A DNA stretch of 64,000 nt from contig NZ_AP022583.1 in NCBI RefSeq assembly GCF_010731635.1, forward strand, positions 4,340,001 through 4,404,000, written 5' to 3'. The first letter of the stretch is position 1, and the number at the start of each line of letters is the position of its first letter. A program made the translations under genes and the position numbers. Shown here piece after piece: positions 1 to 64,000 of the stretch. The stretch is from Mycobacterium noviomagense. GTDB taxonomy: Bacteria; Actinomycetota; Actinomycetes; Mycobacteriales; Mycobacteriaceae. The notes under the pieces are model-generated. The model saw only the letters and a list, made by a program, of their open reading frames with translations, was not told the DNA's origin and did not search any database.

Positions 1-1114
<1,114 letters not shown>

Positions 1115-2374
1115 TTGGATACGGTACTTGGGCTGTCGATGACCCCGACCATCGTGGGGTGGGTCCTGGTCGACGGACACGATGCAGACGGCACCATCCT
1201 GGATCACGATGATTTCCCGGTGCATACCGGCGGGGGAATGCGCGCAATCGACACCGCGGAAAAGGTGGCAGCCGCCGTTTTTCGGGCACAGGACCTGGCG
1301 GCCACTCTCGATCGTCGGGTACACGTCATCGGCGTCACCTGGAGCGACGATGCGGCCGCCGAGGCCGCGCTGCTGTTGGAGTCGTTGACCGGCGCCGGCT
1401 TTGACAACGTCGTACCGGTTAGGTCGGCGCAGGCTGCAGAGAACTTGGCGCGCGGACTAGCAGCCGTAATCGGCTATCACAAGACCGTGGTGTGTGTCAT
1501 CGAGGGCGACTCGACCACCGTCGTCATGGTCAGCGTGTCGGGCGAGAAGACACGCACAGCAGTCAAACAAGTGGGCGGCGGCGCCGACGGCCTGATCCAT
1601 TGGCTGACCACTATGTTCAACCGACGGTCGTGGCACCCGCGGGGAGTTGTCGTCGTCGGCTCGGATGCGGAGCTGGACTCTGTCTCATGGCAGCTCGAAG
1701 AGGCTTTGCCCGTACCGGTTTTCGCGCAGAATGCCGCGCACTTAGCCCTGGCGCGGGGCGCAGCACTGGCGTCTGCGCAGAGCACCGAGTTCACCGACGC
1801 ACATGCGATCGGGTCGCCGCCGCCAAGCGATCCGCCGCAGCAGCTGCGGTCTCGACCACCGTCATATGCCGGGGCGTTGACGGCGTTGGTTGCAGGCGCG
1901 CTGACCTTCGTGACTTCGGTGTCACTGGCGGTCGGTTTGCGGGTGGTCCCCGACAAAGCCGCCCGACCGGTCGACCGGGTCGCCCACAGCTCGTCGACGT
2001 CCCACGTCGCGCAAGCACCGGCTGCGCCACCGGCCCAGGTGGTGACCCCGGTTGTGCAGGCCCAGCCCACGGTGCACGCGGCACCGCCCCCACCACACCC
2101 CTCAGTCACGTCGCCGACTGCCCAGCCGACTGCCGAGCCGCACAGCCTCCCCGAACCAGCGCCGACCGGCCCGCCCGCGGATCTACCTGCACCGCTACCG
2201 CCGCCCCCGCCGCCCGCCGGCCCGCCGGCGGAGCAGCCGCCGCCCCCGCCGCCGAATCCCCATCCCTTGCTGACCCGGGTCCTCGAGCACATCCACGGCC
2301 ACCACGACCCGGCGCCGGACGAGCCGGCACCAGGGCAGGTCCCGCCGCCGAACGGGGCCACACCGCCGCCATAG
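1115..2374 (+). CDS. Proline-rich conserved mycobacterial protein (DUF7159-type, Rv1887-like)
   Basis: Function unknown. The N-terminal half (about residues 1-225) resembles the mycobacterial family that begins with VLGLSMTPTIVGWVLVDG and looks like a degenerate actin/hexokinase-type ATPase fold. A single hydrophobic segment (ALTALVAGALTFVTSVSLAV) near residues 250-270 is followed by about 150 residues very rich in Pro and Ala, with runs such as PPPPPP. That layout suggests a membrane-anchored protein with a wall-spanning tail. The start is TTG at 1115-1117, preceded by GAGGTG, in keeping with the family's usual N-terminus. The position next to fbpB matches Rv1887. Family assignment is from memory. 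Confidence 0.75.
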   Translation: MDTVLGLSMTPTIVGWVLVDGHDADGTILDHDDFPVHTGGGMRAIDTAEKVAAAVFRAQDLAATLDRRVHVIGVTWSDDAAAEAALLLESLTGAGFDNVVPVRSAQAAENLARGLAAVIGYHKTVVCVIEGDSTTVVMVSVSGEKTRTAVKQVGGGADGLIHWLTTMFNRRSWHPRGVVVVGSDAELDSVSWQLEEALPVPVFAQNAAHLALARGAALASAQSTEFTDAHAIGSPPPSDPPQQLRSRPPSYAGALTALVAGALTFVTSVSLAVGLRVVPDKAARPVDRVAHSSSTSHVAQAPAAPPAQVVTPVVQAQPTVHAAPPPPHPSVTSPTAQPTAEPHSLPEPAPTGPPADLPAPLPPPPPPAGPPAEQPPPPPPNPHPLLTRVLEHIHGHHDPAPDEPAPGQVPPPNGATPPP

Positions 2375-2378
2375 GGTG

Positions 2379-2400
2379 CTTGGGCGGGTTTTCGCCCGAG
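2379..2400. terminator. Hairpin between convergent genes
   Basis: CTTGGGCG pairs with CGCCCGAG (8 bp with one G.U pair) around the 6-base loop GGTTTT. It sits just after the stop at 2374 and just before the stop of the leftward ligase gene at 2410, so it could end transcription in both directions. There is no U-tract, as is common for mycobacterial terminators. Confidence 0.55.
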
Positions 2401-2409
2401 GTACGCGAG

Positions 2410-4044
2410 CTAACCCACGAGCGAGAGCGCATGCGAGCGACGCAGCTTGCCCGACGGCGTCTTGGGGATGGTGCCGGGAGCCACGACGACCACCCTTCGC
2501 GGCCGGACATTGACGTCGTGGAACACCTCGTGGGCGACCTCATGCTCCATTCGCCGCACCTCGGCCGCGTCCTTGCAGGCATTGGACTCGACGACCACGG
2601 CGAACGTCTCGCGCGGATGTCCCGCATGCAGACGCACCGCGGCCGCACAGCCGGGCCGAACGCCGGCGACCCGGCCCGCCGCCCGCTCGATGTCGGTCGG
2701 GGAGATATTGCGGCCTGCCATGATGATGACGTCCTTGACCCGACCACATACCACGATGTGGCCGTTCTCGGTCAGATAACCCAAATCGCCTGTGTCATAC
2801 CAGCCGTAGCGGTCCGGTCCGGGAATGAACCCGCCCATTGTCGCGTAACCCGCGGCCACCGGTTGACCGCGCACCTGAATTACTCCGACCCCCCGGCTGG
2901 GAAGAACATTGGCATCCTCGTCCACGACGCGAACGTCCAGACCCTGCAGTGCCGGACCCAAACAAGCCAGCCGGCGGGTGTTGCCCTTGCTGGCCGGAAC
3001 TGCGTGGCGAAGGACCGCCAGCAGGTCTGCGTCGACCTCGTCGACGATTAGCCCAGCACCGCACTCTGAAAACGACACGGCCACGGTGGTTTCGGCCATG
3101 CCGTATGCCGGCACGATGGCCTCGCGCTTCAGGCCGAACGGTGCACCAGCCTCACAAAGATCCTCGACGTCGGCAGGTTCGACTTGCTCGGCGCCCGACA
3201 GTGCCCACCGCAGGCTGGACAGATCGAATTGACCGGGCGTCGCTTGTTTACGCAGCCGCTTGGCAAGCAGCGAATAAGCGAAGTTGGGCGCGGCGGTCAT
3301 CGTGCCGCGATACTTGTCGATCAGCCTGGGCCATAGCAGCGTGTCGCGAAGGAAGTCCATCGGGGTGATCTTGACCAACTCCGCGCCGAAATACATTGGC
3401 ACTGTGAGGAATCCGGTCAACCCCATGTCGTGGAACAGCGGCAGCCAGCTCACAATGACGTCGGTGGCAATGTCGTACTGGGCGCCGATGAACATCGCCT
3501 CGGCATTGGAAACCACGTTGCGGTGGGTGATCCGGACAGCTTTCGGCGATCCGGTGGAACCCGATGTCAGCTGCATCAGAGCCACGTCGTCTTCGCCGGT
3601 ATCCACCGGGTCGACCGGATCAGCGGCGAGCAGTTGCTCAACCGTTACCACCCGCAGCCCGAGTTCGTCGAGCAGGGGAGCGGCGGCCATGAACGGGTCG
3701 GAGATGACGACAACCCGCGACTCGATGACGCCGATAACCGAAGCGGTCTCGGCCGCCCACAGTCGAAGGTCTGTCCGCGGCGTCGGTTGGTGCAACATGG
3801 TCAGGCTTGCGCCCCGCATCCAAAGGCCTTGTGCGGTCGGTGCGATTTCGACTGGAGCGCCGGCGAGCACAGCGACAGCATCACCATGACCAACGCCGGC
3901 GGCCGCCAAACCGCCGGCGACCCGTCGAGCGCGTTCGTACACTTGTGCCCAGCTGTGCCGGACCGGAGCGTGGGGCTCACCGGTCGTCATCCCGTGACGG
4001 CTGCTAAGAGCGTTGCCGTACATGGTGTCGCTGAATCTGCTCAC
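2410..4044 (-). CDS. Fatty acyl-AMP ligase / acyl-CoA synthetase (FadD/MbtM-like)
   Basis: Adenylate-forming enzyme that activates a fatty acid as acyl-AMP for transfer to CoA or an acyl carrier protein. 544 residues. The phosphate-binding motif [11 protein letters not shown] is at about 160-169, [11 protein letters not shown] and [16 protein letters not shown] follow, then the YGMAETT adenine-site motif, the hinge region [14 protein letters not shown] segment and the catalytic C-terminal PSGKL lysine near residue 533. The HDMGL and TAAPNFAY blocks are those of the FAAL branch that includes MbtM, so an ACP/PKS partner is possible, but no PKS is nearby. GTG start at 4044 with AGGGG upstream; an internal ATG at 4023 is a weaker choice. 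Not found here in the M. tuberculosis order I recall. Confidence 0.85.
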
Positions 4045-4383
4045 GGCAGCCCCTCGTGCACGTTTCTCGACACGCGTGCGCCTGTTGTACCAGACCGCAC
4101 GTTGTATCGCGGGATTTGAGCCAATTGGCGCGATGATGTCGGGAAAAAATGGGCCAATCTCGGAGGTGCCATCTGCGACGCTCCATCAACGACGCCGTGC
4201 TATCGCAGACGGCAGCCCACGGGCGAGCTCCCGACGAACCTGCGACCGCAAAATGCTAGCCAGATAAATCGACCGCCGCGGTCAACGAACCGGAGTGTCG
4301 GTGCCTTGTTATCAAACTGTCGCACCAGCGGAATAACGGTCCGCGGCGTCGCACTGCCGCAGTGAAGCCAAAAACGCAGCCGC
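4045..4383. other. Intergenic region, no gene seen
   Basis: About 340 bases upstream of the ligase gene and downstream of the DUF4389 gene. Only short frames without coding character are present. It presumably holds the leftward promoter of the ligase gene. I see no clear operator or hairpin. Confidence 0.5.
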
Positions 4384-5079
4384 TCAGGCAATTTCCGTTA
4401 GCGTTGTGTGCTGCGGTTCGTGCGGACCGAGGTCCAGCCGAAACGGCGGGTACTCGTCGCGCAGGAGCCCGCCGTAGGCACGCACCCGGATGGCCCATCG
4501 GTTGATGCCGAGCGCAAAGTCAAAGAGGCCCTTTGGGTAACGCCCGGTGAACAGCAAGCCAACCACCGCAATGAGCAACAGGATATCTATCAGCGGCGGC
4601 AGATCGTAGCCGACCATCTGATTGTGGTTGACCATGAGAAAACGCCAACCTGCGGTGAAGAAAGCGGCGAGTATCACGTAGTGCGGGATGGCCAGCAGCC
4701 ACCACTTGATCAACACCAACCCTCGGCTGAGCCGCTCGGGATAGTCGACCTCCAAATCCGCTGGATACTCCGGCTTTGGCTGCAGACTGAACGGCGGGTA
4801 TTTGTCGGTGCCCAAAGCCGTCAGGGCATAGAACGCGACGCGCCACCGCCACCGCATGACCCCGACACTGAAGTCGAAGAGTGCACGCGGGTATTTCCCG
4901 GTGATCAGGATTGCGAAGATTGCGATCACGAAGACGATTACGGCGGCGATGTGCAAAAAGATCAGCACAATGTAGTGGGGGATGGCGAGAATCCATTTGA
5001 CCAGCCATTGCCAGCGCGACAGCGCGGGGTCGAGATCGCCTCGTACACGGACGGGATAATCGGCGGTTTCCGGTTGCAT
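4384..5079 (-). CDS. DUF4389 integral membrane protein
   Basis: Function unknown. 231 residues made of two similar halves. Each half has a long hydrophobic helix pair followed by a G(K/R)YP(R/K)(A/G)LFDF motif (GKYPRALFDF, then GRYPKGLFDF) and a (Y/R)PPF motif (DKYPPFSL, DEYPPFRL). This is the internal duplication of DUF4389. Four or more membrane segments are expected. I chose the ATG at 5077-5079 because AAGGAG lies 8 bases upstream. A GTG at 5142 would add 21 polar residues and has no good ribosome site. It lies 99 bases downstream of the F420 oxidoreductase gene, so it may be the last gene of the cyp125 transcript. Confidence 0.8.
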   Translation of the reverse strand: MQPETADYPVRVRGDLDPALSRWQWLVKWILAIPHYIVLIFLHIAAVIVFVIAIFAILITGKYPRALFDFSVGVMRWRWRVAFYALTALGTDKYPPFSLQPKPEYPADLEVDYPERLSRGLVLIKWWLLAIPHYVILAAFFTAGWRFLMVNHNQMVGYDLPPLIDILLLIAVVGLLFTGRYPKGLFDFALGINRWAIRVRAYGGLLRDEYPPFRLDLGPHEPQHTTLTEIA

Positions 5080-5178
5080 GGTTGGCGGCTCCTTATGCGC
5101 TTCGGCCCGATCGATAAGCACGTTGATTGTGTCGTTTTCCACCTCGATAATCCAGCATTTGTCCGTTGAACATTTCGG

Positions 5179-6051
5179 CTAATCGGCCAACGTCTTCGTG
5201 GCGTCGGCGGCGGTGGCCAGCACCGCGAGGTGATCGTCGACTGAGGCCAGGCCCGCGCCCATGGTGTTGATGGAGACATGGGAGGCGCCGGCAGCCGCCC
5301 AGCGGCGCACATCGTCGACGAGTCGTTCCGGATTACCCCGCCAGGAGACCCGGCCCTCCATGGCAATGCCCGCTGGGTCTCGGCCAGCTTCAGTGGCCGC
5401 TTGGCGTAACAGCCGCAGCGCGTCGTCGAGCTGTGGTCCGGGTCCGACCATGGGGAACCAACCATCGGCAAGCCGACCCGCGCGGCGATACGCCCGCGGC
5501 GACGATGCCCCGAACCACACCGGGATTGGCCGCTGCAGCGGCAGCGGAGCCAGTCCCGCCCCCGTGACCCGGTGCCACTGGCCGCGGTAGGTTACGGTCT
5601 CCTCGGTCCAGAGCCGGCGCATCAGGTCGACCTGCTCCTCGCATCGTCGGCCTCGCGTCGAGAAATCTTCGCCAAGTGCCTCGTATTCCACGGCATTCCA
5701 GCCCAAACCCACCCCGAGGCGTAGCCGCCCGCGGCTGAGCAGATCGACCTCGGCGGCCTGCTTGGCCACCAGGACGGCCTGACGCTGCGGCAGAATCACA
5801 ATACCGGTGACCAGCTCCAGCGAGGTGGTCACAGCGCCCAGGTAGCCGAACATCACTAGCGGCTCGTGGAATGTGCTGTGCAAGTCATACGGCCCGTCCC
5901 AGCCGACGTGGACGCTCGGGTCGGCGCCCACAACATGGTCGTAGGCGAGCAAATGGCTGAAGCCGAGCCCTTCGACGTGTTCGGCGTAGGCGCGCACCGC
6001 GCCGGCATCGGCGCCAATCTCAGTTTGCGGGAACACGACTCCGATTCGCAC
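5179..6051 (-). CDS. LLM-class F420-dependent oxidoreductase
   Basis: Luciferase-like TIM-barrel enzyme predicted to use coenzyme F420 for hydride transfer; substrate unknown. 290 residues, usual for the family. The N-terminus MRIGVVFPQTEIGADAGAVR, the LLAYDHV segment, the LPQRQAVLVAKQAAEVDLLS segment and RGRLRLGVGLGWNAVEYEALG are characteristic of mycobacterial F420 LLM proteins. It starts 9 bases after the yceI stop and is probably co-transcribed with cyp125, adh and yceI. A role in sterol or lipid redox chemistry is inference from that context only. Confidence 0.85.
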   Translation of the reverse strand: MRIGVVFPQTEIGADAGAVRAYAEHVEGLGFSHLLAYDHVVGADPSVHVGWDGPYDLHSTFHEPLVMFGYLGAVTTSLELVTGIVILPQRQAVLVAKQAAEVDLLSRGRLRLGVGLGWNAVEYEALGEDFSTRGRRCEEQVDLMRRLWTEETVTYRGQWHRVTGAGLAPLPLQRPIPVWFGASSPRAYRRAGRLADGWFPMVGPGPQLDDALRLLRQAATEAGRDPAGIAMEGRVSWRGNPERLVDDVRRWAAAGASHVSINTMGAGLASVDDHLAVLATAADATKTLAD

Positions 6052-6060
6052 GTCCGTCTC

Positions 6061-6609
6061 CTATTCCTTCGTGCGCTGGGCGCTGAATGACACGGTGACG
6101 TCGTCCGCAACCTTCACCGAGCCCATCAGCAGCGAGTACGGCTTGACACCGAAATCGGTTTGACGCACCGTGGCTTGGCTGGACATGCGCCAGGCGTCGC
6201 CGAGATCATCTGTGCGCAGGTCGATCTCACGGTCGTGAGTCTTTCCGTGGATCTGCAGTGTTCCGGTGAGACGGTACCCGGCATCGGTGTTGGCGATGGT
6301 GTCAGCGGTAAAGCGGATCTCGGGAAAGCGGCCCGCGTCCAGCGCTCTCAACGCGTTGGACCGCACCAACGTCTTCTCCGTCCCCGACAACCCCTTGACA
6401 CCGCCTTCGCCGCGCAGCACGTCCAACGAGTCCACGTCGACCACCAGCTCAGCGCTGACGGGTGCGTCGCCGGCCCATCGCACCGTTGCCGTCCACCGCT
6501 TCATCGCGATGGTGAGACGATGACCCATTCTCGCGGCTCTGCCGGTGACGCCGGTGCGAACCAAGAGCTCACCATCGGATGCATCCAGAGTCCACACCGT
6601 GTCGGCCAT
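6061..6609 (-). CDS. YceI family lipid-binding protein
   Basis: Lipocalin-like beta-barrel of the YceI family, whose known members bind isoprenoid or amphiphilic chains. 182 residues with no signal peptide, so cytosolic here. The core (VWTLDASDGELLVRTG, then VVDVDSLDVLRGEGGVKGLS, FPEIRFTADTI, YRLTGTLQIHGKTHDREIDL and TDFGVKPYSLLMGSVKVAD) follows the family pattern in order. It sits 20 bases after the alcohol dehydrogenase and 9 before the F420 enzyme, in the cyp125 operon. Carrying a hydrophobic sterol or chain between enzymes would fit, but this is inference. Confidence 0.85.
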   Translation of the reverse strand: MADTVWTLDASDGELLVRTGVTGRAARMGHRLTIAMKRWTATVRWAGDAPVSAELVVDVDSLDVLRGEGGVKGLSGTEKTLVRSNALRALDAGRFPEIRFTADTIANTDAGYRLTGTLQIHGKTHDREIDLRTDDLGDAWRMSSQATVRQTDFGVKPYSLLMGSVKVADDVTVSFSAQRTKE

Positions 6610-6629
6610 GGACCGACCCTAATCGCGTA

Positions 6630-7643
6630 TCACATGGTGAGCACGATGCGGTAGCGCGGCCGTCCCTGCTCCATGGCGGCGTAGGCGTCCGCCGCTTCAG
6701 CCAAGGGGCGTTCCTCGATCCAGGCCCGCACCCCCGACAGCACGGCGAAATGCATGGTTTCCTCAACTTCGCGTGCAGTGCCGGAAGGGTGACCGGTGAT
6801 GCTGACACCGGGATTGATCAACTGGAGCGGACTGATCGGCAGCGGATCAGGCGTGACACCGATAGCGACGAGTTCACCGCGGGGGAGCAGCCCACCCACC
6901 GTTGCGGCCATCGCTGCCGAATTCCCTGCGGTGGCTAGCACCACCGCGACACCACCGAGGGCCCGCAGTGCTTCCGCGACATCGTCTTTCGCGGAGTCGA
7001 TGTAGTGGTGGGCGCCGAGCTGGCGCGCGTCGTCGGCTTTGTCGGTGCCCCGGTTGATCGCGACCGTCTCGAAGCCCATCGCGCGGCTGAACTGCACCCC
7101 GAGGTGTCCCAGACCGCCGACGCCCAAAACGGCGACACGGTCGCCTGCCACTGCCTTCGTCTGTCGCAGCGCGTTATAGGTGGTGACGCCGGCGCAGCCC
7201 ATCGGCGCGGCTTCGGCGAAGGACAGCTCCGACGGAATCCGGGCCAGCGCATTGGCCGGCACGGTCACCGATTCCGCGTAGCCTCCGGGATATTGCCAGC
7301 TGGGCACCTTCAAGTTTTCGCAATGGATGAAGATGCCTTTTCGGCACGGGATGCAGTGGTTGCAGTTACCCCCGAACCATCCGACGGCGACGCCGTCGCC
7401 CACAGAGAAGTCGTCCACGCCTGCACCGACTTCGGCGATAGTGCCGGCGATCTCATGCCCGGGAGTCAGTGGCCAGGACATCTCGGGGAACTCGCCATGG
7501 ACGAAAGCCCGGTCGGTGCCACAAATTCCGCATGCGGCCACGTCGAGTCGCACCTCGCCGCGGCCGGGCGAGGTCGTGTCGACGTCGGTGAGGTCCAACG
7601 ACCCGCCCGCGGACTGTATCTGGACAGCCTGATGTGTCGCCAT
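6630..7643 (-). CDS. Zinc-dependent alcohol dehydrogenase
   Basis: Medium-chain NAD(P)-dependent alcohol dehydrogenase, 337 residues. Catalytic zinc ligands are visible in CGICGTD (about residues 38-44) and PGHEIAG (about 61-67). The structural zinc cysteines form the CNHCIPCRKGIFIHC cluster, and the Rossmann glycines are in VLGVGGLGHLG. It begins 8 bases after cyp125 stops, so it is very likely co-translated. CYP125 enzymes make the terminal alcohol on the sterol side chain, and an alcohol dehydrogenase immediately downstream would suit the next oxidation. That substrate link is inference; many bacterial aldehyde reductases share this sequence. Confidence 0.87.
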   Translation of the reverse strand: MATHQAVQIQSAGGSLDLTDVDTTSPGRGEVRLDVAACGICGTDRAFVHGEFPEMSWPLTPGHEIAGTIAEVGAGVDDFSVGDGVAVGWFGGNCNHCIPCRKGIFIHCENLKVPSWQYPGGYAESVTVPANALARIPSELSFAEAAPMGCAGVTTYNALRQTKAVAGDRVAVLGVGGLGHLGVQFSRAMGFETVAINRGTDKADDARQLGAHHYIDSAKDDVAEALRALGGVAVVLATAGNSAAMAATVGGLLPRGELVAIGVTPDPLPISPLQLINPGVSITGHPSGTAREVEETMHFAVLSGVRAWIEERPLAEAADAYAAMEQGRPRYRIVLTM

Positions 7644-7651
7644 CTACGTGC

Positions 7652-8914
7652 CTAGTGTGCCACAGGGCATTTCGCCCCGGAGCCACCGTGGTAGTCGACT
7701 TGCCAGTGCTTGATGCCGTTCAGCCATCCCGAGCGCAACCGCTCCGGCTTGGATATCGGCTTCAGGTCCGGCATTTGGTCGGCGATAGCGTTGAACATCA
7801 GGTCGATGGTCATGCGGGCCAAGTTCGCGCCGATGCAGTAATGCGCGCCTGTGCCGCCGAACCCCAGATGCGGGTTGGGGTCTCGCAGAATGTTGAAGGT
7901 GAACGGGTCGTCGAACACGTCCTCGTCGAAGTTGGCCGACCGGTAGAACATGACCACTCGCTGGCCCTTCTTGATCTGCACACCACTCAATTCGTAGTCC
8001 TCCAGCGCGGTGCGCTGGAATGACGTCACGGGGGTCGCCCACCGCACAATCTCGTCGGCCGCGGTGGCGGGGCGCTCCTTCTTGAACAGCTCCCACTGAT
8101 CCGGGAAGTCGGTGAACGCCATCATGCCCTGGGTGATCGAGTTACGGGTGGTCTCGTTGCCGGCGACCGCCAGCAGAATCACGAAGAACCCGAACTCGTC
8201 TTCGGAGAGTTTGTGGCCGTCGACGTCAGCCTGGATCAATGTGGTCACCAGGTCGTCGCCGGGGTTTTTGGCCTTCTCCGCCGCCATCTGCATCCCGTAC
8301 ATGATCAGCTCGACCGAGGCGGTCATGGCGTCGTTGCTGGCGAATTCCGGATCCATGTCGCCGACCATCTGATTCGACCAGTGAAAGAGCTTCTTGCGGT
8401 CCTCCTGCGGCACACCCATCAGACCGGCGATGGCTTGGAGCGGCAGCTCGCAGGACACCTGCTCGACGAAGTCGCCAGAACCCTCGGCTGCCGCCGCCTT
8501 GACGATGCGCTGGGCGCGTTCGTTCAGGTCGTCGCGCAGGCGCTCCACGGCTCGTGGGGTGAAGGCGCGCGAGATGATTTTGCGCAACCGGGTGTGCTGA
8601 GGCGCGTCCATGTTGAGCAGAACAAATTTGCCGCGCTCAACCTGTTCGCCGACGGTGCCGTCCTTGTACCGCGGCAGCGCCGTCTTTTTCAGGCTGGAGA
8701 AGACGTCGCTGCGCAGCGAAATCTCTTTGACGTCCTTGTGCTTGGTCACCACCCAGAAGCCGCCGTCGTCGAATCCACCGGCGCCGAGTGGCTGTTCGTT
8801 CCACCAGATCGGCGCGACCCGACGCATCTCGGCCAGCTCTTCGATCGGTAGTCGCTCGGCGTAGATGTCGGGATCGGTGAAATCAAACCCACGAGGAAGA
8901 GTCGGAGTCGGCAT
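7652..8914 (-). CDS. cyp125: Cytochrome P450 of the CYP125 family (sterol C26/C27 hydroxylase type)
   Basis: 420 residues that align almost throughout with what I remember of M. tuberculosis CYP125A1 (Rv3545c), which oxidises the terminal methyl of the cholesterol/cholestenone side chain. Shared blocks include PPGFDFTDPxIYAERLP-like LPRGFDFTDPDIYAERLP, EQVSCELPLQAIAGL, GNETTRNSITQGMMAF (I-helix), DEIVRWATPV (ExxR) and FGGTGAHYCIG with the haem Cys at 360. The C-terminus KCPVAH also matches. The native M. tuberculosis gene lies in another locus, so this may be a second CYP125 copy, as in other non-tuberculous species. Two KstR-like boxes lie upstream, and adh, yceI and an F420 oxidoreductase follow. 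Confidence 0.92.
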   Translation of the reverse strand: MPTPTLPRGFDFTDPDIYAERLPIEELAEMRRVAPIWWNEQPLGAGGFDDGGFWVVTKHKDVKEISLRSDVFSSLKKTALPRYKDGTVGEQVERGKFVLLNMDAPQHTRLRKIISRAFTPRAVERLRDDLNERAQRIVKAAAAEGSGDFVEQVSCELPLQAIAGLMGVPQEDRKKLFHWSNQMVGDMDPEFASNDAMTASVELIMYGMQMAAEKAKNPGDDLVTTLIQADVDGHKLSEDEFGFFVILLAVAGNETTRNSITQGMMAFTDFPDQWELFKKERPATAADEIVRWATPVTSFQRTALEDYELSGVQIKKGQRVVMFYRSANFDEDVFDDPFTFNILRDPNPHLGFGGTGAHYCIGANLARMTIDLMFNAIADQMPDLKPISKPERLRSGWLNGIKHWQVDYHGGSGAKCPVAH

Positions 8915-8942
8915 CGATGCACTCCTACGAATACGGGTTGGG

Positions 8943-8956
8943 TGCGACGCGTTCTA
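8943..8956. promoter_or_regulatory. KstR-like operator upstream of cyp125 (one mismatch)
   Basis: TGCGACGCGTTCTA fits the known KstR motif TnnAACnnGTTnnA except for G in place of the first A of AAC. It is 28 bases upstream of the cyp125 start, where a repressor would block the promoter. The context (a CYP125 gene) raises its credibility. Confidence 0.55.
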
Positions 8957-9019
8957 GGTCAGTAAAGCACCGCGACAGCCGAGATGACAGGACTTCAGGT
9001 TGGAACGCGGCCAGCGGAT

Positions 9020-9033
9020 TGAAACGTGTTCTT
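9020..9033. promoter_or_regulatory. Second KstR-like operator between cyp125 and the Rv1891-like gene
   Basis: TGAAACGTGTTCTT fits TnnAACnnGTTnnA except for the last base. Its core is identical to the perfect site at 13999. It could serve leftward cyp125 or the rightward secreted-protein gene at 9154. Confidence 0.6.
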
Positions 9034-9153
9034 TGGGTCGTCAGCAGGCAGGCGCAGCAAAACAATCTTGTAACGACTCGGTGCTGGTTATGCTCTGGTG
9101 CACGCCGCCGGCGCAGTCGATCGAGCCGGTGACATGGACGTCGAAGGTGGAGC

Positions 9154-9600
9154 ATGATTCGCGAACTCGTCATCGCCGCGGCCGTCTCTGGTGCCGCTCT
9201 TGCCGTGGCGCCGGCCGCGGTTGCCGATCAGCAGCGTTACAACGGGGACGTGCCGGGAATGAACTACGACGCGTCGCTGGGGGCCCCGTGCGACAACTAC
9301 GAGCGGTTCATTTTCGGACGGGGCCCCGACGGTCAGGCCGAGGCGTGTCATTTCATCACCCACCAGTTTCCGACAGCAGAGACCGGCTACTGGGTGATCT
9401 CCTACCCGCTCTACGGTGTGCACAACCCGGGTGAGCCGTGCGCCAGCTATGCCGATCCGCGAGGATCGGCGGCGCAGACGCCCGACGGGCTTCCGCTGAC
9501 CTGCACCCAGGCGCAGGGCTGGGTGGTCGGGTCGCTGACCGGAGGCGGTTTCCCCATCGTCGGGGGAGGGTTCCCGTCCGACACCAGCGTCCGAGACTAG
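9154..9600 (+). CDS. Secreted conserved mycobacterial protein (Rv1891-like)
   Basis: Function unknown. 148 residues with a classical signal peptide (IRELVIAAAVSGAALAVAP) and a likely cleavage after AAVA before DQQRYNGD. The mature part has four cysteines (LGAPCDNY, EACHFITHQF, GEPCASYAD, LTCTQAQGW), suggesting two disulfides, and a Gly-rich C-terminus. GGAG (9149-9152 region) precedes the ATG at 9154. The order followed by a ~75-residue helical protein matches Rv1891-Rv1893 as I recall it. Confidence 0.75.
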   Translation: MIRELVIAAAVSGAALAVAPAAVADQQRYNGDVPGMNYDASLGAPCDNYERFIFGRGPDGQAEACHFITHQFPTAETGYWVISYPLYGVHNPGEPCASYADPRGSAAQTPDGLPLTCTQAQGWVVGSLTGGGFPIVGGGFPSDTSVRD

Positions 9601-9687
9601 GTCTGTCGCTCGCGGACCCGTCCTCAGTTCGCGTCGGCCCGTGTCTACAGTGGGTCCAAACGGACCTGCGACAAAGAGGAGTCTCTG

Positions 9688-9915
9688 ATGGGGTTCAGTC
9701 CTAGGGATGCGCTCGACGCGGCGAGGGACGTCGTTGCCAATGCCGTCGAAAAGGCTTCGGACATGGTGGAATTCGCTGGCGATATCGTCAGAGGAGACGT
9801 CGCCGGCGGCACCCAGGGCATCATCCAGAGCTCGATGGACATCGCCACGTACGCGGCCGGCACGGCGAAAGAGGTGTTCACCGGCCAATACGCGGGAGCC
9901 GGCGACCGCGAGTAA
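9688..9915 (+). CDS. Small helical protein (Rv1893-like)
   Basis: 75 residues, function unknown. It is composed of amphipathic helices rich in Ala, Val and Asp (ALDAARDVVANAVEKASDMV and IIQSSMDIATYAAGTAKEVF), with no signal peptide or membrane segment. Strong GAGGAG ribosome site before the ATG. It ends one base before the stop of the convergent TetR gene. M. tuberculosis Rv1893 is of similar size and position. Confidence 0.7.
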   Translation: MGFSPRDALDAARDVVANAVEKASDMVEFAGDIVRGDVAGGTQGIIQSSMDIATYAAGTAKEVFTGQYAGAGDRE

Positions 9916-10494
9916 CTAGCCGCCGACCGCCTCGAGCATGGGCGTCAGTTCGATCAGGACGTCGTCAAGCGGGGCGTGGTCGCGGTGGGTGCGGCACAAG
10001 ATGACGGCGCCTTCGATGGCCGCCACCATGAGCGTGGCCACTCGTGCGGCGCGGGCCGAGTCGGTGCCGCGATTCAGGAGCAGTTGCTGAAGTTTGGCCT
10101 GCCACTGTGTGAAGACGTCACGCGCGAGCGCGGCGGCCTCGGGCGGATCCTGGTGGGCGTCGACGGCGACGGCGACGACCGGGCAGCCGGCCAAGTAGTC
10201 GGTGTCGCTCAGGGTCTTTTTCCAGAACCGGACAAAGCCGTCGAGCGCTTGCACCGGGTCGCCCGATTCGACCGTGCGGTCGATGCGGGACGTGATGTAG
10301 TCGGCGGCATGCCGGACGGCGGCCAGGATCAATTCGTCTCGGCCGCCGGGGAAGTGGTGGTAGACCGAGCCGCGCGGGGCGCCACTGCGGGCAAGCACCG
10401 CGTCGACGGTGACTGCTGACGCGCCCCGCTCGCGCAGTAGTTCCACCGCGGCCATCACCATGCGTTGTCGGGTCTCGCCCGGTTTGCGGCCCAT
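9916..10494 (-). CDS. TetR/AcrR family transcriptional regulator
   Basis: 192-residue DNA-binding repressor candidate. The N-terminal helix-turn-helix is typical: TRQRMVMAAVELLRERGASA, TVDAVLARSGAPRGSVYHHF and GRDELILAAVRHAADYI, with the YHHF signature of the recognition helix end. The C-terminal domain is ligand-binding (TetR_C type). I chose the ATG at 10492-10494 because AAAGGAA precedes it and it starts directly before the HTH. It is divergent from a molybdopterin oxidoreductase, and the 82-base gap contains two short palindromes, a normal layout for a repressor that controls its neighbour. Similar in size and pairing to M. tuberculosis Rv0196/Rv0197 as I remember them. Confidence 0.87.
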   Translation of the reverse strand: MGRKPGETRQRMVMAAVELLRERGASAVTVDAVLARSGAPRGSVYHHFPGGRDELILAAVRHAADYITSRIDRTVESGDPVQALDGFVRFWKKTLSDTDYLAGCPVVAVAVDAHQDPPEAAALARDVFTQWQAKLQQLLLNRGTDSARAARVATLMVAAIEGAVILCRTHRDHAPLDDVLIELTPMLEAVGG

Positions 10495-10528
10495 CGGTTC
10501 CTTTCCCCGCCGTTGCGCTTTTCTCAAT

Positions 10529-10551
10529 ACTATGCCATAGTCCATAGCTAT
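10529..10551. promoter_or_regulatory. Tandem palindromes, candidate TetR operator
   Basis: ACTATGCCATAGT (10529-10541) is an inverted repeat (ACTAT/ATAGT around GCC) and is followed by ATAGCTAT (10544-10551), a perfect 8-base palindrome. They lie between the TetR start (10494) and the oxidoreductase start (10577) and are AT-rich against a GC-rich background. Confidence 0.6.
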
Positions 10552-10576
10552 TGGGCTCATCTTGATGGAGGTCGCG

Positions 10577-12838
10577 ATGGGTGCGCACAACGAGGTGAGT
10601 GGCGAGCAGTGGCATCCGTCGGCGTGCATTTTGTGTGAATGCAACTGCGGCATCGAGATTCAGCTCGACGGTCGCCGGTTCGCGCGTGTCCGGGGCGACA
10701 AGCGACACCCGTCGTCGGCCGGCTACACCTGCGAAAAACCTCTGCGGCTGGATCACTACCAGAACGGCCGGCACCGGCTGACCACTCCGCTGCGCCGGCG
10801 TGCGGATGGCGAATACGAGGAAATCGACTGGGACACCGCGATCGACGAGATCGCCGCGCGCCTCAGCCAGGTGCGGGCGACATACGGCGGCGACAAGATC
10901 TTCTTCTACGGCGGCGGTGGTCAGGGCAATCACCTCGGTGCCGTCTACAACCGCGCGCTGCAAGCGGCGTTGGGTGTGCGGTATTTCTCAAATGCGTTGG
11001 CGCAAGAGAAAACCGGCGAGATGTGGGTGGACGGCAAGCTCTACGGCGGGCACACCAAAGGCGACTTCGAACATGCAGAGGTCGTGGTGTTCGTCGGCAA
11101 AAACCCGTGGCAGTCGCACAGCTTCCCGCGGGCCCGGCCCACACTGCGCGAGATCGCCAAAGACGCGGCGCGGACCATGATCGTGCTCGACCCGCGGCGC
11201 AGCGAAACCGCCGCAATGGCAGACATCCACCTGCAGGTGCGCCCGGGCACCGACGCCTGGTGCCTGGCCGCAATGCTCGCGGTCATCGTCCAGGAAGATC
11301 TCGTTGACCACGGGTTTCTGGCCGCGCACACCACCGGAACCGAGCCGGCGCGGGCGGTGTTGGCCGAGGTGCCGATCGACACCTACGCGCAGCGTTGCGG
11401 TGTTTCGGGCGAGCTGATCAAGACGGCCGCGCGGCGGATCGCGACCGCCGGCAGCGCCGCGGTGTACGAAGACCTGGGTGTGCAACAGGGTCCGCACAGC
11501 ACGCTGATGTCCTATCTGGACAAGCTGCTGTGGATTTTGACCGGCAACTTCGGCAAACCTGGGGCGATGTTCGTGCACTCCACGTTCGCGGCCATCGCCG
11601 GTGCCTCGGCAGGGGGCAGCGGACGCAGTGACGGCACGCGGGTGCGGTGCACTCCGGTTACCGGCGCGCGGATCATCTCCGGGCTGGTGCCGTGCAACTC
11701 CATCGCCGAGGAGATCGTCACCGATCACGCCGACCGCTTCCGCGCGATGTGGATCGACAGCGCCAATCCCGCCCATTCGCTGACCGACTCGGAGAGTTTC
11801 CGCCGCGCGATGCGCGCCCTGGAGTTGACGGTCGTCGTCGACGTGGCCTTCACCGAAACCGCCCGGCACGCCGACTATGTGCTGCCGGCCGCCAGCCAGT
11901 TCGAGAAATGGGAGATGACGTTTTTCAATACGGAGTTCCCCCGCAACGCCGTGCAACTGCGCCCGCCGGTGCTCGATCCGTTGCCCGGCACGCTGCCCGA
12001 GCCGGAAATCTACGCCCGGCTACTGCGCGCACTCAGGGCGGTCGATCCCCGGCTGATCGCCGACCTCACGGCCGCAGCAAAAACCGGCCGCCAAGAATTC
12101 ACCACCGCGTTCTTCGCCGCGGTCGGGGCCGACGCGGCGCTGTTGGGGGTCGCGCCATATCTGCTTTACGAAACCCTCGGCGCCACGATGCCCGAACGCC
12201 AGCGCGGTACCGCCGCCGTATGGGGTCTGGCGCAGTTGTGTGCAATGGCCTACCCGGACGCCGTCCGTCGCGCCGGCCACCCCGACGGCAATGCCCTTTT
12301 CGACGCCATCATCAATACGCCGTGGGGCGTCACGTTCACCGCCGACAGCTGGGAAGACGTGTGGACCTACGTCAAGCGGCCCGACCGGCGGTTCACGGTT
12401 GACATTCCGGAACTGACCGAACAACTGCGCGGTCTGCGCAGCGCCGAACCGTTCAGCGACGGTGAGTACCCGCTGGTGCTGTCGGCCGGTGAACGCCGCG
12501 CGTTCACGGCGAACACCATTTACCGCGATCCCACCTGGCGCCGCCGCGATCCCGCCGGAGCACTGCGTATCAGCCCGGAGGACGCCCAGCGTCTCGGGCT
12601 CCACGACGGCGGGCTGGCCCGCGTCACGACCGCCGCCGGCACGGCCCAGGCCGTCGTCGAGATCACCGACATGATGCAACCCGGCCACATTTCGCTGCCC
12701 AACGGCTTGGGCGTCGACCACCCTGACCACGGACGCGTCGGCGTGGCACCCAATGAACTGACGTCACTCGAGCTGCGCGACGCGTTCGCGGGGACGCCGT
12801 GGCACAAACATGTGCCGGCCCGCGTGGAAGCCGTTTAG
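10577..12838 (+). CDS. Molybdopterin-dependent oxidoreductase (formate dehydrogenase/DMSO reductase superfamily)
   Basis: 753-residue catalytic subunit expected to bind bis-MGD and a [4Fe-4S] cluster. The cluster ligands are CILCECNC (Cys17, Cys20, Cys24) plus YTCEKPL further on. The molybdopterin domain includes IDWDTAIDEIAARL, the FVGKNPWQS segment and the C-terminal MopB-type domain (ITDMMQPGHISLPNGLGVDH). No signal peptide, so cytosolic. ATG at 10577 chosen for the GGAGG 5 bases upstream; TTG 10562 and ATG 10565 lie before that site. Substrate unknown; similar length to Rv0197. Its TAG overlaps the TAA of the convergent next gene by 4 bases. It appears inserted between the Rv1893- and Rv1894c-like genes. 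Confidence 0.88.
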   Translation: MGAHNEVSGEQWHPSACILCECNCGIEIQLDGRRFARVRGDKRHPSSAGYTCEKPLRLDHYQNGRHRLTTPLRRRADGEYEEIDWDTAIDEIAARLSQVRATYGGDKIFFYGGGGQGNHLGAVYNRALQAALGVRYFSNALAQEKTGEMWVDGKLYGGHTKGDFEHAEVVVFVGKNPWQSHSFPRARPTLREIAKDAARTMIVLDPRRSETAAMADIHLQVRPGTDAWCLAAMLAVIVQEDLVDHGFLAAHTTGTEPARAVLAEVPIDTYAQRCGVSGELIKTAARRIATAGSAAVYEDLGVQQGPHSTLMSYLDKLLWILTGNFGKPGAMFVHSTFAAIAGASAGGSGRSDGTRVRCTPVTGARIISGLVPCNSIAEEIVTDHADRFRAMWIDSANPAHSLTDSESFRRAMRALELTVVVDVAFTETARHADYVLPAASQFEKWEMTFFNTEFPRNAVQLRPPVLDPLPGTLPEPEIYARLLRALRAVDPRLIADLTAAAKTGRQEFTTAFFAAVGADAALLGVAPYLLYETLGATMPERQRGTAAVWGLAQLCAMAYPDAVRRAGHPDGNALFDAIINTPWGVTFTADSWEDVWTYVKRPDRRFTVDIPELTEQLRGLRSAEPFSDGEYPLVLSAGERRAFTANTIYRDPTWRRRDPAGALRISPEDAQRLGLHDGGLARVTTAAGTAQAVVEITDMMQPGHISLPNGLGVDHPDHGRVGVAPNELTSLELRDAFAGTPWHKHVPARVEAV

Positions 12839-13965
12839 ACGGCCGCGGCCTCGTTGAGCTCGTTGAGCCTGTTCGTCGCTTCGAGGTACTCCTGCACCCA
12901 GCGCTCGATGACCGCCGACGTCTTCTCGACCTTGGTGAATTGTCCGACGACCTGTCCGACCGGATTGAACGCCACGTCGACGGATTCATTCGGGTACTTG
13001 TTCGTGGCCCGCACGGCCATGCCGGAGACCATGTATTGCAGCGGCATACCCAGCGGCTTCGGATTGTCCGGCTGCTCCCAGGCTTCGGTCCAATCATTGC
13101 GCAACATCCGGGCCGGTTTACCGGTGAACGAGCGACTACGCACGGTGTCGCGGCTGGTCGCCTTGGCGTAGGTCGCCTGCTGCACCGGTGTGTTCGACGC
13201 TTCTTCGACCATCAGCCACTGCGAGCCGGTCCATGCGCCTTGGGCACCCAGCGCCAACGCCGCGGCGATCTGCTGACCGCTGCCGATGCCACCGGCCGCC
13301 AGCACCGGTACCGGCGCTACCTCTTTGACCACCTGCGGCCACAACACGATCGAGCCGATTTCGCCGCAGTGTCCGCCGGCCTCGCCACCCTGGGCGATGA
13401 TGACGTCGACGCCCGCGTCGGCATGCTTGCGGGCCTGCGACGGCGACCCGCACAGCGCTGCCACTTTGCGGCCGGATTCGTGGATATGCCTGATCATGTC
13501 CGCCGGTGGTGTGCCGAGCGCATTGGCGATCATCGAGACCTTCTGGTGCTTCAACGCCACCTCGACCTGCGGGGTGGCGGTGGCCTCTGTCCAGCCCAGC
13601 AGCTGCAAGCTGTCCTCGTCGGCGTCCTCGACCGGAACGCCGTGGTCGGCCAGGATCTTGCGAGCGAATTCCAGATGCTCCTTGGGAACCATGGCCCGCA
13701 GTTTGTCGGCGAGTTCCTCGGCCGACAGGTGCGCGTCCATGCCCTCGTATTTATTGGGGATGACGATGTCGACGCCGTAGGGGTGGTCGCCGATGTGCTC
13801 GTCGATCCAGTTCAGCTCGATCTTCAGCTGTTCGGGCGTGAAACCGACCGCACCCAGGACACCAAAGCCGCCGGCTTTGCTCACCGCCACGACGACGTCG
13901 CGACAGTGGGTAAAGGCGAAGATCGGGAACTCGATGCCGAGCTCGTCGCAGATTGGGGTATGCAT
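12835..13965 (-). CDS. Nitronate monooxygenase-like flavoprotein (Rv1894c family)
   Basis: 376 residues, the same length I recall for Rv1894c. FMN-dependent TIM barrel of the 2-nitropropane dioxygenase family. ICDELGIEFPIFAFTHCRDV opens the barrel, GGFGVLGAVGFTPEQL follows, and the FMN phosphate region IIAQGGEAGGHCGEIGSIVL and VLAAGGIGSGQQIAAALALG are typical. Annotated family members oxidise nitronates, but the mycobacterial branch is often tied to steroid catabolism. ATG at 13963-13965 with AAGGAGC upstream; longer in-frame starts would read through the KstR box. A perfect KstR motif lies 34 bases upstream, shared with the divergent dehydrogenase. Confidence 0.85.
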   Translation of the reverse strand: MHTPICDELGIEFPIFAFTHCRDVVVAVSKAGGFGVLGAVGFTPEQLKIELNWIDEHIGDHPYGVDIVIPNKYEGMDAHLSAEELADKLRAMVPKEHLEFARKILADHGVPVEDADEDSLQLLGWTEATATPQVEVALKHQKVSMIANALGTPPADMIRHIHESGRKVAALCGSPSQARKHADAGVDVIIAQGGEAGGHCGEIGSIVLWPQVVKEVAPVPVLAAGGIGSGQQIAAALALGAQGAWTGSQWLMVEEASNTPVQQATYAKATSRDTVRSRSFTGKPARMLRNDWTEAWEQPDNPKPLGMPLQYMVSGMAVRATNKYPNESVDVAFNPVGQVVGQFTKVEKTSAVIERWVQEYLEATNRLNELNEAAAV

Positions 13966-13998
13966 GCCTTGCTCCTTACTGGGGCGATTCGGCCGAAT

Positions 13999-14012
13999 TG
14001 AAACGTGTTCTA
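13999..14012. promoter_or_regulatory. KstR operator, perfect match, in a divergent promoter region
   Basis: TGAAACGTGTTCTA matches TnnAACnnGTTnnA at every fixed base. It lies between the nitronate monooxygenase-like gene (start 13965, leftward) and the NAD-binding dehydrogenase gene (start 14079, rightward) and could control both. Confidence 0.82.
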
Positions 14013-14078
14013 GTTTAGTACGCGCCTGACGGCCATGGCCAGCCTGCCCCACGCCGCGCCGCGCTACGCTGCCTAGCT

Positions 14079-15188
14079 ATGGCAATCCGCGTCGCTCACA
14101 TCGGTACCGGGAATGTCGGCCGGCTGGCGCTGACCCAACTCATCACCGACCCGCGTTTCGAGCTAACCGCAGTGTGGGTGTCATCGGAACCGAAGGTGGG
14201 AAGGGACGCCGCGGAGCTCGCCGGGGTGGATGCCTGGAGCGGAGTCACCGCCACCAACGATTGGGAGACGCTGCTGGCCAGCTGGCCCGACTGTGCGGTC
14301 TACTGCGCGATGGGGGACAACCGCACGCCGGAGGCGTTCAAGGATTGCCAGCGCCTCCTGGCCGCCGGCATCAACGTGGTCGGCTCCGCGCCCGGGCTGC
14401 TGCAGTACCCGTGGCAACTCATGCCCGACAAGTACATCGCACGGGTGGAAGATGCTGCCCAACAAGGCAATTCGAGCATCTTTATCACCGGCGTCGATCC
14501 CGGGTTCGCCAACGACCTGATCCCGTTCGCGCTGGCCGGAACGTGCCAGAGCATCGAGCAGGTGCGCTGCATGGAGATCGCCGACTACGCCACCTACGAC
14601 GGCGCGATCGTGATGTTCGATGTGATGGGATTCGGCAAGCCGTTGGACGACATCCCGATCCTGCTGCAGCCTGGCGTGCTCAGCATCGCTTGGGGCACAT
14701 CCATCCGGCAGCTGGCCGCGGGACTGGGCATCGAGATCGACGACATCACCGAAAGCTACGAACGCGAACCGGCGCCGGAAGCCTTCGACATCGCAGCGGG
14801 ACACGTCGAGAAAGGCACTGTGGCCGCGATGCGCTTCCAGATCTGCGGCATGGTCGACGGCCACCCCGCGATCGTCATCGAGCACGTCACGCGCTTGCGC
14901 GAAGACCTGCGGCCGGACTGGCCGCAGCCTGCGCAGCCGGGCGGGTCGTACCGCGTCCAGATCACCGGTGAGCCCTCCTACACCGTCGACATCTGCCCGT
15001 CCAGCCGCAAGGGCGACCACAACCACGCCGCGATCGTCGCCGCGGCCGGGCGCATCGTCAACGCCATCCCCGCGGTGGTCACCGCGCCGCCCGGAATCCG
15101 GACCACACTGGACCTGCCGCTGGTGACCGGAAACGGCGTCTACGCCCCCGGTGGAACACGTTCTAGTACCGCGGAACGCTTACGGTAG
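14079..15188 (+). CDS. NAD(P)-binding dehydrogenase of the dihydrodipicolinate-reductase-like family
   Basis: 369 residues. The N-terminal Rossmann motif IRVAHIGTGNVGRLALTQL and the later GVDPGFANDLIPFALAG block belong to the actinobacterial family often annotated as dihydrodipicolinate reductase or 2,4-diaminopentanoate dehydrogenase. True lysine synthesis is unlikely, because mycobacterial DapB is about 245 residues and differs. The flanking KstR boxes and the hydroxysteroid dehydrogenase downstream suggest a sterol-catabolic role, which is inference. The last ~12 codons (GTRSSTAERLR) overlap the KstR box of the next gene. Start ATG at 14079; no strong ribosome site is visible, so a short leader is possible. 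Confidence 0.78.
   Translation: MAIRVAHIGTGNVGRLALTQLITDPRFELTAVWVSSEPKVGRDAAELAGVDAWSGVTATNDWETLLASWPDCAVYCAMGDNRTPEAFKDCQRLLAAGINVVGSAPGLLQYPWQLMPDKYIARVEDAAQQGNSSIFITGVDPGFANDLIPFALAGTCQSIEQVRCMEIADYATYDGAIVMFDVMGFGKPLDDIPILLQPGVLSIAWGTSIRQLAAGLGIEIDDITESYEREPAPEAFDIAAGHVEKGTVAAMRFQICGMVDGHPAIVIEHVTRLREDLRPDWPQPAQPGGSYRVQITGEPSYTVDICPSSRKGDHNHAAIVAAAGRIVNAIPAVVTAPPGIRTTLDLPLVTGNGVYAPGGTRSSTAERLR
15152..15165. promoter_or_regulatory. KstR operator, perfect match, inside the end of the upstream gene
   Basis: TGGAACACGTTCTA matches TnnAACnnGTTnnA exactly and is a near-perfect palindrome. It lies 34 bases upstream of the short-chain dehydrogenase start at 15200, within the final codons of the preceding gene. 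Confidence 0.82.
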
Positions 15189-15199
15189 CCTGACCGCTC

Positions 15200-15937
15200 A
15201 TGGGACGCGTGGACGGAAAAGTTGCACTGATCAGCGGCGGTGCGCGCGGTATGGGTGCTTCGCATGCCCGGCTGCTGGTAGCCGAGGGCGCCAAGGTCGT
15301 GATCGGCGACATCCTCGACGAGGAAGGAAAGGCGCTGGCCGACGAGCTGGGGGAGGCGGCGCGGTATGTGCACCTGGATGTCACGCAGCCCGATCAGTGG
15401 GAGGCGGCGGTTTCCGAGGCCGTGCAGGAGTTCGGCAAACTCAACGTGCTGGTCAACAACGCCGGCATCGTGGCGCTCGGACAGCTCAAGAAGTTCGATC
15501 TCGCCAAGTGGCAGAAGGTTATTGACGTCAACTTGACCGGCACCTTTCTCGGGATGCGGGCGGCGGTCGATCCGATGATCGACGCGGGGGGCGGTTCGAT
15601 CATCAACGTCTCGTCGATCGAGGGCCTGCGCGGCGCACCGATGGTGCACCCATATGTGGCCTCCAAGTGGGCGGTTCGCGGCTTGTCCAAGTCGGCCGCA
15701 TTGGAGTTGGCGTCGCACAACATCCGGGTCAACTCGATTCATCCGGGCTTTATCCGCACTCCGATGACCAAGCACATTCCCGACGACCTCGTCACCATTC
15801 CGCTTGGGCGACCGGCCGAGTCCATCGAGGTGTCGACGTTCGTGGTCTTTCTGGCCAGCGACGAATCGGCGTATGCCACCGGTTCGGAGTTCGTCATGGA
15901 CGGCGGCCTGGTCAGCGACGTTCCGCACAAGATGTAA
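15200..15937 (+). CDS. FabG3-like short-chain dehydrogenase (hydroxysteroid dehydrogenase type)
   Basis: 245 residues. The cofactor motif is GGARGMG (residues 13-19), NNAG at 86-89, and the catalytic Ser139, Tyr152 and Lys156 lie in NVSSIEG and PYVASKWAV. Many blocks match what I recall of M. tuberculosis FabG3/Rv2002, an NADH-dependent 3alpha/20beta-hydroxysteroid dehydrogenase: ARGMGASHxRxxVAEGAKVV, GDILDEEGKA, ARYVHLDVTQP, IEGL and RVNSIHPG. The perfect KstR box upstream supports steroid catabolism. FabG3 itself has a C-terminal extension that is absent here, so this may be a paralogue. Confidence 0.88.
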   Translation: MGRVDGKVALISGGARGMGASHARLLVAEGAKVVIGDILDEEGKALADELGEAARYVHLDVTQPDQWEAAVSEAVQEFGKLNVLVNNAGIVALGQLKKFDLAKWQKVIDVNLTGTFLGMRAAVDPMIDAGGGSIINVSSIEGLRGAPMVHPYVASKWAVRGLSKSAALELASHNIRVNSIHPGFIRTPMTKHIPDDLVTIPLGRPAESIEVSTFVVFLASDESAYATGSEFVMDGGLVSDVPHKM

Positions 15938-15948
15938 GCCGTGCGGGG

Positions 15949-16833
15949 TTAGCGGCATTTCTCGATGACGGTTTCGGCGAAGCGCTCGACCGCCGGCCGG
16001 AACCGCTCAGCAGAGTGCGTCGACGAGGCGCCGGCTAGCAGGCCGTCCAGCCCAGCCCAGGGCGAACACATCACCGCCGTGATCCCGAGGTCCTCGGCCC
16101 GCTTGTACAGATCCGGCGACGGTGTCTCGCGCAGGGCCAGCATGGTCTCGAACGGCTCGTTGTGTCGTCCATAGCTGCGCCGGAAAGCTTTTAGCTTTTG
16201 CACATAATGAACAGCCTCATCCCAGGCGTACGCCGTGCCGACCCACCCGTCGCACAGGCCTGCAGCACGGCGCAGCGCGGCATCGGATTCGCCGCCGCAC
16301 AAAATCGGCACCGGGTGTGTCGGATGGGGTTCGAGCATCAGCTCGGGTACCTCGTAGTAGCGCCCACTCCACGACACCCAGCCGCCCTGCCACAACGCGC
16401 GCAATGCCGGGATCATCTCGTCCAACCGCTTGCCTCGGTTGTCGAACCCTTGGCCCATCAGGTCGAATTCCTCACGCATCCAACCTGCCCCGACGCCCAG
16501 TGAGACCCGGCCCTCCGAGATGACGGATGCGGTAGCCACCTGCTTGGCCACCTCCAGCAGGGGGCGGGCAGGTGCGACGTAGACGGCGTTGGAGAACCGC
16601 AACCGCGTCGTCACCGCTGCCATGGCTCCGATCAGAACCCACGAGTCAGGCCACGCGGAATCCGGTGACCACATTGGGCGGCCGGTCGGTGACGGGTACG
16701 GCGACGAGAGCTGCCGAGGGTAGATCAGATGGTCGGCGCACACGACGCCGTCATAACCGCATTCGTCGAATATCTGGGCAACGCCAATAGCCTCCGTCGC
16801 CCTGATAAACGCTGCGCCAGACCAGAACTGCAT
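15949..16833 (-). CDS. LLM-class F420-dependent oxidoreductase
   Basis: 294-residue luciferase-like TIM barrel. Typical blocks are ECGYDGVVCADHLIYP, RLRFSNAVYVAPARPLLEVA and SEGRVSLGVGAGWMREEFDLMG. Substrate unknown. It is the last gene of a leftward six-gene run and begins 12 bases after the HAD phosphatase stop. It is convergent with the FabG3-like gene, with only 11 bases between stops. Co-transcription with the MEDS sensor genes is inferred from spacing. Confidence 0.85.
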   Translation of the reverse strand: MQFWSGAAFIRATEAIGVAQIFDECGYDGVVCADHLIYPRQLSSPYPSPTGRPMWSPDSAWPDSWVLIGAMAAVTTRLRFSNAVYVAPARPLLEVAKQVATASVISEGRVSLGVGAGWMREEFDLMGQGFDNRGKRLDEMIPALRALWQGGWVSWSGRYYEVPELMLEPHPTHPVPILCGGESDAALRRAAGLCDGWVGTAYAWDEAVHYVQKLKAFRRSYGRHNEPFETMLALRETPSPDLYKRAEDLGITAVMCSPWAGLDGLLAGASSTHSAERFRPAVERFAETVIEKCR

Positions 16834-16845
16834 TGTCGCTCTCCG

Positions 16846-17601
16846 CTATGCCCGCCGCGCTTGCTCCACCCGGGCGCGACGCCGTGGCACGGCGACCCGA
16901 AGCACCGGCCAGCCCTGCTCGACGGCAGCGGCAGCAAGCCGCGACCTGGCGTTCACCGGCCGTGGATAACCGACACGTGACATCAGCGCTAGGTCTTCGT
17001 CGCCGTCGGCGTAGAAGTAACTATCTTGCAGCGCAACGTTATTGGCGCCGCAGAACCGCTCTACTGCGGCCGCCTTGTTGGCGCCCCAGACGATGGGCCT
17101 GACGATTCCGCCGGTCAACAATCCCTGGTCGTCGACTTCGAAGTGGTTGCATAGCACGTGCGTTATCCCGAGGAAGCGGGCCACGGGTTCAGCGTGGATG
17201 GTCAGCGCCGACGAACTCAGCACCACGGTATGGCCTCGCTGCTGGTGTGCGCGCACGATGTCATGCATGCCCGGATAGAGGCGTGACGCGATGCGGCTCA
17301 CGAACAGCCGCTCACCGAGCTCGTCAAGCGCTTCGAGCGATTCGCCACGCAGATAGCCCGCTCCTCGAACGACGAGCTGCTCGAATTCCACGCGGCCGAA
17401 CCGATACCGCATCATGGCCTCGACGACTCCCAAGACCTCCCCGATCCTGGCCTGGCGCCGACGAATTCGGTGACCGGCATGAGCCGCCGCGGTGAACCCG
17501 GCGACCAGCGTCCCGTCCAGGTCGAAGAACGCGCCGATGCCGGGTCCGGCTGGACTTTTCTCGATCTCGGCGATGGCATCGTCCAGGCGTCTCGGCATCA
17601 T
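16846..17601 (-). CDS. HAD-IB family phosphatase
   Basis: 251 residues of the HAD superfamily, subclass IB (phosphoserine phosphatase-like). Motif I is FFDLDGTLVAGF (about residues 25-36), motif II is VLSSSALTIHAEPVA, and the lysine/acid motifs are in ANKAAAVERFCG and YADGDEDLALM. A similar HAD domain forms the N-terminal half of mycobacterial PlsC-type acyltransferases (Rv2483c), but no acyltransferase domain is present here. Substrate unknown. The start (two adjacent ATG codons, 17596-17601) is 4 bases after the methyltransferase stop, consistent with coupled translation. Confidence 0.85.
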   Translation of the reverse strand: MMPRRLDDAIAEIEKSPAGPGIGAFFDLDGTLVAGFTAAAHAGHRIRRRQARIGEVLGVVEAMMRYRFGRVEFEQLVVRGAGYLRGESLEALDELGERLFVSRIASRLYPGMHDIVRAHQQRGHTVVLSSSALTIHAEPVARFLGITHVLCNHFEVDDQGLLTGGIVRPIVWGANKAAAVERFCGANNVALQDSYFYADGDEDLALMSRVGYPRPVNARSRLAAAAVEQGWPVLRVAVPRRRARVEQARRA

Positions 17602-17605
17602 CGTT

Positions 17606-18520
17606 TTACCGTGTCGCCGTGATGTATTGGGAATGCATGATGCTGTCGATGCGAAGGTCGACTTCCGCTGGTGTGCGACCGTAAGCCGTCTGCAGCTCAG
17701 GGTTGGTGCGGACGGGATCGACAGCCCAGCCGTGGTCGCCCAGCCAGTCCGCCGGGTTGGTCTTGTCGTCGTGGTAGGTCAATGCGGAAAAGTCGGCGTC
17801 GCCGGACATGTTGACGCCGGGGTGAGTCGCTTCCAAAGCGGAAAGTTGTGCTTGGTCGAGACGCGAACCAAGGGCACCGACCGCAACTCGGCTACCCGGC
17901 GCAGACAGCTGATGGATGCGCTCGAAGAGCGCATCTTGGGCTGCGCCCGTCAGGTACGGCAGTACCCCCTCCACTGACCATGCAGTGGGTTGCCGCGGTT
18001 CTAATCCTGCAGCCTGCAACGGAACTGTCCAGTCGTCGCGCAGGTCGGCCGCGACGCTTATCCGACGTGCGGTCGGCATCGCGCCGCGCTGGGCGAGCAC
18101 ACGTTCTTTGAACTCAAGGACTTTCGATTGGTCGACCTCGAAAACCGTTGTTCCGGGTGCCCATTCGAGCCGGTAGGCACGAGCGTCCAACCCGGCAGCA
18201 ATGATCACTGCCTGCCGTATGCCCTCGGCCGCGGCGGACAGGAAGAACTCGTCGAAAAACCGGGTCTGCACGCCATACAACCGTGGGAAGGCTGTCGCAT
18301 CATTGGAAGTCGGCGGATTGGCCAGCAGATCGGTCAGGTACGGATCGGCCGAAGCTGCGATGAAATGCTGCGGATAGTCATCTCGTGCCAGTGGCTCTGC
18401 GCTCAATGCATGCACAGCGCGCCAGCCGGCCACCAGTAACGCGGTGTAGCCCACGCTGCTGAGGATGTCCCACTCGTCGTTGTCGGAACGCACCCACTTT
18501 TTGTCCTCGGGCGCTGTCAT
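17606..18520 (-). CDS. SAM-dependent methyltransferase, Rv1896c type
   Basis: 304 residues of the large mycobacterial family of putative S-adenosylmethionine methyltransferases related to leucine carboxyl methyltransferase (TIGR00027/PPM1). The family hallmarks are [14 protein letters not shown] [36 protein letters not shown] and [13 protein letters not shown]. Size and position match Rv1896c. Substrate unknown. The start overlaps the hotdog gene stop by 4 bases (ATGA), and the HAD gene follows after 4 bases. Confidence 0.88.
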
Positions 18521-19371
18521 CTCTTTACCGTCCGAAACAGGTATGACCCGACCGTGATGACACGGTCGTCGGCTCCTTCGTCGTGCATGAGTGTGCGCAC
18601 GGCCAGCACGCCGTCTGCACCGCCGATCGGCTCGGCCTCGATCCGGAAGGGCCCTAATTTGCCACGCGCAACGAACATCACATGAGACGAAACGCCTTGC
18701 AGCCGATCGGTGCCCGCTACGGCAGCGGCCCGCTCCAGGGCTGCTGTCTCCAGCAGCACGAACTGGGGTCCCAGATGCAGTGCGGCGTCGGGTGACGCGA
18801 CATCCGCGGCGAGTTCAGGCAATGTCCAGTGGCCGTCGGAGCGACGGTGTCCGCCGAAGACCTGCCACAGCGGCGGCAAATCAGGCGAGTCGACGACCTC
18901 GATGGGTTCGACAGGCATCCGCTGAAGTCCCTCGGGCGGCGTGCCGATGCTGATGCCCTGACCTTCGGTGAGTGCCAGCACCCGGGCTGGGCGGTCGGCG
19001 TCGACGATCCGCGAGCGGCTAAACCCCATCTGGCGGCCGCGTTTGAGCACCTCGGACACGATCTCGATGCGACGCACGTCGCGGCCTAGGTCGAGGATTT
19101 GGCAGGAGTGAATGACGGGATTGGGTACCGCTTCCAGGTCGGACATGCCGCCGCCTTCTGGGGAAGCGATCCCGAGCACGGCCAGCAGCAGTCCGCCGGT
19201 GGCATTGCGCATATCGCGGCGCAGCGTGACCGTGTCGTCGACCGGCCCGAGGTCCATCGACGCGTAGCTGCGGCCGATGTAGCGGTAGCTCAACAGCCCA
19301 CCCCAGCGGCGGCGAAGTTCAGCGGCGTATGCCTCGGGGTCACCGGCGAGTTCCCGGATGTCGCGCAACAT
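18517..19371 (-). CDS. Double-hotdog thioesterase-like protein
   Basis: 284 residues, function not established. The central half resembles PaaI/acyl-CoA thioesterase hotdog folds ([59 protein letters not shown]). The C-terminal half looks like a second hotdog ([19 protein letters not shown] to [19 protein letters not shown]). Catalytic residues cannot be assigned confidently. I start at the ATG 19369-19371, 8 bases after the stop of the ANTAR protein. The longer open frame has a low-complexity Arg/Pro start and would overlap that gene. It lies in the six-gene MEDS operon. Confidence 0.65.
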
Positions 19372-19379
19372 CCGCCGGG

Positions 19380-20534
19380 TCAGCCCGGGTTGGGCGGCCA
19401 CACCTGGTGGTGGACTGCTTCCAGCGCGTCGAGAGTGGCCCGGGGAAGGTCGGTGGCGTCTTCGCCGGCCAGCTCCGCGTTGATCTGCTCCGCGAGTTCC
19501 CACACTGTGGTGTTGGTGTCCCGCGCCAATCGCGCCAGCAGAACGAACACCTGCTGGTTGCCGATCCCGAAGTGGCGCTTCAGCATTCGCTTGACCCGGT
19601 TGACGGCGGCTTGGCTGGCTGGCCGCTCACCATGTCGTGTTCGGTGGAGCAGCCCTGCCGCTGCCTCCCCTGAGGGGTACACGGGCGCCGGATGCACCTC
19701 GACATTGGTGAGGTGCAGCAAACCAGCGAGCCGGGTGACGATGGGCTGATCGGTGCACAGCCGGACCTTACGGTTGTGCTGGCGGGCGCATTCGTCCAGC
19801 AAGAGCATCTGTTCGTGGCCAATGAATTCCAGCCCTTGAGCGTCGATGTTGACGGTGCGGGCGGCCACCAGCGGCAGGGTGCGCTGCAGGGTGGTGGCGA
19901 ACAGCTCGTTGCTGGCGTCGTCGACTTCGCCGAACAAAGCGAAGTCAATGCCATCCACGGGTTGGGCGTAGATCCGGAACGTGACCGATCCGCGGCCCAC
20001 GAATGGGTGCAAGCAGATGAGTTCGGACGCGGCCCGACCGACTCGTGTCGTGTCGTATCCACAGAGTGCGGAGAACGGCAGTACCGCCATCTGCTGATCG
20101 ACGAGATACTCCAGGGTTGCCAATGCGTCACGCTGGTCGGTAGTACGCGCTACCGGTGTGACATCGGAGACTGCGCGGAAACCGGTGTAGCCGTTGCTGA
20201 TTGCATCTTCTGCCGCCGCGAGATACTTGTCCACCGCCCGATCGGCGTCGATGACATCGGTGCCCGGATGATAGGGGTAGTACTCGTCTGACGGCAGTAC
20301 CTCGATGAGGCCGGAATCGAGATGCTCGCGAATCGCCGGCATCGTCGCCAACTCCGAGTAGAGCGTCTCGCGGGTGCCTTCCGCGGCATAGGCGATGCGC
20401 TGCTTGTGTCGCAGTCCGACGGTGATGTATTCCGAAGCACGGCAAAGGAACTCCGCCCTATCACGGTAGCCCCAGCCGAGGTGGCCGAACGGAGCCATGC
20501 CGGCCGCCGACCGCACCGCACCATGCTGACGCAT
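19380..20534 (-). CDS. MEDS sensor protein with STAS-like and ANTAR domains
   Basis: 384 residues, predicted cytosolic signalling protein. Residues about 10-155 form a MEDS domain (GYRDRAEFLCRASEYITVGL, YYPYHPGTDVIDADRAVDKY, GYTGFRAVSDVT), a module thought to sense small hydrocarbon-type compounds. Residues about 175-270 resemble a STAS domain (ARTVNIDAQGLEFIGHEQML). Residues about 290-345 form an ANTAR RNA-binding domain (VNRVKRMLKRHFGIGNQQVF with the LARLARDTNTTVWELAEQIN helix), which in other proteins controls antitermination. The ATG overlaps the preceding stop by one base (TGATG). Domain calls are by eye. Confidence 0.75.
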   Translation of the reverse strand: MRQHGAVRSAAGMAPFGHLGWGYRDRAEFLCRASEYITVGLRHKQRIAYAAEGTRETLYSELATMPAIREHLDSGLIEVLPSDEYYPYHPGTDVIDADRAVDKYLAAAEDAISNGYTGFRAVSDVTPVARTTDQRDALATLEYLVDQQMAVLPFSALCGYDTTRVGRAASELICLHPFVGRGSVTFRIYAQPVDGIDFALFGEVDDASNELFATTLQRTLPLVAARTVNIDAQGLEFIGHEQMLLLDECARQHNRKVRLCTDQPIVTRLAGLLHLTNVEVHPAPVYPSGEAAAGLLHRTRHGERPASQAAVNRVKRMLKRHFGIGNQQVFVLLARLARDTNTTVWELAEQINAELAGEDATDLPRATLDALEAVHHQVWPPNPG

Positions 20535-21487
20535 CAGCCGATGTCCTCCACTCGAAGATAAGCGCGGATCGTCGTTCCGCCGGGCATGGTATGGCTGCGC
20601 AGCAAGTCGGCCACGGCGTTCACCACGCCGAGACCTCGTCCGCACGCGCTGTCGCTTTCATATGATCGCCGCCCGGTGAGCGGATCGTCGAGGTAGCCGC
20701 CGTCACGTGCTTGGCATACCAGATGACCTTCGTGGCGCCAAAACTCCAGCTGGCATGCTCCGTCGGCATGGTGCAGGCAACTGGCGGCCAATTCGTTGGC
20801 GATCAACAGCAGATCGGCAGCGCGGTTCGGGGAAAGGCCGAACCACTGGGCGTAGGTGGCCGCAAACGCTCGAGCGCCGGCGAGGTCAGCCAGCACCGAC
20901 ACGGTGTAGGTGACCGCCGTTGGGCTGCTGGGCAGCGGTTCGTTGTACTGCAGCCACGCGGCTTCGGGCGCGAAGGCGGGGCTGTCTTCCTCGGGCTGTC
21001 CGGTGTGCCAGAGCATCGGGTGGGTGGTGCGCGCGTCGGCAAGCGTCTGTGCATCGAGGTGCGTTGCGTCGTAGGGGCACAGGACGGTCATCTCCTGACC
21101 GGCGAAGGCGGTGTTGACCAGTGCCTCGTGCTGGACGCATGCCGGGTACTCCGCTTTTGAGCGGGTGGGCCAGATCTGTTCGCCGATCATGCGCACCCGG
21201 TGGGGTGCGTGCTCTTCGGCGAAGTGGCTGAGTATCCCGCCCAAGATCCATCCGGGGTTGCGCCCCGCCGTCGTCATGTCGATCATCGTGACGTCGGCAG
21301 CGGTGTCGCCAACGGCATCGCGTAGTAGCGCCAGATTGGGTCCGGGGACCGCGACCAGCACGGGTTGGCCGGCTTGCAACCCGTCGGTGATGAAGGGCGC
21401 CAGGCAGTCCAGGTATTCCTGGCTGGAGTGGTAGAAGAGGGCCGGATGCGTGAAGGCGCCGCGGTCCACAGTGGTAGTAGTCGTCAC
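20534..21487 (-). CDS. MEDS sensor protein with anti-sigma-type ATPase domain
   Basis: 317 residues. The N-terminal MEDS domain (about 10-170) has HPALFYHSSQEYLDCLAPFI, GQPVLVAVPGPNLALLRDAV, the MIGEQIWPTRSKAEYPACVQ block and VLCPYDATHLDAQTLADART. The C-terminal half is a HATPase_c-like anti-sigma regulatory domain (LLLIANELAASCLHHADGAC as the N-box, ARDGGYLDDP and GRGLGVVNAVADLLRS as G-boxes), the architecture of actinobacterial switch-protein kinases. GTG start at 21487 with GGGAG upstream. First gene of the six-gene operon. It and its ANTAR neighbour may form a partner-switching pair. Confidence 0.8.
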   Translation of the reverse strand: MTTTTTVDRGAFTHPALFYHSSQEYLDCLAPFITDGLQAGQPVLVAVPGPNLALLRDAVGDTAADVTMIDMTTAGRNPGWILGGILSHFAEEHAPHRVRMIGEQIWPTRSKAEYPACVQHEALVNTAFAGQEMTVLCPYDATHLDAQTLADARTTHPMLWHTGQPEEDSPAFAPEAAWLQYNEPLPSSPTAVTYTVSVLADLAGARAFAATYAQWFGLSPNRAADLLLIANELAASCLHHADGACQLEFWRHEGHLVCQARDGGYLDDPLTGRRSYESDSACGRGLGVVNAVADLLRSHTMPGGTTIRAYLRVEDIG

Positions 21488-21687
21488 GTCAGCGGCTCCC
21501 GCGCGGTTGCGGGCCGACGGTGCTGTCGGCCGTCATGGCAGTTCGGCGTTTGCCGGTCACCGGGGACCCCGCGCGGTAACGAAACAACGAGAATGGCCAC
21601 TGCGCTTGGGCTCCAGGTCCCACGCGCAAAGGCTACCCGTTGCCGCTACCCGATTGTCTAGTCTTCGGCGATAAGCAATTTGGTTAG

Positions 21688-22119
21688 TCAGAGCTCCAGC
21701 AGCACGGTCACCGGGCCGTCGTTGACCAGTTCGACTTGCATATGCGCGCCGAACACCCCTGTCTGCACGTGGGCGCCCAGCCGCTCCAGTGCAGCGGCGA
21801 ACGCCGTCACCAGGGGCTCGGCGACCGGGCGCGGCGCAGCGGCGTTCCACGATGGTCGCCGGCCCTTTGCGGTATCGGCATAAAGGGTGAACTGGCTGAT
21901 CACCAATATCGGCGCATCGACGTCGGCCGCAGACTGCTCCTCATCGAGAATGCGCAAGCGCCAAAGCTTTTCGGCGAGCCGCTGAGTGGTGTCGATGTCG
22001 TCGCTGTGCGTGACGCCCACGAATGCCAGTAGCCCCTGTTTCGCGGGCCGGATCGCCCCGACCTCCCGGCCGTCGACCGACACCTTTGCCGATGACACCC
22101 GCTGCACGAGAACCCGCAT
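21688..22119 (-). CDS. dtd: D-aminoacyl-tRNA deacylase
   Basis: 143 residues, identical to the length I recall for Rv1897c. Removes D-amino acids and glycine wrongly attached to tRNA. The N-terminal [17 protein letters not shown], the active-site [17 protein letters not shown] and the C-terminal [11 protein letters not shown] (NxGPVT motif) are all present. I start at ATG 22117-22119, the family start. A longer frame reaching 22182 adds unrelated residues. It is divergent from the Rv1898 homologue. Confidence 0.95.
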
Positions 22120-22203
22120 GGCCGCGATGCTGCCATCGCGACCGCCGCCGGCCAGCGGCTGGGTACGCTCGCCGTAGTGCATGCGCCCCGGAAGGTGAGG
22201 CAG

Positions 22204-22509
22204 ATGTCGGTGCTGGTCGCATTCTCCGTCACTCCCATGGGCGTCGGCGAGGCCGTGGGGGAGATCGTCGCCGAAGCGGTGCGGGTGGTTCGAGAGTCGG
22301 GGTTACCGAACAAGACCGACGCGATGTTCACCGAGGTCGAGGGCGACACGTGGGGCGAGGTGATGGCCGTAGTGGAACGCGCCGTGCAAGCCGTGGCCGC
22401 ACGCGCGCCCAGGGTCAGTGCGGTGATCAAGGCAGATGTTCGGCCCGGGGCCACCGACATGATGATTCGCAAGGTCGAGTCGGTGGAACGTCACCTCTCC
22501 CAGCGGTAG
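22204..22509 (+). CDS. MTH1187/YkoF-type thiamine-binding protein (Rv1898-like)
   Basis: 101-residue single-domain protein of the MTH1187 family (DUF77), ferredoxin-like fold, which in related proteins binds thiamine or other small ligands. [40 protein letters not shown] and [11 protein letters not shown] follow the family pattern. ATG at 22204 with GGAAGG/GTGAGG just upstream. Position and size match Rv1898. Confidence 0.85.
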
Positions 22510-22517
22510 GGCTCGGG

Positions 22518-23018
22518 TCACGCCTCTGCGGCGGCGCGGAACGCCCGCTCGGCGTCGTCACCGCGGACGGCGAACACCACCCGCTCCAGTGAACGGGGCT
22601 TGTGCTGTCGCACCTCGTCGACCATCAGCCGCGCCGCGTCCTCGATCGGAAAACTGCCGACGCCGGTGCCGAAGGCCACCAGGGCGAGGGAACGGCAGCC
22701 AAGTTCGTCCGCCTTGGTCAGAGTCGAGCGAGTGGCACGCGCGATGATCTCCGCTGACGTCGGCCCGCCGAGCTCCATGGTGGCGGCATGAATGACGTAG
22801 CGCGCCGGCATATCGCCGGCGGTGGTCTCCACCGCCTCGCCCAGCCCGATCGGCGCTTTCTCGTTGGATTCGCGCTGCACCGCTGGACCCCCGGCGCGGG
22901 CGATGGCGGCAGCGACTCCACCGCCGTGCTTGAGCTGGGTGTTGGCCGCATTGGTGATCGCGTCGACGTCGAGCTTGGTCACGTCAGCTTGCAGTACTTC
23001 TAACTCGATCATTGCCAC
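22518..23018 (-). CDS. Macro-domain ADP-ribose-binding protein (Rv1899c-like)
   Basis: 166 residues forming a single macro domain that binds, and in the MacroD/YmdB branch hydrolyses, ADP-ribose derivatives. Typical motifs are ADVTKLDVDAITNAANTQL, GGGVAAAIARAGG, GEAVETTAGDMPARYVIHAA and the GTGVGSFPIEDAARLM loop. M. tuberculosis Rv1899c (LppD) is annotated as a longer lipoprotein carrying this domain; here there is no lipobox or N-terminal extension. Start at GTG 23018, or ATG 23012 two codons later. Confidence 0.88.
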   Translation of the reverse strand: MAMIELEVLQADVTKLDVDAITNAANTQLKHGGGVAAAIARAGGPAVQRESNEKAPIGLGEAVETTAGDMPARYVIHAATMELGGPTSAEIIARATRSTLTKADELGCRSLALVAFGTGVGSFPIEDAARLMVDEVRQHKPRSLERVVFAVRGDDAERAFRAAAEA

Positions 23019-23027
23019 ATCTTGCCG

Positions 23028-24566
23028 CTAGAAGGGCGGCGGTTGGTTGCGTTCGGCGATGTGGGCGTCGTTGAGAGCACGTTCAGCATCGATGCGCCGC
23101 GCGCGGTCTTGTTCTCGGGTTCGGCGGCGCACGGGCATCATCAGACCGCGATGGGCAAGAAGTTGCACCGTTGGAGCAGCGGGTAATTCGCCGGTAGGCA
23201 GACAAAGCGTCGGAAACAACAAGCGACTGCCTGGATGAGTGGTGTAGGTCTGGCCGGTCGGCGACGTCCACACCACAGTTCCGTCGGGCAACTGTCTATC
23301 ACGCCAAGCTGTCCAGAATGTCTTGAGCAAGTGGTGTTTTCGACACAGACACTTGAGATTCGATGGGTGGGTCGAGCCACCGGCATGATACGGCACTGTA
23401 TGGTCCACATCGCAAAACTCAGCGGGCCGATCGCAATTGGGGAACCGACAGGTCATGTCGCGGCAGCGGACGAACCGCTCCAGCGCGGCCGAGGGGCGGT
23501 ATCCAGCTTCGGGTTTCGACAATTCGCCGGGATGGTGCACTGGTTGCAGCTTGGCGCCGTTGCGGATCAACTCAGCCAGCAGCGCAGGCGGGATTACCCC
23601 GCCACTGGTCAGCACCGCCGCCGGCGCATTGACAGTAGGCACGTCGGGTTCGGGATCGGGCGGCCGCACCAAGGGTTCGTCGGGCATGATCGGCCGCGAC
23701 GCTCGCTCACCCGACAGGTGCTGGTCCGGCTCGGCGCTCACCGCCGATTGGTCGGCGACGACGTGGATTGCTACACCAGATGCCCGTTCGTTCTTTTGAT
23801 GCGCGGCAGGGCAGTGCGCGTTGCCACAGCCACACGCAAGATGGTCGGCCCCTGCGGCAAGTGCACCCAACGCGTCGGCGCGCCGCTGCGCGATAGTGCG
23901 ACGGTCGTCGTCGCACACGGCATGGGCCATCTGCATCAACCGCCGATCCAGTACCGCGGCATCGGTGGCATACAGCCGACCCCACATAGCTGTGGTGCCG
24001 CCCTGCTGATTCGCCGAGTCGATGACCACGTCACGGCTACGCGCGGTAGCGCGTGTACGCCGCAGCGCACCGGGATCGTACTGGTCCACAATCGCCTCGA
24101 TGGCCTGCGCGGTCTTGTTCACCGACAGCGGCCCAAATCGCGCGGCATCCTCGGCCAGGGTCTTATCGACCAGCTGCAGCGTCTTGGAGTCTTTGATGAG
24201 GTCGGTGTGCCACACCATCGTCGACGCCAACCGGGCATTAATGACGCCGTCCATAAACAATGCGCCCACCCGTGGCAGCCGGTCACGCAACGCCACGGCC
24301 AGATACATCTGCCCGGATGCCATGCCGTGGCTGATGCCTTCTGCGGCACCGACCTCGGCGGCTATTGCGTCCCAGTTGTCGCATGACCACCGCCCGCGCT
24401 CAGCTGACCCGCCCTCGACCCGGCGGTCGACCAGCTCTGCAATGGCGGCCAGTCGGCGGGCCGACGCGGCCGCCTCCACCCGCGCCCAGCCCGCGATTGC
24501 CGTTACCAGCGTCGCGTCATCGGCACCCTTCACCGCCTCCGGATCGGGTAGCGAGTCATCGAACAT
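23028..24566 (-). CDS. DUF222 / HNH endonuclease protein (13E12 repeat family)
   Basis: 512 residues. The N-terminal DUF222 domain covers most of the protein. An HNH nuclease motif lies near the C-terminus: [40 protein letters not shown]. The cysteines and His residues for metal binding are complete. Members are abundant in mycobacteria as the REP13E12 family and are DNA-damage induced. The start ATG (24564-24566) is embedded in a near-perfect LexA box, which fixes it; the frame extends far upstream, but that part is Arg/Pro/Ser-rich noise antisense to lipJ. Biological role unknown. Confidence 0.9.
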
Positions 24567-24574
24567 ACGTACGA
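24559..24574. promoter_or_regulatory. LexA (SOS) box over the DUF222 start codon
   Basis: TCGAACATACGTACGA fits the mycobacterial SOS box TCGAACNNNNGTTCGA with one mismatch (A for T in the second half). On the minus strand the ATG TTC GA of the gene start forms one half-site, the arrangement I recall for 13E12 genes. Confidence 0.8.
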
Positions 24575-24678
24575 TTCTACTAGACGGCGGAGACAAGTGG
24601 ACCGCCGAAGACCCCAAGCTGTGGACCAGGATCCAACTGTGGACAAGCCGGTCTCGCCCAACTACCGGACGCACCGGA

Positions 24679-26052
24679 CTACCGCCCGACCGTCGCCTCG
24701 TCGCGCGCCAGCGCGCACAGTTGCCAGCGGCCCGGCACACCTTTGAGTTCGTGCTCACCGCGATCGCTGAACCTGCGCCGAGACCCCGTGACGATGTCGC
24801 GCACCGTGGCCGACACCAGCACCTCGCTGGGTCCGGCGAGCGCCGCGACACGGGCACAGATGTGCACGGCCAAGCCGGCGACGTCGGCGCCGCGCGCTTC
24901 GACTTCACCGGCGTGGATCCCAATCCGCACTTCGATTCCGAGCACACGCACGGCGTCGACGATCGCGTCTGCGCACTCGATGGCGGCACTCGGGCTGGTA
25001 AAGGTCGCCACGAATCCATCACCGGCAGTGTTTACTTCGCGACCACCGAACCGGCCGAGCTGGTGGCGGATGATGGTGTCGTGGTTGTCGAGCAGGTCTC
25101 GCCACCGGTCGTCGCCGAGTGCAGCGGCGCGCTCTGTCGACGCGACAATGTCGGTGAACACGATCGTGGTCAGCATCCGCTCGGCATCGAAGCCGCCTCG
25201 CACGCCGGTGATGAACTCCTCGATTTCCTCGAGCATCGGCGCCGTCTCGCCCACCCAGTACAGGGAATCAGCGCCGGGGAGTTCCACATATTTTGATCCG
25301 GCGATCTGCTCGGCGAGGTATCGACCGTGGCCGGCGGGGATGAACTCGACGTCGGCGCGGTGCAGGATCAGCGTCGGTGCCGAGATGCGTACAAGTGTGT
25401 CGCGGACGTCGGCCTGCGCAACGATCTCGGTGGCAGCACGGGCCATGCTTGGCGACGCGGCACGGTTGCCGGCCATATCCCACCACGCGCGGAATGCGTC
25501 GTCCCGGGCGACGCTAGGCGCCACGATCCCCAAAACGTCAAATCCTTGGTCGACCGCGTCCGGTTCTAGTCCGACCGTGCCAAACTGAGCGGCGTTGTCC
25601 GGATCGGCGCCGATCGGATAGTTGGGCGCCCGCAGCACCCGTGCGGCACCGTTGACGATCACCAAGCTGCGCACCCGCTCGGGATAGTCAGCGGCCAGCA
25701 CTAGTCCGATCATCGCGTTGAAACTCGGCGCGAACACCGCAGCCTGCGTGCAGCCGACCGCGTCCATAACCGCGATCGCATCCTCGGCCCAGAACCGCGG
25801 TCCCATCATGTCCAGCGACGGAACGCGCGACGACAGGCCCATGCCGCGCAGGTCGAACCGGATCACCCGGTTGAACGCCGCCAGCCGCCGATGAAAGCGG
25901 TACATCGACGGCTCTGCGTCGATCGTGTCGATCGGTATCGACGGCCCGGGCAGCACGAGCAGATCATTCGGCCCATCGCCGAAGACCTGGTAGGCGATGT
26001 CCATCTCACCGCACTTCGCGTAGCGGGTCCGGGGGAGCTGCGCCACTGCCAC
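24679..26052 (-). CDS. lipJ: Alpha/beta hydrolase fused to adenylyl cyclase (LipJ, Rv1900c-like)
   Basis: 457 residues (Rv1900c is 462). Residues 1-275 form an alpha/beta-hydrolase domain: [31 protein letters not shown], and the nucleophile elbow region [11 protein letters not shown], which lacks the standard GxSxG. Residues about 290-455 form a class III nucleotide cyclase domain ([65 protein letters not shown]). M. tuberculosis Rv1900c is a cyclase with noncanonical substrate-binding residues. The hydrolase substrate is unknown. Start ATG at 26050-26052, divergent from cinA. Confidence 0.93.
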
Positions 26053-26089
26053 AGGCTAATCAACACAGCGGCTGCGTAATGTCATACCG

Positions 26090-27358
26090 GTGAGCGCACG
26101 CGCAGGCATCGTGGTCACCGGAACCGAGGTCCTGACCGGTCGGGTGCCAGACCGCAACGGCCCCTGGATCGCCGATCGGCTTCTGGAGTTGGGCGTTGAA
26201 CTGGCGCACATCACGATCTGCGGTGACCGGCGCAGCGACATCAAGGCGCAGCTGAGCTTCATGGCCGACCAGGGTGTGGATCTGATCGTCACCAGCGGCG
26301 GGTTGGGGCCGACGGCCGACGATATGACCGTCGAGACCGTGGCGCGCTTCTGCGGACGGGAACTGGTGCTCGACGTCGAACTCGAAGCCCGGATCGCCGC
26401 CATCCTCAAATCCCTCAGTTCGGCGTTCACCGACCTCGACTTCGACGCGGTGCGCGCAGCCAACCGCAAACAGGCCCTGGTCCCGGCCGGAGCGCAGGTG
26501 ATCGACCCGGTGGGAACCGCGCCCGGCGTCGTCGTGCCCGGGACACCGACCGTGCTCGTGCTCCCCGGACCACCGCGCGAGCTGCAACCGATGTGGCGGA
26601 CCGCGGTGCAGCTGCCCGCCGTCCAGCAGGCGATCGCCGGCCGGACGACGTATCGGCAGGAGACCGTGCGGATGTTCGGCCTTCCCGAGTCGGGGTTGGC
26701 CGAGACACTGCGCGAAGCCGAGAAGGACGTTCCGGGTTTCGAGTCGCTGGAGATCACCACCTGCTTGCGGCGCGGCGAGATCGAAATGGTCACCCGCTAC
26801 GAGCCGGATGCAGCAGACGTATACAAGCAGCTCGTCGAGTTGCTGCGGGAACGCCACGGCCATCACATCTACTCCGAGGACGGCGCGACTGTCGACGAGC
26901 AGCTGGCGCAGTTGTTGGCCGGGCGTCGGATCGCGACGGCCGAGTCGTGTACCGCCGGGCTGGTGGCGGCGCGATTGACCGATCGTTCCGGTTCGTCGTC
27001 GTACGTCGCCGGCGGAGTTGTCGCCTATGCCAATGAGGCGAAAGTCGCACTACTGGGCGTGGATTCGAGCCTGATCGAGGCCCACGGGGCGGTGTCCGAG
27101 CCGGTAGCCGAGGCGATGGCCGAAGGCGCACTGCGAAAGTTCGACGCTGACACCGCGATCGCGACCACCGGAATCGCCGGGCCCGGCGGCGGCACCGACG
27201 AAAAGCCGGTCGGGACGGTGTGCTTCAGCGTGAAGCTGGCCGACGGCCCGACAATTACCCGCACGCTCCGGCTGCCCGGCAACCGGGCCGATATCCGCGA
27301 GCGCTCGACTACGGTCGCGTTGCATCTGCTGCGCCGAGCGCTCGTTACTGCTATCTGA
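26090..27358 (+). CDS. cinA: CinA family nicotinamide-nucleotide amidase
   Basis: 422 residues, two domains. The N-terminal MoaB/MogA-like domain (COG1058) has [35 protein letters not shown] and [13 protein letters not shown]. The C-terminal deamidase domain (about 255-420) has [31 protein letters not shown], and [18 protein letters not shown]. The C-terminal domain converts NMN to nicotinic acid mononucleotide in NAD recycling. GTG start at 26090. Its end overlaps the convergent nanT stop by 8 bases. Matches Rv1901. Confidence 0.93.
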
Positions 27359-28634
27359 AAACCTCTGTGGGGCAAGCTGTTTGCGTACCCCCGAAACGGA
27401 TACCGGTGGCGTCCCGGCCGATGAGCGACAACAATGCGACCGCGCTCAGCACCGGCACAATCGTCACGGCCAGCGCGAACGGGTAGCCGTGGGAGCTGGC
27501 CAGGCGTTCCTGGATAGGCAGATTGAACGCGGCCAGCAGATTGCCCAGCTGGTACGTCACACCGGGATAGAGGCCCCGGATGGCGTCCGGCGACATCTCG
27601 GTCAGGTGCGCGGGAATGACGCCCCATGCCCCTTGTACGACGACTTGCATCAAAAACGAGCCCAGGCACAACAGCGCGGCGGTGCGCGAGTAGGCGAACA
27701 GCGGCACGATAGGCAGCCCAAGAAGCGCGCACCAGACGATGGTGCGGCAGCGGCCGAGCCGCTGGGAGAGCGTACCGAAGGCCATCCCGCCGAGAATGCC
27801 GCCGACGCTGTAGATCACGACGATCCACTTGGTCGTCGCGCTGCCCAGCCCGGCTCCGCCGTTGGACGTGGCCGACAGGAAGGTCGGGTAGACGTCTTGG
27901 GTGCCGTGGCTCATCCAATTGAACGCGGTCATCAGCAGCACCAAATAGATGAACAGCCGAACCATCTTGACGTCCCGCAGCACGTCGCGAACCTTCGTTT
28001 GGCTCAGTCTCATTCGATCCTGCGCGGTCTCCCACACCTCGGATTCGGTCACCCGGTAGCGGATGACGAGGCTGATCAATGCGGGGATGATGCTCAGGCC
28101 GAACAGCCAGCGCCACGAGAGGCCCAGCACATTCATCACCAGCAGCGACGCCAGAGTCGCCAGCAGGTAACCGTAGAGGTAGCCCTCCTGCAGCACACCA
28201 GAGAAGAAGCCGCGACGCTCGGCGGGAATCTTCTCCATCGCCAGCGCGGCGCCCAGCCCCCATTCACCGCCCATCCCGATGCCGTAGAGCAGCCGCAGGA
28301 TCACCAGGACAGTGAAATTCGGGGCGAACGCGCACAGGAACCCGATCACCGAGTACAACGTCACGTCCACCATCAGCGGCACTCGCCGGCCCACCCGATC
28401 TGCCCACAGCCCGAACAGCAAGGCGCCCACCGGGCGCATCATCAGTGTGGCGGTGGTGATGAACGCGACTTCGGTCTTGCTGTGGTGAAAGGTCTTGGCG
28501 ATGTCGGCGTATACCAGCACGACGACGAAGTAGTCGAAAGCGTCCATGGTCCAGCCCAGCAGGGCGGCGATGAACGAATTTCGCTGATCGGCGGTAAGCC
28601 TTTGGCTTCGGCCGACGTGAGACGAGGCTGTCAA
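27351..28634 (-). CDS. nanT: MFS carboxylate/sialate transporter (NanT, Rv1902c-like)
   Basis: 427 residues of the major facilitator superfamily, sialate/lactate proton symporter branch; about 12 membrane helices expected. [20 protein letters not shown] is the first helix with the typical DxFD motif, [20 protein letters not shown] is the signature loop 2-3, and [20 protein letters not shown] is helix 4. True substrate uncertain: sialic acid is unlikely in this genus and small carboxylates are more plausible. Start is TTG at 28634, since no ATG or GTG occurs in frame before the first helix. Orthologous position to Rv1902c. Confidence 0.87.
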
Positions 28635-28637
28635 GGT

Positions 28638-28883
28638 CTAGGCTGCCCCGCCGTACTGCCACACCAAGCTGTGGTTACCGGTCATCGTCGGATTGCACCA
28701 CATGGTTCGCCCGTTGTCGTCTTGGGTGGTCGCGTGCAGGGTGGGGCAGGGGTCGCCCGGCGAGGGTGCCTGGGCTTGGGCCAGACCGCCGCCGACGGCG
28801 AAGGCGATCGGCACAGCGGCTGCGATGGTGGCAAGCCGACGTGTACTCAGGATCGAGCGCCGTGAATCACTTTCGTTCGGCAC
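28638..28883 (-). CDS. Small exported protein
   Basis: 81 residues with a signal peptide (LSTRRLATIAAAVPIAFAVG) cleaved probably after AQAQA, leaving about 45 residues with two cysteines (DPCPTLHATTQ, RTMWCNPTM) and a C-terminal NHSLVWQYGG. Function unknown. It begins within the last 17 bases of the hydrolase gene (GTG at 28883), suggesting coupled translation, and ends 3 bases before the nanT start. Confidence 0.7.
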   Translation of the reverse strand: MPNESDSRRSILSTRRLATIAAAVPIAFAVGGGLAQAQAPSPGDPCPTLHATTQDDNGRTMWCNPTMTGNHSLVWQYGGAA

Positions 28884-29781
28884 GGTCCCAGACCTCCATC
28901 ATCGTGCGCAGGATTTCCTCGGCGCGGCCCAAACCGGCGAGATGGCTTTCGCCGGGCAGGTGGTACAACTCGGCGTCGGGCAGGCTGCTGACGACGTGTT
29001 GACCATGCGCGAACGGGACGATGTGGTCGCGGTCGCCGTGCCACCACCGCACCGGCACCTTGACCTGCTCGAGCCGGAATCCCCAATCATGGGCGAACAC
29101 CACGACGTCGGCGAATGGCGCGGCAAGCTGCTTGCGGCTGCCGTTGAGCAGATCGTCGAGGAACATCGCTTTGAACTCGGGGCGGACCAGTAGGCGTCGA
29201 TCGGCTTCGGGCGAGATCCGCGCATACAGATACAGCGCGGGCTCGGCGACCGGCCGGATCAAATAGATGAAAGCGATGGCGGCCAACCGGATTGGCAGCC
29301 CCACCCGTTCGAGCAGCGGTGCGACCAGCGTCCCCAGCGTCATCACTCCGCCGCGGACCGCGTCGACCCCCCGTGTCGGCGCGACACCACCGAGCACACC
29401 GACGGCGACGACACGCTCCGGCATCGCCGCCCCGCAGCCGAGCGCGTAAGGTCCACCGCCGGACAGCCCGACAACCGCCATCTTGTCGATCCCGAGCGTA
29501 TCGGCCATCGTTCGCAGGTCGTCGGCGAAGGCGACGACGGTGTCGTACTGGTAGGGCGTCGACGAGCCGATTCCGGGTCGGTCGACGCCGATCAGCCGGA
29601 TGCCGTTGTCCTCGGCGTAGACCCGCGCCTCGGTCGGAATCTGACGGCGCGCGCCCGGCGTGCCGTGCAGCCAGAAGACGGCGCGTCCCTGCGGGTCGCC
29701 GAACTCGGCGAATCCGAGTTGACGGTCATCGCCGACGGCGATATTGCCTTCCAGCTTCGGGCGTGCGATTGCGACAACCAT
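28867..29781 (-). CDS. Alpha/beta hydrolase
   Basis: 304 residues, cytosolic. FWLHGTPGARRQIP is the oxyanion region, DRPGIGSSTPY follows, the nucleophile elbow is VGLSGGGPYALG (Ser about 105), and the late acid and His are in WHGDRDHIVPF and GESHLAGLG. Family members are esterases or epoxide/dienelactone hydrolases; the substrate cannot be deduced. It overlaps the following exported-protein gene. Confidence 0.85.
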   Translation of the reverse strand: MVVAIARPKLEGNIAVGDDRQLGFAEFGDPQGRAVFWLHGTPGARRQIPTEARVYAEDNGIRLIGVDRPGIGSSTPYQYDTVVAFADDLRTMADTLGIDKMAVVGLSGGGPYALGCGAAMPERVVAVGVLGGVAPTRGVDAVRGGVMTLGTLVAPLLERVGLPIRLAAIAFIYLIRPVAEPALYLYARISPEADRRLLVRPEFKAMFLDDLLNGSRKQLAAPFADVVVFAHDWGFRLEQVKVPVRWWHGDRDHIVPFAHGQHVVSSLPDAELYHLPGESHLAGLGRAEEILRTMMEVWDRAERK

Positions 29782-29853
29782 GACCAGAGCCTTTCATGCA
29801 GGAGGCGCCGTTCGAGCCGACTTTGCTGTGGTCGGTGGCAGCAGGGATGGCTG

Positions 29854-31029
29854 TCAGCGAGTAATTCCGGTGTGCCCGAGCGAATAGTGGCCCGGCTGCG
29901 GCCAAACCGTCAACCCGTGTGGCTCGTTGCCGACCTTGATCGTGTGCAGCAGTGTTCCATCAGTCGTGGACACGACGTAGACGACGTTGTTGTAGCGCCC
30001 GGACACCCAGAACTGGGTGCCGTCGGCGGTGAGGTTGCCCATATCGGGGCTGCCGCCGCCGGGCAGGCGCCACAACGCGATCGGGTCACCGGTGTAGGCG
30101 TCGAGCACCGAGATCGATCCGTCGGACCGGTTGGTCACGAAAAGCCGGGTGGCGTCGCGGGAGAAAAACAGCCCGTGGGCACCCTTGCCGGTCGGTATGA
30201 ACCGCAGGACGTGAGTGGCAGCGCCGTCGAGTACCCACACGCCACCGGCGTCGCAGTCGGCGATGTAGTAGACCGAGGCGTCGGGCGCCAGCCGGATGTC
30301 CTGCGGTCCCATGTGGGTGTGGCGGGTCGGCATGTCCACCGTGCGCACCATCCTGTGCGCAGTGACGTCGACCACCGCAACCCGCCCCGCAAATTCGCAG
30401 CTGAACACCGCGGTGTGTCCGTCGACGGAGAAGTCGGCGTGGTTGATGCCCGCGCAGTCGGGGATGGGTGTCTTGTCGAGCAGCTGCCAGGTTGTCGGGT
30501 CGTACCAGACCAGCGAGCGCAGCCGCTCGGCCACCGAGATCGCGAAGCGGCCGTCGGGGGTGAAGTACAGGTTGTAAGGGTCGATGATCGGGATGGTGCG
30601 ACCGGCCTGCCCGGTGTGCGGGTCGAGCGCCAACATCTGGTTCCCGACGTCGTCGGTGGCATACACGGTGCGCATGTCGTGGGCGGGCACCACGTGCTGG
30701 ATCTCCCGGCCCACCGGGTATTTGCCCACTACTTCGTAGGTTGCCGGGTCGATCTCCCATACGTCGCCGGAGCGGTTGTGCGGGACATACACCAGCGGGC
30801 GATCGGAAGCGACGCCGGGCGCGAAGGTACCGGGCGTCGCGCCGGCGTATACGTTGCGCCGGTCGGCTTGGGCCGGTCGTTGATGGGGTGTTGCCGGCGG
30901 CGCAAGCGCCGGCGTGTTCTTTCCTGCGGTGCTCGACAGTGCCGGTGCACCGATCGATCCCGGTCCGCCCGTGCAGCCCGCGGCCAGCACGGCCAAAACC
31001 GCCAGTAATGCCAGGACGCGGGAACTCAC
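29854..31029 (-). CDS. Beta-propeller lipoprotein (YncE-like)
   Basis: 391 residues. The GTG at 31027-31029 (AGGGAA upstream) gives a lipoprotein signal VSSRVLALLAVLAVLAAGC with the lipobox Cys at residue 19. A Pro/Ala linker follows, then YVTN/YncE-type beta-propeller repeats: RPLVYVPHNRSGDVWEIDPA, RTVYATDDVGNQMLALDPHT, GHTAVFSCEFAGRVAVVDVT, TRLFVTNRSDGSISVLDAYT and TQFWVSGRYNNVVYVVSTTD. Such surface propellers bind proteins or ligands, but no enzymatic motif is evident. A longer frame reaching 31104 would bury the lipoprotein signal and is unlikely. Confidence 0.82.
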   Translation of the reverse strand: MSSRVLALLAVLAVLAAGCTGGPGSIGAPALSSTAGKNTPALAPPATPHQRPAQADRRNVYAGATPGTFAPGVASDRPLVYVPHNRSGDVWEIDPATYEVVGKYPVGREIQHVVPAHDMRTVYATDDVGNQMLALDPHTGQAGRTIPIIDPYNLYFTPDGRFAISVAERLRSLVWYDPTTWQLLDKTPIPDCAGINHADFSVDGHTAVFSCEFAGRVAVVDVTAHRMVRTVDMPTRHTHMGPQDIRLAPDASVYYIADCDAGGVWVLDGAATHVLRFIPTGKGAHGLFFSRDATRLFVTNRSDGSISVLDAYTGDPIALWRLPGGGSPDMGNLTADGTQFWVSGRYNNVVYVVSTTDGTLLHTIKVGNEPHGLTVWPQPGHYSLGHTGITR

Positions 31030-31161
31030 GGGTTCCCTGACCCGGGTCGCTGCTGGTTCGGCATCCTGCCTTGGGTCCTTTGGGTCGCCGCTAGCCGATT
31101 TCACCGTGCTCGGTGATTTCTGCTTATCACCCCGTTAGTGTTTCGACTGGCAGATACTCGT

Positions 31162-32256
31162 ATGTCTGAAAACTCGACGGGGCTCACGATGCGAATCATC
31201 GATGCCGACGGACACGTCGCCGAAAATCCCTCCCTTGCGGTAGAAGCGATCAAGCGCTGGCCGCAATATGTGCATCCCAGCGACGACGGGACGCCGCGGT
31301 TGGTGATCGAAGGCCGCAGATACCCCGAAGACCGTGGTCCTGGCGCCGGCTGCCCACCCGAGCATGGGATCAGCAAGGCCGCTGGCATCCACTGCCGGTC
31401 CACGAAGGGTGTGTTGACCGACGCCGATCGCGATCACATCGACACCATGGTGCTGTATCCCAGCCTGGGCCTGTGCGCGCCGAGCCTGGAAGATCCGGAG
31501 TTCGCCGCCGGGTTCGCGCGACTGTACAACCAGTGGATCGCCGACTACTGCGCGCCGTCGAATGGCCGCCTGCGCGGCGTCGCCGTGACCCCAATTGAAC
31601 ACGGGCAAGTGGCGATCGAGGTCATGCGGGAGGCGAAGGAGCTCGGCTTGGTCGCGACCCTCGTGCCGCCCGCGCTCAAAACCCGCAACCTCGACCATCC
31701 CGACCTCGACCCGTTCTACGCTGCGGCCGAAGACCTGGAGATGCCGCTGGGCATTCACGGCGCACCCGGCATTCATCTGCCGAAGATCGGCGTCGACCGC
31801 TTCACCAACTACATCCAGGTGCACTGCATCAGCTTCCCGTTCGATCAGATGACGGCGATGACCGCGCTGGTTTCCGGAGGCGTATTCGATCGCCATCCCC
31901 GGCTTCGGGTGGCGTTTTTGGAGGCCGGCGTGGGCTGGGTTCCGTTCTTCATCGACCGGCTGCACGAGCATTACGAGAAAAGGGGGAACTGGATCGAGCA
32001 TGGGTGGCAGCGCGATCCGCAGGAATACGTGCAGGCCGGCAATATTTGGGTGACATGTGAACCGGAGGAGCCGATCCTGCCGGGGGTCATCGACGTGCTC
32101 GGTGCGGACTTCATCATGTTCGCCAGCGACTATCCGCACTGGGACGGCGAGTGGCCGGAAAGCACCAAACACCTTCGTACCCGCACCGACATCAGTGAGG
32201 ATGCGCGCGCAAAAATCGGCGGGTTGAACGCTCAGCGCTTTTACGGCCTCAACTGA
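31162..32256 (+). CDS. Amidohydrolase family 2 protein (ACMSD-like)
   Basis: 364-residue metal-dependent TIM-barrel hydrolase or decarboxylase. IIDADGHVAENP carries the first metal motif, LGIHGAPGIHL holds the central His, FLEAGVGWVPFFIDRLHEHY is typical of the family, and MFASDYPHWDGEWP contains the catalytic Asp. Substrate unknown; similar mycobacterial proteins sit in lipid and aromatic pathways. Start uncertain: GTG 31138, ATG 31162 and ATG 31189 are in frame and none has a strong ribosome site. I prefer 31162. Confidence 0.83.
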   Translation: MSENSTGLTMRIIDADGHVAENPSLAVEAIKRWPQYVHPSDDGTPRLVIEGRRYPEDRGPGAGCPPEHGISKAAGIHCRSTKGVLTDADRDHIDTMVLYPSLGLCAPSLEDPEFAAGFARLYNQWIADYCAPSNGRLRGVAVTPIEHGQVAIEVMREAKELGLVATLVPPALKTRNLDHPDLDPFYAAAEDLEMPLGIHGAPGIHLPKIGVDRFTNYIQVHCISFPFDQMTAMTALVSGGVFDRHPRLRVAFLEAGVGWVPFFIDRLHEHYEKRGNWIEHGWQRDPQEYVQAGNIWVTCEPEEPILPGVIDVLGADFIMFASDYPHWDGEWPESTKHLRTRTDISEDARAKIGGLNAQRFYGLN

Positions 32257-32258
32257 AC

Positions 32259-33041
32259 TCAGCGTGCCCGCCATTGCGGTGGTCGCTTCTGCGCGAAGGC
32301 GCGCGGACCTTCCTTGGCGTCCTCGCTCGCGAAAACACGGTCACTGTGCCGAGTTTCGTTGTCGTACGCGGATTCCAAGTCGAGCGCCAGCCCCTCGACG
32401 GCGGACTGTTTGGTCGCAGACACGGCGAGCGGCGCATTGGCCGCGATGCGCCCGGCGTAGTCGTAGGCGGTGTCCATCAATTGATCGTTTGCCACGACCT
32501 TGTTGATCAGTCCCATCGCCAGCGCACGGTCGGCGTCCACCATGTCAGCGGTCAGCAGCAGCTCCATCGCGAATGCATAGGGCATCTGCCGCGGCAGCCG
32601 CACCGTGCTGCCGCCGCCGGCGAACAGTCCGCGCTTGGGTTCTAGCACGCCGAACCGTGCATCGGGCACCGCGACGCGAATGTCCGTGCCGCCCAACATC
32701 TCCAAGCCGCCCGCGACGCACGTCCCGTTCACCGCTGCGACGATTGGCTTGTGCACCGGGAACCTGTGCAAGACGGCATGGATCGCGTCGGTTTTATCCC
32801 ATCCGTCGGGTTGCGGTAGGTCACCGGTCAATTCCGGGATGAACTTCTTCAGGTCGGCTCCGGTGCAGAAGTCGCGGCCGACGCCGGTGATAACGGCCAC
32901 CCATGCGTCGGGGTCGTCACGAAAAGCCGCCCAGGCGCGGGCCAGGTCCCGGAAATGCTCCATGTCGAGCGAGTTACGGGTCTCGGGACGGTTGATCGTG
33001 ATGGTGACGATATGGGCGTCCCGCGCGTAGTCGATACTCAC
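32259..33041 (-). CDS. Enoyl-CoA hydratase/isomerase (crotonase) family protein
   Basis: 260 residues. VTITINRPETRNSLDMEHFR is the start of the fold, ITGVGRDFCTGADLKKF carries the first oxyanion Gly, and AAVNGTCVAGGLEMLGGTDI the second. FGVLEPKRGLFAGGGSTVRL suggests a Glu-containing active site of hydratase type. It acts on acyl-CoA in beta-oxidation or steroid ring degradation; the exact step is unknown. I chose the GTG at 33039-33041 with GAGGGA upstream, which gives the usual length. The open frame runs to 33158, but the added residues are atypical. Confidence 0.87.
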   Translation of the reverse strand: MSIDYARDAHIVTITINRPETRNSLDMEHFRDLARAWAAFRDDPDAWVAVITGVGRDFCTGADLKKFIPELTGDLPQPDGWDKTDAIHAVLHRFPVHKPIVAAVNGTCVAGGLEMLGGTDIRVAVPDARFGVLEPKRGLFAGGGSTVRLPRQMPYAFAMELLLTADMVDADRALAMGLINKVVANDQLMDTAYDYAGRIAANAPLAVSATKQSAVEGLALDLESAYDNETRHSDRVFASEDAKEGPRAFAQKRPPQWRAR

Positions 33042-33185
33042 TGCGTCCCTCAGCTCCGCCGTCGCGATCGTTGCGCGAATCATTGTGTCGCATTTGTGGG
33101 GAAGATGGCTCATCGGACGCAGCCGGACAAGGCTCGGGCCGGCGCAGACTGGCGACACAGAGCCCGGTCAACGAAGGAGCCACGC

Positions 33186-33899
33186 GTGAGCATCTCAACA
33201 ACCGACAACATCGCCGGTGTCGTGCTTCCCGACACCCCGCTGGTGCGTCAAGTCACCGATTTCATCCGCGAAGCCGAGGACGACTTGTTGTTCGACCATT
33301 CCCGCCGCGTTTTTCTTTTCGGCGCACTGCAGGGCCGGCGCCTGGGGCTCGAGCCCGATTTGGAGCTGCTCTACACCGCAGCGATGTTCCACGATCTCGG
33401 CTTGACCCCGCGCTACCGGACGTCGATGCTGCGCTTCGAGGTCGACGGCGCCAATGCGGCACGCGACTTCCTGCTTGCACAGGGTGCCGATGAAGCCGAC
33501 GCCCGCAAGGTGTGGCTCGCTATCGCGCTACACACCGCTCCAGGAGTGCCGCAATTCCTCGAGCCCGAAATCGCTTTGGTGACAGCCGGTGTCGAAACCG
33601 ATGTGGTCGGTATCGGCCGTGACGAGCTTTCGCCGGAGGACCTTGCTGCTGTCACCGCCGCGCACCCGCGACCCGACTTCAAACGACGCATCCTGCAGGC
33701 CTTCACCGATGGCATGAAGCATCGCCCGCGAACCACATTCGGCACCATGAACGCCGACGTGCTGGAACGCTACGACCCGACGTTTCGCGACCGCCCGCCG
33801 GCCCGAGCAGCTCGACGATCTGGTCAACCAGTACGGCGATCGCGTAACCACGTGTCGACTCGATGTCACAGATGCAGCCGCCGCACGGAGCGCAGTTGA
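33186..33899 (+). CDS. HD-domain protein with a C-terminus altered by a deletion junction
   Basis: 237 residues. The first ~200 form an HD-domain metal-dependent hydrolase, cyanamide-hydratase-like: FDHSRRVFLFGALQGRRLG (first His), AAMFHDLGLTPRYR (HD pair) and IALHTAPGVPQFLEPEIAL. Start GTG at 33186 with GAAGGAG just upstream. After ...NADVLERYDPTFR the frame runs into DNA whose other frame encodes the middle of a short-chain dehydrogenase, so the last ~38 residues (Arg/Ser-rich) are not a natural C-terminus. The catalytic part is intact and the enzyme may still be active. Confidence 0.75.
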   Translation: MSISTTDNIAGVVLPDTPLVRQVTDFIREAEDDLLFDHSRRVFLFGALQGRRLGLEPDLELLYTAAMFHDLGLTPRYRTSMLRFEVDGANAARDFLLAQGADEADARKVWLAIALHTAPGVPQFLEPEIALVTAGVETDVVGIGRDELSPEDLAAVTAAHPRPDFKRRILQAFTDGMKHRPRTTFGTMNADVLERYDPTFRDRPPARAARRSGQPVRRSRNHVSTRCHRCSRRTERS

Positions 33900-34530
33900 A
33901 TTCGGGCGCACCACTTTCGGGCGAGTCGATGTTGTGGTCAACAATCCCGGATATGCGAATTCCGCACCGGTCGAAGAGACTTCCGAGGAAGATTTCCGGG
34001 CCCAGGTAGAGGCAAACTTCTTCGGTGTCGTGAACGTCACGAGGGCCGCTCTTCCCCTTCTGCACTGCCAACGCACGGGACACATTGTGCAGATCTCCCC
34101 GGTCGGCGGACGCGTCGGCGGGTCGCCGGGCATCGCGGCGTACCAGGCATCGAAGTTCGCGGTGGCCGGCTTCTCGGAGGCACTTGCCGCTGAGGTCGCG
34201 CCGCTCGGCATCAAGGTGACCATCGTCGAACCCGGCGCCTTGCGCACCGATCGGGCCGGATCGTCCATGGCAATCGCAGCGGTCGGGCCGGACTACGACG
34301 CCACAGTCGGAGCAATGAACCGCCGCCGCGCAGGATTTCACCGCAGCGCACCGGGCGACCCTGTCCGAGCTGCGCGGGCGATCATCGAGGTGGTCACCAC
34401 CGACAATCCGCCGCGGCGACTGCTGCTTGGCTCCGATGCGCTCGACGCGGCGATACGGAAGTCGCGCGACCAAATCGCCGAAGCGGAACGATGGGCGGAG
34501 TTGAGCCGGTCCACCGACTTCTCCGACTGA
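33783..34530 (+). pseudogene. Short-chain dehydrogenase remnant lacking its NAD-binding start
   Basis: In the frame that is +1 to the HD gene, ATARRPEQLDDLVNQYGD begins abruptly at about 33787 and runs on as CRLDVTDAAAARSAVEFGRT, VDVVVNNPGYANSAPVEETS and AAYQASKFAVAGFSEALAAE. The normal N-terminal Rossmann segment TGxxxGxG (about 35-40 residues) is missing. The usual NNAG is NNPG, and the catalytic Ser site reads ISP in place of ISS, though Tyr and Lys of YQASK are kept. This looks like a dead gene fused to the HD gene by a deletion. The remaining frame from GTG 33934 would still be translatable as 198 residues. Confidence 0.78.
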
Positions 34531-34554
34531 TCCCTGAACCCCAGCAGACAACGA

Positions 34555-35466
34555 GTGTGGACGGCGCGCGGTACGGGTACAGCTGCAAGCGTGCCCGTTT
34601 CTACGCCAGGTCGGCCGGTGATCGACGCGCTCGAGCGCGCCGACGTCCTCGATACACCAGCACAGTCACTCGCCAAAAGGGTGCGCGAACTGCTCGCGGC
34701 CGAAAAGCTCAAAGACGCGATCAGCGGAACCTGGCTCGGCCACCCCGTGCACCCCCCGCTGACAGACCTCGTGATCGGTTCATTTCTGTCCGCCTCGGTC
34801 TTGGACATCATCGCGCCGCGCGCCGGAGCCCGCGCCGCGCAGCGACTGATCATGTTGGGCATCGCAGCAGCGGTGCCCACCGCGGTTACCGGGTTCAGCG
34901 ACTGGGCCGACACCGAGCTGTCCGACGAAGGCGTGCGCCGCGTTGGTTTGGTACACGCCCAAGCGAACGTCTCCGCGTTGCTGCTCTACTCTGCATCGCT
35001 CATCGCCCGGCGGCGCGGTGCGCGCGCGAGGGGTCGGCTGCTTGCTCTGGCCGGCGCCGGCGTGCTGGGGGGAAGTGGCTACTTGGGCGGGCACATGGCC
35101 TACGTGCGTGGTGTCGGCGTCAACCAAACCGCGTTCGACACCGGGCCGCAGGACTGGACCGCCGTGGGAACGGGAGCCGACCTGGCGGACGGCGACGTGC
35201 GGTCCGCCGACGCGGACGGCACACCGGTGATGCTGGCCCGGCACGACGGCCGTATCTATGCAATCCACGACCGTTGTGGGCACCGCGGGTGCTTGCTGAG
35301 CGACGGTGAGCTCGACGGCCACGTCATCACCTGCCCGTGCCACGGCTCCCAGTTCGACATTCGTGATGGCACGCTTCTTCGCGGGCCGGCGACAGTCAGC
35401 CAGCCTGCGCTGGATGCCCGCGACGCCGGCGGCCAGGTCGAGGTACGCAGCGTGACGCGCGGTTAG
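34555..35466 (+). CDS. DUF2231 membrane domain fused to a Rieske [2Fe-2S] domain
   Basis: 303 residues. Residues about 45-185 form a DUF2231-type membrane region (GTWLGHPVHPPLTDLVIGSF, IMLGIAAAVPTAVTGFSDWA, LVHAQANVSALLLYSASLIA, LLALAGAGVLGGSGYLGGHM), with about four helices and several His residues that could bind haem. Residues about 205-300 form a Rieske domain with both ligand pairs: DRCGHRGC (Cys-x-His) and CPCHGSQFD (Cys-x-x-His). Likely a membrane electron-transfer protein; partner unknown. GTG 34555 or GTG 34591 are possible starts. Confidence 0.85.
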   Translation: MWTARGTGTAASVPVSTPGRPVIDALERADVLDTPAQSLAKRVRELLAAEKLKDAISGTWLGHPVHPPLTDLVIGSFLSASVLDIIAPRAGARAAQRLIMLGIAAAVPTAVTGFSDWADTELSDEGVRRVGLVHAQANVSALLLYSASLIARRRGARARGRLLALAGAGVLGGSGYLGGHMAYVRGVGVNQTAFDTGPQDWTAVGTGADLADGDVRSADADGTPVMLARHDGRIYAIHDRCGHRGCLLSDGELDGHVITCPCHGSQFDIRDGTLLRGPATVSQPALDARDAGGQVEVRSVTRG

Positions 35467-35504
35467 CGCGAAATGCGAGAGCAGGCGGCAATTTTCGCTG
35501 CAGC

Positions 35505-36289
35505 TCACCTTGCCGCGGTGCGGAACCTGTCGCGGTAGGTCTTGGGTGAGACACCCAGGTGGGCGATGAATACCCGCCTGAGCGTTCCTGGGCTGCCGAA
35601 GCCGGCCAGCCGTGCGGTGTCGGCGACGCTGCGGCCGGCGTCGAGTGCGGCCCGCGCAGCGTCAATGCATACCATTTCGACGTAGCGGGCCGGGGTGGTC
35701 CCGAGTTCGGCCTGAAACAGCCGGGTCAGCTGCCGCGTACTCAGAGATGCCTGGGCAGCAAGGCTTTTCACGCTATGGTTTGCTCCCGGGTTGGCCGCGA
35801 TCACATCGGTGAAGACATTGCCGTCGCGCACGAAAAGCGCGTCCGGCTCGACGGCGATATCCGGGAAGGCCCGGGCGATTAACCGGGCATCTCGCCAGTG
35901 GTGGTGGCGCGCTTGCCGCTGAGCAGCCCGGCCTGGGCGAGGATGAATGAGCCCGTGCAGATGGAGGCCAGGCGCCGGGTTCGGGCCGGCACGGACTTGA
36001 CCGCTTCGATCAGCTCCGGATCGATCGGCCGGCCGACCAAATTGTCGCCACCGCCGACCAAAACCGTGTCGGCGGACTGGACCGACGAAACACGTTGTGT
36101 TACAACCAAACCTGTTCCAATAGACGTCGTCACATCATGGCCGTCGACCGAGGCGATCTCGATCCGGTAGTTGGCACCGAACCGGTTGGCCTCGACGAAA
36201 ACCTCGGCTGGGCCGGCGACGTCCAACAGCGTCACACCATCGAAGACGACGATCACCATGACGCGAGGTGTGCCACCGGTATCGGCCAC
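35505..36289 (-). pseudogene. GlxA/AraC-type regulator, broken by a frameshift and an internal deletion
   Basis: Two fragments of one gene. 36289-35879 encodes the N-terminal DJ-1/PfpI domain (VMVIVVFDGVTLLDVAGPAE, ASICTGSFILAQAGLLSGKR) and then stops after ATTTGEMPG. Inserting one base near 35898-35906 would restore TTHWRDARLIARAFPDIAVE, the expected family sequence, which runs on into the second fragment's VRDGNVFT. That fragment continues straight to DVIAANPGANHSVKSLAAQA, whereas normal genes have ~60-80 residues (AGVTAGIDLALALVEEDHG region) in between. The C-terminal AraC helix-turn-helix pair (LAAQASLSTRQLTRLFQAEL, ADTARLAGFGSPGTLRRVFI) is intact. Start position is approximate. Confidence 0.85.
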
Positions 36290-36502
36290 CGAACCATTGT
36301 GTCGCACTTTGTGCAGAAAACGCCTCGACGAGCGAAAGGCGGCCGACCCACGTAGCCCGGGCTGGCGAGGACCGCTGCGCTGGATCCGACTGCGTCGATG
36401 TAATCTGCATCGCACCGATTATCCGAAGGTCTCAACATCACAGTGATTAGCGGGACTTCGGGGTCGGGCGGCTGAGCGACACCACCACAGAATCGAGGAT
36501 CC

Positions 36503-37075
36503 ATGGGTGAATTCGATCCGATCAATGGCGAAGCGCAAGTGATTGTCGATGTCGCCGAAGCGGCGATGCACATGTACCGGGCCGCAATCGATTCTTTGTT
36601 CTTCCCGGAGGACAAGAAGTTCCAGAAGCGGGCCGACATCGTTTTGTCCGGTCTTCGCAAACTGCGCGCGGCATTAACCGACGCAGCAAGCCACAGCAGG
36701 TCGACATCGGCGGTTATCGTGGCGCTCAGCGAAGTCCGGCGACGCTACGACGACCTGATGGCTCGCGCTGCGGCAGCACCGGGATCGAGTTTGGGTCAAC
36801 AGCTCTATGCCGCACGCCTTCGCGCCAACTTGTCCGCTTCGGAGGTAGCGAACGGCGCCGGGCTTCGGGCGGATCTTCCCGACGCCCTGGAGGCCGGCGC
36901 AACGCCAACCGACTCCGAGGCGGAGAAGATTCGGGAACTTATCGCGACACTGCGCGCAATAACCGGCCCCGACGACTTCGAGCAGCCCCAGCCGAGCGAG
37001 GCGCAGGTAAACGGCTGGGACGAATCGCTGGCGATCAACGGCGCCGACCAAGAGGCCGAAGCAGCAGCCACCTGA
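36503..37075 (+). CDS. Uncharacterised protein with a probable XRE-type HTH
   Basis: 190 residues, not recognised. The N-terminal half is helical (QVIVDVAEAAMHMYRAAIDS, SLFFPEDKKFQKRADIVLSG). Residues about 96-150 (LGQQLYAARLRANLSASEVA, NGAGLRADLPDALEAGATPT) have the spacing of a Cro/C1-type helix-turn-helix. The acidic C-terminal tail is Ala/Glu-rich. ATG at 36503 with CGAGG upstream. It is followed by a coiled-coil gene on the same strand after 65 bases. Confidence 0.65.
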   Translation: MGEFDPINGEAQVIVDVAEAAMHMYRAAIDSLFFPEDKKFQKRADIVLSGLRKLRAALTDAASHSRSTSAVIVALSEVRRRYDDLMARAAAAPGSSLGQQLYAARLRANLSASEVANGAGLRADLPDALEAGATPTDSEAEKIRELIATLRAITGPDDFEQPQPSEAQVNGWDESLAINGADQEAEAAAT

Positions 37076-37140
37076 GCTCGGGCGCCGTCGATCGGCGCAT
37101 CCTTCTAACAATCGGTTTGGTGGCAGCGGATCATGGCGTT

Positions 37141-37920
37141 ATGGCTCGCGACGAGCTCGACCAACTCTACTGGGTGGAACCGGATCGGTTCACGGCCTTG
37201 CGCACCAAGTTGTCCTCGGCGGCCAAGCAGCGTGGCGACACCACAGCCGCGAAGCAGTTTTCGCATGCTCGCAGACCGACAACGGCGGCGTGGGTAGTCA
37301 ATCGGCTCGCGCTTCGCCACCCGGAAGCCAAAGAGCGCCTCGCCGATCTCGGCGACCGCCTGCGCGCAGCACATGCCGCGATGGACGGCGATCTGATCCG
37401 TGAGTTGTCGGCGGAGCAGCGCAAGCTCGTCGACGGGCTCGCCCGGAGGGCCTTTGACGCCGCCGGGCTAAAGAACCCGTCGGCGGCAATGCGCGACGAC
37501 GTCACCGCGACGCTGCAGGCGGCTGTCGCCGACCCTGACGTGACGGAGAAACTGGGCCGGCTGGCCAAGGCGGAAAGCTGGTCTGGCTTCGGCGCTTTCG
37601 GAGAGGCAGCGCCACTGGTCGCGGTCGACCGGCGCGACAAGAAAGCACAGCAGCAGTCGGCATCGCCTGCCACGGAGGAGGTGCGCCGCCGGGGCCCCGA
37701 TGCCGAGCGAGACAAACTGCGTGCGGCGGTCACCGCAGCAGAGCGGGCCAGGACTGAAGCCGACGATGCGTTGTCCGAGCGGCAAGCCGAGCTGGCCGCG
37801 GCGCGGCTGCGTCATGATCACGCCCTCAGCCGACTCCGTGAGGCCGAGCGTGAGCTCAGCGCCGCCGAGAACGCCTACGAAGGCCAAGCAAGCCAGCCGC
37901 GACGCCGCGAAATTGGTTAA
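37141..37920 (+). CDS. Coiled-coil protein, C-terminal tail displaced by a probable frameshift
   Basis: 259 residues, function unknown. The N-terminal part (ELDQLYWVEPDRFTALRTKL, HARRPTTAAWVVNRLALRHP) is a helical domain seen in several actinobacterial proteins. From about residue 185 on there is a charged coiled coil (AERDKLRAAVTAAERARTEA, ELAAARLRHDHALSRLREAE, RELSAAENAYE). After AENAYE the frame ends quickly with GQASQPRRREIG. In the +1 frame the natural-looking end KAKQASRDAAKLVKEAKARV QRVQR follows at once and stops at 37957. A 2-base loss near 37880 would explain it. ATG at 37141 preferred over TTG 37117. Confidence 0.72.
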   Translation: MARDELDQLYWVEPDRFTALRTKLSSAAKQRGDTTAAKQFSHARRPTTAAWVVNRLALRHPEAKERLADLGDRLRAAHAAMDGDLIRELSAEQRKLVDGLARRAFDAAGLKNPSAAMRDDVTATLQAAVADPDVTEKLGRLAKAESWSGFGAFGEAAPLVAVDRRDKKAQQQSASPATEEVRRRGPDAERDKLRAAVTAAERARTEADDALSERQAELAAARLRHDHALSRLREAERELSAAENAYEGQASQPRRREIG

Positions 37921-37953
37921 GGAAGCCAAAGCTCGGGTGCAGCGGGTGCAGCG

Positions 37954-39009
37954 CTAGGGCGTCGCGCGCTGACCCACGCCGGTGGCCACTTCTTTTTCCC
38001 GGATCCTGCCGCCAGCCGACGGCTCCAGTGGCGGCGTGTTCATCCCGCCGCGATGCCGCAGCCCGTCGAGGAACTCGCGAATGGCATCCAGCGACGTCTG
38101 CGACGGATCCCACTGCAGTTCGCTGCGGGCCCGCGCGGTATCCATGATCGGCAGGCTCAAGGCGAGGTCGACGAGTGTGGGGCTGGCCGGCAGCAGATGC
38201 AGCCGCCACGCGGTGGCGACAACTGCCCGGAGAGGACGCAACGGCAGCTTGACCGGCCGTGCGCCGAGAAGCTCGCCAAGGGTATGGGGATCGAGCACCG
38301 GATCGGCCGCGACGTTGAACGCACCGTGTACCGGACGGAGCACTGCCAGACGGAAGGCATGAGCGGCATCGACGGAGTGCAGAGCCTGTAGGCGCAGGCC
38401 TGGCAGGTCGGGGACGATCGGCAGCAGCGACGGCCGCACCAGCGTGGTGGGCAACAGCGGACCCGCGAACAGGCGGCGCTGCTCGGACGCCGACTCGCGC
38501 TTGAAGATGAATCCGGGCCGAAGCCGCACGACCCGCATGTCCGGATACTCGCGTTCGAAAGTGTCGAGCACGCGCTCCAGATATGACTTCTCGCGCCCGT
38601 ACGCTGCGGTCGGGAGCCCGTGCGTAGGCCAGGACTCGTCGACCGGATGATCTTGGGGCCCAGGGGAGTACGCGCCCACCGACGAGGCGTAGACCAGCGT
38701 GCCCACACCGGCACGAGCCACGGCGTCGAAGACGCGGATGCTGCCCAGGACGTTGTTGCGCCAGGTCGCCAGCTCGTCGTGGGTTGGCTGGAATATCCAG
38801 GCCAGTTGCACGACGGCGTCAGCGCCGCGGAAATGTGTCTCGAGGTCGTCGTGACAAACGTCAGCCTGAATCCAGGTCGTCTTTGGCGGCTGCCATTGCG
38901 GCCGGCGACGGGCGACGCCGACGATGGTGTCGATCTGTTCATCGGCCGCAAGCACCTCCACGAGGCTGGTGCCGATGTTGCCGGTGGCGCCGACAACGAC
39001 CACTCGCAT
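37954..39009 (-). CDS. NAD-dependent epimerase/dehydratase (extended SDR)
   Basis: 351 residues. The Rossmann motif VVVVGATGNIGTSLVEVLA is at the N-terminus, ADAVVQLAW follows, and the catalytic Ser and YxxxK are in VYASSVGAYSPGP and AAYGREKSYLERVL. Acts on a nucleotide sugar or related substrate, unassigned. The C-terminus extends past the fold with a Gly/Arg-rich tail (GGRIREKEVATGVGQRATP). It converges on the coiled-coil gene, whose displaced tail would overlap its stop by 4 bases. Confidence 0.83.
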   Translation of the reverse strand: MRVVVVGATGNIGTSLVEVLAADEQIDTIVGVARRRPQWQPPKTTWIQADVCHDDLETHFRGADAVVQLAWIFQPTHDELATWRNNVLGSIRVFDAVARAGVGTLVYASSVGAYSPGPQDHPVDESWPTHGLPTAAYGREKSYLERVLDTFEREYPDMRVVRLRPGFIFKRESASEQRRLFAGPLLPTTLVRPSLLPIVPDLPGLRLQALHSVDAAHAFRLAVLRPVHGAFNVAADPVLDPHTLGELLGARPVKLPLRPLRAVVATAWRLHLLPASPTLVDLALSLPIMDTARARSELQWDPSQTSLDAIREFLDGLRHRGGMNTPPLEPSAGGRIREKEVATGVGQRATP

Positions 39010-39167
39010 CCGCTAGTCGCCTTTCGGTGATCTCGGCGCTGTGTACCCGCTGTCGAACTTTCGTACGCGGACGCTGCACCAAAGCCGGGTGCGCAGGGGA
39101 CGTTTAAAGAGTGCGCATCAGTGCAACGCAGAGTCGAGTAGCCGCCCGCCACGTGGAGGAGGACAGC

Positions 39168-39479
39168 ATGCTGTGGGTTGCGGTAGCGCTCCTCATCACC
39201 GGCGTGGTGGTCTTCACCGCCGGGTTCGTGCTCTTCACCAACGGCGTTGGAGTGGCGCCGCACAACCGCACCCAAGGTGATCCCACCGGAGTCAAGCGGG
39301 CCGCGTCGCGGGTCTCGTGGGGAGATCTTTTCCGACGCGTTCCCGGCAGTGTCAACGTCATGATCAATAAGCAGGCAGAACGCTCTGAGAAGTTGGCGGC
39401 CTCCGGTTCGCTGCTGGTGCTGATCGGCATTGTCGCGTTGGGCGTCGCTGTCCTGGCATTTATCGCGGCACTCCTATAA
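39168..39479 (+). CDS. Small two-helix membrane protein
   Basis: 103 residues, function unknown. Two hydrophobic helices (MLWVAVALLITGVVVFTAGF and SLLVLIGIVALGVAVLAFIA) flank a soluble middle with basic and amphipathic stretches (FRRVPGSVNVMINKQAERSE). Very strong ribosome site GGAGGAGG before ATG 39168; an upstream in-frame start at 39111 is ignored. The size equals that of M. tuberculosis Rv1892, but I am unsure of orthology. It overlaps the convergent hydrolase stop by 6 bases. Confidence 0.72.
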   Translation: MLWVAVALLITGVVVFTAGFVLFTNGVGVAPHNRTQGDPTGVKRAASRVSWGDLFRRVPGSVNVMINKQAERSEKLAASGSLLVLIGIVALGVAVLAFIAALL

Positions 39480-40157
39480 GTTGCCCGTGCGCCCGGCAGC
39501 GGTCGCGATCCGGTCCGCCACGTCGGTTGCGACGGCCAAGGTGCGGGGGTCTTGAGCGGCCGAGTAGCGATCGGCGGTCGGGTCGTAGGTCGCACCGGCA
39601 ATCGACCCATGGTCGGCGGTGAGCTCGACCACCTCGACCGGCCATTGGTGTTGCTCGAGCAGCGCGGCGAAGGCTCGGCTCGCCGTCACCGGGACCACGG
39701 CGTCGTCAACACCGTGTAGCAGCGTGAACGGCGGACGGTCGGAGCCGGCCAGCGCGGGGTCGAGGTCTTCACCGAAGATCGGGTCGGGAACCATGAAGGC
39801 GCCGGCAAGGCATACGGTGTGCGCCAGCCGCATACCGAGGTCTCGCGCGTGAATGGTCAACGCTGCCGCTGCGACCGCTCCCATTGACCAGCCGACGAGC
39901 ACGAGGCCGTTGGCGTCGCCGGCAGAGTTTCGGGCGAACCGCAGCGACTGCAGCAGATCGCTTCGTCCACCGTCTTCGGCGTGCGAGTTCCAGTCGGGGA
40001 CCACCACGCGAAGGTCGTGCCCGGCAACTAGGTCAGCAAGTGGGCGCATGGCAGCGCGAGCGTTGGTCTGCTGGCCATGCCACATCAAGACGGTGGTCTG
40101 TCCCGAATCGCCGAAAAGATCGACCGAACGGCCGGGGGCGTACTCGACGGTCTCCAT
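39474..40157 (-). CDS. Alpha/beta hydrolase (dienelactone-hydrolase-like)
   Basis: 227 residues. LMWHGQQTNARAAMRPLADL is the oxyanion segment, VLVGWSMGAVAAAALTIHAR the nucleophile elbow (GWSMG), LLHGVDDAVVPV the acid region and LTADHGSIAGA the His region. Substrate unknown. I chose the ATG at 40155-40157 (METVEYAPGR), because the upstream extension to 40313 is Arg-rich and reads over the end of the next gene. Confidence 0.8.
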   Translation of the reverse strand: METVEYAPGRSVDLFGDSGQTTVLMWHGQQTNARAAMRPLADLVAGHDLRVVVPDWNSHAEDGGRSDLLQSLRFARNSAGDANGLVLVGWSMGAVAAAALTIHARDLGMRLAHTVCLAGAFMVPDPIFGEDLDPALAGSDRPPFTLLHGVDDAVVPVTASRAFAALLEQHQWPVEVVELTADHGSIAGATYDPTADRYSAAQDPRTLAVATDVADRIATAAGRTGNL

Positions 40158-40189
40158 GCCCCAAGTCGGTCCGCGGTGTCTAGCCCTAG

Positions 40190-40711
40190 TCAGGGCTTCG
40201 GCGGTGGTGCCGCGCCGTGCGACCCGACGATCGCGTTGAGGATGTCCATCTGTGTTTTGACTTCTGCCGGGGACTTGCCGGGGTCGACGCTTGCCGCGTC
40301 GTTCTTTTGCCACGGCTGGCAGCCGTCTGTCTTGAACGTCTTGTCGGTGGGGTCGATTTGCACGACCTGAGGCTTCTTGCTCATAGCGTTGTCGACGATG
40401 TCGCTGCCGTTGGTCCGCTTCCAGTAGCAGGTATGGCCCTGCGCCGGTCCGGCTGACGTGTAGACGCCCGGCATGATGTCGGTTCCCACCGCGAAGGTGC
40501 CGTCATGGTCGATGGTCGTCTTGGGGCCAGACGTTGCCGCTTGTCCGGGCGGCGCTGCCTGTGCGGGCGGTCCCGGTAATGCGGGCGATCCCGAGGGGTC
40601 ATGCGGTGCCGGCGTCGGCGTCGAAGGGTCGGCGCTGACGACGCCGGCGGACCCGGCGCAGGCGAGGATGACAGCGCCGACGGCGACGATCGCTGCTTTC
40701 TTCAGCACCAT
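40190..40711 (-). CDS. Exported Pro-rich protein with a CYW motif
   Basis: 173 residues. Signal peptide MVLKKAAIVAVGAVILACAGSAG-like with cleavage near VVSA before DPSTPTPAP, a Pro/Ala linker (PPAQAAPPGQAATSG), then a ~100-residue domain with GTFAVGTDIMPGVYTSAGPA, HTCYWKRTNGS and TFKTDGCQPWQ. The two Cys residues probably pair. This small domain is widespread in actinobacterial secreted proteins; function unknown. Confidence 0.75.
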   Translation of the reverse strand: MVLKKAAIVAVGAVILACAGSAGVVSADPSTPTPAPHDPSGSPALPGPPAQAAPPGQAATSGPKTTIDHDGTFAVGTDIMPGVYTSAGPAQGHTCYWKRTNGSDIVDNAMSKKPQVVQIDPTDKTFKTDGCQPWQKNDAASVDPGKSPAEVKTQMDILNAIVGSHGAAPPPKP

Positions 40712-40746
40712 GAAACAGCAGCGTACGCCGTAGCGGAGGCTGCTGC

Positions 40747-41202
40747 TTATGCGGTCCTTGTGAGCAGGGGAAGGAGCACGCGACGGCGCATCGCGATGAC
40801 GTCAGCGAAGTGCCGGAGCGCCTCGTGCACCGAGTCGACGACTGGAAAAGCGCCGTCCTCGTCGGTGATCCGCAGGATTTGCAATACCGCGCGACTTGGG
40901 ACCAGCACCCACTCGACTCCAGCGCGGAAACATTCGTCATCGACGAGGTGCAATAAGGACACGGCTTGAGCAGAGAAGCAATCCACACCGCTGAGGTCGA
41001 AGACAAAGGGATTGTCCGGGAGGATGAAGCGCCTGCTGTACTCGCTGACGTGATCGAGGTTTCCGGCGTCGATGGCACCGCTGATCGTCACCACGGTGGC
41101 CAGATGACGACACTGCGTCCGAATCCGGGCCGCACCGCAGTCGAAGACGGGGTTGCGGTGGCGAGGCGTGAGGTCTGCCACCGCATTAGTCGAAACGGTC
41201 AT
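40747..41202 (-). CDS. STAS-domain anti-sigma factor antagonist (Rv1904-like)
   Basis: 151 residues with one STAS domain. TVVTISGAIDAGNLDHVSEY is the opening strand and helix, and FVFDLSGVDCFSAQAVSLLH holds the phosphorylatable Ser region (DLSGVxxFSAxA). Such proteins release sigma factors by binding anti-sigma kinases when unphosphorylated. The partner is unknown; the MEDS-HATPase protein at 20534-21487 is one candidate in the same window. Position between nanT and katG agrees with Rv1904. Confidence 0.85.
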   Translation of the reverse strand: MTVSTNAVADLTPRHRNPVFDCGAARIRTQCRHLATVVTISGAIDAGNLDHVSEYSRRFILPDNPFVFDLSGVDCFSAQAVSLLHLVDDECFRAGVEWVLVPSRAVLQILRITDEDGAFPVVDSVHEALRHFADVIAMRRRVLLPLLTRTA

Positions 41203-41353
41203 GCGACTACCTCACTTCTCAACGGTGTTGCTGAAACGCTCGGTTGAGTGCGACCTCAACCTGATTCGAACGTTATGCGGCGAATCTAAGGTCACCGGCA
41301 GCAGTGCTTAATACTTTGCTAAGAAAGAACTTTCGGGTCTCGACGCCGCGGTG

Positions 41354-41848
41354 TTAGGGAAGCCGCCGAACTGCACCGGCGTAGCTAAGTGCGTGCTCGT
41401 AGGTTTCGAGGTTGTCGCGCGAGATTTTGGCGTGCACTGGGCGCTCGAAAAGAAAGCGCAGCACTGGGTTATAGGCGTGATAGTCCTCATGAAAAGTAAG
41501 CACCGTGGTGCCGTCGGGTTGTTCTTCGAGTTCGTGGTAACCCTCCGCGCGCGACCACAGCGGCTTCCCGATTGCGACATAGCGCGAAAGTTTGTTGAGC
41601 TTCGCCTCTGTCACGGTCTCGAACGACCGTCCCTTGCCGCCTGACATTAAGTACTTGGGCACGGCGAACACACATGTGCGGACCAAACCCTGACCGGCTT
41701 CGTCGCCTTCATGCAGAATCTCCATGCTGCCGGTGGGCCACTTGAGGACCCGTGGCCGTGGAGAGTTCGGCGGCGCCGGTGGGTGCAGCACTCGCCACAC
41801 TTTTCCCGGCGGCGCATCGACATGGAATCGCACTGTGTATGAGCGCAT
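41354..41848 (-). CDS. SRPBCC superfamily protein
   Basis: 164 residues, predicted START/Bet v1-like ligand-binding fold: YTVRFHVDAPPGKVWRVLHP, FETVTEAKLNKLSRYVAIGK, EGYHELEEQPDGTTVLTFHE and FLFERPVHAKISRDNLETYE. No signal peptide. ATG at 41846-41848 overlaps the nitroreductase stop by one base (TGATG), so the two are translationally coupled. A longer frame upstream is unrelated sequence antisense to the nitroreductase. Confidence 0.78.
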   Translation of the reverse strand: MRSYTVRFHVDAPPGKVWRVLHPPAPPNSPRPRVLKWPTGSMEILHEGDEAGQGLVRTCVFAVPKYLMSGGKGRSFETVTEAKLNKLSRYVAIGKPLWSRAEGYHELEEQPDGTTVLTFHEDYHAYNPVLRFLFERPVHAKISRDNLETYEHALSYAGAVRRLP

Positions 41849-42477
41849 CAGTGTTCTCCCCAGGTATTCCAGAAGGTGACGGTCTCCGCGGGTGGCCGAG
41901 ATGCGGGTCGAAAGTGGCTGCCGATCGTGTACGCGACAGGGAACAGCGCAGCCTGCGTCACTGTCGCGGGTATCCCGAGCAGCTCGGCTACTTGCTGCTC
42001 CTTGGCCAAATGCATTGTGGTCCAAACGGATCCCAAGCCGCGGGAGCGAAGGGCCAGCAAGAAGCTCCAGGCGGCCGGGATGATCGATGCCCACGCCGAT
42101 GCGGCAACCAGCCGGTCGCTTTCGTCAAAGCGACGCTGCAGGCACGGAATGACGTGGACAGGCACTTGGGCCAGTGTCTCGGTGAGGGCATGGGCGCTGC
42201 GATACACGCGTTTGGTCTGGGGATCGGTTTCGGTGGCCGCGGCGTGGGCGAGGTACTGGGCGCCGATGCTTCGGTAGATGTCGGCGATGGCGGCGCGCTT
42301 GTCGGCGTCGGTGATCACCAGCCAACGCCAGTCCTGGGCATTGCTCGCCGTCGGCGCCTGCATGGCCAGCCGCACGCATTCCAGGATCACCTCACGCGCG
42401 ACCGGCCTGGTGATGTCGAGGCGTTTGCGCACCGCCCGGGTGGTGGTGAGCAATTCGTCGACCGAGGCAATGTCCAC
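41848..42477 (-). CDS. Nitroreductase family flavoprotein
   Basis: 209 residues. TTTRAVRKRLDITRPVAREV and LAMQAPTASNAQDWRWLVIT are the FMN-binding N-terminal motifs. AAWSFLLALRSRGLGSVWTT and LGIPATVTQAALFPVAYTIG complete the fold. Members reduce nitro groups, quinones or enones, or act on flavins; substrate unknown. It starts 6 bases after the AhpD-like gene and overlaps the SRPBCC gene, forming a three-gene leftward operon. Confidence 0.87.
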   Translation of the reverse strand: MDIASVDELLTTTRAVRKRLDITRPVAREVILECVRLAMQAPTASNAQDWRWLVITDADKRAAIADIYRSIGAQYLAHAAATETDPQTKRVYRSAHALTETLAQVPVHVIPCLQRRFDESDRLVAASAWASIIPAAWSFLLALRSRGLGSVWTTMHLAKEQQVAELLGIPATVTQAALFPVAYTIGSHFRPASRPPAETVTFWNTWGEH

Positions 42478-42483
42478 GGAAGC

Positions 42484-42966
42484 TCAGACGTCGATCGCGC
42501 AGGACTGGTCGATGCCGAGCACCGTCAGCGTGCGGCCCAGACCGAGGAACACCGCAATGCACAGCGTGAGGTCGAGAATTTCTGCGTCGGTGAACAGCTC
42601 GCGCATCCGCGCGATGAACGCGTCCTCAATCGCCGCATGGTCAGTGGCAAAGCGCTCGGCGTACTCGATGGCTAGTCGTTGCCGCGGCGTATAGCCGGGG
42701 TAGGTGTCGTAAGCGGCGACGTTCTCGTACAGCTCTGGCGCGATGCCAGCCTGCAGCACCGACGGGGCACGAAAGTCCGAGCACGCGATGCAGTCGTTGA
42801 TCTGCGCGATGCGCATTCGGGCCAGTTCGCGTTCTTCCGGCGGGAGGATGCTCTGCTGGTAGGCGCCTTCGATCATCCGCTGCACCATGCCGCTGAGCTC
42901 TGGTCGCAATGTCCAGACCATCGCGGCCTCGCCACCGGGACCGTCGGGGACCTCAATCCGCGCCAT
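42484..42966 (-). CDS. Carboxymuconolactone decarboxylase family protein (AhpD-like)
   Basis: 160 residues. The CxxC pair in INDCIACSDFRAPSVLQAGI is the AhpD/CMD signature. Helical core: LARMRIAQ, RQRLAIEYAERFATDHAAIE and AEILDLTLCIAVFLGLGRTL. Family members are peroxidase reductants or decarboxylases. ATG at 42964-42966. First gene of the leftward operon, divergent with 128 bases of spacing from the paralogue/ligase/P450 cluster, so the two operons may share a control region. Confidence 0.85.
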   Translation of the reverse strand: MARIEVPDGPGGEAAMVWTLRPELSGMVQRMIEGAYQQSILPPEERELARMRIAQINDCIACSDFRAPSVLQAGIAPELYENVAAYDTYPGYTPRQRLAIEYAERFATDHAAIEDAFIARMRELFTDAEILDLTLCIAVFLGLGRTLTVLGIDQSCAIDV

Positions 42967-43094
42967 GCCTGAGCAAACCAAATTCTGGGCGCAGCTGTCT
43001 AGATGCCGACGACGGCCGTGGACACGGCAGGTCATGCGGAATAACGTGCGGGAAGCGCGGGCGCGCAGCGCAGCCTGCTTTGGGAGGTCTCGGC

Positions 43095-43793
43095 ATGCTG
43101 TTCATGCACGAGGTGCACAAGGTGCGTGGCCGTGCCGAAGACGACTTCGAGGCCACCTTCCGCGAAGGCTGGATGCCACTGCTGGGCGCCGGCGACGAGG
43201 CGCGGCTGTTGTGGTACGCCAACCACGCCCACGGCAGCGGCCCCTCCTACACCGTCGTCACCGTCACCGCCGTTCGCGACGGAACGGCCTGGGAACGCCT
43301 GGCACTGCGGGTGCAGAAAGGCGATCTGCGGCAATGGATGCGCGAGCTCGACGAACTGCGCTACGACGTCGAAGCCAAACTGCTGATGTCGCTGCCGTGG
43401 TCGCCGCTGCAAGACGTGCTGTTCGAGCAGGTTCCGGTCGATGGCCGCGAGCACGAGCTGACGCTCTACATGGAAGACACCATGTGGCCCTTCGCAAACA
43501 AGTTCACCGAATACATCGACCGCTGCGGTGAGGTGTACGCCAAGAGTCTCGACCGACCGGCTGCCATGCTCACCATCGAAGCTGCGTTCCGGCCGGCGCT
43601 GGGGAGCCGGCTGCGCCGAGAGGTAACGCTGATGCAGCGCATCAACCAACCCGAGGCTTTGTTTCACCTGCTCCGCACCGAGATTCCGCCCGAGCGGCGC
43701 GCTCCGGGAACCTGGATGCACGACGCACTCGACCTTCGCGATCAATGGACCAGCCGGCTGCTGCGGACCTCGTCATGGTCGCCCCTGTACTGA
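43095..43793 (+). CDS. Uncharacterised paralogue A (NIPSNAP-like fold suspected)
   Basis: 232 residues, family not recognised. It is similar along its whole length to the gene at 45254: both have LF(M/L)HE(V/T)H, EDDFEA, GWMP, ARLLWY, NHAHGSG, WMREL, WSPLQ, MEDT, and end with SRLLRTSxWSPLY. The N-terminal half (EDDFEATFREGWMPLLGAGD, RLLWYANHAHGSGPSYTVVT) looks like a dimeric alpha/beta-barrel and the C-terminal half like a diverged repeat. No signal or membrane segment. GGGAGG precedes ATG 43095. An acyl-CoA ligase begins 4 bases after its stop. Confidence 0.8.
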   Translation: MLFMHEVHKVRGRAEDDFEATFREGWMPLLGAGDEARLLWYANHAHGSGPSYTVVTVTAVRDGTAWERLALRVQKGDLRQWMRELDELRYDVEAKLLMSLPWSPLQDVLFEQVPVDGREHELTLYMEDTMWPFANKFTEYIDRCGEVYAKSLDRPAAMLTIEAAFRPALGSRLRREVTLMQRINQPEALFHLLRTEIPPERRAPGTWMHDALDLRDQWTSRLLRTSSWSPLY

Positions 43794-43797
43794 GCGC

Positions 43798-45237
43798 ATG
43801 AACATCGGCACAATCGTCGACGCCCCCGCAGCCCGCGATCCCGACCGCGCTGCACTGATCATCGGCGGTCGCATCGTCAGCTACCGCGAGCTGGCAACCG
43901 CAGTGGACCGATGCGCCGCCGGCCTGGCCGCGAGCCGGCTGGCCGGCAAACGCGTTGCGGTAGTCGACACCGGAAGCCTGTTGTCGATTGCGGCAGTGGT
44001 GGGTGCGGCGCGGGTCGGCGCTGCCGCTGCGCTGATGAACCCCGCCCTGACACCGTCGGAGCTGCGGGCGCTGCTGGAACACGCTGGGTGCGCCGATGTC
44101 GGTGTCGCGGGGGAGGCGTACGCGGATCGGCTGCGCCAAGCGGGTGCGGCCAAGGCACTGACCGCATCAGACCTGTTGGCTCGCAACAATATTGGCAGGC
44201 TGACCGCCGAAAACGTCGACGATCGTGAGGCTTTAGTGTTATTCACCAGCGGCACCACGGGGCTGCCGAAGGCGGTCGGCATTACCCACGCGCAGTTGAG
44301 TGCACGGATCACCGGTTTCAGTACGGGTTTTCGGCCCGACGCGGAAGCGGCGGTCAGCATCATGTGCGTGCCGTTCTTCCATGTCGGTGGCGCACTGGGC
44401 ATGCTCGGCAGCCTGTACTCGGGCAATACGTCGGTGGTGCAAGACCGGTTCGACCCAGGAGAGTGGTTGCGCCTGGTGCAAGAGCATCGGGTGAGCACCG
44501 CGTTTCTGGTGCCAACGATGCTGCAGCGGATCCTCGACCATCCCGACTTCGCCCGCACCGACCTCAGCTCACTCGTCGCGATCGCGTACGGGGCGGCTGC
44601 TGCGCCCGTCGCACTGGTGCACAGAGCCATGGAGGCGTTGCCGAATGTGGCTTTTGCCAACGTCTTTGGGCAGACGGAGACCCTGGGTGCCTACACCACG
44701 CTGTCGCCCGACGATCACCGCGATCCCAATCGGGTGGGATCGGTAGGCCGGCCACTGCCCGGGGTTGACGTGCGGGTGGTCGACCCCGATACGGGCATGG
44801 ACGTCGAACCGGGAAATGTCGGCGAACTCTGGGTCAACACCAGCCAGAACGTGACGGGCGGCTGGCTGCATACCGGTGACCTCGCCCGCCAGGACCGCGA
44901 CGGCTACATCTATCCCGCCGGCCGGCTGACCGATACGATCAACCGCGGGGGAGAGAAGTTCGGGCCGATCGAGGTCGAGGACGCCATCCGCACCCACCCC
45001 GCGGTCCGCGATGTGGCCGTCGCGGGGATCGCCGACGACGAGATGGGCCAGCGGGTGGGTGCCGCTGTGGTGGTGCGAACGTCCGTGACGCTCAACGAAT
45101 TGCGCTCGCACTGCCGTGAGCGGATCGCCTATTTCAAGCTGCCCGAACGGCTGGTGATCGTCGACCACATTCCCTACAGCGAAACCGGCAAGGTCAACCG
45201 CCGTCAGCTCGCCGCGTTGATCGCGGACAAAGCCTGA
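43798..45237 (+). CDS. Class I acyl-CoA synthetase (AMP-forming)
   Basis: 479 residues. The phosphate-binding loop is VLFTSGTTGLPKAVG (about 147-161), the adenine motif is FGQTETLGAYT, the hinge WLHTGDLARQDRDGYIY, IKRGGEKF-like INRGGEKFGPIEVEDAI, and the catalytic Lys is in SETGKVNRRQL near the end. Slightly short for the family because the N-terminus is compact. Activates an unknown carboxylic acid. ATG at 43798 is 4 bases after paralogue A, and paralogue B follows after 16 bases, so it belongs to one transcript. Confidence 0.87.
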   Translation: MNIGTIVDAPAARDPDRAALIIGGRIVSYRELATAVDRCAAGLAASRLAGKRVAVVDTGSLLSIAAVVGAARVGAAAALMNPALTPSELRALLEHAGCADVGVAGEAYADRLRQAGAAKALTASDLLARNNIGRLTAENVDDREALVLFTSGTTGLPKAVGITHAQLSARITGFSTGFRPDAEAAVSIMCVPFFHVGGALGMLGSLYSGNTSVVQDRFDPGEWLRLVQEHRVSTAFLVPTMLQRILDHPDFARTDLSSLVAIAYGAAAAPVALVHRAMEALPNVAFANVFGQTETLGAYTTLSPDDHRDPNRVGSVGRPLPGVDVRVVDPDTGMDVEPGNVGELWVNTSQNVTGGWLHTGDLARQDRDGYIYPAGRLTDTINRGGEKFGPIEVEDAIRTHPAVRDVAVAGIADDEMGQRVGAAVVVRTSVTLNELRSHCRERIAYFKLPERLVIVDHIPYSETGKVNRRQLAALIADKA

Positions 45238-45253
45238 GCCAAGAGGAGTCGTC

Positions 45254-45967
45254 GTGCTGTTCCTTCACGAAACCCACCGGGTGATCGGCGCGCGTGAAGA
45301 CGATTTCGAGGCGGCCTACCGAGACGGCTGGATGCCCACGTTGGCCAAGGGCGACGATGCTCGGCTGCTTTGGTACACCAACCACGCCCACGGCTCCGGG
45401 GTGTCCTACAACGTCGTCACCATCACCGCCGTCACCGACGGCGCGGCGTGGGAGAAACTGGCCCGCCGCACCGACTCCGGGGACCTGGCGCCATGGATGC
45501 GCGAGCTGGACAACCTGCGCCACGAGGTGACCGGCAAAATCTTGCTGCCGGTCGAGTGGTCACCGCTGCAGGAGGTCGATCTGGCGAGTGTCCCCACCGA
45601 CGGTGCCACACACCCGCTGAGCTTGTTCATGGAGGACACCGGCTGGCCCTACGCCCCGCTGGACGACTACATCCGCTCCTGGGATGAGATCTACTACCGG
45701 CCGCTGTCCCAGGCGCCGCCGGGTATGCGGTTGCTCGACATTCAAGCGTGCTTCCAGGTGGCGCACGGCACCTACAAGCGACGGGAGGCCATGCTGTGGC
45801 AGAAAATCGATCCGTCTGACGACTATGCGGCGCTCGTGCACCTGCTGACCACCGACCTGCCGTCCGAACGGCGCGGGCCGGGCAGCTACATGTTCGAGGC
45901 CTTGAAGTATCGCGACCAGTGGGAGAGCCGGCTGCTGCGGACTTCTGCGTGGTCGCCGCTGTACTGA
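45254..45967 (+). CDS. Uncharacterised paralogue B (NIPSNAP-like fold suspected)
   Basis: 237 residues. Same family as the gene at 43095, with identity concentrated in AREDDFEAAYRDGWMP, DARLLWYTNHAHGSG, ESRLLRTSAWSPLY, and FMEDTGWPY. GTG start at 45254 with AGAGGAG. Keeping two diverged copies on either side of a ligase suggests a heteromer or two successive steps, but this is inference. It overlaps the start of the P450 frame. Function unknown. Confidence 0.8.
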   Translation: MLFLHETHRVIGAREDDFEAAYRDGWMPTLAKGDDARLLWYTNHAHGSGVSYNVVTITAVTDGAAWEKLARRTDSGDLAPWMRELDNLRHEVTGKILLPVEWSPLQEVDLASVPTDGATHPLSLFMEDTGWPYAPLDDYIRSWDEIYYRPLSQAPPGMRLLDIQACFQVAHGTYKRREAMLWQKIDPSDDYAALVHLLTTDLPSERRGPGSYMFEALKYRDQWESRLLRTSAWSPLY

Positions 45968-47151
45968 GCGCGGGTATCGCCATCGAGAAGTTTCCGATCG
46001 GGCTGGCCGCGACGCTGCGCGAGCTGGAGGAAGATCCGCACCCGCTGCTGGCACGGCTGCGGGCAGCCGAGCCCGTGACGTGGCTCGAGGCAGTGGGCGG
46101 ATGGTTGATCACGAGGTACGACCTTGCGGTGCGGGTATTGCGCGATCCCGCCACGTTCACCGTCGACGATCCCCGCTTCTCCACCGCGAGGGTGGTCGGG
46201 CCCAGCATGCTCTCGTTCGACGGCGCCGCCCACGGACGTCACCGTGACGCTTTTGCGCGACCCTTTCACCCGGCGCGCGTCCGCGAGCGGTTCACCCCGT
46301 TCATCGAGGCGCAGACGGACCGGCTGATCGCCGCGATGGAACCGACTGGCCGCGCGGAGTTGCGCCGGCAGTTCGCCGGTCCGCTCGCGGTTGCAGTCGT
46401 CACGGAAGCGCTGGGACTGCCAGGCGTCGACACTGATGCGGTGTTGAGCTGGTATGCGGCGATCGTGGCGGCGGTGTCGGATGCGACGGGCGGCCGGCCG
46501 GTCAATGCGGCAGGCGCGGAAGCGTTCGGCCGGCTGCGGTCCGTCGTGCTGACGTCGTTTGACGACCCGCGGTCACTGTTGGCCGAGGCGGCACGGACAC
46601 CCGACGGCCTCGGTCCCGACGAGGTGGCGTCCAACGCGGTGGTGCTGATGTTCGGCGGTGTCGACACCACCGAAGGGATGATCCTCAACGCGGTCCGGCA
46701 TTTACTTGCTGACAGCGAGGCGCTGGCTGCCGTCCGCGCGCAAAGCGACCTCTTGCCCAACGGGATCGAGGAGTCGATCCGCCTCGAGCCTGCCGCCGCC
46801 TCTGTCGACCGATACGCCACCTGCGACGTCGAGCTGGAAGATGCACACATTCAGCGCGGTGATCTGGTGGTCGTATCGCTTGCCGGGGCCAACCGCGATC
46901 CGAGCGTCTTCGCCGAGCCCGACCGGTTCGACGTCTACCGGGCCAATGCGCGGCTGAATCTGGCTTTCGCTCAGGGAGCGCACTTCTGCCTAGGCGCTCA
47001 GCTCGCCAGAACCGAAACCACCATCGCGGTCGCCCGACTCCTGGATCGCCTTCCCGGCCTGCGCCTCGCCGATGAACAGCCGAATTCGCCGCGCGGCTTG
47101 GTGTTTCGCAAACCGCCGCTTCTGCACGTGCGTTGGGCCAGTAAGTTCTAG
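45919..47151 (+). CDS. Cytochrome P450
   Basis: 410 residues at the longest start. I-helix GGVDTTEGMI, ExxR in EESIRLEP, and the haem-binding LAFAQGAHFCLGAQ with Cys at about 357. Substrate and CYP family not assigned; it is clearly different from the CYP125 at 7652. The start is uncertain: GTG 45919 overlaps paralogue B by 49 bases, GTG 45949 by 19, and neither has a clear ribosome site. It is the last gene of the paralogue-ligase-paralogue-P450 run and would oxidise the acyl chain or ring handled by the ligase, if the cluster is a pathway. Confidence 0.87.
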   Translation: MGEPAAADFCVVAAVLSAGIAIEKFPIGLAATLRELEEDPHPLLARLRAAEPVTWLEAVGGWLITRYDLAVRVLRDPATFTVDDPRFSTARVVGPSMLSFDGAAHGRHRDAFARPFHPARVRERFTPFIEAQTDRLIAAMEPTGRAELRRQFAGPLAVAVVTEALGLPGVDTDAVLSWYAAIVAAVSDATGGRPVNAAGAEAFGRLRSVVLTSFDDPRSLLAEAARTPDGLGPDEVASNAVVLMFGGVDTTEGMILNAVRHLLADSEALAAVRAQSDLLPNGIEESIRLEPAAASVDRYATCDVELEDAHIQRGDLVVVSLAGANRDPSVFAEPDRFDVYRANARLNLAFAQGAHFCLGAQLARTETTIAVARLLDRLPGLRLADEQPNSPRGLVFRKPPLLHVRWASKF

Positions 47152-47211
47152 CGGGCGATGAAGTCGACGGACGGCGTCGGCTAATCCGTTGAGCCAGGCC
47201 GAGCTTCGCGC

Positions 47212-48483
47212 CTACAGCGCAAGTTGCGGCTCACGATCGGGCGTCGCCTCGGGAACAGCCGGCGCGCGCCACAGCCATGCCGCGGTGCACATCAGCACCG
47301 CGAGGAAGACGAAGACGTAGGTGCCGGGAACGATAGCGTTCCAAACTCCGCCAGGCCGCAGGGAAAGCACGCTCGCCTCGCGGATGTCGCCGCCCGGCGC
47401 AGAGGTGAACCAGCCCGCGAGGAGGGCGGCCAACAGCCACAAGGTCCACGCCGCATACCTGCTGCGCAGGATGTACGCCCGATACCCCAGGTGCACCATC
47501 AGCGGTGCGAACCACACCCAGTGATGGCTCCAACTGAATGGCGAAACGGCTGCCGAAGCCATTCCCACCAGCGCGATCCCCAGTACGGCATGGCCACGCC
47601 GGTATGCGATCGCAGCCAGCGCCACGGCAATAACAGCCAGCGCAACGGATGCCCCAGTGGCCAGCACAGCGGGACAGTGAAGACGATGCAGCAAGCCCTC
47701 AACAGTGGTATTGGAAAACGGATCGTGTGAAATCCGGCGGACGTCGCGAAAACCCCGCCGCAGCCAGTAATAATTGGATTCCCTTGGCAGCACAGCGAAT
47801 CCGACGACGACGGTGGCGACGAATGTCGCGGTGGCCACCATTGCAGCACGCAGCCGCCCGATCGCGGCCAAGTAGATGATGAACAAGGCCGGGGTCAACT
47901 TGATCCCGGCCGCCAGCCCGATTCCAATTCCCGCCCACTTGCGCTGCGCAGGCCCGAGCAGATCGGCGACGACGATCGCGAGGATGGCGATATTGATCTG
48001 TCCGAGCTGCAGCGAAAGCCGAAACGGTTCCAGCCATGCGACCAGGCCCACCAACAGCGCGGTGATGCTCCACAATCCGTTCGCCGGGGTGACGTCCAGC
48101 GACTTGAGCATGCGCCATACCACGTAGATCACCAGGACGCACATGACCAGCAACCACAACGCCTGGGCCGAGACTTCGACCATGAGGGCCAGTGGGAAAA
48201 AGCAGAGCGCGGCAAACGGTGGGTAAATGAAGAGCAACTCTCTCGGATTGCCGGTCAATCCGATCGAGTAGAGGTCCAGCCCGTCTCGAACGCGCATTGC
48301 ACCAAAGCGGTATACCTGCAGGTCGACTTGCACGGCCTGCCGAGGCCAGTGCACGTACACCACGGCGTAGAGCAGTAATGCGACCGCCAACACCAAGGGA
48401 CCGCCCCAGCGAACCCACGGCGACACCATTCGGGATGGTTCGACGGCAGGTCGTCGCTCGGTTGCCGGTGCAGATACGCTCAT
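47212..48483 (-). CDS. GT87 polyprenyl-phosphomannose mannosyltransferase (DUF2029)
   Basis: 423 residues, multi-spanning GT-C enzyme. Around 10 hydrophobic segments; VQVDLQVYRFGAMRVRDG carries the acidic residue used in catalysis by PimE-type enzymes, GNPRELLFIYPPFAALCFFP follows and the GQINIAILAIVVADL segment is characteristic. Adds alpha-1,2-mannose to lipomannan, PIM or related glycans from a polyprenyl carrier; the exact acceptor is unknown. ATG at 48481-48483. The longer frame to 48645 is low-complexity sequence antisense to the next gene. Confidence 0.85.
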   Translation of the reverse strand: MSVSAPATERRPAVEPSRMVSPWVRWGGPLVLAVALLLYAVVYVHWPRQAVQVDLQVYRFGAMRVRDGLDLYSIGLTGNPRELLFIYPPFAALCFFPLALMVEVSAQALWLLVMCVLVIYVVWRMLKSLDVTPANGLWSITALLVGLVAWLEPFRLSLQLGQINIAILAIVVADLLGPAQRKWAGIGIGLAAGIKLTPALFIIYLAAIGRLRAAMVATATFVATVVVGFAVLPRESNYYWLRRGFRDVRRISHDPFSNTTVEGLLHRLHCPAVLATGASVALAVIAVALAAIAYRRGHAVLGIALVGMASAAVSPFSWSHHWVWFAPLMVHLGYRAYILRSRYAAWTLWLLAALLAGWFTSAPGGDIREASVLSLRPGGVWNAIVPGTYVFVFLAVLMCTAAWLWRAPAVPEATPDREPQLAL

Positions 48484-48509
48484 GAATGATCCAGGGTAGC
48501 GATTGGCGC

Positions 48510-49226
48510 ATGGTGGCGAGGCGGAGAGTTGCCGCACTGGCGATGGTGATTGCAGCCGGCGCGCTGGCCCCGCAGTGCACCGCCGCGCCGTCACCCCCGA
48601 CAGCACCGTCGCCTCCTGCACAACCGCCAACCTCTCGAGCGACATCTGCTACCGCGCCGCCGGCACCGCCCGCTACGACGGTTCGCCCCGTCACCGCAGC
48701 CGAGCTGGGCGCGAGCTGGCGGCCGGATTGCCCCGTCGAACCGGGACAGTTGCGGCGGGTGGCGGTGAACCACATCGGGATGGACGGGCAGACGCACCGC
48801 GGCGAGCTGATCGTGAACGAAGAGCTGGTGGCAGAAGTCATCGCAGTCTTCGACCAGCTCTACCAACAGCGGTTTCCCATCGAGAAGATCCGTACCGTCG
48901 ACCACTACCCGGCTGCAGCTGACGAACTATCGATGGAGGACAACAACACGTCGGCGTTCAACTGCAGGCGCATCCGGGGCAGCGTCGACTGGTCTCTGCA
49001 CGCGTACGGGCGAGCCATTGACCTCAACCCGCTTCTCAACCCGTCCGTCGACCCCAGCGGCACATTCGAACCCACGAACGCGGTGGCATACCTGGACCGC
49101 AGCCGCACCGATCCGGGGATGCTGCACGATGGCGATCCAGCCACGCATGTCTTCACCGATCGGGGCTGGCGGTGGGGCGGTTATTGGAAGTCACCGATCG
49201 ACTACCAGCATTTCGAGCGGCCCTGA
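48510..49226 (+). CDS. Exported M15-family peptidase (VanY/DacB-like)
   Basis: 238 residues. Signal or anchor MVARRRVAALAMVIAAGALA, then a Pro/Ala/Thr linker, then an M15 D-Ala-D-Ala carboxypeptidase-type domain: SLHAYGRAIDLNP gives the first zinc His and Asp, and WGGYWKSPIDYQHFE gives the catalytic Asp and second zinc His. All the expected ligands are present. Cleaves peptidoglycan stem peptides in the cell wall. ATG 48510 chosen; ATG 48486 is in frame but lies 2 bases from the divergent mannosyltransferase start and has no ribosome site. Confidence 0.83.
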   Translation: MVARRRVAALAMVIAAGALAPQCTAAPSPPTAPSPPAQPPTSRATSATAPPAPPATTVRPVTAAELGASWRPDCPVEPGQLRRVAVNHIGMDGQTHRGELIVNEELVAEVIAVFDQLYQQRFPIEKIRTVDHYPAAADELSMEDNNTSAFNCRRIRGSVDWSLHAYGRAIDLNPLLNPSVDPSGTFEPTNAVAYLDRSRTDPGMLHDGDPATHVFTDRGWRWGGYWKSPIDYQHFERP

Positions 49227-49239
49227 TCGCGCAGAATGC

Positions 49240-49278
49240 ACGACACCCCGCGAGCCGTGAGGACTCGCGGGGTGTCGT
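49240..49278. terminator. Strong bidirectional terminator between the M15 peptidase and katG
   Basis: ACGACACCCCGCGAG pairs perfectly over 15 bases with CTCGCGGGGTGTCGT around the 9-base loop CCGTGAGGA. It lies 14 bases from each of the convergent stops (49226 and 49293). No U-tract on either side. Confidence 0.88.
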
Positions 49279-49292
49279 TCAGCGGTTATTGA

Positions 49293-51488
<2,196 letters not shown>

Positions 51489-51504
51489 TTAGGTGAATCG
51501 GTGA

Positions 51505-51927
51505 TCAGGACGTCGAACAGTCGGGGCAAATGCCCCAGTAGATGACCTCTGCCTCGTCGAGGTCGAAGCCGTTGTCGCCAGACGGGGTCAGGCAGGGCGC
51601 TTCGCCGACGGCGCAGTCGACGTCTGCGATGGCCCCGCAGGACCGGCAGACGAGGTGGTGGTGGTTGTCGGCGACGCGCGATTCGTAGCGGGCAACGAAG
51701 CCGGACGGCTGGATGCGCCGCACCAAGCCCACCCGGGTCAGCGCGTGCAGGACGTCGTACACGGCCTGGCGGGACACCCTAGGCAAGCCGGAGCGCACGG
51801 CTTCGTAAATCGTCTCCGTGTCCGCATGTGGATGCGCCTCGACGGCCTCGAGCACCGCAACTCGGGGGCGCGTTACCCGCAAATCAGCCATACGCAGCTG
51901 TTTCGCGTACTCCGGCCAGGAGGGCAC
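51505..51927 (-). CDS. furA: Ferric uptake-type regulator FurA
   Basis: 140 residues. Represses its own promoter and katG through redox and metal sensing. The winged helix RVTRPRVAVLEAVEAHPHAD, VSRQAVYDVLHALTRVGLVR and the metal/Cys motifs NHHHLVCRSCGAIADVDCAV and ICPDC are all in order. GTG start at 51927 lies only a few bases from the predicted transcription start, so the mRNA would be nearly leaderless. The katG gene follows after 34 bases. Confidence 0.95.
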   Translation of the reverse strand: MPSWPEYAKQLRMADLRVTRPRVAVLEAVEAHPHADTETIYEAVRSGLPRVSRQAVYDVLHALTRVGLVRRIQPSGFVARYESRVADNHHHLVCRSCGAIADVDCAVGEAPCLTPSGDNGFDLDEAEVIYWGICPDCSTS

Positions 51928-51933
51928 AAGAAA

Positions 51934-51962
51934 AATATGACCCCTTTTCTGGACTCAGTCAA
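51934..51962 (-). promoter_or_regulatory. furA-katG promoter with FurA-type AT-rich region
   Basis: On the minus strand TTGACT (51957-51962) is the -35 and CATATT (51934-51939) the -10, separated by exactly 17 bases. The stretch AGAAAAGGGGTCATATTTTTCT around the -10 is AT-rich and partly palindromic (AGAAA...TTTCT) and matches the M. tuberculosis pfurA region I remember, where FurA binds. Confidence 0.85.
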
Positions 51963-52336
51963 GACTTTGTCTGGTTGGTCGCGGGGATGCAGGGCCGACG
52001 GCCCGCGGGTCGACCCTGAAGTGCATCGGCCGAGCGCCCTGAGAGCAGACCGAGTATGCGCCACCACAATTCGCAGCCGGGACAGATCAGCGAAATACGT
52101 GCCCGCGCAAAGTAATCCACGCCAGCTCCGGAGAAGCAGCCGCTCGGATAATGGCCGGCAGCAGTAACTGATCCGCTTTCGGGGCCCACTTTGCCCGATA
52201 AGCCACACCGGATCCCTTGCACGGCAATGCCGCGGTCGCGCTGTTACTCTGCTTAGGCTGCCGGTGCCACGTCGCGGGTCGGCGAAGCGCCCGGTCAGCC
52301 GAACTGAAGGCGAACGAACAGCAGAGTCCACATGGA
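51963..52336. other. Intergenic region upstream of furA and the acyltransferase
   Basis: About 370 bases between the furA -35 and the acyltransferase start at 52337. I see no gene or repeat in it. Apparent frames on both strands have no family features. It should contain the rightward acyltransferase promoter. Confidence 0.45.
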
Positions 52337-53593
52337 ATGAGCATCGTGCGCAGCGGAGAAATCAAAGCTCTTACCGGACTGCGCATCGTCGCCGCAGTAT
52401 GGGTGGTGCTGTTTCACTTCCGGCCGATGCTGGGCGATGCGTCGCCCGACTTCCGGGACGCGCTGGCGCCTGTGCTCAACTGCGGTGCGCAGGGCGTCGA
52501 CCTCTTTTTCATCCTCAGCGGCTTCGTATTGACCTGGAACTACCTGGAACGCATGGGCCGCAGCTGGTCGGCGCGCGCCACCGCACACTTTTTGTGGCTG
52601 CGGCTGGCCAGAGTGTGGCCGGTGTATCTGGTCACATTGCACCTAGCGGCGCTGTGGGTGATCTTCACTCTCCATGTCGGTCATGTGCCATCGCCCGATG
52701 CAAGTCAGCTCACGGCAGTCAGCTATGTGCGCCAGATCCTGCTCGTGCAGCTGTGGTTTCAGCCGTACTTCGACGGCTCGAGTTGGGACGGACCGGCCTG
52801 GTCGATCAGCGCCGAATGGCTGGCCTACCTGCTGTTCGGTCTGCTGGTTCTGGTGATCTTCCGGATGAAGCACGCTACGCGGGCGCGGACACTGATTTGG
52901 CTGGCCGTCGCCGCGTCGCTGCCGCCGGTGGTTCTGTTGTTGACCAGCGGCCAGTTCTACACGCCATGGAGCTGGTTGCCCCGGATCGTGACGCAGTTCA
53001 CCGCGGGTGCGCTGGCCTGTGCCGCAGTGCGCAGATTGCGGCTCACCGATCATGCGCGCCGCGTGTCCGGGTACCTTTCGCTGCTTCTCCTAGTTCTCAT
53101 GGTGGGCGTCCTCTACTGGTTCGACGCGCATCCGATATCCGGCGTCGTGGAGAACGACAGCGGCGGGGTGGTCGACGTGCTGTTCGTTCCGCTGGTGATA
53201 ACGCTGGCGATCGGCGTCGGCAGCCTGCCGAGGGTGTTGTCAACCCGGGTAATGGTTTACGGGGGCCAAATCTCGTTTTGCCTGTACATGGTGCACGAGC
53301 TGGTGCACACCGCATGGGGCTGGGCGGTGCAACAATTCGAGCTCACGCTGCAAAGCAGCCCATGGAAATGGAACGTGATCGGCCTGCTCGCAATCGCGCT
53401 GGCCGTGTCAATCCTGCTGTATCACTTGGTCGAAGAGCCCGCCCGTCGGTGGATGCGCAGGATGGTCGACGTCAAGGATGCGAGGCGGACGACGTCGATC
53501 GACCACCTGTGGGACCCGGTGAATACCGAACTCGAAGCTATCGACGGTGTCCTGGCGGCTCAGCCGACGGCGGTTTCGGTGCGCGCCGTGTGA
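52337..53593 (+). CDS. Membrane acyltransferase 3 family protein (Rv0517-like)
   Basis: 418 residues, about 10 membrane helices, typical of the family that acylates sugars, glycolipids or wall polymers. KALTGLRIVAAVWVVLFHF carries the conserved His region. GAQGVDLFFILSGFVLTWNY is the second signature, AWSISAEWLAYLLFGLLVLV follows, and LYMVHELVHTAWGWAV completes the set. Start ATG 52337; an upstream frame from 52217 is unlikely. An SGNH hydrolase gene follows, the same pairing as Rv0517-Rv0518 in my memory. Confidence 0.87.
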   Translation: MSIVRSGEIKALTGLRIVAAVWVVLFHFRPMLGDASPDFRDALAPVLNCGAQGVDLFFILSGFVLTWNYLERMGRSWSARATAHFLWLRLARVWPVYLVTLHLAALWVIFTLHVGHVPSPDASQLTAVSYVRQILLVQLWFQPYFDGSSWDGPAWSISAEWLAYLLFGLLVLVIFRMKHATRARTLIWLAVAASLPPVVLLLTSGQFYTPWSWLPRIVTQFTAGALACAAVRRLRLTDHARRVSGYLSLLLLVLMVGVLYWFDAHPISGVVENDSGGVVDVLFVPLVITLAIGVGSLPRVLSTRVMVYGGQISFCLYMVHELVHTAWGWAVQQFELTLQSSPWKWNVIGLLAIALAVSILLYHLVEEPARRWMRRMVDVKDARRTTSIDHLWDPVNTELEAIDGVLAAQPTAVSVRAV

Positions 53594-53646
53594 CGCTTGC
53601 CTGAGCACGCCAATTATGCTGTGCCAGGCAGTCTCTCAGCTAGAGT

Positions 53647-53660
53647 TCTAACGCGTTATT
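53647..53660. promoter_or_regulatory. Weak KstR-like sequence
   Basis: TCTAACGCGTTATT fits TnnAACnnGTTnnA except for the last base and lies 70 bases before the SGNH gene. Neither neighbour has an obvious sterol role, so this may be chance. Confidence 0.25.
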
Positions 53661-53729
53661 CGCTATGCCCCTAGGGTGGCTGTAGTAGCGGTGCGTGACA
53701 ACGCGATCGCATTGGCAGTGGAGGTAACA

Positions 53730-54422
53730 GTGAGTCGGGTGGCCACGTTCGTCATCTGCCTCACCGTATTGGTCGTGATTGCCGTCGACCATGCAGCGCC
53801 GGTGACGCGCTACCAGATGGTGAGCCGCAGCTCACCGCCAAACCACATCGCGGTAATCGGCGACTCTTATACCACCGGCACAGACGAAGGCGGCCAGGGG
53901 CCGAAAGCATGGACGGCTCTGGCCTGGCAGACGCTGTCCCACCAGGGGGTGCAAATTGTCGCCGACGTGGCAGCCGAGGGTCGGGCCGGCTATGCGGTTC
54001 CCGGCGATCACGGCAGCATTTTCGAGGATCTCACAGCGCGGGCTGTCAAGCCCGACGACGTGTTGGTGGTGTTTTTCGGCTCCCGCAATGACCAAGGCGT
54101 CGATCCGAATCAGCTAGCCGACACGGCCCGCAACGCTTTCGATCTGGCACGCCGCATCACGCCGTCCGCCAGGCTCCTGGTGATTGGGCCGCCGTGGCCA
54201 ACCGCCGACGTGCCCGGATCCGTGCTGCAGATTCGTGACGTCCTCAACGGTGCCGCGCACGGCGTTGGCGCATCGTTCGTCGACCCGATCGCCGACCGCT
54301 GGTTTGTTGACCGGCCTGATCTGATCGGACCTGACGGCGTGCACCCAAACGACGCGGGACACGCATACCTGGCCGACAAGATCGCCCCGATCATCGGCGC
54401 ACAGTTGCCTCGGCGGCGCTGA
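53730..54422 (+). CDS. Exported SGNH/GDSL hydrolase (Rv0518-like)
   Basis: 230 residues. N-terminal signal or anchor VSRVATFVICLTVLVVIAVD. Block I IAVIGDSYTTGTD holds the nucleophile Ser, the Gly block is in AEGRAGYAVPGDHG, the Asn block in FFGSRNDQGVD and block V in GPDGVHPNDAGHAYLAD (Asp and His). All four SGNH elements are present. Esterase or acyltransferase activity is expected outside the membrane on wall or lipid acyl groups, in concert with the preceding acyltransferase. GTG start at 53730 with GGAGGT upstream. Confidence 0.87.
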   Translation: MSRVATFVICLTVLVVIAVDHAAPVTRYQMVSRSSPPNHIAVIGDSYTTGTDEGGQGPKAWTALAWQTLSHQGVQIVADVAAEGRAGYAVPGDHGSIFEDLTARAVKPDDVLVVFFGSRNDQGVDPNQLADTARNAFDLARRITPSARLLVIGPPWPTADVPGSVLQIRDVLNGAAHGVGASFVDPIADRWFVDRPDLIGPDGVHPNDAGHAYLADKIAPIIGAQLPRRR

Positions 54423-54520
54423 GCGGCGTCCCGAAAGGCCGGTCGCCAGTGCGTGTTTAAGGCCGCGCGCGAATGGCCTTACGGCGGCGTTGCACCACTC
54501 ACGAAAATCGCACAGCTTCG

Positions 54521-54533
54521 ACGATTAAATCGT
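54521..54533. promoter_or_regulatory. 13-base palindrome upstream of the cupin gene
   Basis: ACGATTAAATCGT is a perfect inverted repeat around a central A in an otherwise GC-rich region, 109 bases before the cupin ATG. It may be an operator. No regulator is encoded next to it. Confidence 0.4.
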
Positions 54534-54642
54534 GCGACGGACACTTGCTCCGTTCCGACTTGTAGGCACGTCCTGGGCGGGATGATCGTCGAAGCAATGC
54601 CACGGTCACCCAATCCGGTTGGACAGCAAGGAGGTAAGTCAG

Positions 54643-55179
54643 ATGACCGATGCAAACCCAACCCAGGTCAGGGTCGTGCAGCCGGGCGAGGGCGACACCG
54701 TGGCGCTCCCGGGTTTTGGGGCCGTGTTCAAGCTGTCTAGCCGCACGAACGGGGGCGAGGTGGCGATAGTCGAGCACCCATTCGAAGTCGGATCGATCAC
54801 CGCGCCGCATATGCACACCCGTGAAGACGAGCACTCGATCGTGCTAGCCGGCGAAATCGGCTTCCGGTCCGACGACAGCGAGGTGGTCCTGGGCCCGGGC
54901 GGCTACATCACCAAACCGCGTGGGCAAATGCATGCGATGTGGAACGCCGGCAGGGAGCCGGGCCGCATTATCGAAGTCATCACTCCCGGCGGGTTCGAAA
55001 ACTACTTCCGAGAACTGAGTGAACTGCTGATGTCCCATGCAGATGATCCGTCTGCTCCCATGCTGCATGAGTTGCCCGAATTCGCTGAACTGGCAAAGAA
55101 ATACGGCCTAACCTACGGAGTGCCGGACTGGCTGGACGATGTAGTACGCCGATACGGTCTCCAACGGCGCACCCACTGA
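54643..55179 (+). CDS. Cupin-domain protein
   Basis: 178 residues, single cupin fold. Metal motif 1 is GSITAPHMHTREDEHSIVLAGE-like (APHMHTREDEHSIVLAGEIG: two His, Glu, His) and motif 2 is GYITKPRGQMHAMWNAG (His). The family includes quercetin dioxygenase-like and other small oxygenases. Substrate unknown. ATG at 54643 with AAGGAGG 9 bases upstream. It has its own 220-base upstream region that contains a palindrome. Confidence 0.82.
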   Translation: MTDANPTQVRVVQPGEGDTVALPGFGAVFKLSSRTNGGEVAIVEHPFEVGSITAPHMHTREDEHSIVLAGEIGFRSDDSEVVLGPGGYITKPRGQMHAMWNAGREPGRIIEVITPGGFENYFRELSELLMSHADDPSAPMLHELPEFAELAKKYGLTYGVPDWLDDVVRRYGLQRRTH

Positions 55180-55297
55180 CGTAGCCGTGATGCCGTAATC
55201 GCTGACCGCGACTGTCATTACGTTTTATGTTGGTGCAATCCGGGTACAGACGAGCGGGCTTGAAACAGTGCGAGCTCCCGATGAGAGTGAGGGTCTC

Positions 55298-55729
55298 ATG
55301 AAAACGCAGCCGAGAATTGCGATCGCGCTGTGCAGCGGTGCGGCCGTGCTTTCTTTGGCGGTCGGATGTGGCGGCGGCGGTAAGGGTGGACACACAAGCA
55401 CGACCACCACGACCACCACTACTACCACGACGACGAGCGTCAGCCCGGCGCCATCAGCGCCGGCGCCCGGCGGGCCCGGCGGCGGTGGCGGTGTTCCAGG
55501 AGGTCCCACCGGTGGCGGTGGACCGGGCGGCGGAGGCGGCGGCATTCCCGGCGGTCCCACTGGTGGTGGTGGCCCCGGCGGTGGGGGTGGCGGCGTTCCC
55601 GGCGGTCCCAGCGGCGGCGGTGGCCCCGGTGGCGGCGGCGGTCAGATCCCCGGCGTAGGCGGTGGCGGCGGCGGCCCCGGCGGTGGTGGCGGATGCATCA
55701 ACGGCGTCGGATGCGCCGGGTGGCCGTGA
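55298..55729 (+). CDS. Glycine-rich lipoprotein with Thr tract and Gly/Pro repeats
   Basis: 143 residues. Probable lipoprotein: KTQPRIAIALCSGAAVLSLAVGC, with the Cys after LAVG. Then 12 consecutive Thr codons (ACC/ACT mix), a Pro/Ala segment and repeats of the type GGP(T/S)GGGGPGGGGGG followed by (I/V)PGG, ending with CINGVGCAGWP with two Cys. It is not a PE_PGRS protein (no PE domain). Low-complexity surface protein, function unknown. ATG 55298 with GTGAGGG upstream. Confidence 0.75.
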   Translation: MKTQPRIAIALCSGAAVLSLAVGCGGGGKGGHTSTTTTTTTTTTTTSVSPAPSAPAPGGPGGGGGVPGGPTGGGGPGGGGGGIPGGPTGGGGPGGGGGGVPGGPSGGGGPGGGGGQIPGVGGGGGGPGGGGGCINGVGCAGWP

Positions 55730-55771
55730 TCGCGCGCTGCGGCCACAGGTAAAAGGATCAGTTGGGCTTAT

Positions 55772-55797
55772 CCCGGTCTGATTTCTCTCAGGCCGGG
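55772..55797. terminator. Hairpin between the glycine-rich and SRPBCC genes
   Basis: CCCGGTCTGA pairs with TCAGGCCGGG over 10 bases (one U.G pair) around the loop TTTCTC. It lies between the convergent stops at 55729 and 55830. Confidence 0.8.
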
Positions 55798-55829
55798 CAA
55801 GCTCAGCTGCAGTCATATTGACTGACTGG

Positions 55830-56276
55830 CTAGTTGCCGCCCTTTTTGACCTCGAGGACTCGCTTACGCAGGCCGTCCGTGGCTGTCTCCATCAGGCCTT
55901 TGGCTCCTCGCTTGATCAAAAATCCGGGCACCGGAACGTTGAGGTCGACAGTGAGCTCGAAACGGACCCGGGTGGAATTGCCTTCCGGAACCAATGTGTA
56001 GCGGCCGTCCTGTGCCCGTTGTTGTTTCGAGCTCACCAGTGTCCAGCTCACCCCGTCATCGTGAACGGAATAGGCCAACACCTGTTCATCGCTGATACCC
56101 ACCAGCTTGACAACCTGCCGTGACTTGCTCGGGTGACCCTGGTCGTCGCGCTCGAGGATCTCCACTCGTTCATGAACGGAGGACCACTGGCTGAGCGACT
56201 CGAGGTCGAACAGCACGTCCATGATCTCTTCGGGTGTTGCCTCGATGACCACTTCGCGGGACTCGGTGACAGCCAT
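55830..56276 (-). CDS. SRPBCC family protein (polyketide cyclase/Rv2185c-like)
   Basis: 148 residues. ESREVVIEATPEEIMDVLFD, SLSQWSSVHERVEILERDDQ and RFELTVDLNVPVPGFLIKRG follow the pattern of M. tuberculosis TB16.3 (Rv2185c) and related cytosolic ligand-binding proteins. No catalytic residues are assigned. The ATG at 56276 has no close operon partner, and the divergent aldehyde dehydrogenase starts 98 bases away. Confidence 0.83.
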   Translation of the reverse strand: MAVTESREVVIEATPEEIMDVLFDLESLSQWSSVHERVEILERDDQGHPSKSRQVVKLVGISDEQVLAYSVHDDGVSWTLVSSKQQRAQDGRYTLVPEGNSTRVRFELTVDLNVPVPGFLIKRGAKGLMETATDGLRKRVLEVKKGGN

Positions 56277-56373
56277 GGCACGACATTAGCCAAGTGCGGC
56301 TGCTCCGAAACCCACTGCTATCTGTTGCTCACTGCTGGTGTCGATTGACAGGGAGCCGGGTAACACCTAATCC

Positions 56374-57735
56374 GTGCTGCAGACCATGGAGTTGACGGTT
56401 CTCGACCCCCGCACCGGCGAGACCGTGAGCCGGGTGCCGGTCGCCAGTGCCGCTAACTGTGATCACGCCGTCGCGCGGGCCCGCGCGGCGCGTGCTGCAT
56501 GGGCTCAGACATCGGCCGCCGAGCGGGCTGCCGCGGTGAGAGCGGCAGCGTCCGACGTCCGGGCAGCGGCCGACGAGCTCGCCGAGCTGAACGAACGCGA
56601 AACCGGCAAGCTCCGGGAGGACGCGCTGGGCGGCGTGCAGGCCGGCGCCGATACGCTCGCGCAGTACGCCGAGCTTGGGCCGTTGCACCGCGGTCGTAGC
56701 CTGCAGGGCAGCTGGAGGGCAACAGATCTGATGGTTGCCGAGCCGCGCGGTGTCGTGGCGGTGCTGACTCCCTGGAACGACCCGGTCGCGGTGGCCGCCG
56801 GGCTTCTGGGTGCCGCCGTGGTCACCGGAAACACCGTGGTGCACAAGCCAAGTGAACGCTGTCCCCGCACAGGCCGGCGGTTCGCCGAACTGCTGGCAGC
56901 CCACCTACCCGATGGTGTGCTCGAGATTCTCGACGGCGATGGCGACGTCGGTGCGCGGCTGACCGCAGCCGAGCAGGTCGATGTCGCGGCCCACGTCGGA
57001 AGCACTGCCACCGGTCGAGCGATCGCCCGCGTGTGCGCCGAGCGCGGCGCTAAAGCACTGCTGGAGAACGGCGGCAATGACGCGTTGATCGTCGATGCCG
57101 GCGTCGAGCCCCGCTGGGCGGCCGAGCAGGCCGCGCTCGGGGCGTTCGCCAACGCCGGGCAGATTTGCGTTTCCGTGGAACGCGTCTACGTGGTGGAGTC
57201 GGCGGCAGATGCGATCATCGACGCACTGATCGCCGAAGCCCGCACGTGGGCCGACCGAATCGGTCCGCTGGTGGACGAGCGGCACCGTGAGCATGTCCAC
57301 CGACACGTGAGCGACGCGCTGGCACGGGGAGCGAAGGTGCTGGCCGGCGGTGAGCCATCGCCCGGCCCCGATTGCTTTTACCCGCCGACGGTGCTGGGCA
57401 ATTGCACCCCGGACATGCTGGTGTTCTGCGAGGAGACGTTCGGCCCGGTTGCCCCACTGCGAGTTGTGCCCGACTTCGATACCGCCCTGACAGAAGCCGC
57501 CGACGACCGCTACGGCCTTGCCGCTACCGTGCTGACCCCCGACATGGCGCATGCGCAGGACGCCTGGCGGACCTTACCGGTGGGCACGGTGAAGATCAAC
57601 GCGGTGTTCGGCGGCGCCCCGGGCGGGGCGTCAGAACCGCGGCGGGCCAGCGGGAGCGGATTCGGATTCGGCCCGGAGCTGCTCGACGAGATGACCGCGA
57701 TGAAGGTGGTGCACTGGTCACCACCCGGCGGCTGA
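56374..57735 (+). CDS. Aldehyde dehydrogenase
   Basis: 453 residues (GTG start 56374; ATG 56386 is 4 codons later and possible). NAD(P)-dependent oxidation of an aldehyde to an acid. The catalytic Cys (about 265) is in AFANAGQICVSVERVY, the Glu (about 231) in LLENGGNDALIV, and the cofactor segment is AHVGSTATGRAIARV. The family lysine is HKPS. Slightly shorter than the ~480-500 average, with a compact N-terminus. Substrate unknown. It ends 10 bases before the convergent sulfatase stop. Confidence 0.87.
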   Translation: MLQTMELTVLDPRTGETVSRVPVASAANCDHAVARARAARAAWAQTSAAERAAAVRAAASDVRAAADELAELNERETGKLREDALGGVQAGADTLAQYAELGPLHRGRSLQGSWRATDLMVAEPRGVVAVLTPWNDPVAVAAGLLGAAVVTGNTVVHKPSERCPRTGRRFAELLAAHLPDGVLEILDGDGDVGARLTAAEQVDVAAHVGSTATGRAIARVCAERGAKALLENGGNDALIVDAGVEPRWAAEQAALGAFANAGQICVSVERVYVVESAADAIIDALIAEARTWADRIGPLVDERHREHVHRHVSDALARGAKVLAGGEPSPGPDCFYPPTVLGNCTPDMLVFCEETFGPVAPLRVVPDFDTALTEAADDRYGLAATVLTPDMAHAQDAWRTLPVGTVKINAVFGGAPGGASEPRRASGSGFGFGPELLDEMTAMKVVHWSPPGG

Positions 57736-57745
57736 GCGGGGCCCG

Positions 57746-59452
57746 TCAGCCCTCGCGCAGCGCGACAAGCTGTCGCATGTCGGCGAGGCCCTGTTCCTGA
57801 GCGTCGCCCAGAAAGCTCGGCAGAGGTGCTCGCACTTCGGGTAGCACCTCGTGCTCCAGGAGCGCCTGCAGCGCCGCCTCTTTGCCGCTGCGGCCAGCCT
57901 GGTTGTCGACCTCTTGTGCTCCCAAAGACGTTGAATAGTCGTAAAATTCGCGCTCGATTGGGCGCGACGTGTCGATGTCCATGCCGCCGGGCTTCCAATA
58001 CGAGTACTGGGCGAGCTTGGCATCACGGGTCCGCACCGCCGCGATGTGACTCGGTGACGAGGTGGGGATTTTTGTCGGCAAATCTGACCCGAACACGGCA
58101 CGGGTGTTGGGGGACTTCAACAACGTGGCCATCTCCTCCACCGACATGTCGTCGGTGACATGCGCGATCCACGGCCGGCCGTGCGCCGCTGGGTTTTCGG
58201 CGATGCCCGCGAGGTCGGCGCGGCCGGCCAGGTAAGAGTAGCGGGGTTCGGCGCGCCACCCGTTGCCGCCGTGAGCGATGGTCAGCAATAGCGGGGCCAG
58301 ATCGACGCTGGAGGTGAGCTGGGCACGCGTTTCTCCTGGTTTGGGAGTGAGATGCCCATGCGGGTCCCGAATGAACAGCGGCACCCGGATTGCCTCTTCA
58401 TAAGCCGCCGCCCCCTTGCCGCGCAGACCGTGTGAGCCCGCGTACTCACCGTGATCCGAGGTGAACACGACGACGGTGTTGCGGTCAATCGCCGGGTGTG
58501 CGGCGAGTTTGTCGAGCACCCGCCCGATTTGGGCGTCCACCTGCTGTTGTAGCCACAGATACATGTCCAGGCAGCGGGCCCACTGGGTTGCGACATCGGG
58601 TCCCGAATACGTCAGCATGCCCGTCAACAGCGGAGACATGAAGTTCATGAAGTCGATCTGCAGCTGCGGCTTACCGCGCCGACGTAGGTCATCAGGTGTC
58701 TCGAAGTTGACCGGGCCGGCGTCAAACCAGTGCGGAACACTTTCGGGCAACGGGTTTTTCGGCCACCAGCAAATGTCGTGCGGATTGACCAGTGACACAG
58801 TGGTGCACCACGGCCCGTTGCCGGCGTTTGCGTCCAACCATCCGCAGAATTGGTCCACGATGCTGGGATCCTTCTGCAGCCCCTGATTGGGCGAGCCGTT
58901 GGGTGACGGAAAGGTTCCACCGGAAAAACCGTGTGCCTCAAGGCCTTCCGACGTCACGTCACCCGAGTGGCCGAGATGCCACTTGCCCCACCACCATGTG
59001 TGATAGCCTTGCTGCCGCAGCATCGTTCCCCAGGTGGGGAACTTCGGCGCCAGGCTCGACTCGGTAGGCCCTTCTCCGGTGAACAGACACCCGGTTTGAT
59101 GCGAATACAAACCGGTAGTCATCACGCCACGCGACGGCGTGCACATATTCGAAGCCGTGTAGTGCGACTCGAAAGAGACGCTGCTGCTTCTCAATCGACC
59201 GATATTGGGCAGTATCGCGTCGAGTTTGTGAGGCTCCGGAAACCACTGGGGCGCACGCATCTGATCGACAACGATCACCAAGATGTTGGGCTTGTTACCC
59301 CCACCTAGGGCCGAATCGCTCCGGCCTGGCTTGTGCAAAAACCCATAACCACCGACTCCGACCGCGGCGGCACCCGCCGTGATCGCAGCACCCGCCAACA
59401 GCGTCCGACGATTAGTGATCGCCGCTAGCCTTCCTTGCGGATCAACCGCCAC
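57746..59452 (-). CDS. Type I sulfatase with Tat-type signal
   Basis: 568 residues. Twin-arginine signal [20 protein letters not shown], then the alkaline phosphatase fold: [16 protein letters not shown] (metal Asp), [20 protein letters not shown] in which Cys104 of C-x-P-S-R would be converted to formylglycine, [11 protein letters not shown], and [20 protein letters not shown]. Hydrolyses a sulfate ester of unknown identity, probably in the periplasm. GTG start at 59452 overlaps the end of aceA by 28 bases and is the only start that gives the signal peptide; translational coupling to aceA is likely. Confidence 0.88.
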
Positions 59453-61716
59453 AGCGCCTTGCGGTCGGGCGCCAACAGCTCCTCGATGCGGGGTTGATTC
59501 ACGTCGGCGACGATGATCTCGCCAACCTCTTGGTGAACGTCACGGAAGATGCCGTGGGACTTCATCTTCTCGGTCTGATAGAGGTTGTCCTCGGTCGGCG
59601 TGACGTAGTGCACGGCGGTGGCCTTGAAGCGGTGCACCAACCAAAGGTGGATCAAGGTCATCAGGCGCTTTTGACGCAACTTCTCTTCGAAGGTGTTCTG
59701 GTCGCGCACCGTGAGAATCGTGCTCGCGCGCCGGTCTTGGAAGGGCGCGAAGATGACGTTGGCCAGTTCTTCCTCGCCTTCGCCGAAGATACCGAGCTCG
59801 AGCAGCTCTGAACCAGCGCGGTGCGGTCGCAGCTGTACGCGGAGCTTCTCGTCGAGCTTGTAGTGCTCGCTCCACATCGCCAGCCATTCCTCCAGCAACT
59901 TCTTGGGCACCTCGGTCTGCACGAGGTGTTGGTGCTGGGTCGAACCCTTGCCCATGGCCTTGGTGGTCGCGGTGCGCCCAGAGGTGGCCAGCAGCGCAGC
60001 GTCGGCGCGCGGGCCGCCCGCCAGGGTTTGCGGTGTGCGGTAAGGCGACTCGACCAGGCGCAGCTGGCGCTGCAGGCGGGCCAACGCCAGCATGCCGTCC
60101 TGCCGCAGCGCCGTGGCGAACTCCTCGGCGGCAAGTCCGTCGATCTGGTGTCCGCCGTAGGTGATGAAGTTGAAGACGAAGCCCATCTTGCCGAGTTCCT
60201 CGGGGAAGGCCCGCATCTGCTCGTCGGTCATGCCGGTGGTGTCCCAGTTGAATGACGGGGAGAGGTTGTAGGCCAGCATCTTGTCCGGGAACTGGGCATG
60301 GATCGCGTCAGCGAATTGCTTGGCGTCGGCGAGATCAGCGGTCTTGGTCTCCATCCACAGCAGGTCGGCGAATGGCGCCGCGGCCAGCGACTTGGCGATC
60401 GCATACGGTATGCCGCCGCGGACCTGGTAGTAGCCTTCGGGCGTCTTCGCGCGCTCGCAGTCCCATCCGGCGTCGGCGCCGAGCTCTCGCGCCTTCTCGC
60501 GTGCTTCGTAGAGCGAAGCTGTTTTGGCGAACTCCCGCCACTCGGCCGCGCTCATCTCGGCCGGTTCGCCCTCGCTCTCGCGGAATTCGAGCAGATCCGC
60601 GACGGCTTCGCCGTAGGTCTCCAGCCCGGCGTCGTCCTCCCAGGCTTCGACAAACCGGGCCTCGACTTTGTCGAACAAGGCATCAACCGACTGCTGCCCG
60701 TTCTTCTGCCAACCCGTGGCGGCCTCGTTGACCAGCTGCAGGATGCCTTGGCGCTCAAGCCAGGCGTCAGCGGCGGCGTACTCGCCTTCGGGAAGGGCGT
60801 AGAGGAAGTGACCGTTGAGCTCTTTGACTCCCAGGTCATAGAAGCGTCGCATCAGTGCCAGCCAACAGGACTTGTACGACGGGATCTTAAGGTTGGTGGC
60901 GCCGAGCAGGAAGGGCTGGTCGCGCTCGTCGGCGCGGCTGTCGATCAGGTTGCCCGCCTCGGCATCCGTGCGTGCCACAATGATGCCCGGTACGCCCATG
61001 ACGTCGAGCTGGAAGCGAGCGGCGTTGAGTCGCTTGATCTGCTCGTCCGATGGCACCAGAACCTTGCCGCCCTGATGGCCGCACTTCTTGGTACCCGGGC
61101 GTTGGTCCTCGATGTGGTATCCCGGCACGCCGGCCTCGACGAAGCGCCGAATCAGGTTACGCACGTGCGGGTCACCGCCGTGGCCGGTGTCGGCGTCGGC
61201 GATGATGAACGGACGGAAGTCGATAGCCGGTGTCGCGGCGCGTTCGGCTTCGCTCATGCGAAGGCGCTGGAACTGCTGATTGCGGTCGGCGGTCAGCAGC
61301 GCGCGGACCAGCCCGGCGGCCTCATCCGGCACTTGGCTCAGGGGGTAGCTCGCCAGGTCGGGCCCGGGATCCTCGCTGGTGGAGCCCTTGGCAGACGTCG
61401 CCCAACCGCCGAGGTAGATGCCCTCGATGCCCATCCGCTTCATGGTTACGGCCTGGCCAGGGGAGTAGGGGCCGAATGTCGTGATGCTTTTGCCTTGGGC
61501 GAACAGCTCGCGCAGGCGGGCGTAAAACGCCGTCGCTGCTTCTCGTGCCACGGTGTAGTCGGTGGGGATGGTGCCGCGTTGCTCTACGACCTGGCGGGCC
61601 GAGTAGAGGCGAAGTATTCCGTCGAACCGGGGGTTGTCGAAGTACCGCTGGGTGGCGGCGACTTGCTGTTCGAACGGTGAGCGGGCCTCTGCGTCCGCTT
61701 CGATGGTGGTGGCCAT
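59425..61716 (-). CDS. aceA: Isocitrate lyase 2 (AceA2), intact
   Basis: 763 residues. Cleaves isocitrate to glyoxylate and succinate in the glyoxylate and methylcitrate pathways when fatty acids or cholesterol are carbon sources. The active-site KKCGH motif (Cys about 212) is in [33 protein letters not shown] and HIEDQRP bind magnesium and substrate. The long C-terminal half ([20 protein letters not shown] on) marks the ICL2 type. In M. tuberculosis H37Rv this gene is split as aceAa/aceAb (Rv1915/Rv1916); here the frame is uninterrupted. ATG at 61716 with GGAGCG upstream. Confidence 0.95.
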
Positions 61717-61893
61717 GGGTTTACGCTCCTGTCCAGCGCGGTTTCCCCGACGATACGATGCGAGTCTATCCCTTTGGCCATTGATGCCGACTTTTTGCTA
61801 CCCGCTAGTAGGTCTCGGCAGGCCACCAGTCCGCGGCCGCCAATTTGACCGCGCTCGCCACTGACGAGTCTGATGGCGCGGTAGTTTCGCGTC

Positions 61894-62913
61894 GTGCCCG
61901 AGCTCATGAATCGTCAGATCGTGCTGCGTCGCCGCCCCAGCGGACTCGTCCAGCCCGGTGACACCGAACTGATCACCGCGCCCGCACCCGAGCCGGCCGA
62001 AGGCGAGGCGCTGCTTCGCAACACCTATATCGGCATCGACGCCGCCGTGCGCACCTGGCTCAACGACCAGCCCGGCTACCTGCCGCCGGTGCAGCTGGGC
62101 GAGGTGATCCGGGCGGCGGGGATCGGTGAGGTGGTGGCGTCGCGCTGTGACGCCTACACGATCGGTGACGTCGTCACCACGCTGTCGGGATTTCAGGAGT
62201 ACGTGATCATTCGTGACGACGTGTTCAGCACGCCGATCCCCGACGCGAAGGACCAGCTGGCGGTGATGTCGGTGTACGGCCCGACCGGCGCTACCGCCTA
62301 CTTCGGCATGACCAACATCGGCAAGCCGACGCCTGGTGAGACGGTGGTGGTGTCAGCCGCTGCAGGCGCGACGGGGTCGGTGGCGGGCCAGATCGCCAAG
62401 ATCGCCGGCGCCCGAGTGGTGGGCATCGCGGGCGGACCGGAGAAGTGCCGAGTCGTGGTGGAAGAGTTCGGCTTTGACGCGTGCATCGACTACAAGCAGG
62501 GCAACCTGGCGGCCGCGCTCAAGCAGCACTGCCCGCGCGGCGTCGACGTGTACTTCGACAACGTCGGCGGGCCGATCCTCGACGCGGTGCTGGGCCGGCT
62601 CGCGCACAAGGCTCGGGTCGTACTCTGCGGCGTCATCTCCAGCTACCTGACCGGCGAGCATCCGGGGCCGGCGAATTACGTCAACCTGCTGGCCAAAACT
62701 GCTCTCATGCAAGGGTTTAACGCCCTGGAAATGTGGGATCGCTTCGACGAAGCCTTCGCCGATCTCCGCCGCTGGGAGCAGGAAGGCAAACTCGTGCACC
62801 GCGAGACCGTCTTCGACGGCTTAGAGTCGTGCGTCGACGCGCTCAACGGGCTGTTCACCGGGGCCAACATCGGCAAGATGCTCGTCAAAGTCGGCGAACC
62901 CACGTCGGCGTGA
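61894..62913 (+). CDS. NADP-dependent medium-chain reductase (PTGR/CurA-like)
   Basis: 339 residues. IVLRRRPSGLVQPGDTELIT is the start, GPTGATAYFGMTNIGKPTPG leads into the cofactor motif VVSAAAGATGSVAGQIAKIA, and VYFDNVGGPILDAVL follows. Belongs to the zinc-free prostaglandin reductase/NADP oxidoreductase branch that reduces enones. Substrate unknown. GTG 61894 is used; ATG 61906 is the likely alternative. Divergent from aceA. Confidence 0.86.
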   Translation: MPELMNRQIVLRRRPSGLVQPGDTELITAPAPEPAEGEALLRNTYIGIDAAVRTWLNDQPGYLPPVQLGEVIRAAGIGEVVASRCDAYTIGDVVTTLSGFQEYVIIRDDVFSTPIPDAKDQLAVMSVYGPTGATAYFGMTNIGKPTPGETVVVSAAAGATGSVAGQIAKIAGARVVGIAGGPEKCRVVVEEFGFDACIDYKQGNLAAALKQHCPRGVDVYFDNVGGPILDAVLGRLAHKARVVLCGVISSYLTGEHPGPANYVNLLAKTALMQGFNALEMWDRFDEAFADLRRWEQEGKLVHRETVFDGLESCVDALNGLFTGANIGKMLVKVGEPTSA

Positions 62914-62919
62914 GTGCTG

Positions 62920-63594
62920 CTATCCGTCGATCGCCCCGGAAATCCCACGCTCGATGCTTGCCTGCGTCGCGGGCGGCAACACAATCAGACCGTCAAGTTC
63001 TTTGCGGGCAAGGTCGTACGCCCGCTGACGTTCGGGTGCGGTGGCTGCTGGGTCTGATGCCACGCGCAGCAGATTGCGAGCGCGCGCGATCCGCTGCTGT
63101 CCTTCTTGGGAGAAGTCGTTGCAGCGTCTCCGGATGGCTTCGGCCTCAGCCGCTTTGAATGCGGTTACATAGTCCTCGACAGCGGCGAGATACTGCGCTG
63201 CAGCCTCGCGATCGTCGACGAGATCTTCAGCCTTTGCCGGGCGCAGGAACTCTGCTCTGAGCTTGGCCTTGTGGAAGGCGACGGTGAGCGGCTCACGCAT
63301 GTCGGTCATGAGCGGAAAGTCCAGCAGTTTGGCTACGTCGAGTTCGTATTCCAGCCACCGTGCGTCCGTCCGGCTGTGCTCCTCGAGGACGCGTTTGATC
63401 GAGCTCCACTGGGCGACTTGGCTACCGCCGGCACGTCCGAGGTCCACCGACTCCGCCCGGCTCGCTCGGTCAGGCTCGCTGGCCTCCATACGTCGACGCT
63501 GGCCGGCCAAGAATGCCTTGACTCCGGCGATGATCACGCCGGCCAGCGGCACCAGCACCAGCAGCAGCTCCGCAAGCCGGAACAGTAAGCCCAT
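62920..63594 (-). CDS. Membrane-anchored uncharacterised protein
   Basis: 224 residues, not recognised. One N-terminal helix (LLFRLAELLLVLVPLAGVII) anchors a soluble helical part (VDLGRAGGSQVAQWSSIKRV, VAFHKAKLRAEFLRPAKAED, EDYVTAFKAAEAEAIRRRCN, RARNLLRVASDPAATAPERQ). No signal cleavage site is evident. It ends 6 bases after the convergent reductase stop. The next gene leftward of the window edge (63619) may be in the same transcript. Confidence 0.72.
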   Translation of the reverse strand: MGLLFRLAELLLVLVPLAGVIIAGVKAFLAGQRRRMEASEPDRASRAESVDLGRAGGSQVAQWSSIKRVLEEHSRTDARWLEYELDVAKLLDFPLMTDMREPLTVAFHKAKLRAEFLRPAKAEDLVDDREAAAQYLAAVEDYVTAFKAAEAEAIRRRCNDFSQEGQQRIARARNLLRVASDPAATAPERQRAYDLARKELDGLIVLPPATQASIERGISGAIDG

Positions 63595-63618
63595 ATGGCG
63601 AGGATGCCACCGTCACCC

Positions 63619-63972
63619 TCAAACCCACACGTACAAGCGCGGGTTGGCCGGACCGCGCCGCGGTGCATCTCGCGGAAAGGAAACCGGTGTATCAAATCCG
63701 GCGAGCCTGACGGTGATCGCCGATGAATCGGCGGAGACGGCGACGATCGTGCCGATGTCGTATCTCTGTTCGCCGTCCCACTTGATGGTGGCGCGCTGCC
63801 CGAGGTGGTGCGCAGAAAGATCCTCGGGCGCCACTTCGGTCGGCTGCGAGGACGACGGCGACGGCCCGGCATCCATCTGCGCATGGGTTGGCACTCGGCC
63901 AGAATCCGCCGACCACGCCACGTCGTCGCCGAAGTACTCGACGTCGTCGCTGCTGCGCTCGACTCGATGCAC
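63619..63972 (-). CDS. Uncharacterised small protein, start near the window edge
   Basis: 117 residues as read from GTG 63972. The C-terminal ~70 residues (HHLGQRATIKWDGEQRYDIG, TIVAVSADSSAITVRLAGFD, TPVSFPRDAPRRGPANPRLY) look like a small beta-sheet domain, SH3-like. The N-terminal part is polar. Function unknown. Because the window ends at 64000, a longer upstream start cannot be excluded. Confidence 0.55.
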   Translation of the reverse strand: MHRVERSSDDVEYFGDDVAWSADSGRVPTHAQMDAGPSPSSSQPTEVAPEDLSAHHLGQRATIKWDGEQRYDIGTIVAVSADSSAITVRLAGFDTPVSFPRDAPRRGPANPRLYVWV

Positions 63973-64000
63973 CGACTTGGTCCTCTCCGGGGAAGGCCCG

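Follow-up and report, generated by a model that had tools for sequence, protein, structure and literature searches.

The gene cluster at positions 41,354 to 47,151 of the window (the entire 64,000-nucleotide stretch of Mycobacterium noviomagense DNA analyzed here) encodes two paralogous proteins, NipA and NipB, that belong to an undescribed protein family, although the metabolic cluster around them is of an ordinary type. We see an even chance that the core of this cluster is a carboxylic-acid activation module, most likely catabolic, built from an acyl-CoA ligase (LIG) and NipA, with NipB assisting and with a divergent operon contributing flavin and thiol chemistry. LIG and NipA constitute a defined, testable mycobacterial unit. 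Identification of the acid would account for a locus under selection in some mycobacteria and visibly being lost in others. No description of the cluster was found in the open-access literature, a scope that places most subscription papers outside the search. The features of the locus are as follows.

41354..41848, minus strand: SRPBCC protein, 164 aa, PF10604 (E = 7.7e-7; score 29.9 bits, cut-off 27.4)
41848..42477, minus strand: NTR, nitroreductase-family flavoprotein, 209 aa, PF00881 (E = 8.1e-22)
42484..42966, minus strand: CMD/AhpD-like protein (CMD), 160 aa, PF02627 (E = 3.7e-9)
42975..43002, no strand assigned: candidate promoter/operator box in the divergent intergenic region, from an alignment of 58 regions
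43095..43793, plus strand: NipA, 232 aa, predicted two-domain dimeric alpha/beta barrel, without a Pfam or NCBIfam family
43798..45237, plus strand: LIG, ANL-family acyl-CoA ligase, 479 aa, PF00501 and PF13193 (E = 1.7e-73)
45254..45967, plus strand: NipB, 237 aa, NipA paralogue, without a Pfam or NCBIfam family
45949..47151, plus strand: cytochrome P450, 400 aa from a GTG start, PF00067 (E = 7.9e-25), a lineage-specific neighbor

Organization and conservation of the cluster

All seven genes were found in this interval, and LIG is intact. A sequence-only reading had described two related proteins that closely flank a CoA ligase and are followed by a P450. This description is borne out by the genes present, by the 57% identity of NipA and NipB over 237 aligned positions, and by gaps, read from the sequence, of 4 nt between NipA and LIG and 16 nt between LIG and NipB. 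The GTG start of the P450 gene at 45949 overlaps the end of NipB by 19 nt. The same reading correctly recognized a divergent CMD/AhpD, nitroreductase and SRPBCC operon with overlapping codons, wherein NTR and SRPBCC share 1 nt (TGATG) and CMD is separated from NTR by 6 nt.

For all seven genes, dN (0.04–0.13) is far below dS (0.38–0.68) in comparison with the sister genome G185. Moreover, the full set, with SRPBCC-NTR-CMD divergent from NipA-LIG-NipB, is present in 33 of 53 mycobacterial loci. The combination of dN below dS in seven genes with this retained order of the six core genes indicates that the cluster reflects more than chance.

LIG is consistently accompanied by a Nip gene

ANL ligases are recognized by their P-loop and C-terminal lysine motifs. 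LIG possesses the AMP-binding domains PF00501 and PF13193 together with these hallmarks, as SGTTGLPK and a C-terminal TGK that are conserved among 52 sequences, which places it among the ANL acyl-CoA ligases. Judging from this family, LIG would convert a carboxylic acid to an acyl-AMP and then to an acyl-CoA. At an E value of 1e-110, LIG was detected in 28 of 198 genomes of the genus, and a Nip gene adjoins it in every one of the 28.

Outside mycobacteria, the same adjacency was observed on three further actinobacterial contigs (L095, L156 and L157), including an Acidimicrobiaceae MAG (L095) where the order NipA-LIG-NipB is unchanged. In L113 and L114, LIG relatives are likewise found close to distant Nip pairs. 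The parts of the cluster are nevertheless separable, because NipA persists unbroken in six genomes with no LIG match at the same threshold (G029, G031, G096, G131, G142 and G172) and the NTR orthologue occurs in 24 genomes that lack Nip.

NipA and NipB are predicted to adopt a fused-barrel fold

NipA and NipB are the only two matches in their own 4.78-Mb genome. Neither protein matched a family model in Pfam (E 0.1) or NCBIfam, and thus neither the NIPSNAP family, by sequence, nor the EthD family (PF07110) claims them. A phmmer search of PDB sequences with NipB (E 1) returned nothing, and neither NipB nor a distant NipB relative matched a plasmid collection. The family comprises 2355 relatives at E 1e-3, and none of the 120 listed carries a Pfam domain.

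AlphaFold models of NipA (pLDDT 92.1, pTM 0.88) and NipB (pLDDT 89.5, pTM 0.87) show a two-domain dimeric alpha/beta barrel of the kind found in NIPSNAP proteins, ABM monooxygenases and sulfur oxygenase reductase (SOR). The secondary-structure order of the predicted models contains the two ferredoxin-like beta-alpha-beta-beta-alpha units that define this fold, and the structural matches span the full length of the proteins. The initial view of the paralogues as members of an unassigned family therefore stands with respect to Pfam and NCBIfam, but not with respect to the fold, which can be assigned from the models. Chlorite dismutase and coproheme decarboxylase have a conserved heme-ligand histidine, and SOR has a mononuclear iron site. 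In an alignment of 39 Nip sequences H5 is the sole invariant histidine, which may or may not correspond to such a site, and heme or SOR-type iron chemistry was provisionally set aside at the sequence level. H5, E19, E127, D128 and the invariant tryptophans are candidate pocket residues of NipA.

From its fold, NipA may act on the substrate or the product of LIG, probably by barrel chemistry that uses no organic cofactor, such as isomerization, decarboxylation, ring closure or oxygen insertion. NipB, as a diverged copy, might catalyze a second step or serve as a partner of NipA. In a bolder version of this proposal, which we consider possible though doubtful, NipA and NipB would be new fused-barrel enzymes without an organic cofactor that transform the acyl-CoA from the co-encoded ligase, and both mycobacteria and uncultured members of other bacterial groups would use them for an unrecognized class of carboxylic acids, often after P450 hydroxylation.

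Distribution argues against an obligate NipA–NipB pair

The presence of two copies had been taken to suggest a heteromeric enzyme. Indeed, 21 of the 28 ligase genomes match both NipA and NipB, a few of these being broken or split, and A and B types are neighbors or surround LIG in L091, L093, L095 and L110. NipB-type sequences from Actinomycetota and from MAGs labeled Pseudomonadota or Myxococcota also group together (UFBoot 94, slightly below the star limit of the tool; SH-aLRT 99), and the NipA/NipB split looks ancient. However, if the pair were obligate, then both genes should occur wherever the ligase does, and the remaining 7 of the 28 genomes carry NipA without NipB beside an unbroken LIG. 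An obligate heteromer is unlikely for this reason, and the idea is weakened further by NipB-type proteins that occur alone outside mycobacteria (L094, L098 and L100) and by a natural in-frame A/B chimera encoded by one open reading frame (L111).

The sequence-only reading had named two findings that would count against it. The first, paralogues unlinked to the ligase or P450 elsewhere, was encountered in part, as tandem Nip pairs without a ligase in L091, L093 and L110. The second was a known pathway identified by HMM search, and none was named by Pfam or NCBIfam.

An order-level search recovered Nip in 14 of 397 genomes, all from the genus of the window. A phylum-level search with alignment A1 recovered it in 9 of 396 genomes and 3 of 236 genera, one match being weak and partial. 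Further small searches added no genome.

The divergent operon and the intergenic box

The flavoprotein NTR is a nitroreductase-family member by its PF00881 score (78.6 bits against a cut-off of 23.5), and it reached no NCBIfam cut-off, the nearest model being BluB (53 versus 150). Its orthologue (at least 69% identity) is present in 60 of 198 genus genomes, alongside a separate, widespread paralogue at about 55%. The orthologue is found in 36 of 45 genomes with Nip versus 24 of the 153 without it (Fisher p = 1.8e-15, uncorrected for phylogeny). A nitronate-monooxygenase-like gene lies nearby on the opposite strand in 28 of 53 mycobacterial loci, as determined by clustering with one representative scanned. 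Nitro-compound metabolism involving this gene and NTR was dropped on account of that frequency and strand.

Proteins of the AhpD family use a relay with the pattern E-x11-C-x2-C-x3-H. CMD shares PF02627 and the E-x11-C-x2-C portion with this family, whereas an arginine occupies the position of the relay histidine in 56 sequences, and CMD thus departs from the AhpD peroxidase pattern. Among 14 comparison loci, SRPBCC is 83 to 94% identical in 10, is 84 to 87% identical in a further two from which CMD and NipB are absent, and has no match in the other two. No PDB sequence matched SRPBCC at E 0.1. By their families, the three proteins would supply FMN redox and thiol chemistry.

One clade lacks both CMD and NipB, where the search for CMD covered the locus. 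This joint absence may be a single event, and it suggests that NipB and CMD take part in the same step.

The best position for the start of CMD is 42966, yielding 160 aa, because all 45 mycobacterial loci tested retain this start codon. In many of these loci an in-frame stop lies a few codons upstream, which counters the idea that the adjacent box is a coding part of a longer CMD frame. The box, AAACCARATTC-N8-GCTGTCYAG, is conserved between the divergent operons in 58 regions, some of which duplicate a species or the window itself, and it is a candidate promoter or operator. A wider regulon was rejected, since the genome has one site with at most three mismatches and a backward-read control pattern likewise gave one.

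The P450 is not a core component

Cytochromes P450 carry ExxR and heme-cysteine signatures. The P450 of the cluster matches PF00067, and both signatures are conserved among seven sequences. The sequence-only reading counted the P450 as a cluster member, which does not hold across species. Its orthologue (E 1e-100) is present in 5 of 198 genus genomes and comes directly after NipB in 1 of the 48 further mycobacterial loci with room for it, and therefore we do not regard it as core. It appears to have joined in one sublineage, where it may hydroxylate a precursor.

We also considered that Nip proteins might be accessory partners of P450 monooxygenases, by analogy with EthD. According to PMC7934444, the EthB P450 depends on EthD, which its authors name a ferredoxin. 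A P450 is the immediate same-strand neighbor of Nip in the window, G185, L055, L098, L100 and L140. In L094, L113 and L141 one is located no more than 10 kb away. These are raw occurrences. Several observations make such a partnership quite improbable. The P450s differ, at 27 to 32% identity to that of the window, the orthologue is missing from 193 of 198 genus genomes, and Nip has no match to the EthD model. Furthermore, of 16 loci that do not belong to the core set, 10 showed no P450. Several of these loci are short, and the P450s from the remaining six were among the queries.

A catabolic role is favored over biosynthesis

The carboxylic-acid pathway originally proposed around the CoA ligase is supported as a carboxylic-acid/CoA cluster, whose paralogue pair has no HMM family. 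We favor catabolism over biosynthesis, since beta-oxidation-type genes surround several of the related loci from other bacteria. For example, L095 neighbors include a thiolase and an acyl-CoA dehydrogenase, and those of L113 include thiolases, an ADH and a class II aldolase-like protein. The neighbors of L091, L093, L104 and L110 do not resemble one pathway.

A biosynthetic or tailoring cluster, for polyketide-like products or lipid modification, would fit the match of SRPBCC to a polyketide cyclase family and the presence of antibiotic-biosynthesis-type monooxygenases, PenE and SnoaB among the best fold matches of the models. We give this alternative little credence. The Nip fold is spread over many functions, L095, L100 and L113 have neighbors of a catabolic type, and the Pfam-scanned proteins include no ketosynthase, condensation or carrier domain, although one SDR also scores as KR.

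Comparison with known systems

EthD shares the alpha/beta barrel fold. Both the EthABCD system and the Nip cluster have a small protein encoded beside a P450, although the P450 does not belong to the core of the Nip cluster. The mass of EthD is 10 kDa (PMC7934444), whereas Nip proteins have 232 to 237 aa. A separate EthD gene is present in L100. NIPSNAP proteins (e.g., PDB 1vqy and 5ixu) are single-domain, in contrast to the two fused domains of Nip. Two-domain ABM-like relatives, namely the putative monooxygenases 3f44 and 3mcs, PenE (9kdp) and the anthrone oxidase-like 5f9p, are 5 to 10% identical to Nip in sequence. The predicted Nip fold also matches that of sulfur oxygenase reductase (2cb2 and 6qpa), a protein of about 300 residues.

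Gene content and distribution

The seven genes at 41354-47151 make up a real, conserved and uncharacterised metabolic cluster, whose content and conservation can be read directly from the genomes compared. All lie where the sequence-only reading had placed them, in two operons (the names NipA, NipB, LIG and NTR were coined in the present analysis), and five have the Pfam matches given in parentheses.

41354-41848, minus-strand operon, SRPBCC protein (Polyketide_cyc2)
41848-42477, minus-strand operon, NTR (Nitroreductase)
42484-42966, minus-strand operon, CMD protein (CMD)
43095-43793, plus-strand operon, NipA
43798-45237, plus-strand operon, LIG (AMP-binding)
45254-45967, plus-strand operon, NipB
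45949-47151, plus-strand operon, P450 (p450)

NipA and NipB, which are 57% identical and are the only Nip matches in the whole genome, belong to no family in Pfam or NCBIfam, in keeping with their earlier description as unassigned. Their predicted fold, an alpha/beta barrel, suggests their chemistry, and LIG, judging from its family, would carry out CoA activation.

A scan of genome contigs returned 65 loci, of which 53 carry a mycobacterial name and 12 belong to other MAGs; a gene was scored as present at identity of at least 60% and coverage of at least 85%. The six genes from SRPBCC to NipB occur in order in 33 of the 53 mycobacterial loci, and in the remaining 20 a contig end interrupts the set or at least one core gene is missing. 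Among 198 genomes of the genus, a sample of a larger group, 45 have Nip matches, some of them fragments and two of them (G049, G178) distant relatives, and 28 have LIG (E 1e-110), which adjoins a Nip gene in all 28. NTR orthologues (60/198) co-occur strongly with Nip (36, 9, 24 and 129 genomes; Fisher p 1.8e-15 over 198 genomes, uncorrected for shared ancestry). A second nitroreductase paralogue in the same genome (G000:C1:2862637-2863266) is 57% identical to the cluster NTR, and matches at E 1e-60, found in 184/198 genomes, are mostly of this second kind. The core is LIG plus NipA, with NipB, CMD, NTR and SRPBCC as regular partners and the P450 as an optional one.

The P450

The sequence-only reading counted the P450 as part of the cluster. 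It does adjoin NipB here and in the sister genome (G185, locus L130), but elsewhere it is optional: orthologues (E 1e-100) occur in 5/198 genomes, and it follows NipB in one (L055) of the 48 further mycobacterial loci in which 1.5 kb or more of sequence lies beyond NipB. On this distribution the P450 is a lineage-specific neighbour. In G147, whose NipB runs off a contig end, the orthologue is carried by another contig; in G063 it is unlinked, and G026 has the orthologue but no Nip match. Different P450s directly adjoin Nip on the same strand at L098, L100 and L140, and at L094, L113 and L141 a P450 lies no more than 10 kb away. Of the 16 loci that fall outside the core set, 6 have a P450 beside or near Nip in this way, the queries having included those very P450s.

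History of the paralogues

In a tree of 40 sequences (five long-branched, root arbitrary), one group (94/99) unites the NipB-type proteins found in mycobacteria, in Acidimicrobiaceae and in other MAGs, and mycobacterial NipA makes up another (98/99), with four NipA-type proteins (L091, L093, L095, L110) outside both. This cross-lineage grouping indicates that the duplication predates mycobacteria, or that the pair travelled together. NipA and LIG occur without NipB in 7 of the 28 ligase genomes (G006, G007, G010, G045, G047, G107, G119), in six of which the NTR-NipA gap of 170-199 bases is too short for CMD. The three such loci that were read (L134, L135, L147) have neither CMD nor NipB and form one clade (100/99), so the joint absence may be a single event. 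A natural in-frame chimera at L111:10001-10744 joins NipA residues 1 to ~157 to the C-terminal part of NipB, the intervening ligase being gone.

Setting, related loci and selection

The cluster occupies one shared chromosomal site in many species; the copies in its own genome and M. fragae (L092) are instead close to katG. Genes near it in the 53 mycobacterial loci, counted by protein clusters named from one scanned representative each, encode an amidohydrolase (38), isocitrate lyase (38), a DAO-type oxidase (33), an MFS transporter (32) and a nitronate-monooxygenase-like protein (28). The M. tuberculosis Rv1902c-Rv1916 region presumably has a similar gene order without the cluster. In the sister genome, transposase-like and IstB-like frames (L130:6304-8724, judged by eye) lie close to the cluster, between pept246 and GT87 genes. 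A candidate regulatory box (42975-43002) in the divergent CMD/NipA intergenic region is conserved across many mycobacteria; it has one match in its own genome, as does the backward-read control pattern, which makes a local promoter or operator more plausible than a regulon site.

An Acidimicrobiaceae MAG (L095) repeats the NipA-LIG-NipB order at 55, 56 and 70% identity, beside thiolase and acyl-CoA dehydrogenase genes. Nip lies immediately 5′ of LIG (47-49%) in two incomplete genomes of the window's phylum (L156, L157). L113 and L114 carry LIG (47-50%), a distant Nip pair and a luciferase-like monooxygenase, L113 adding class II aldolase-like, thiolase and alcohol dehydrogenase genes. At L100, CoA-transferase III, SDR, EthD and SMP-30 genes surround NipB-P450; L141, from a genome of the window's genus, carries P450s and a CMD gene along with two distant Nip genes in tandem; and LIG is missing beside the Nip pairs of L091, L093 and L110. 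Neighbours are catabolic in kind at some loci, which suggests a catabolic direction, and uninformative at L091, L093, L104 and L110.

Against the sister genome all seven genes have dN of 0.04-0.13 and dS of 0.38-0.68, and dN is also below dS against the other loci compared. Nip fragments occur, for example, in G057, G060, G063, G102 and the 3.3-Mb genomes G074 and G114. The cluster is maintained in its own genome and decaying in other mycobacteria.

Comparison with known systems

The CMD protein retains the CxxC motif and upstream Glu, but a conserved Arg stands in the place of the AhpD relay His; further conserved Cys residues lie within DLTLC and QSC. In Rhodococcus sp. B2 the small protein EthD, which accompanies the EthB P450, was required for activity of that system (PMC7934444), and the likeness of the Nip-P450 neighbours to this pair is one of analogy only.
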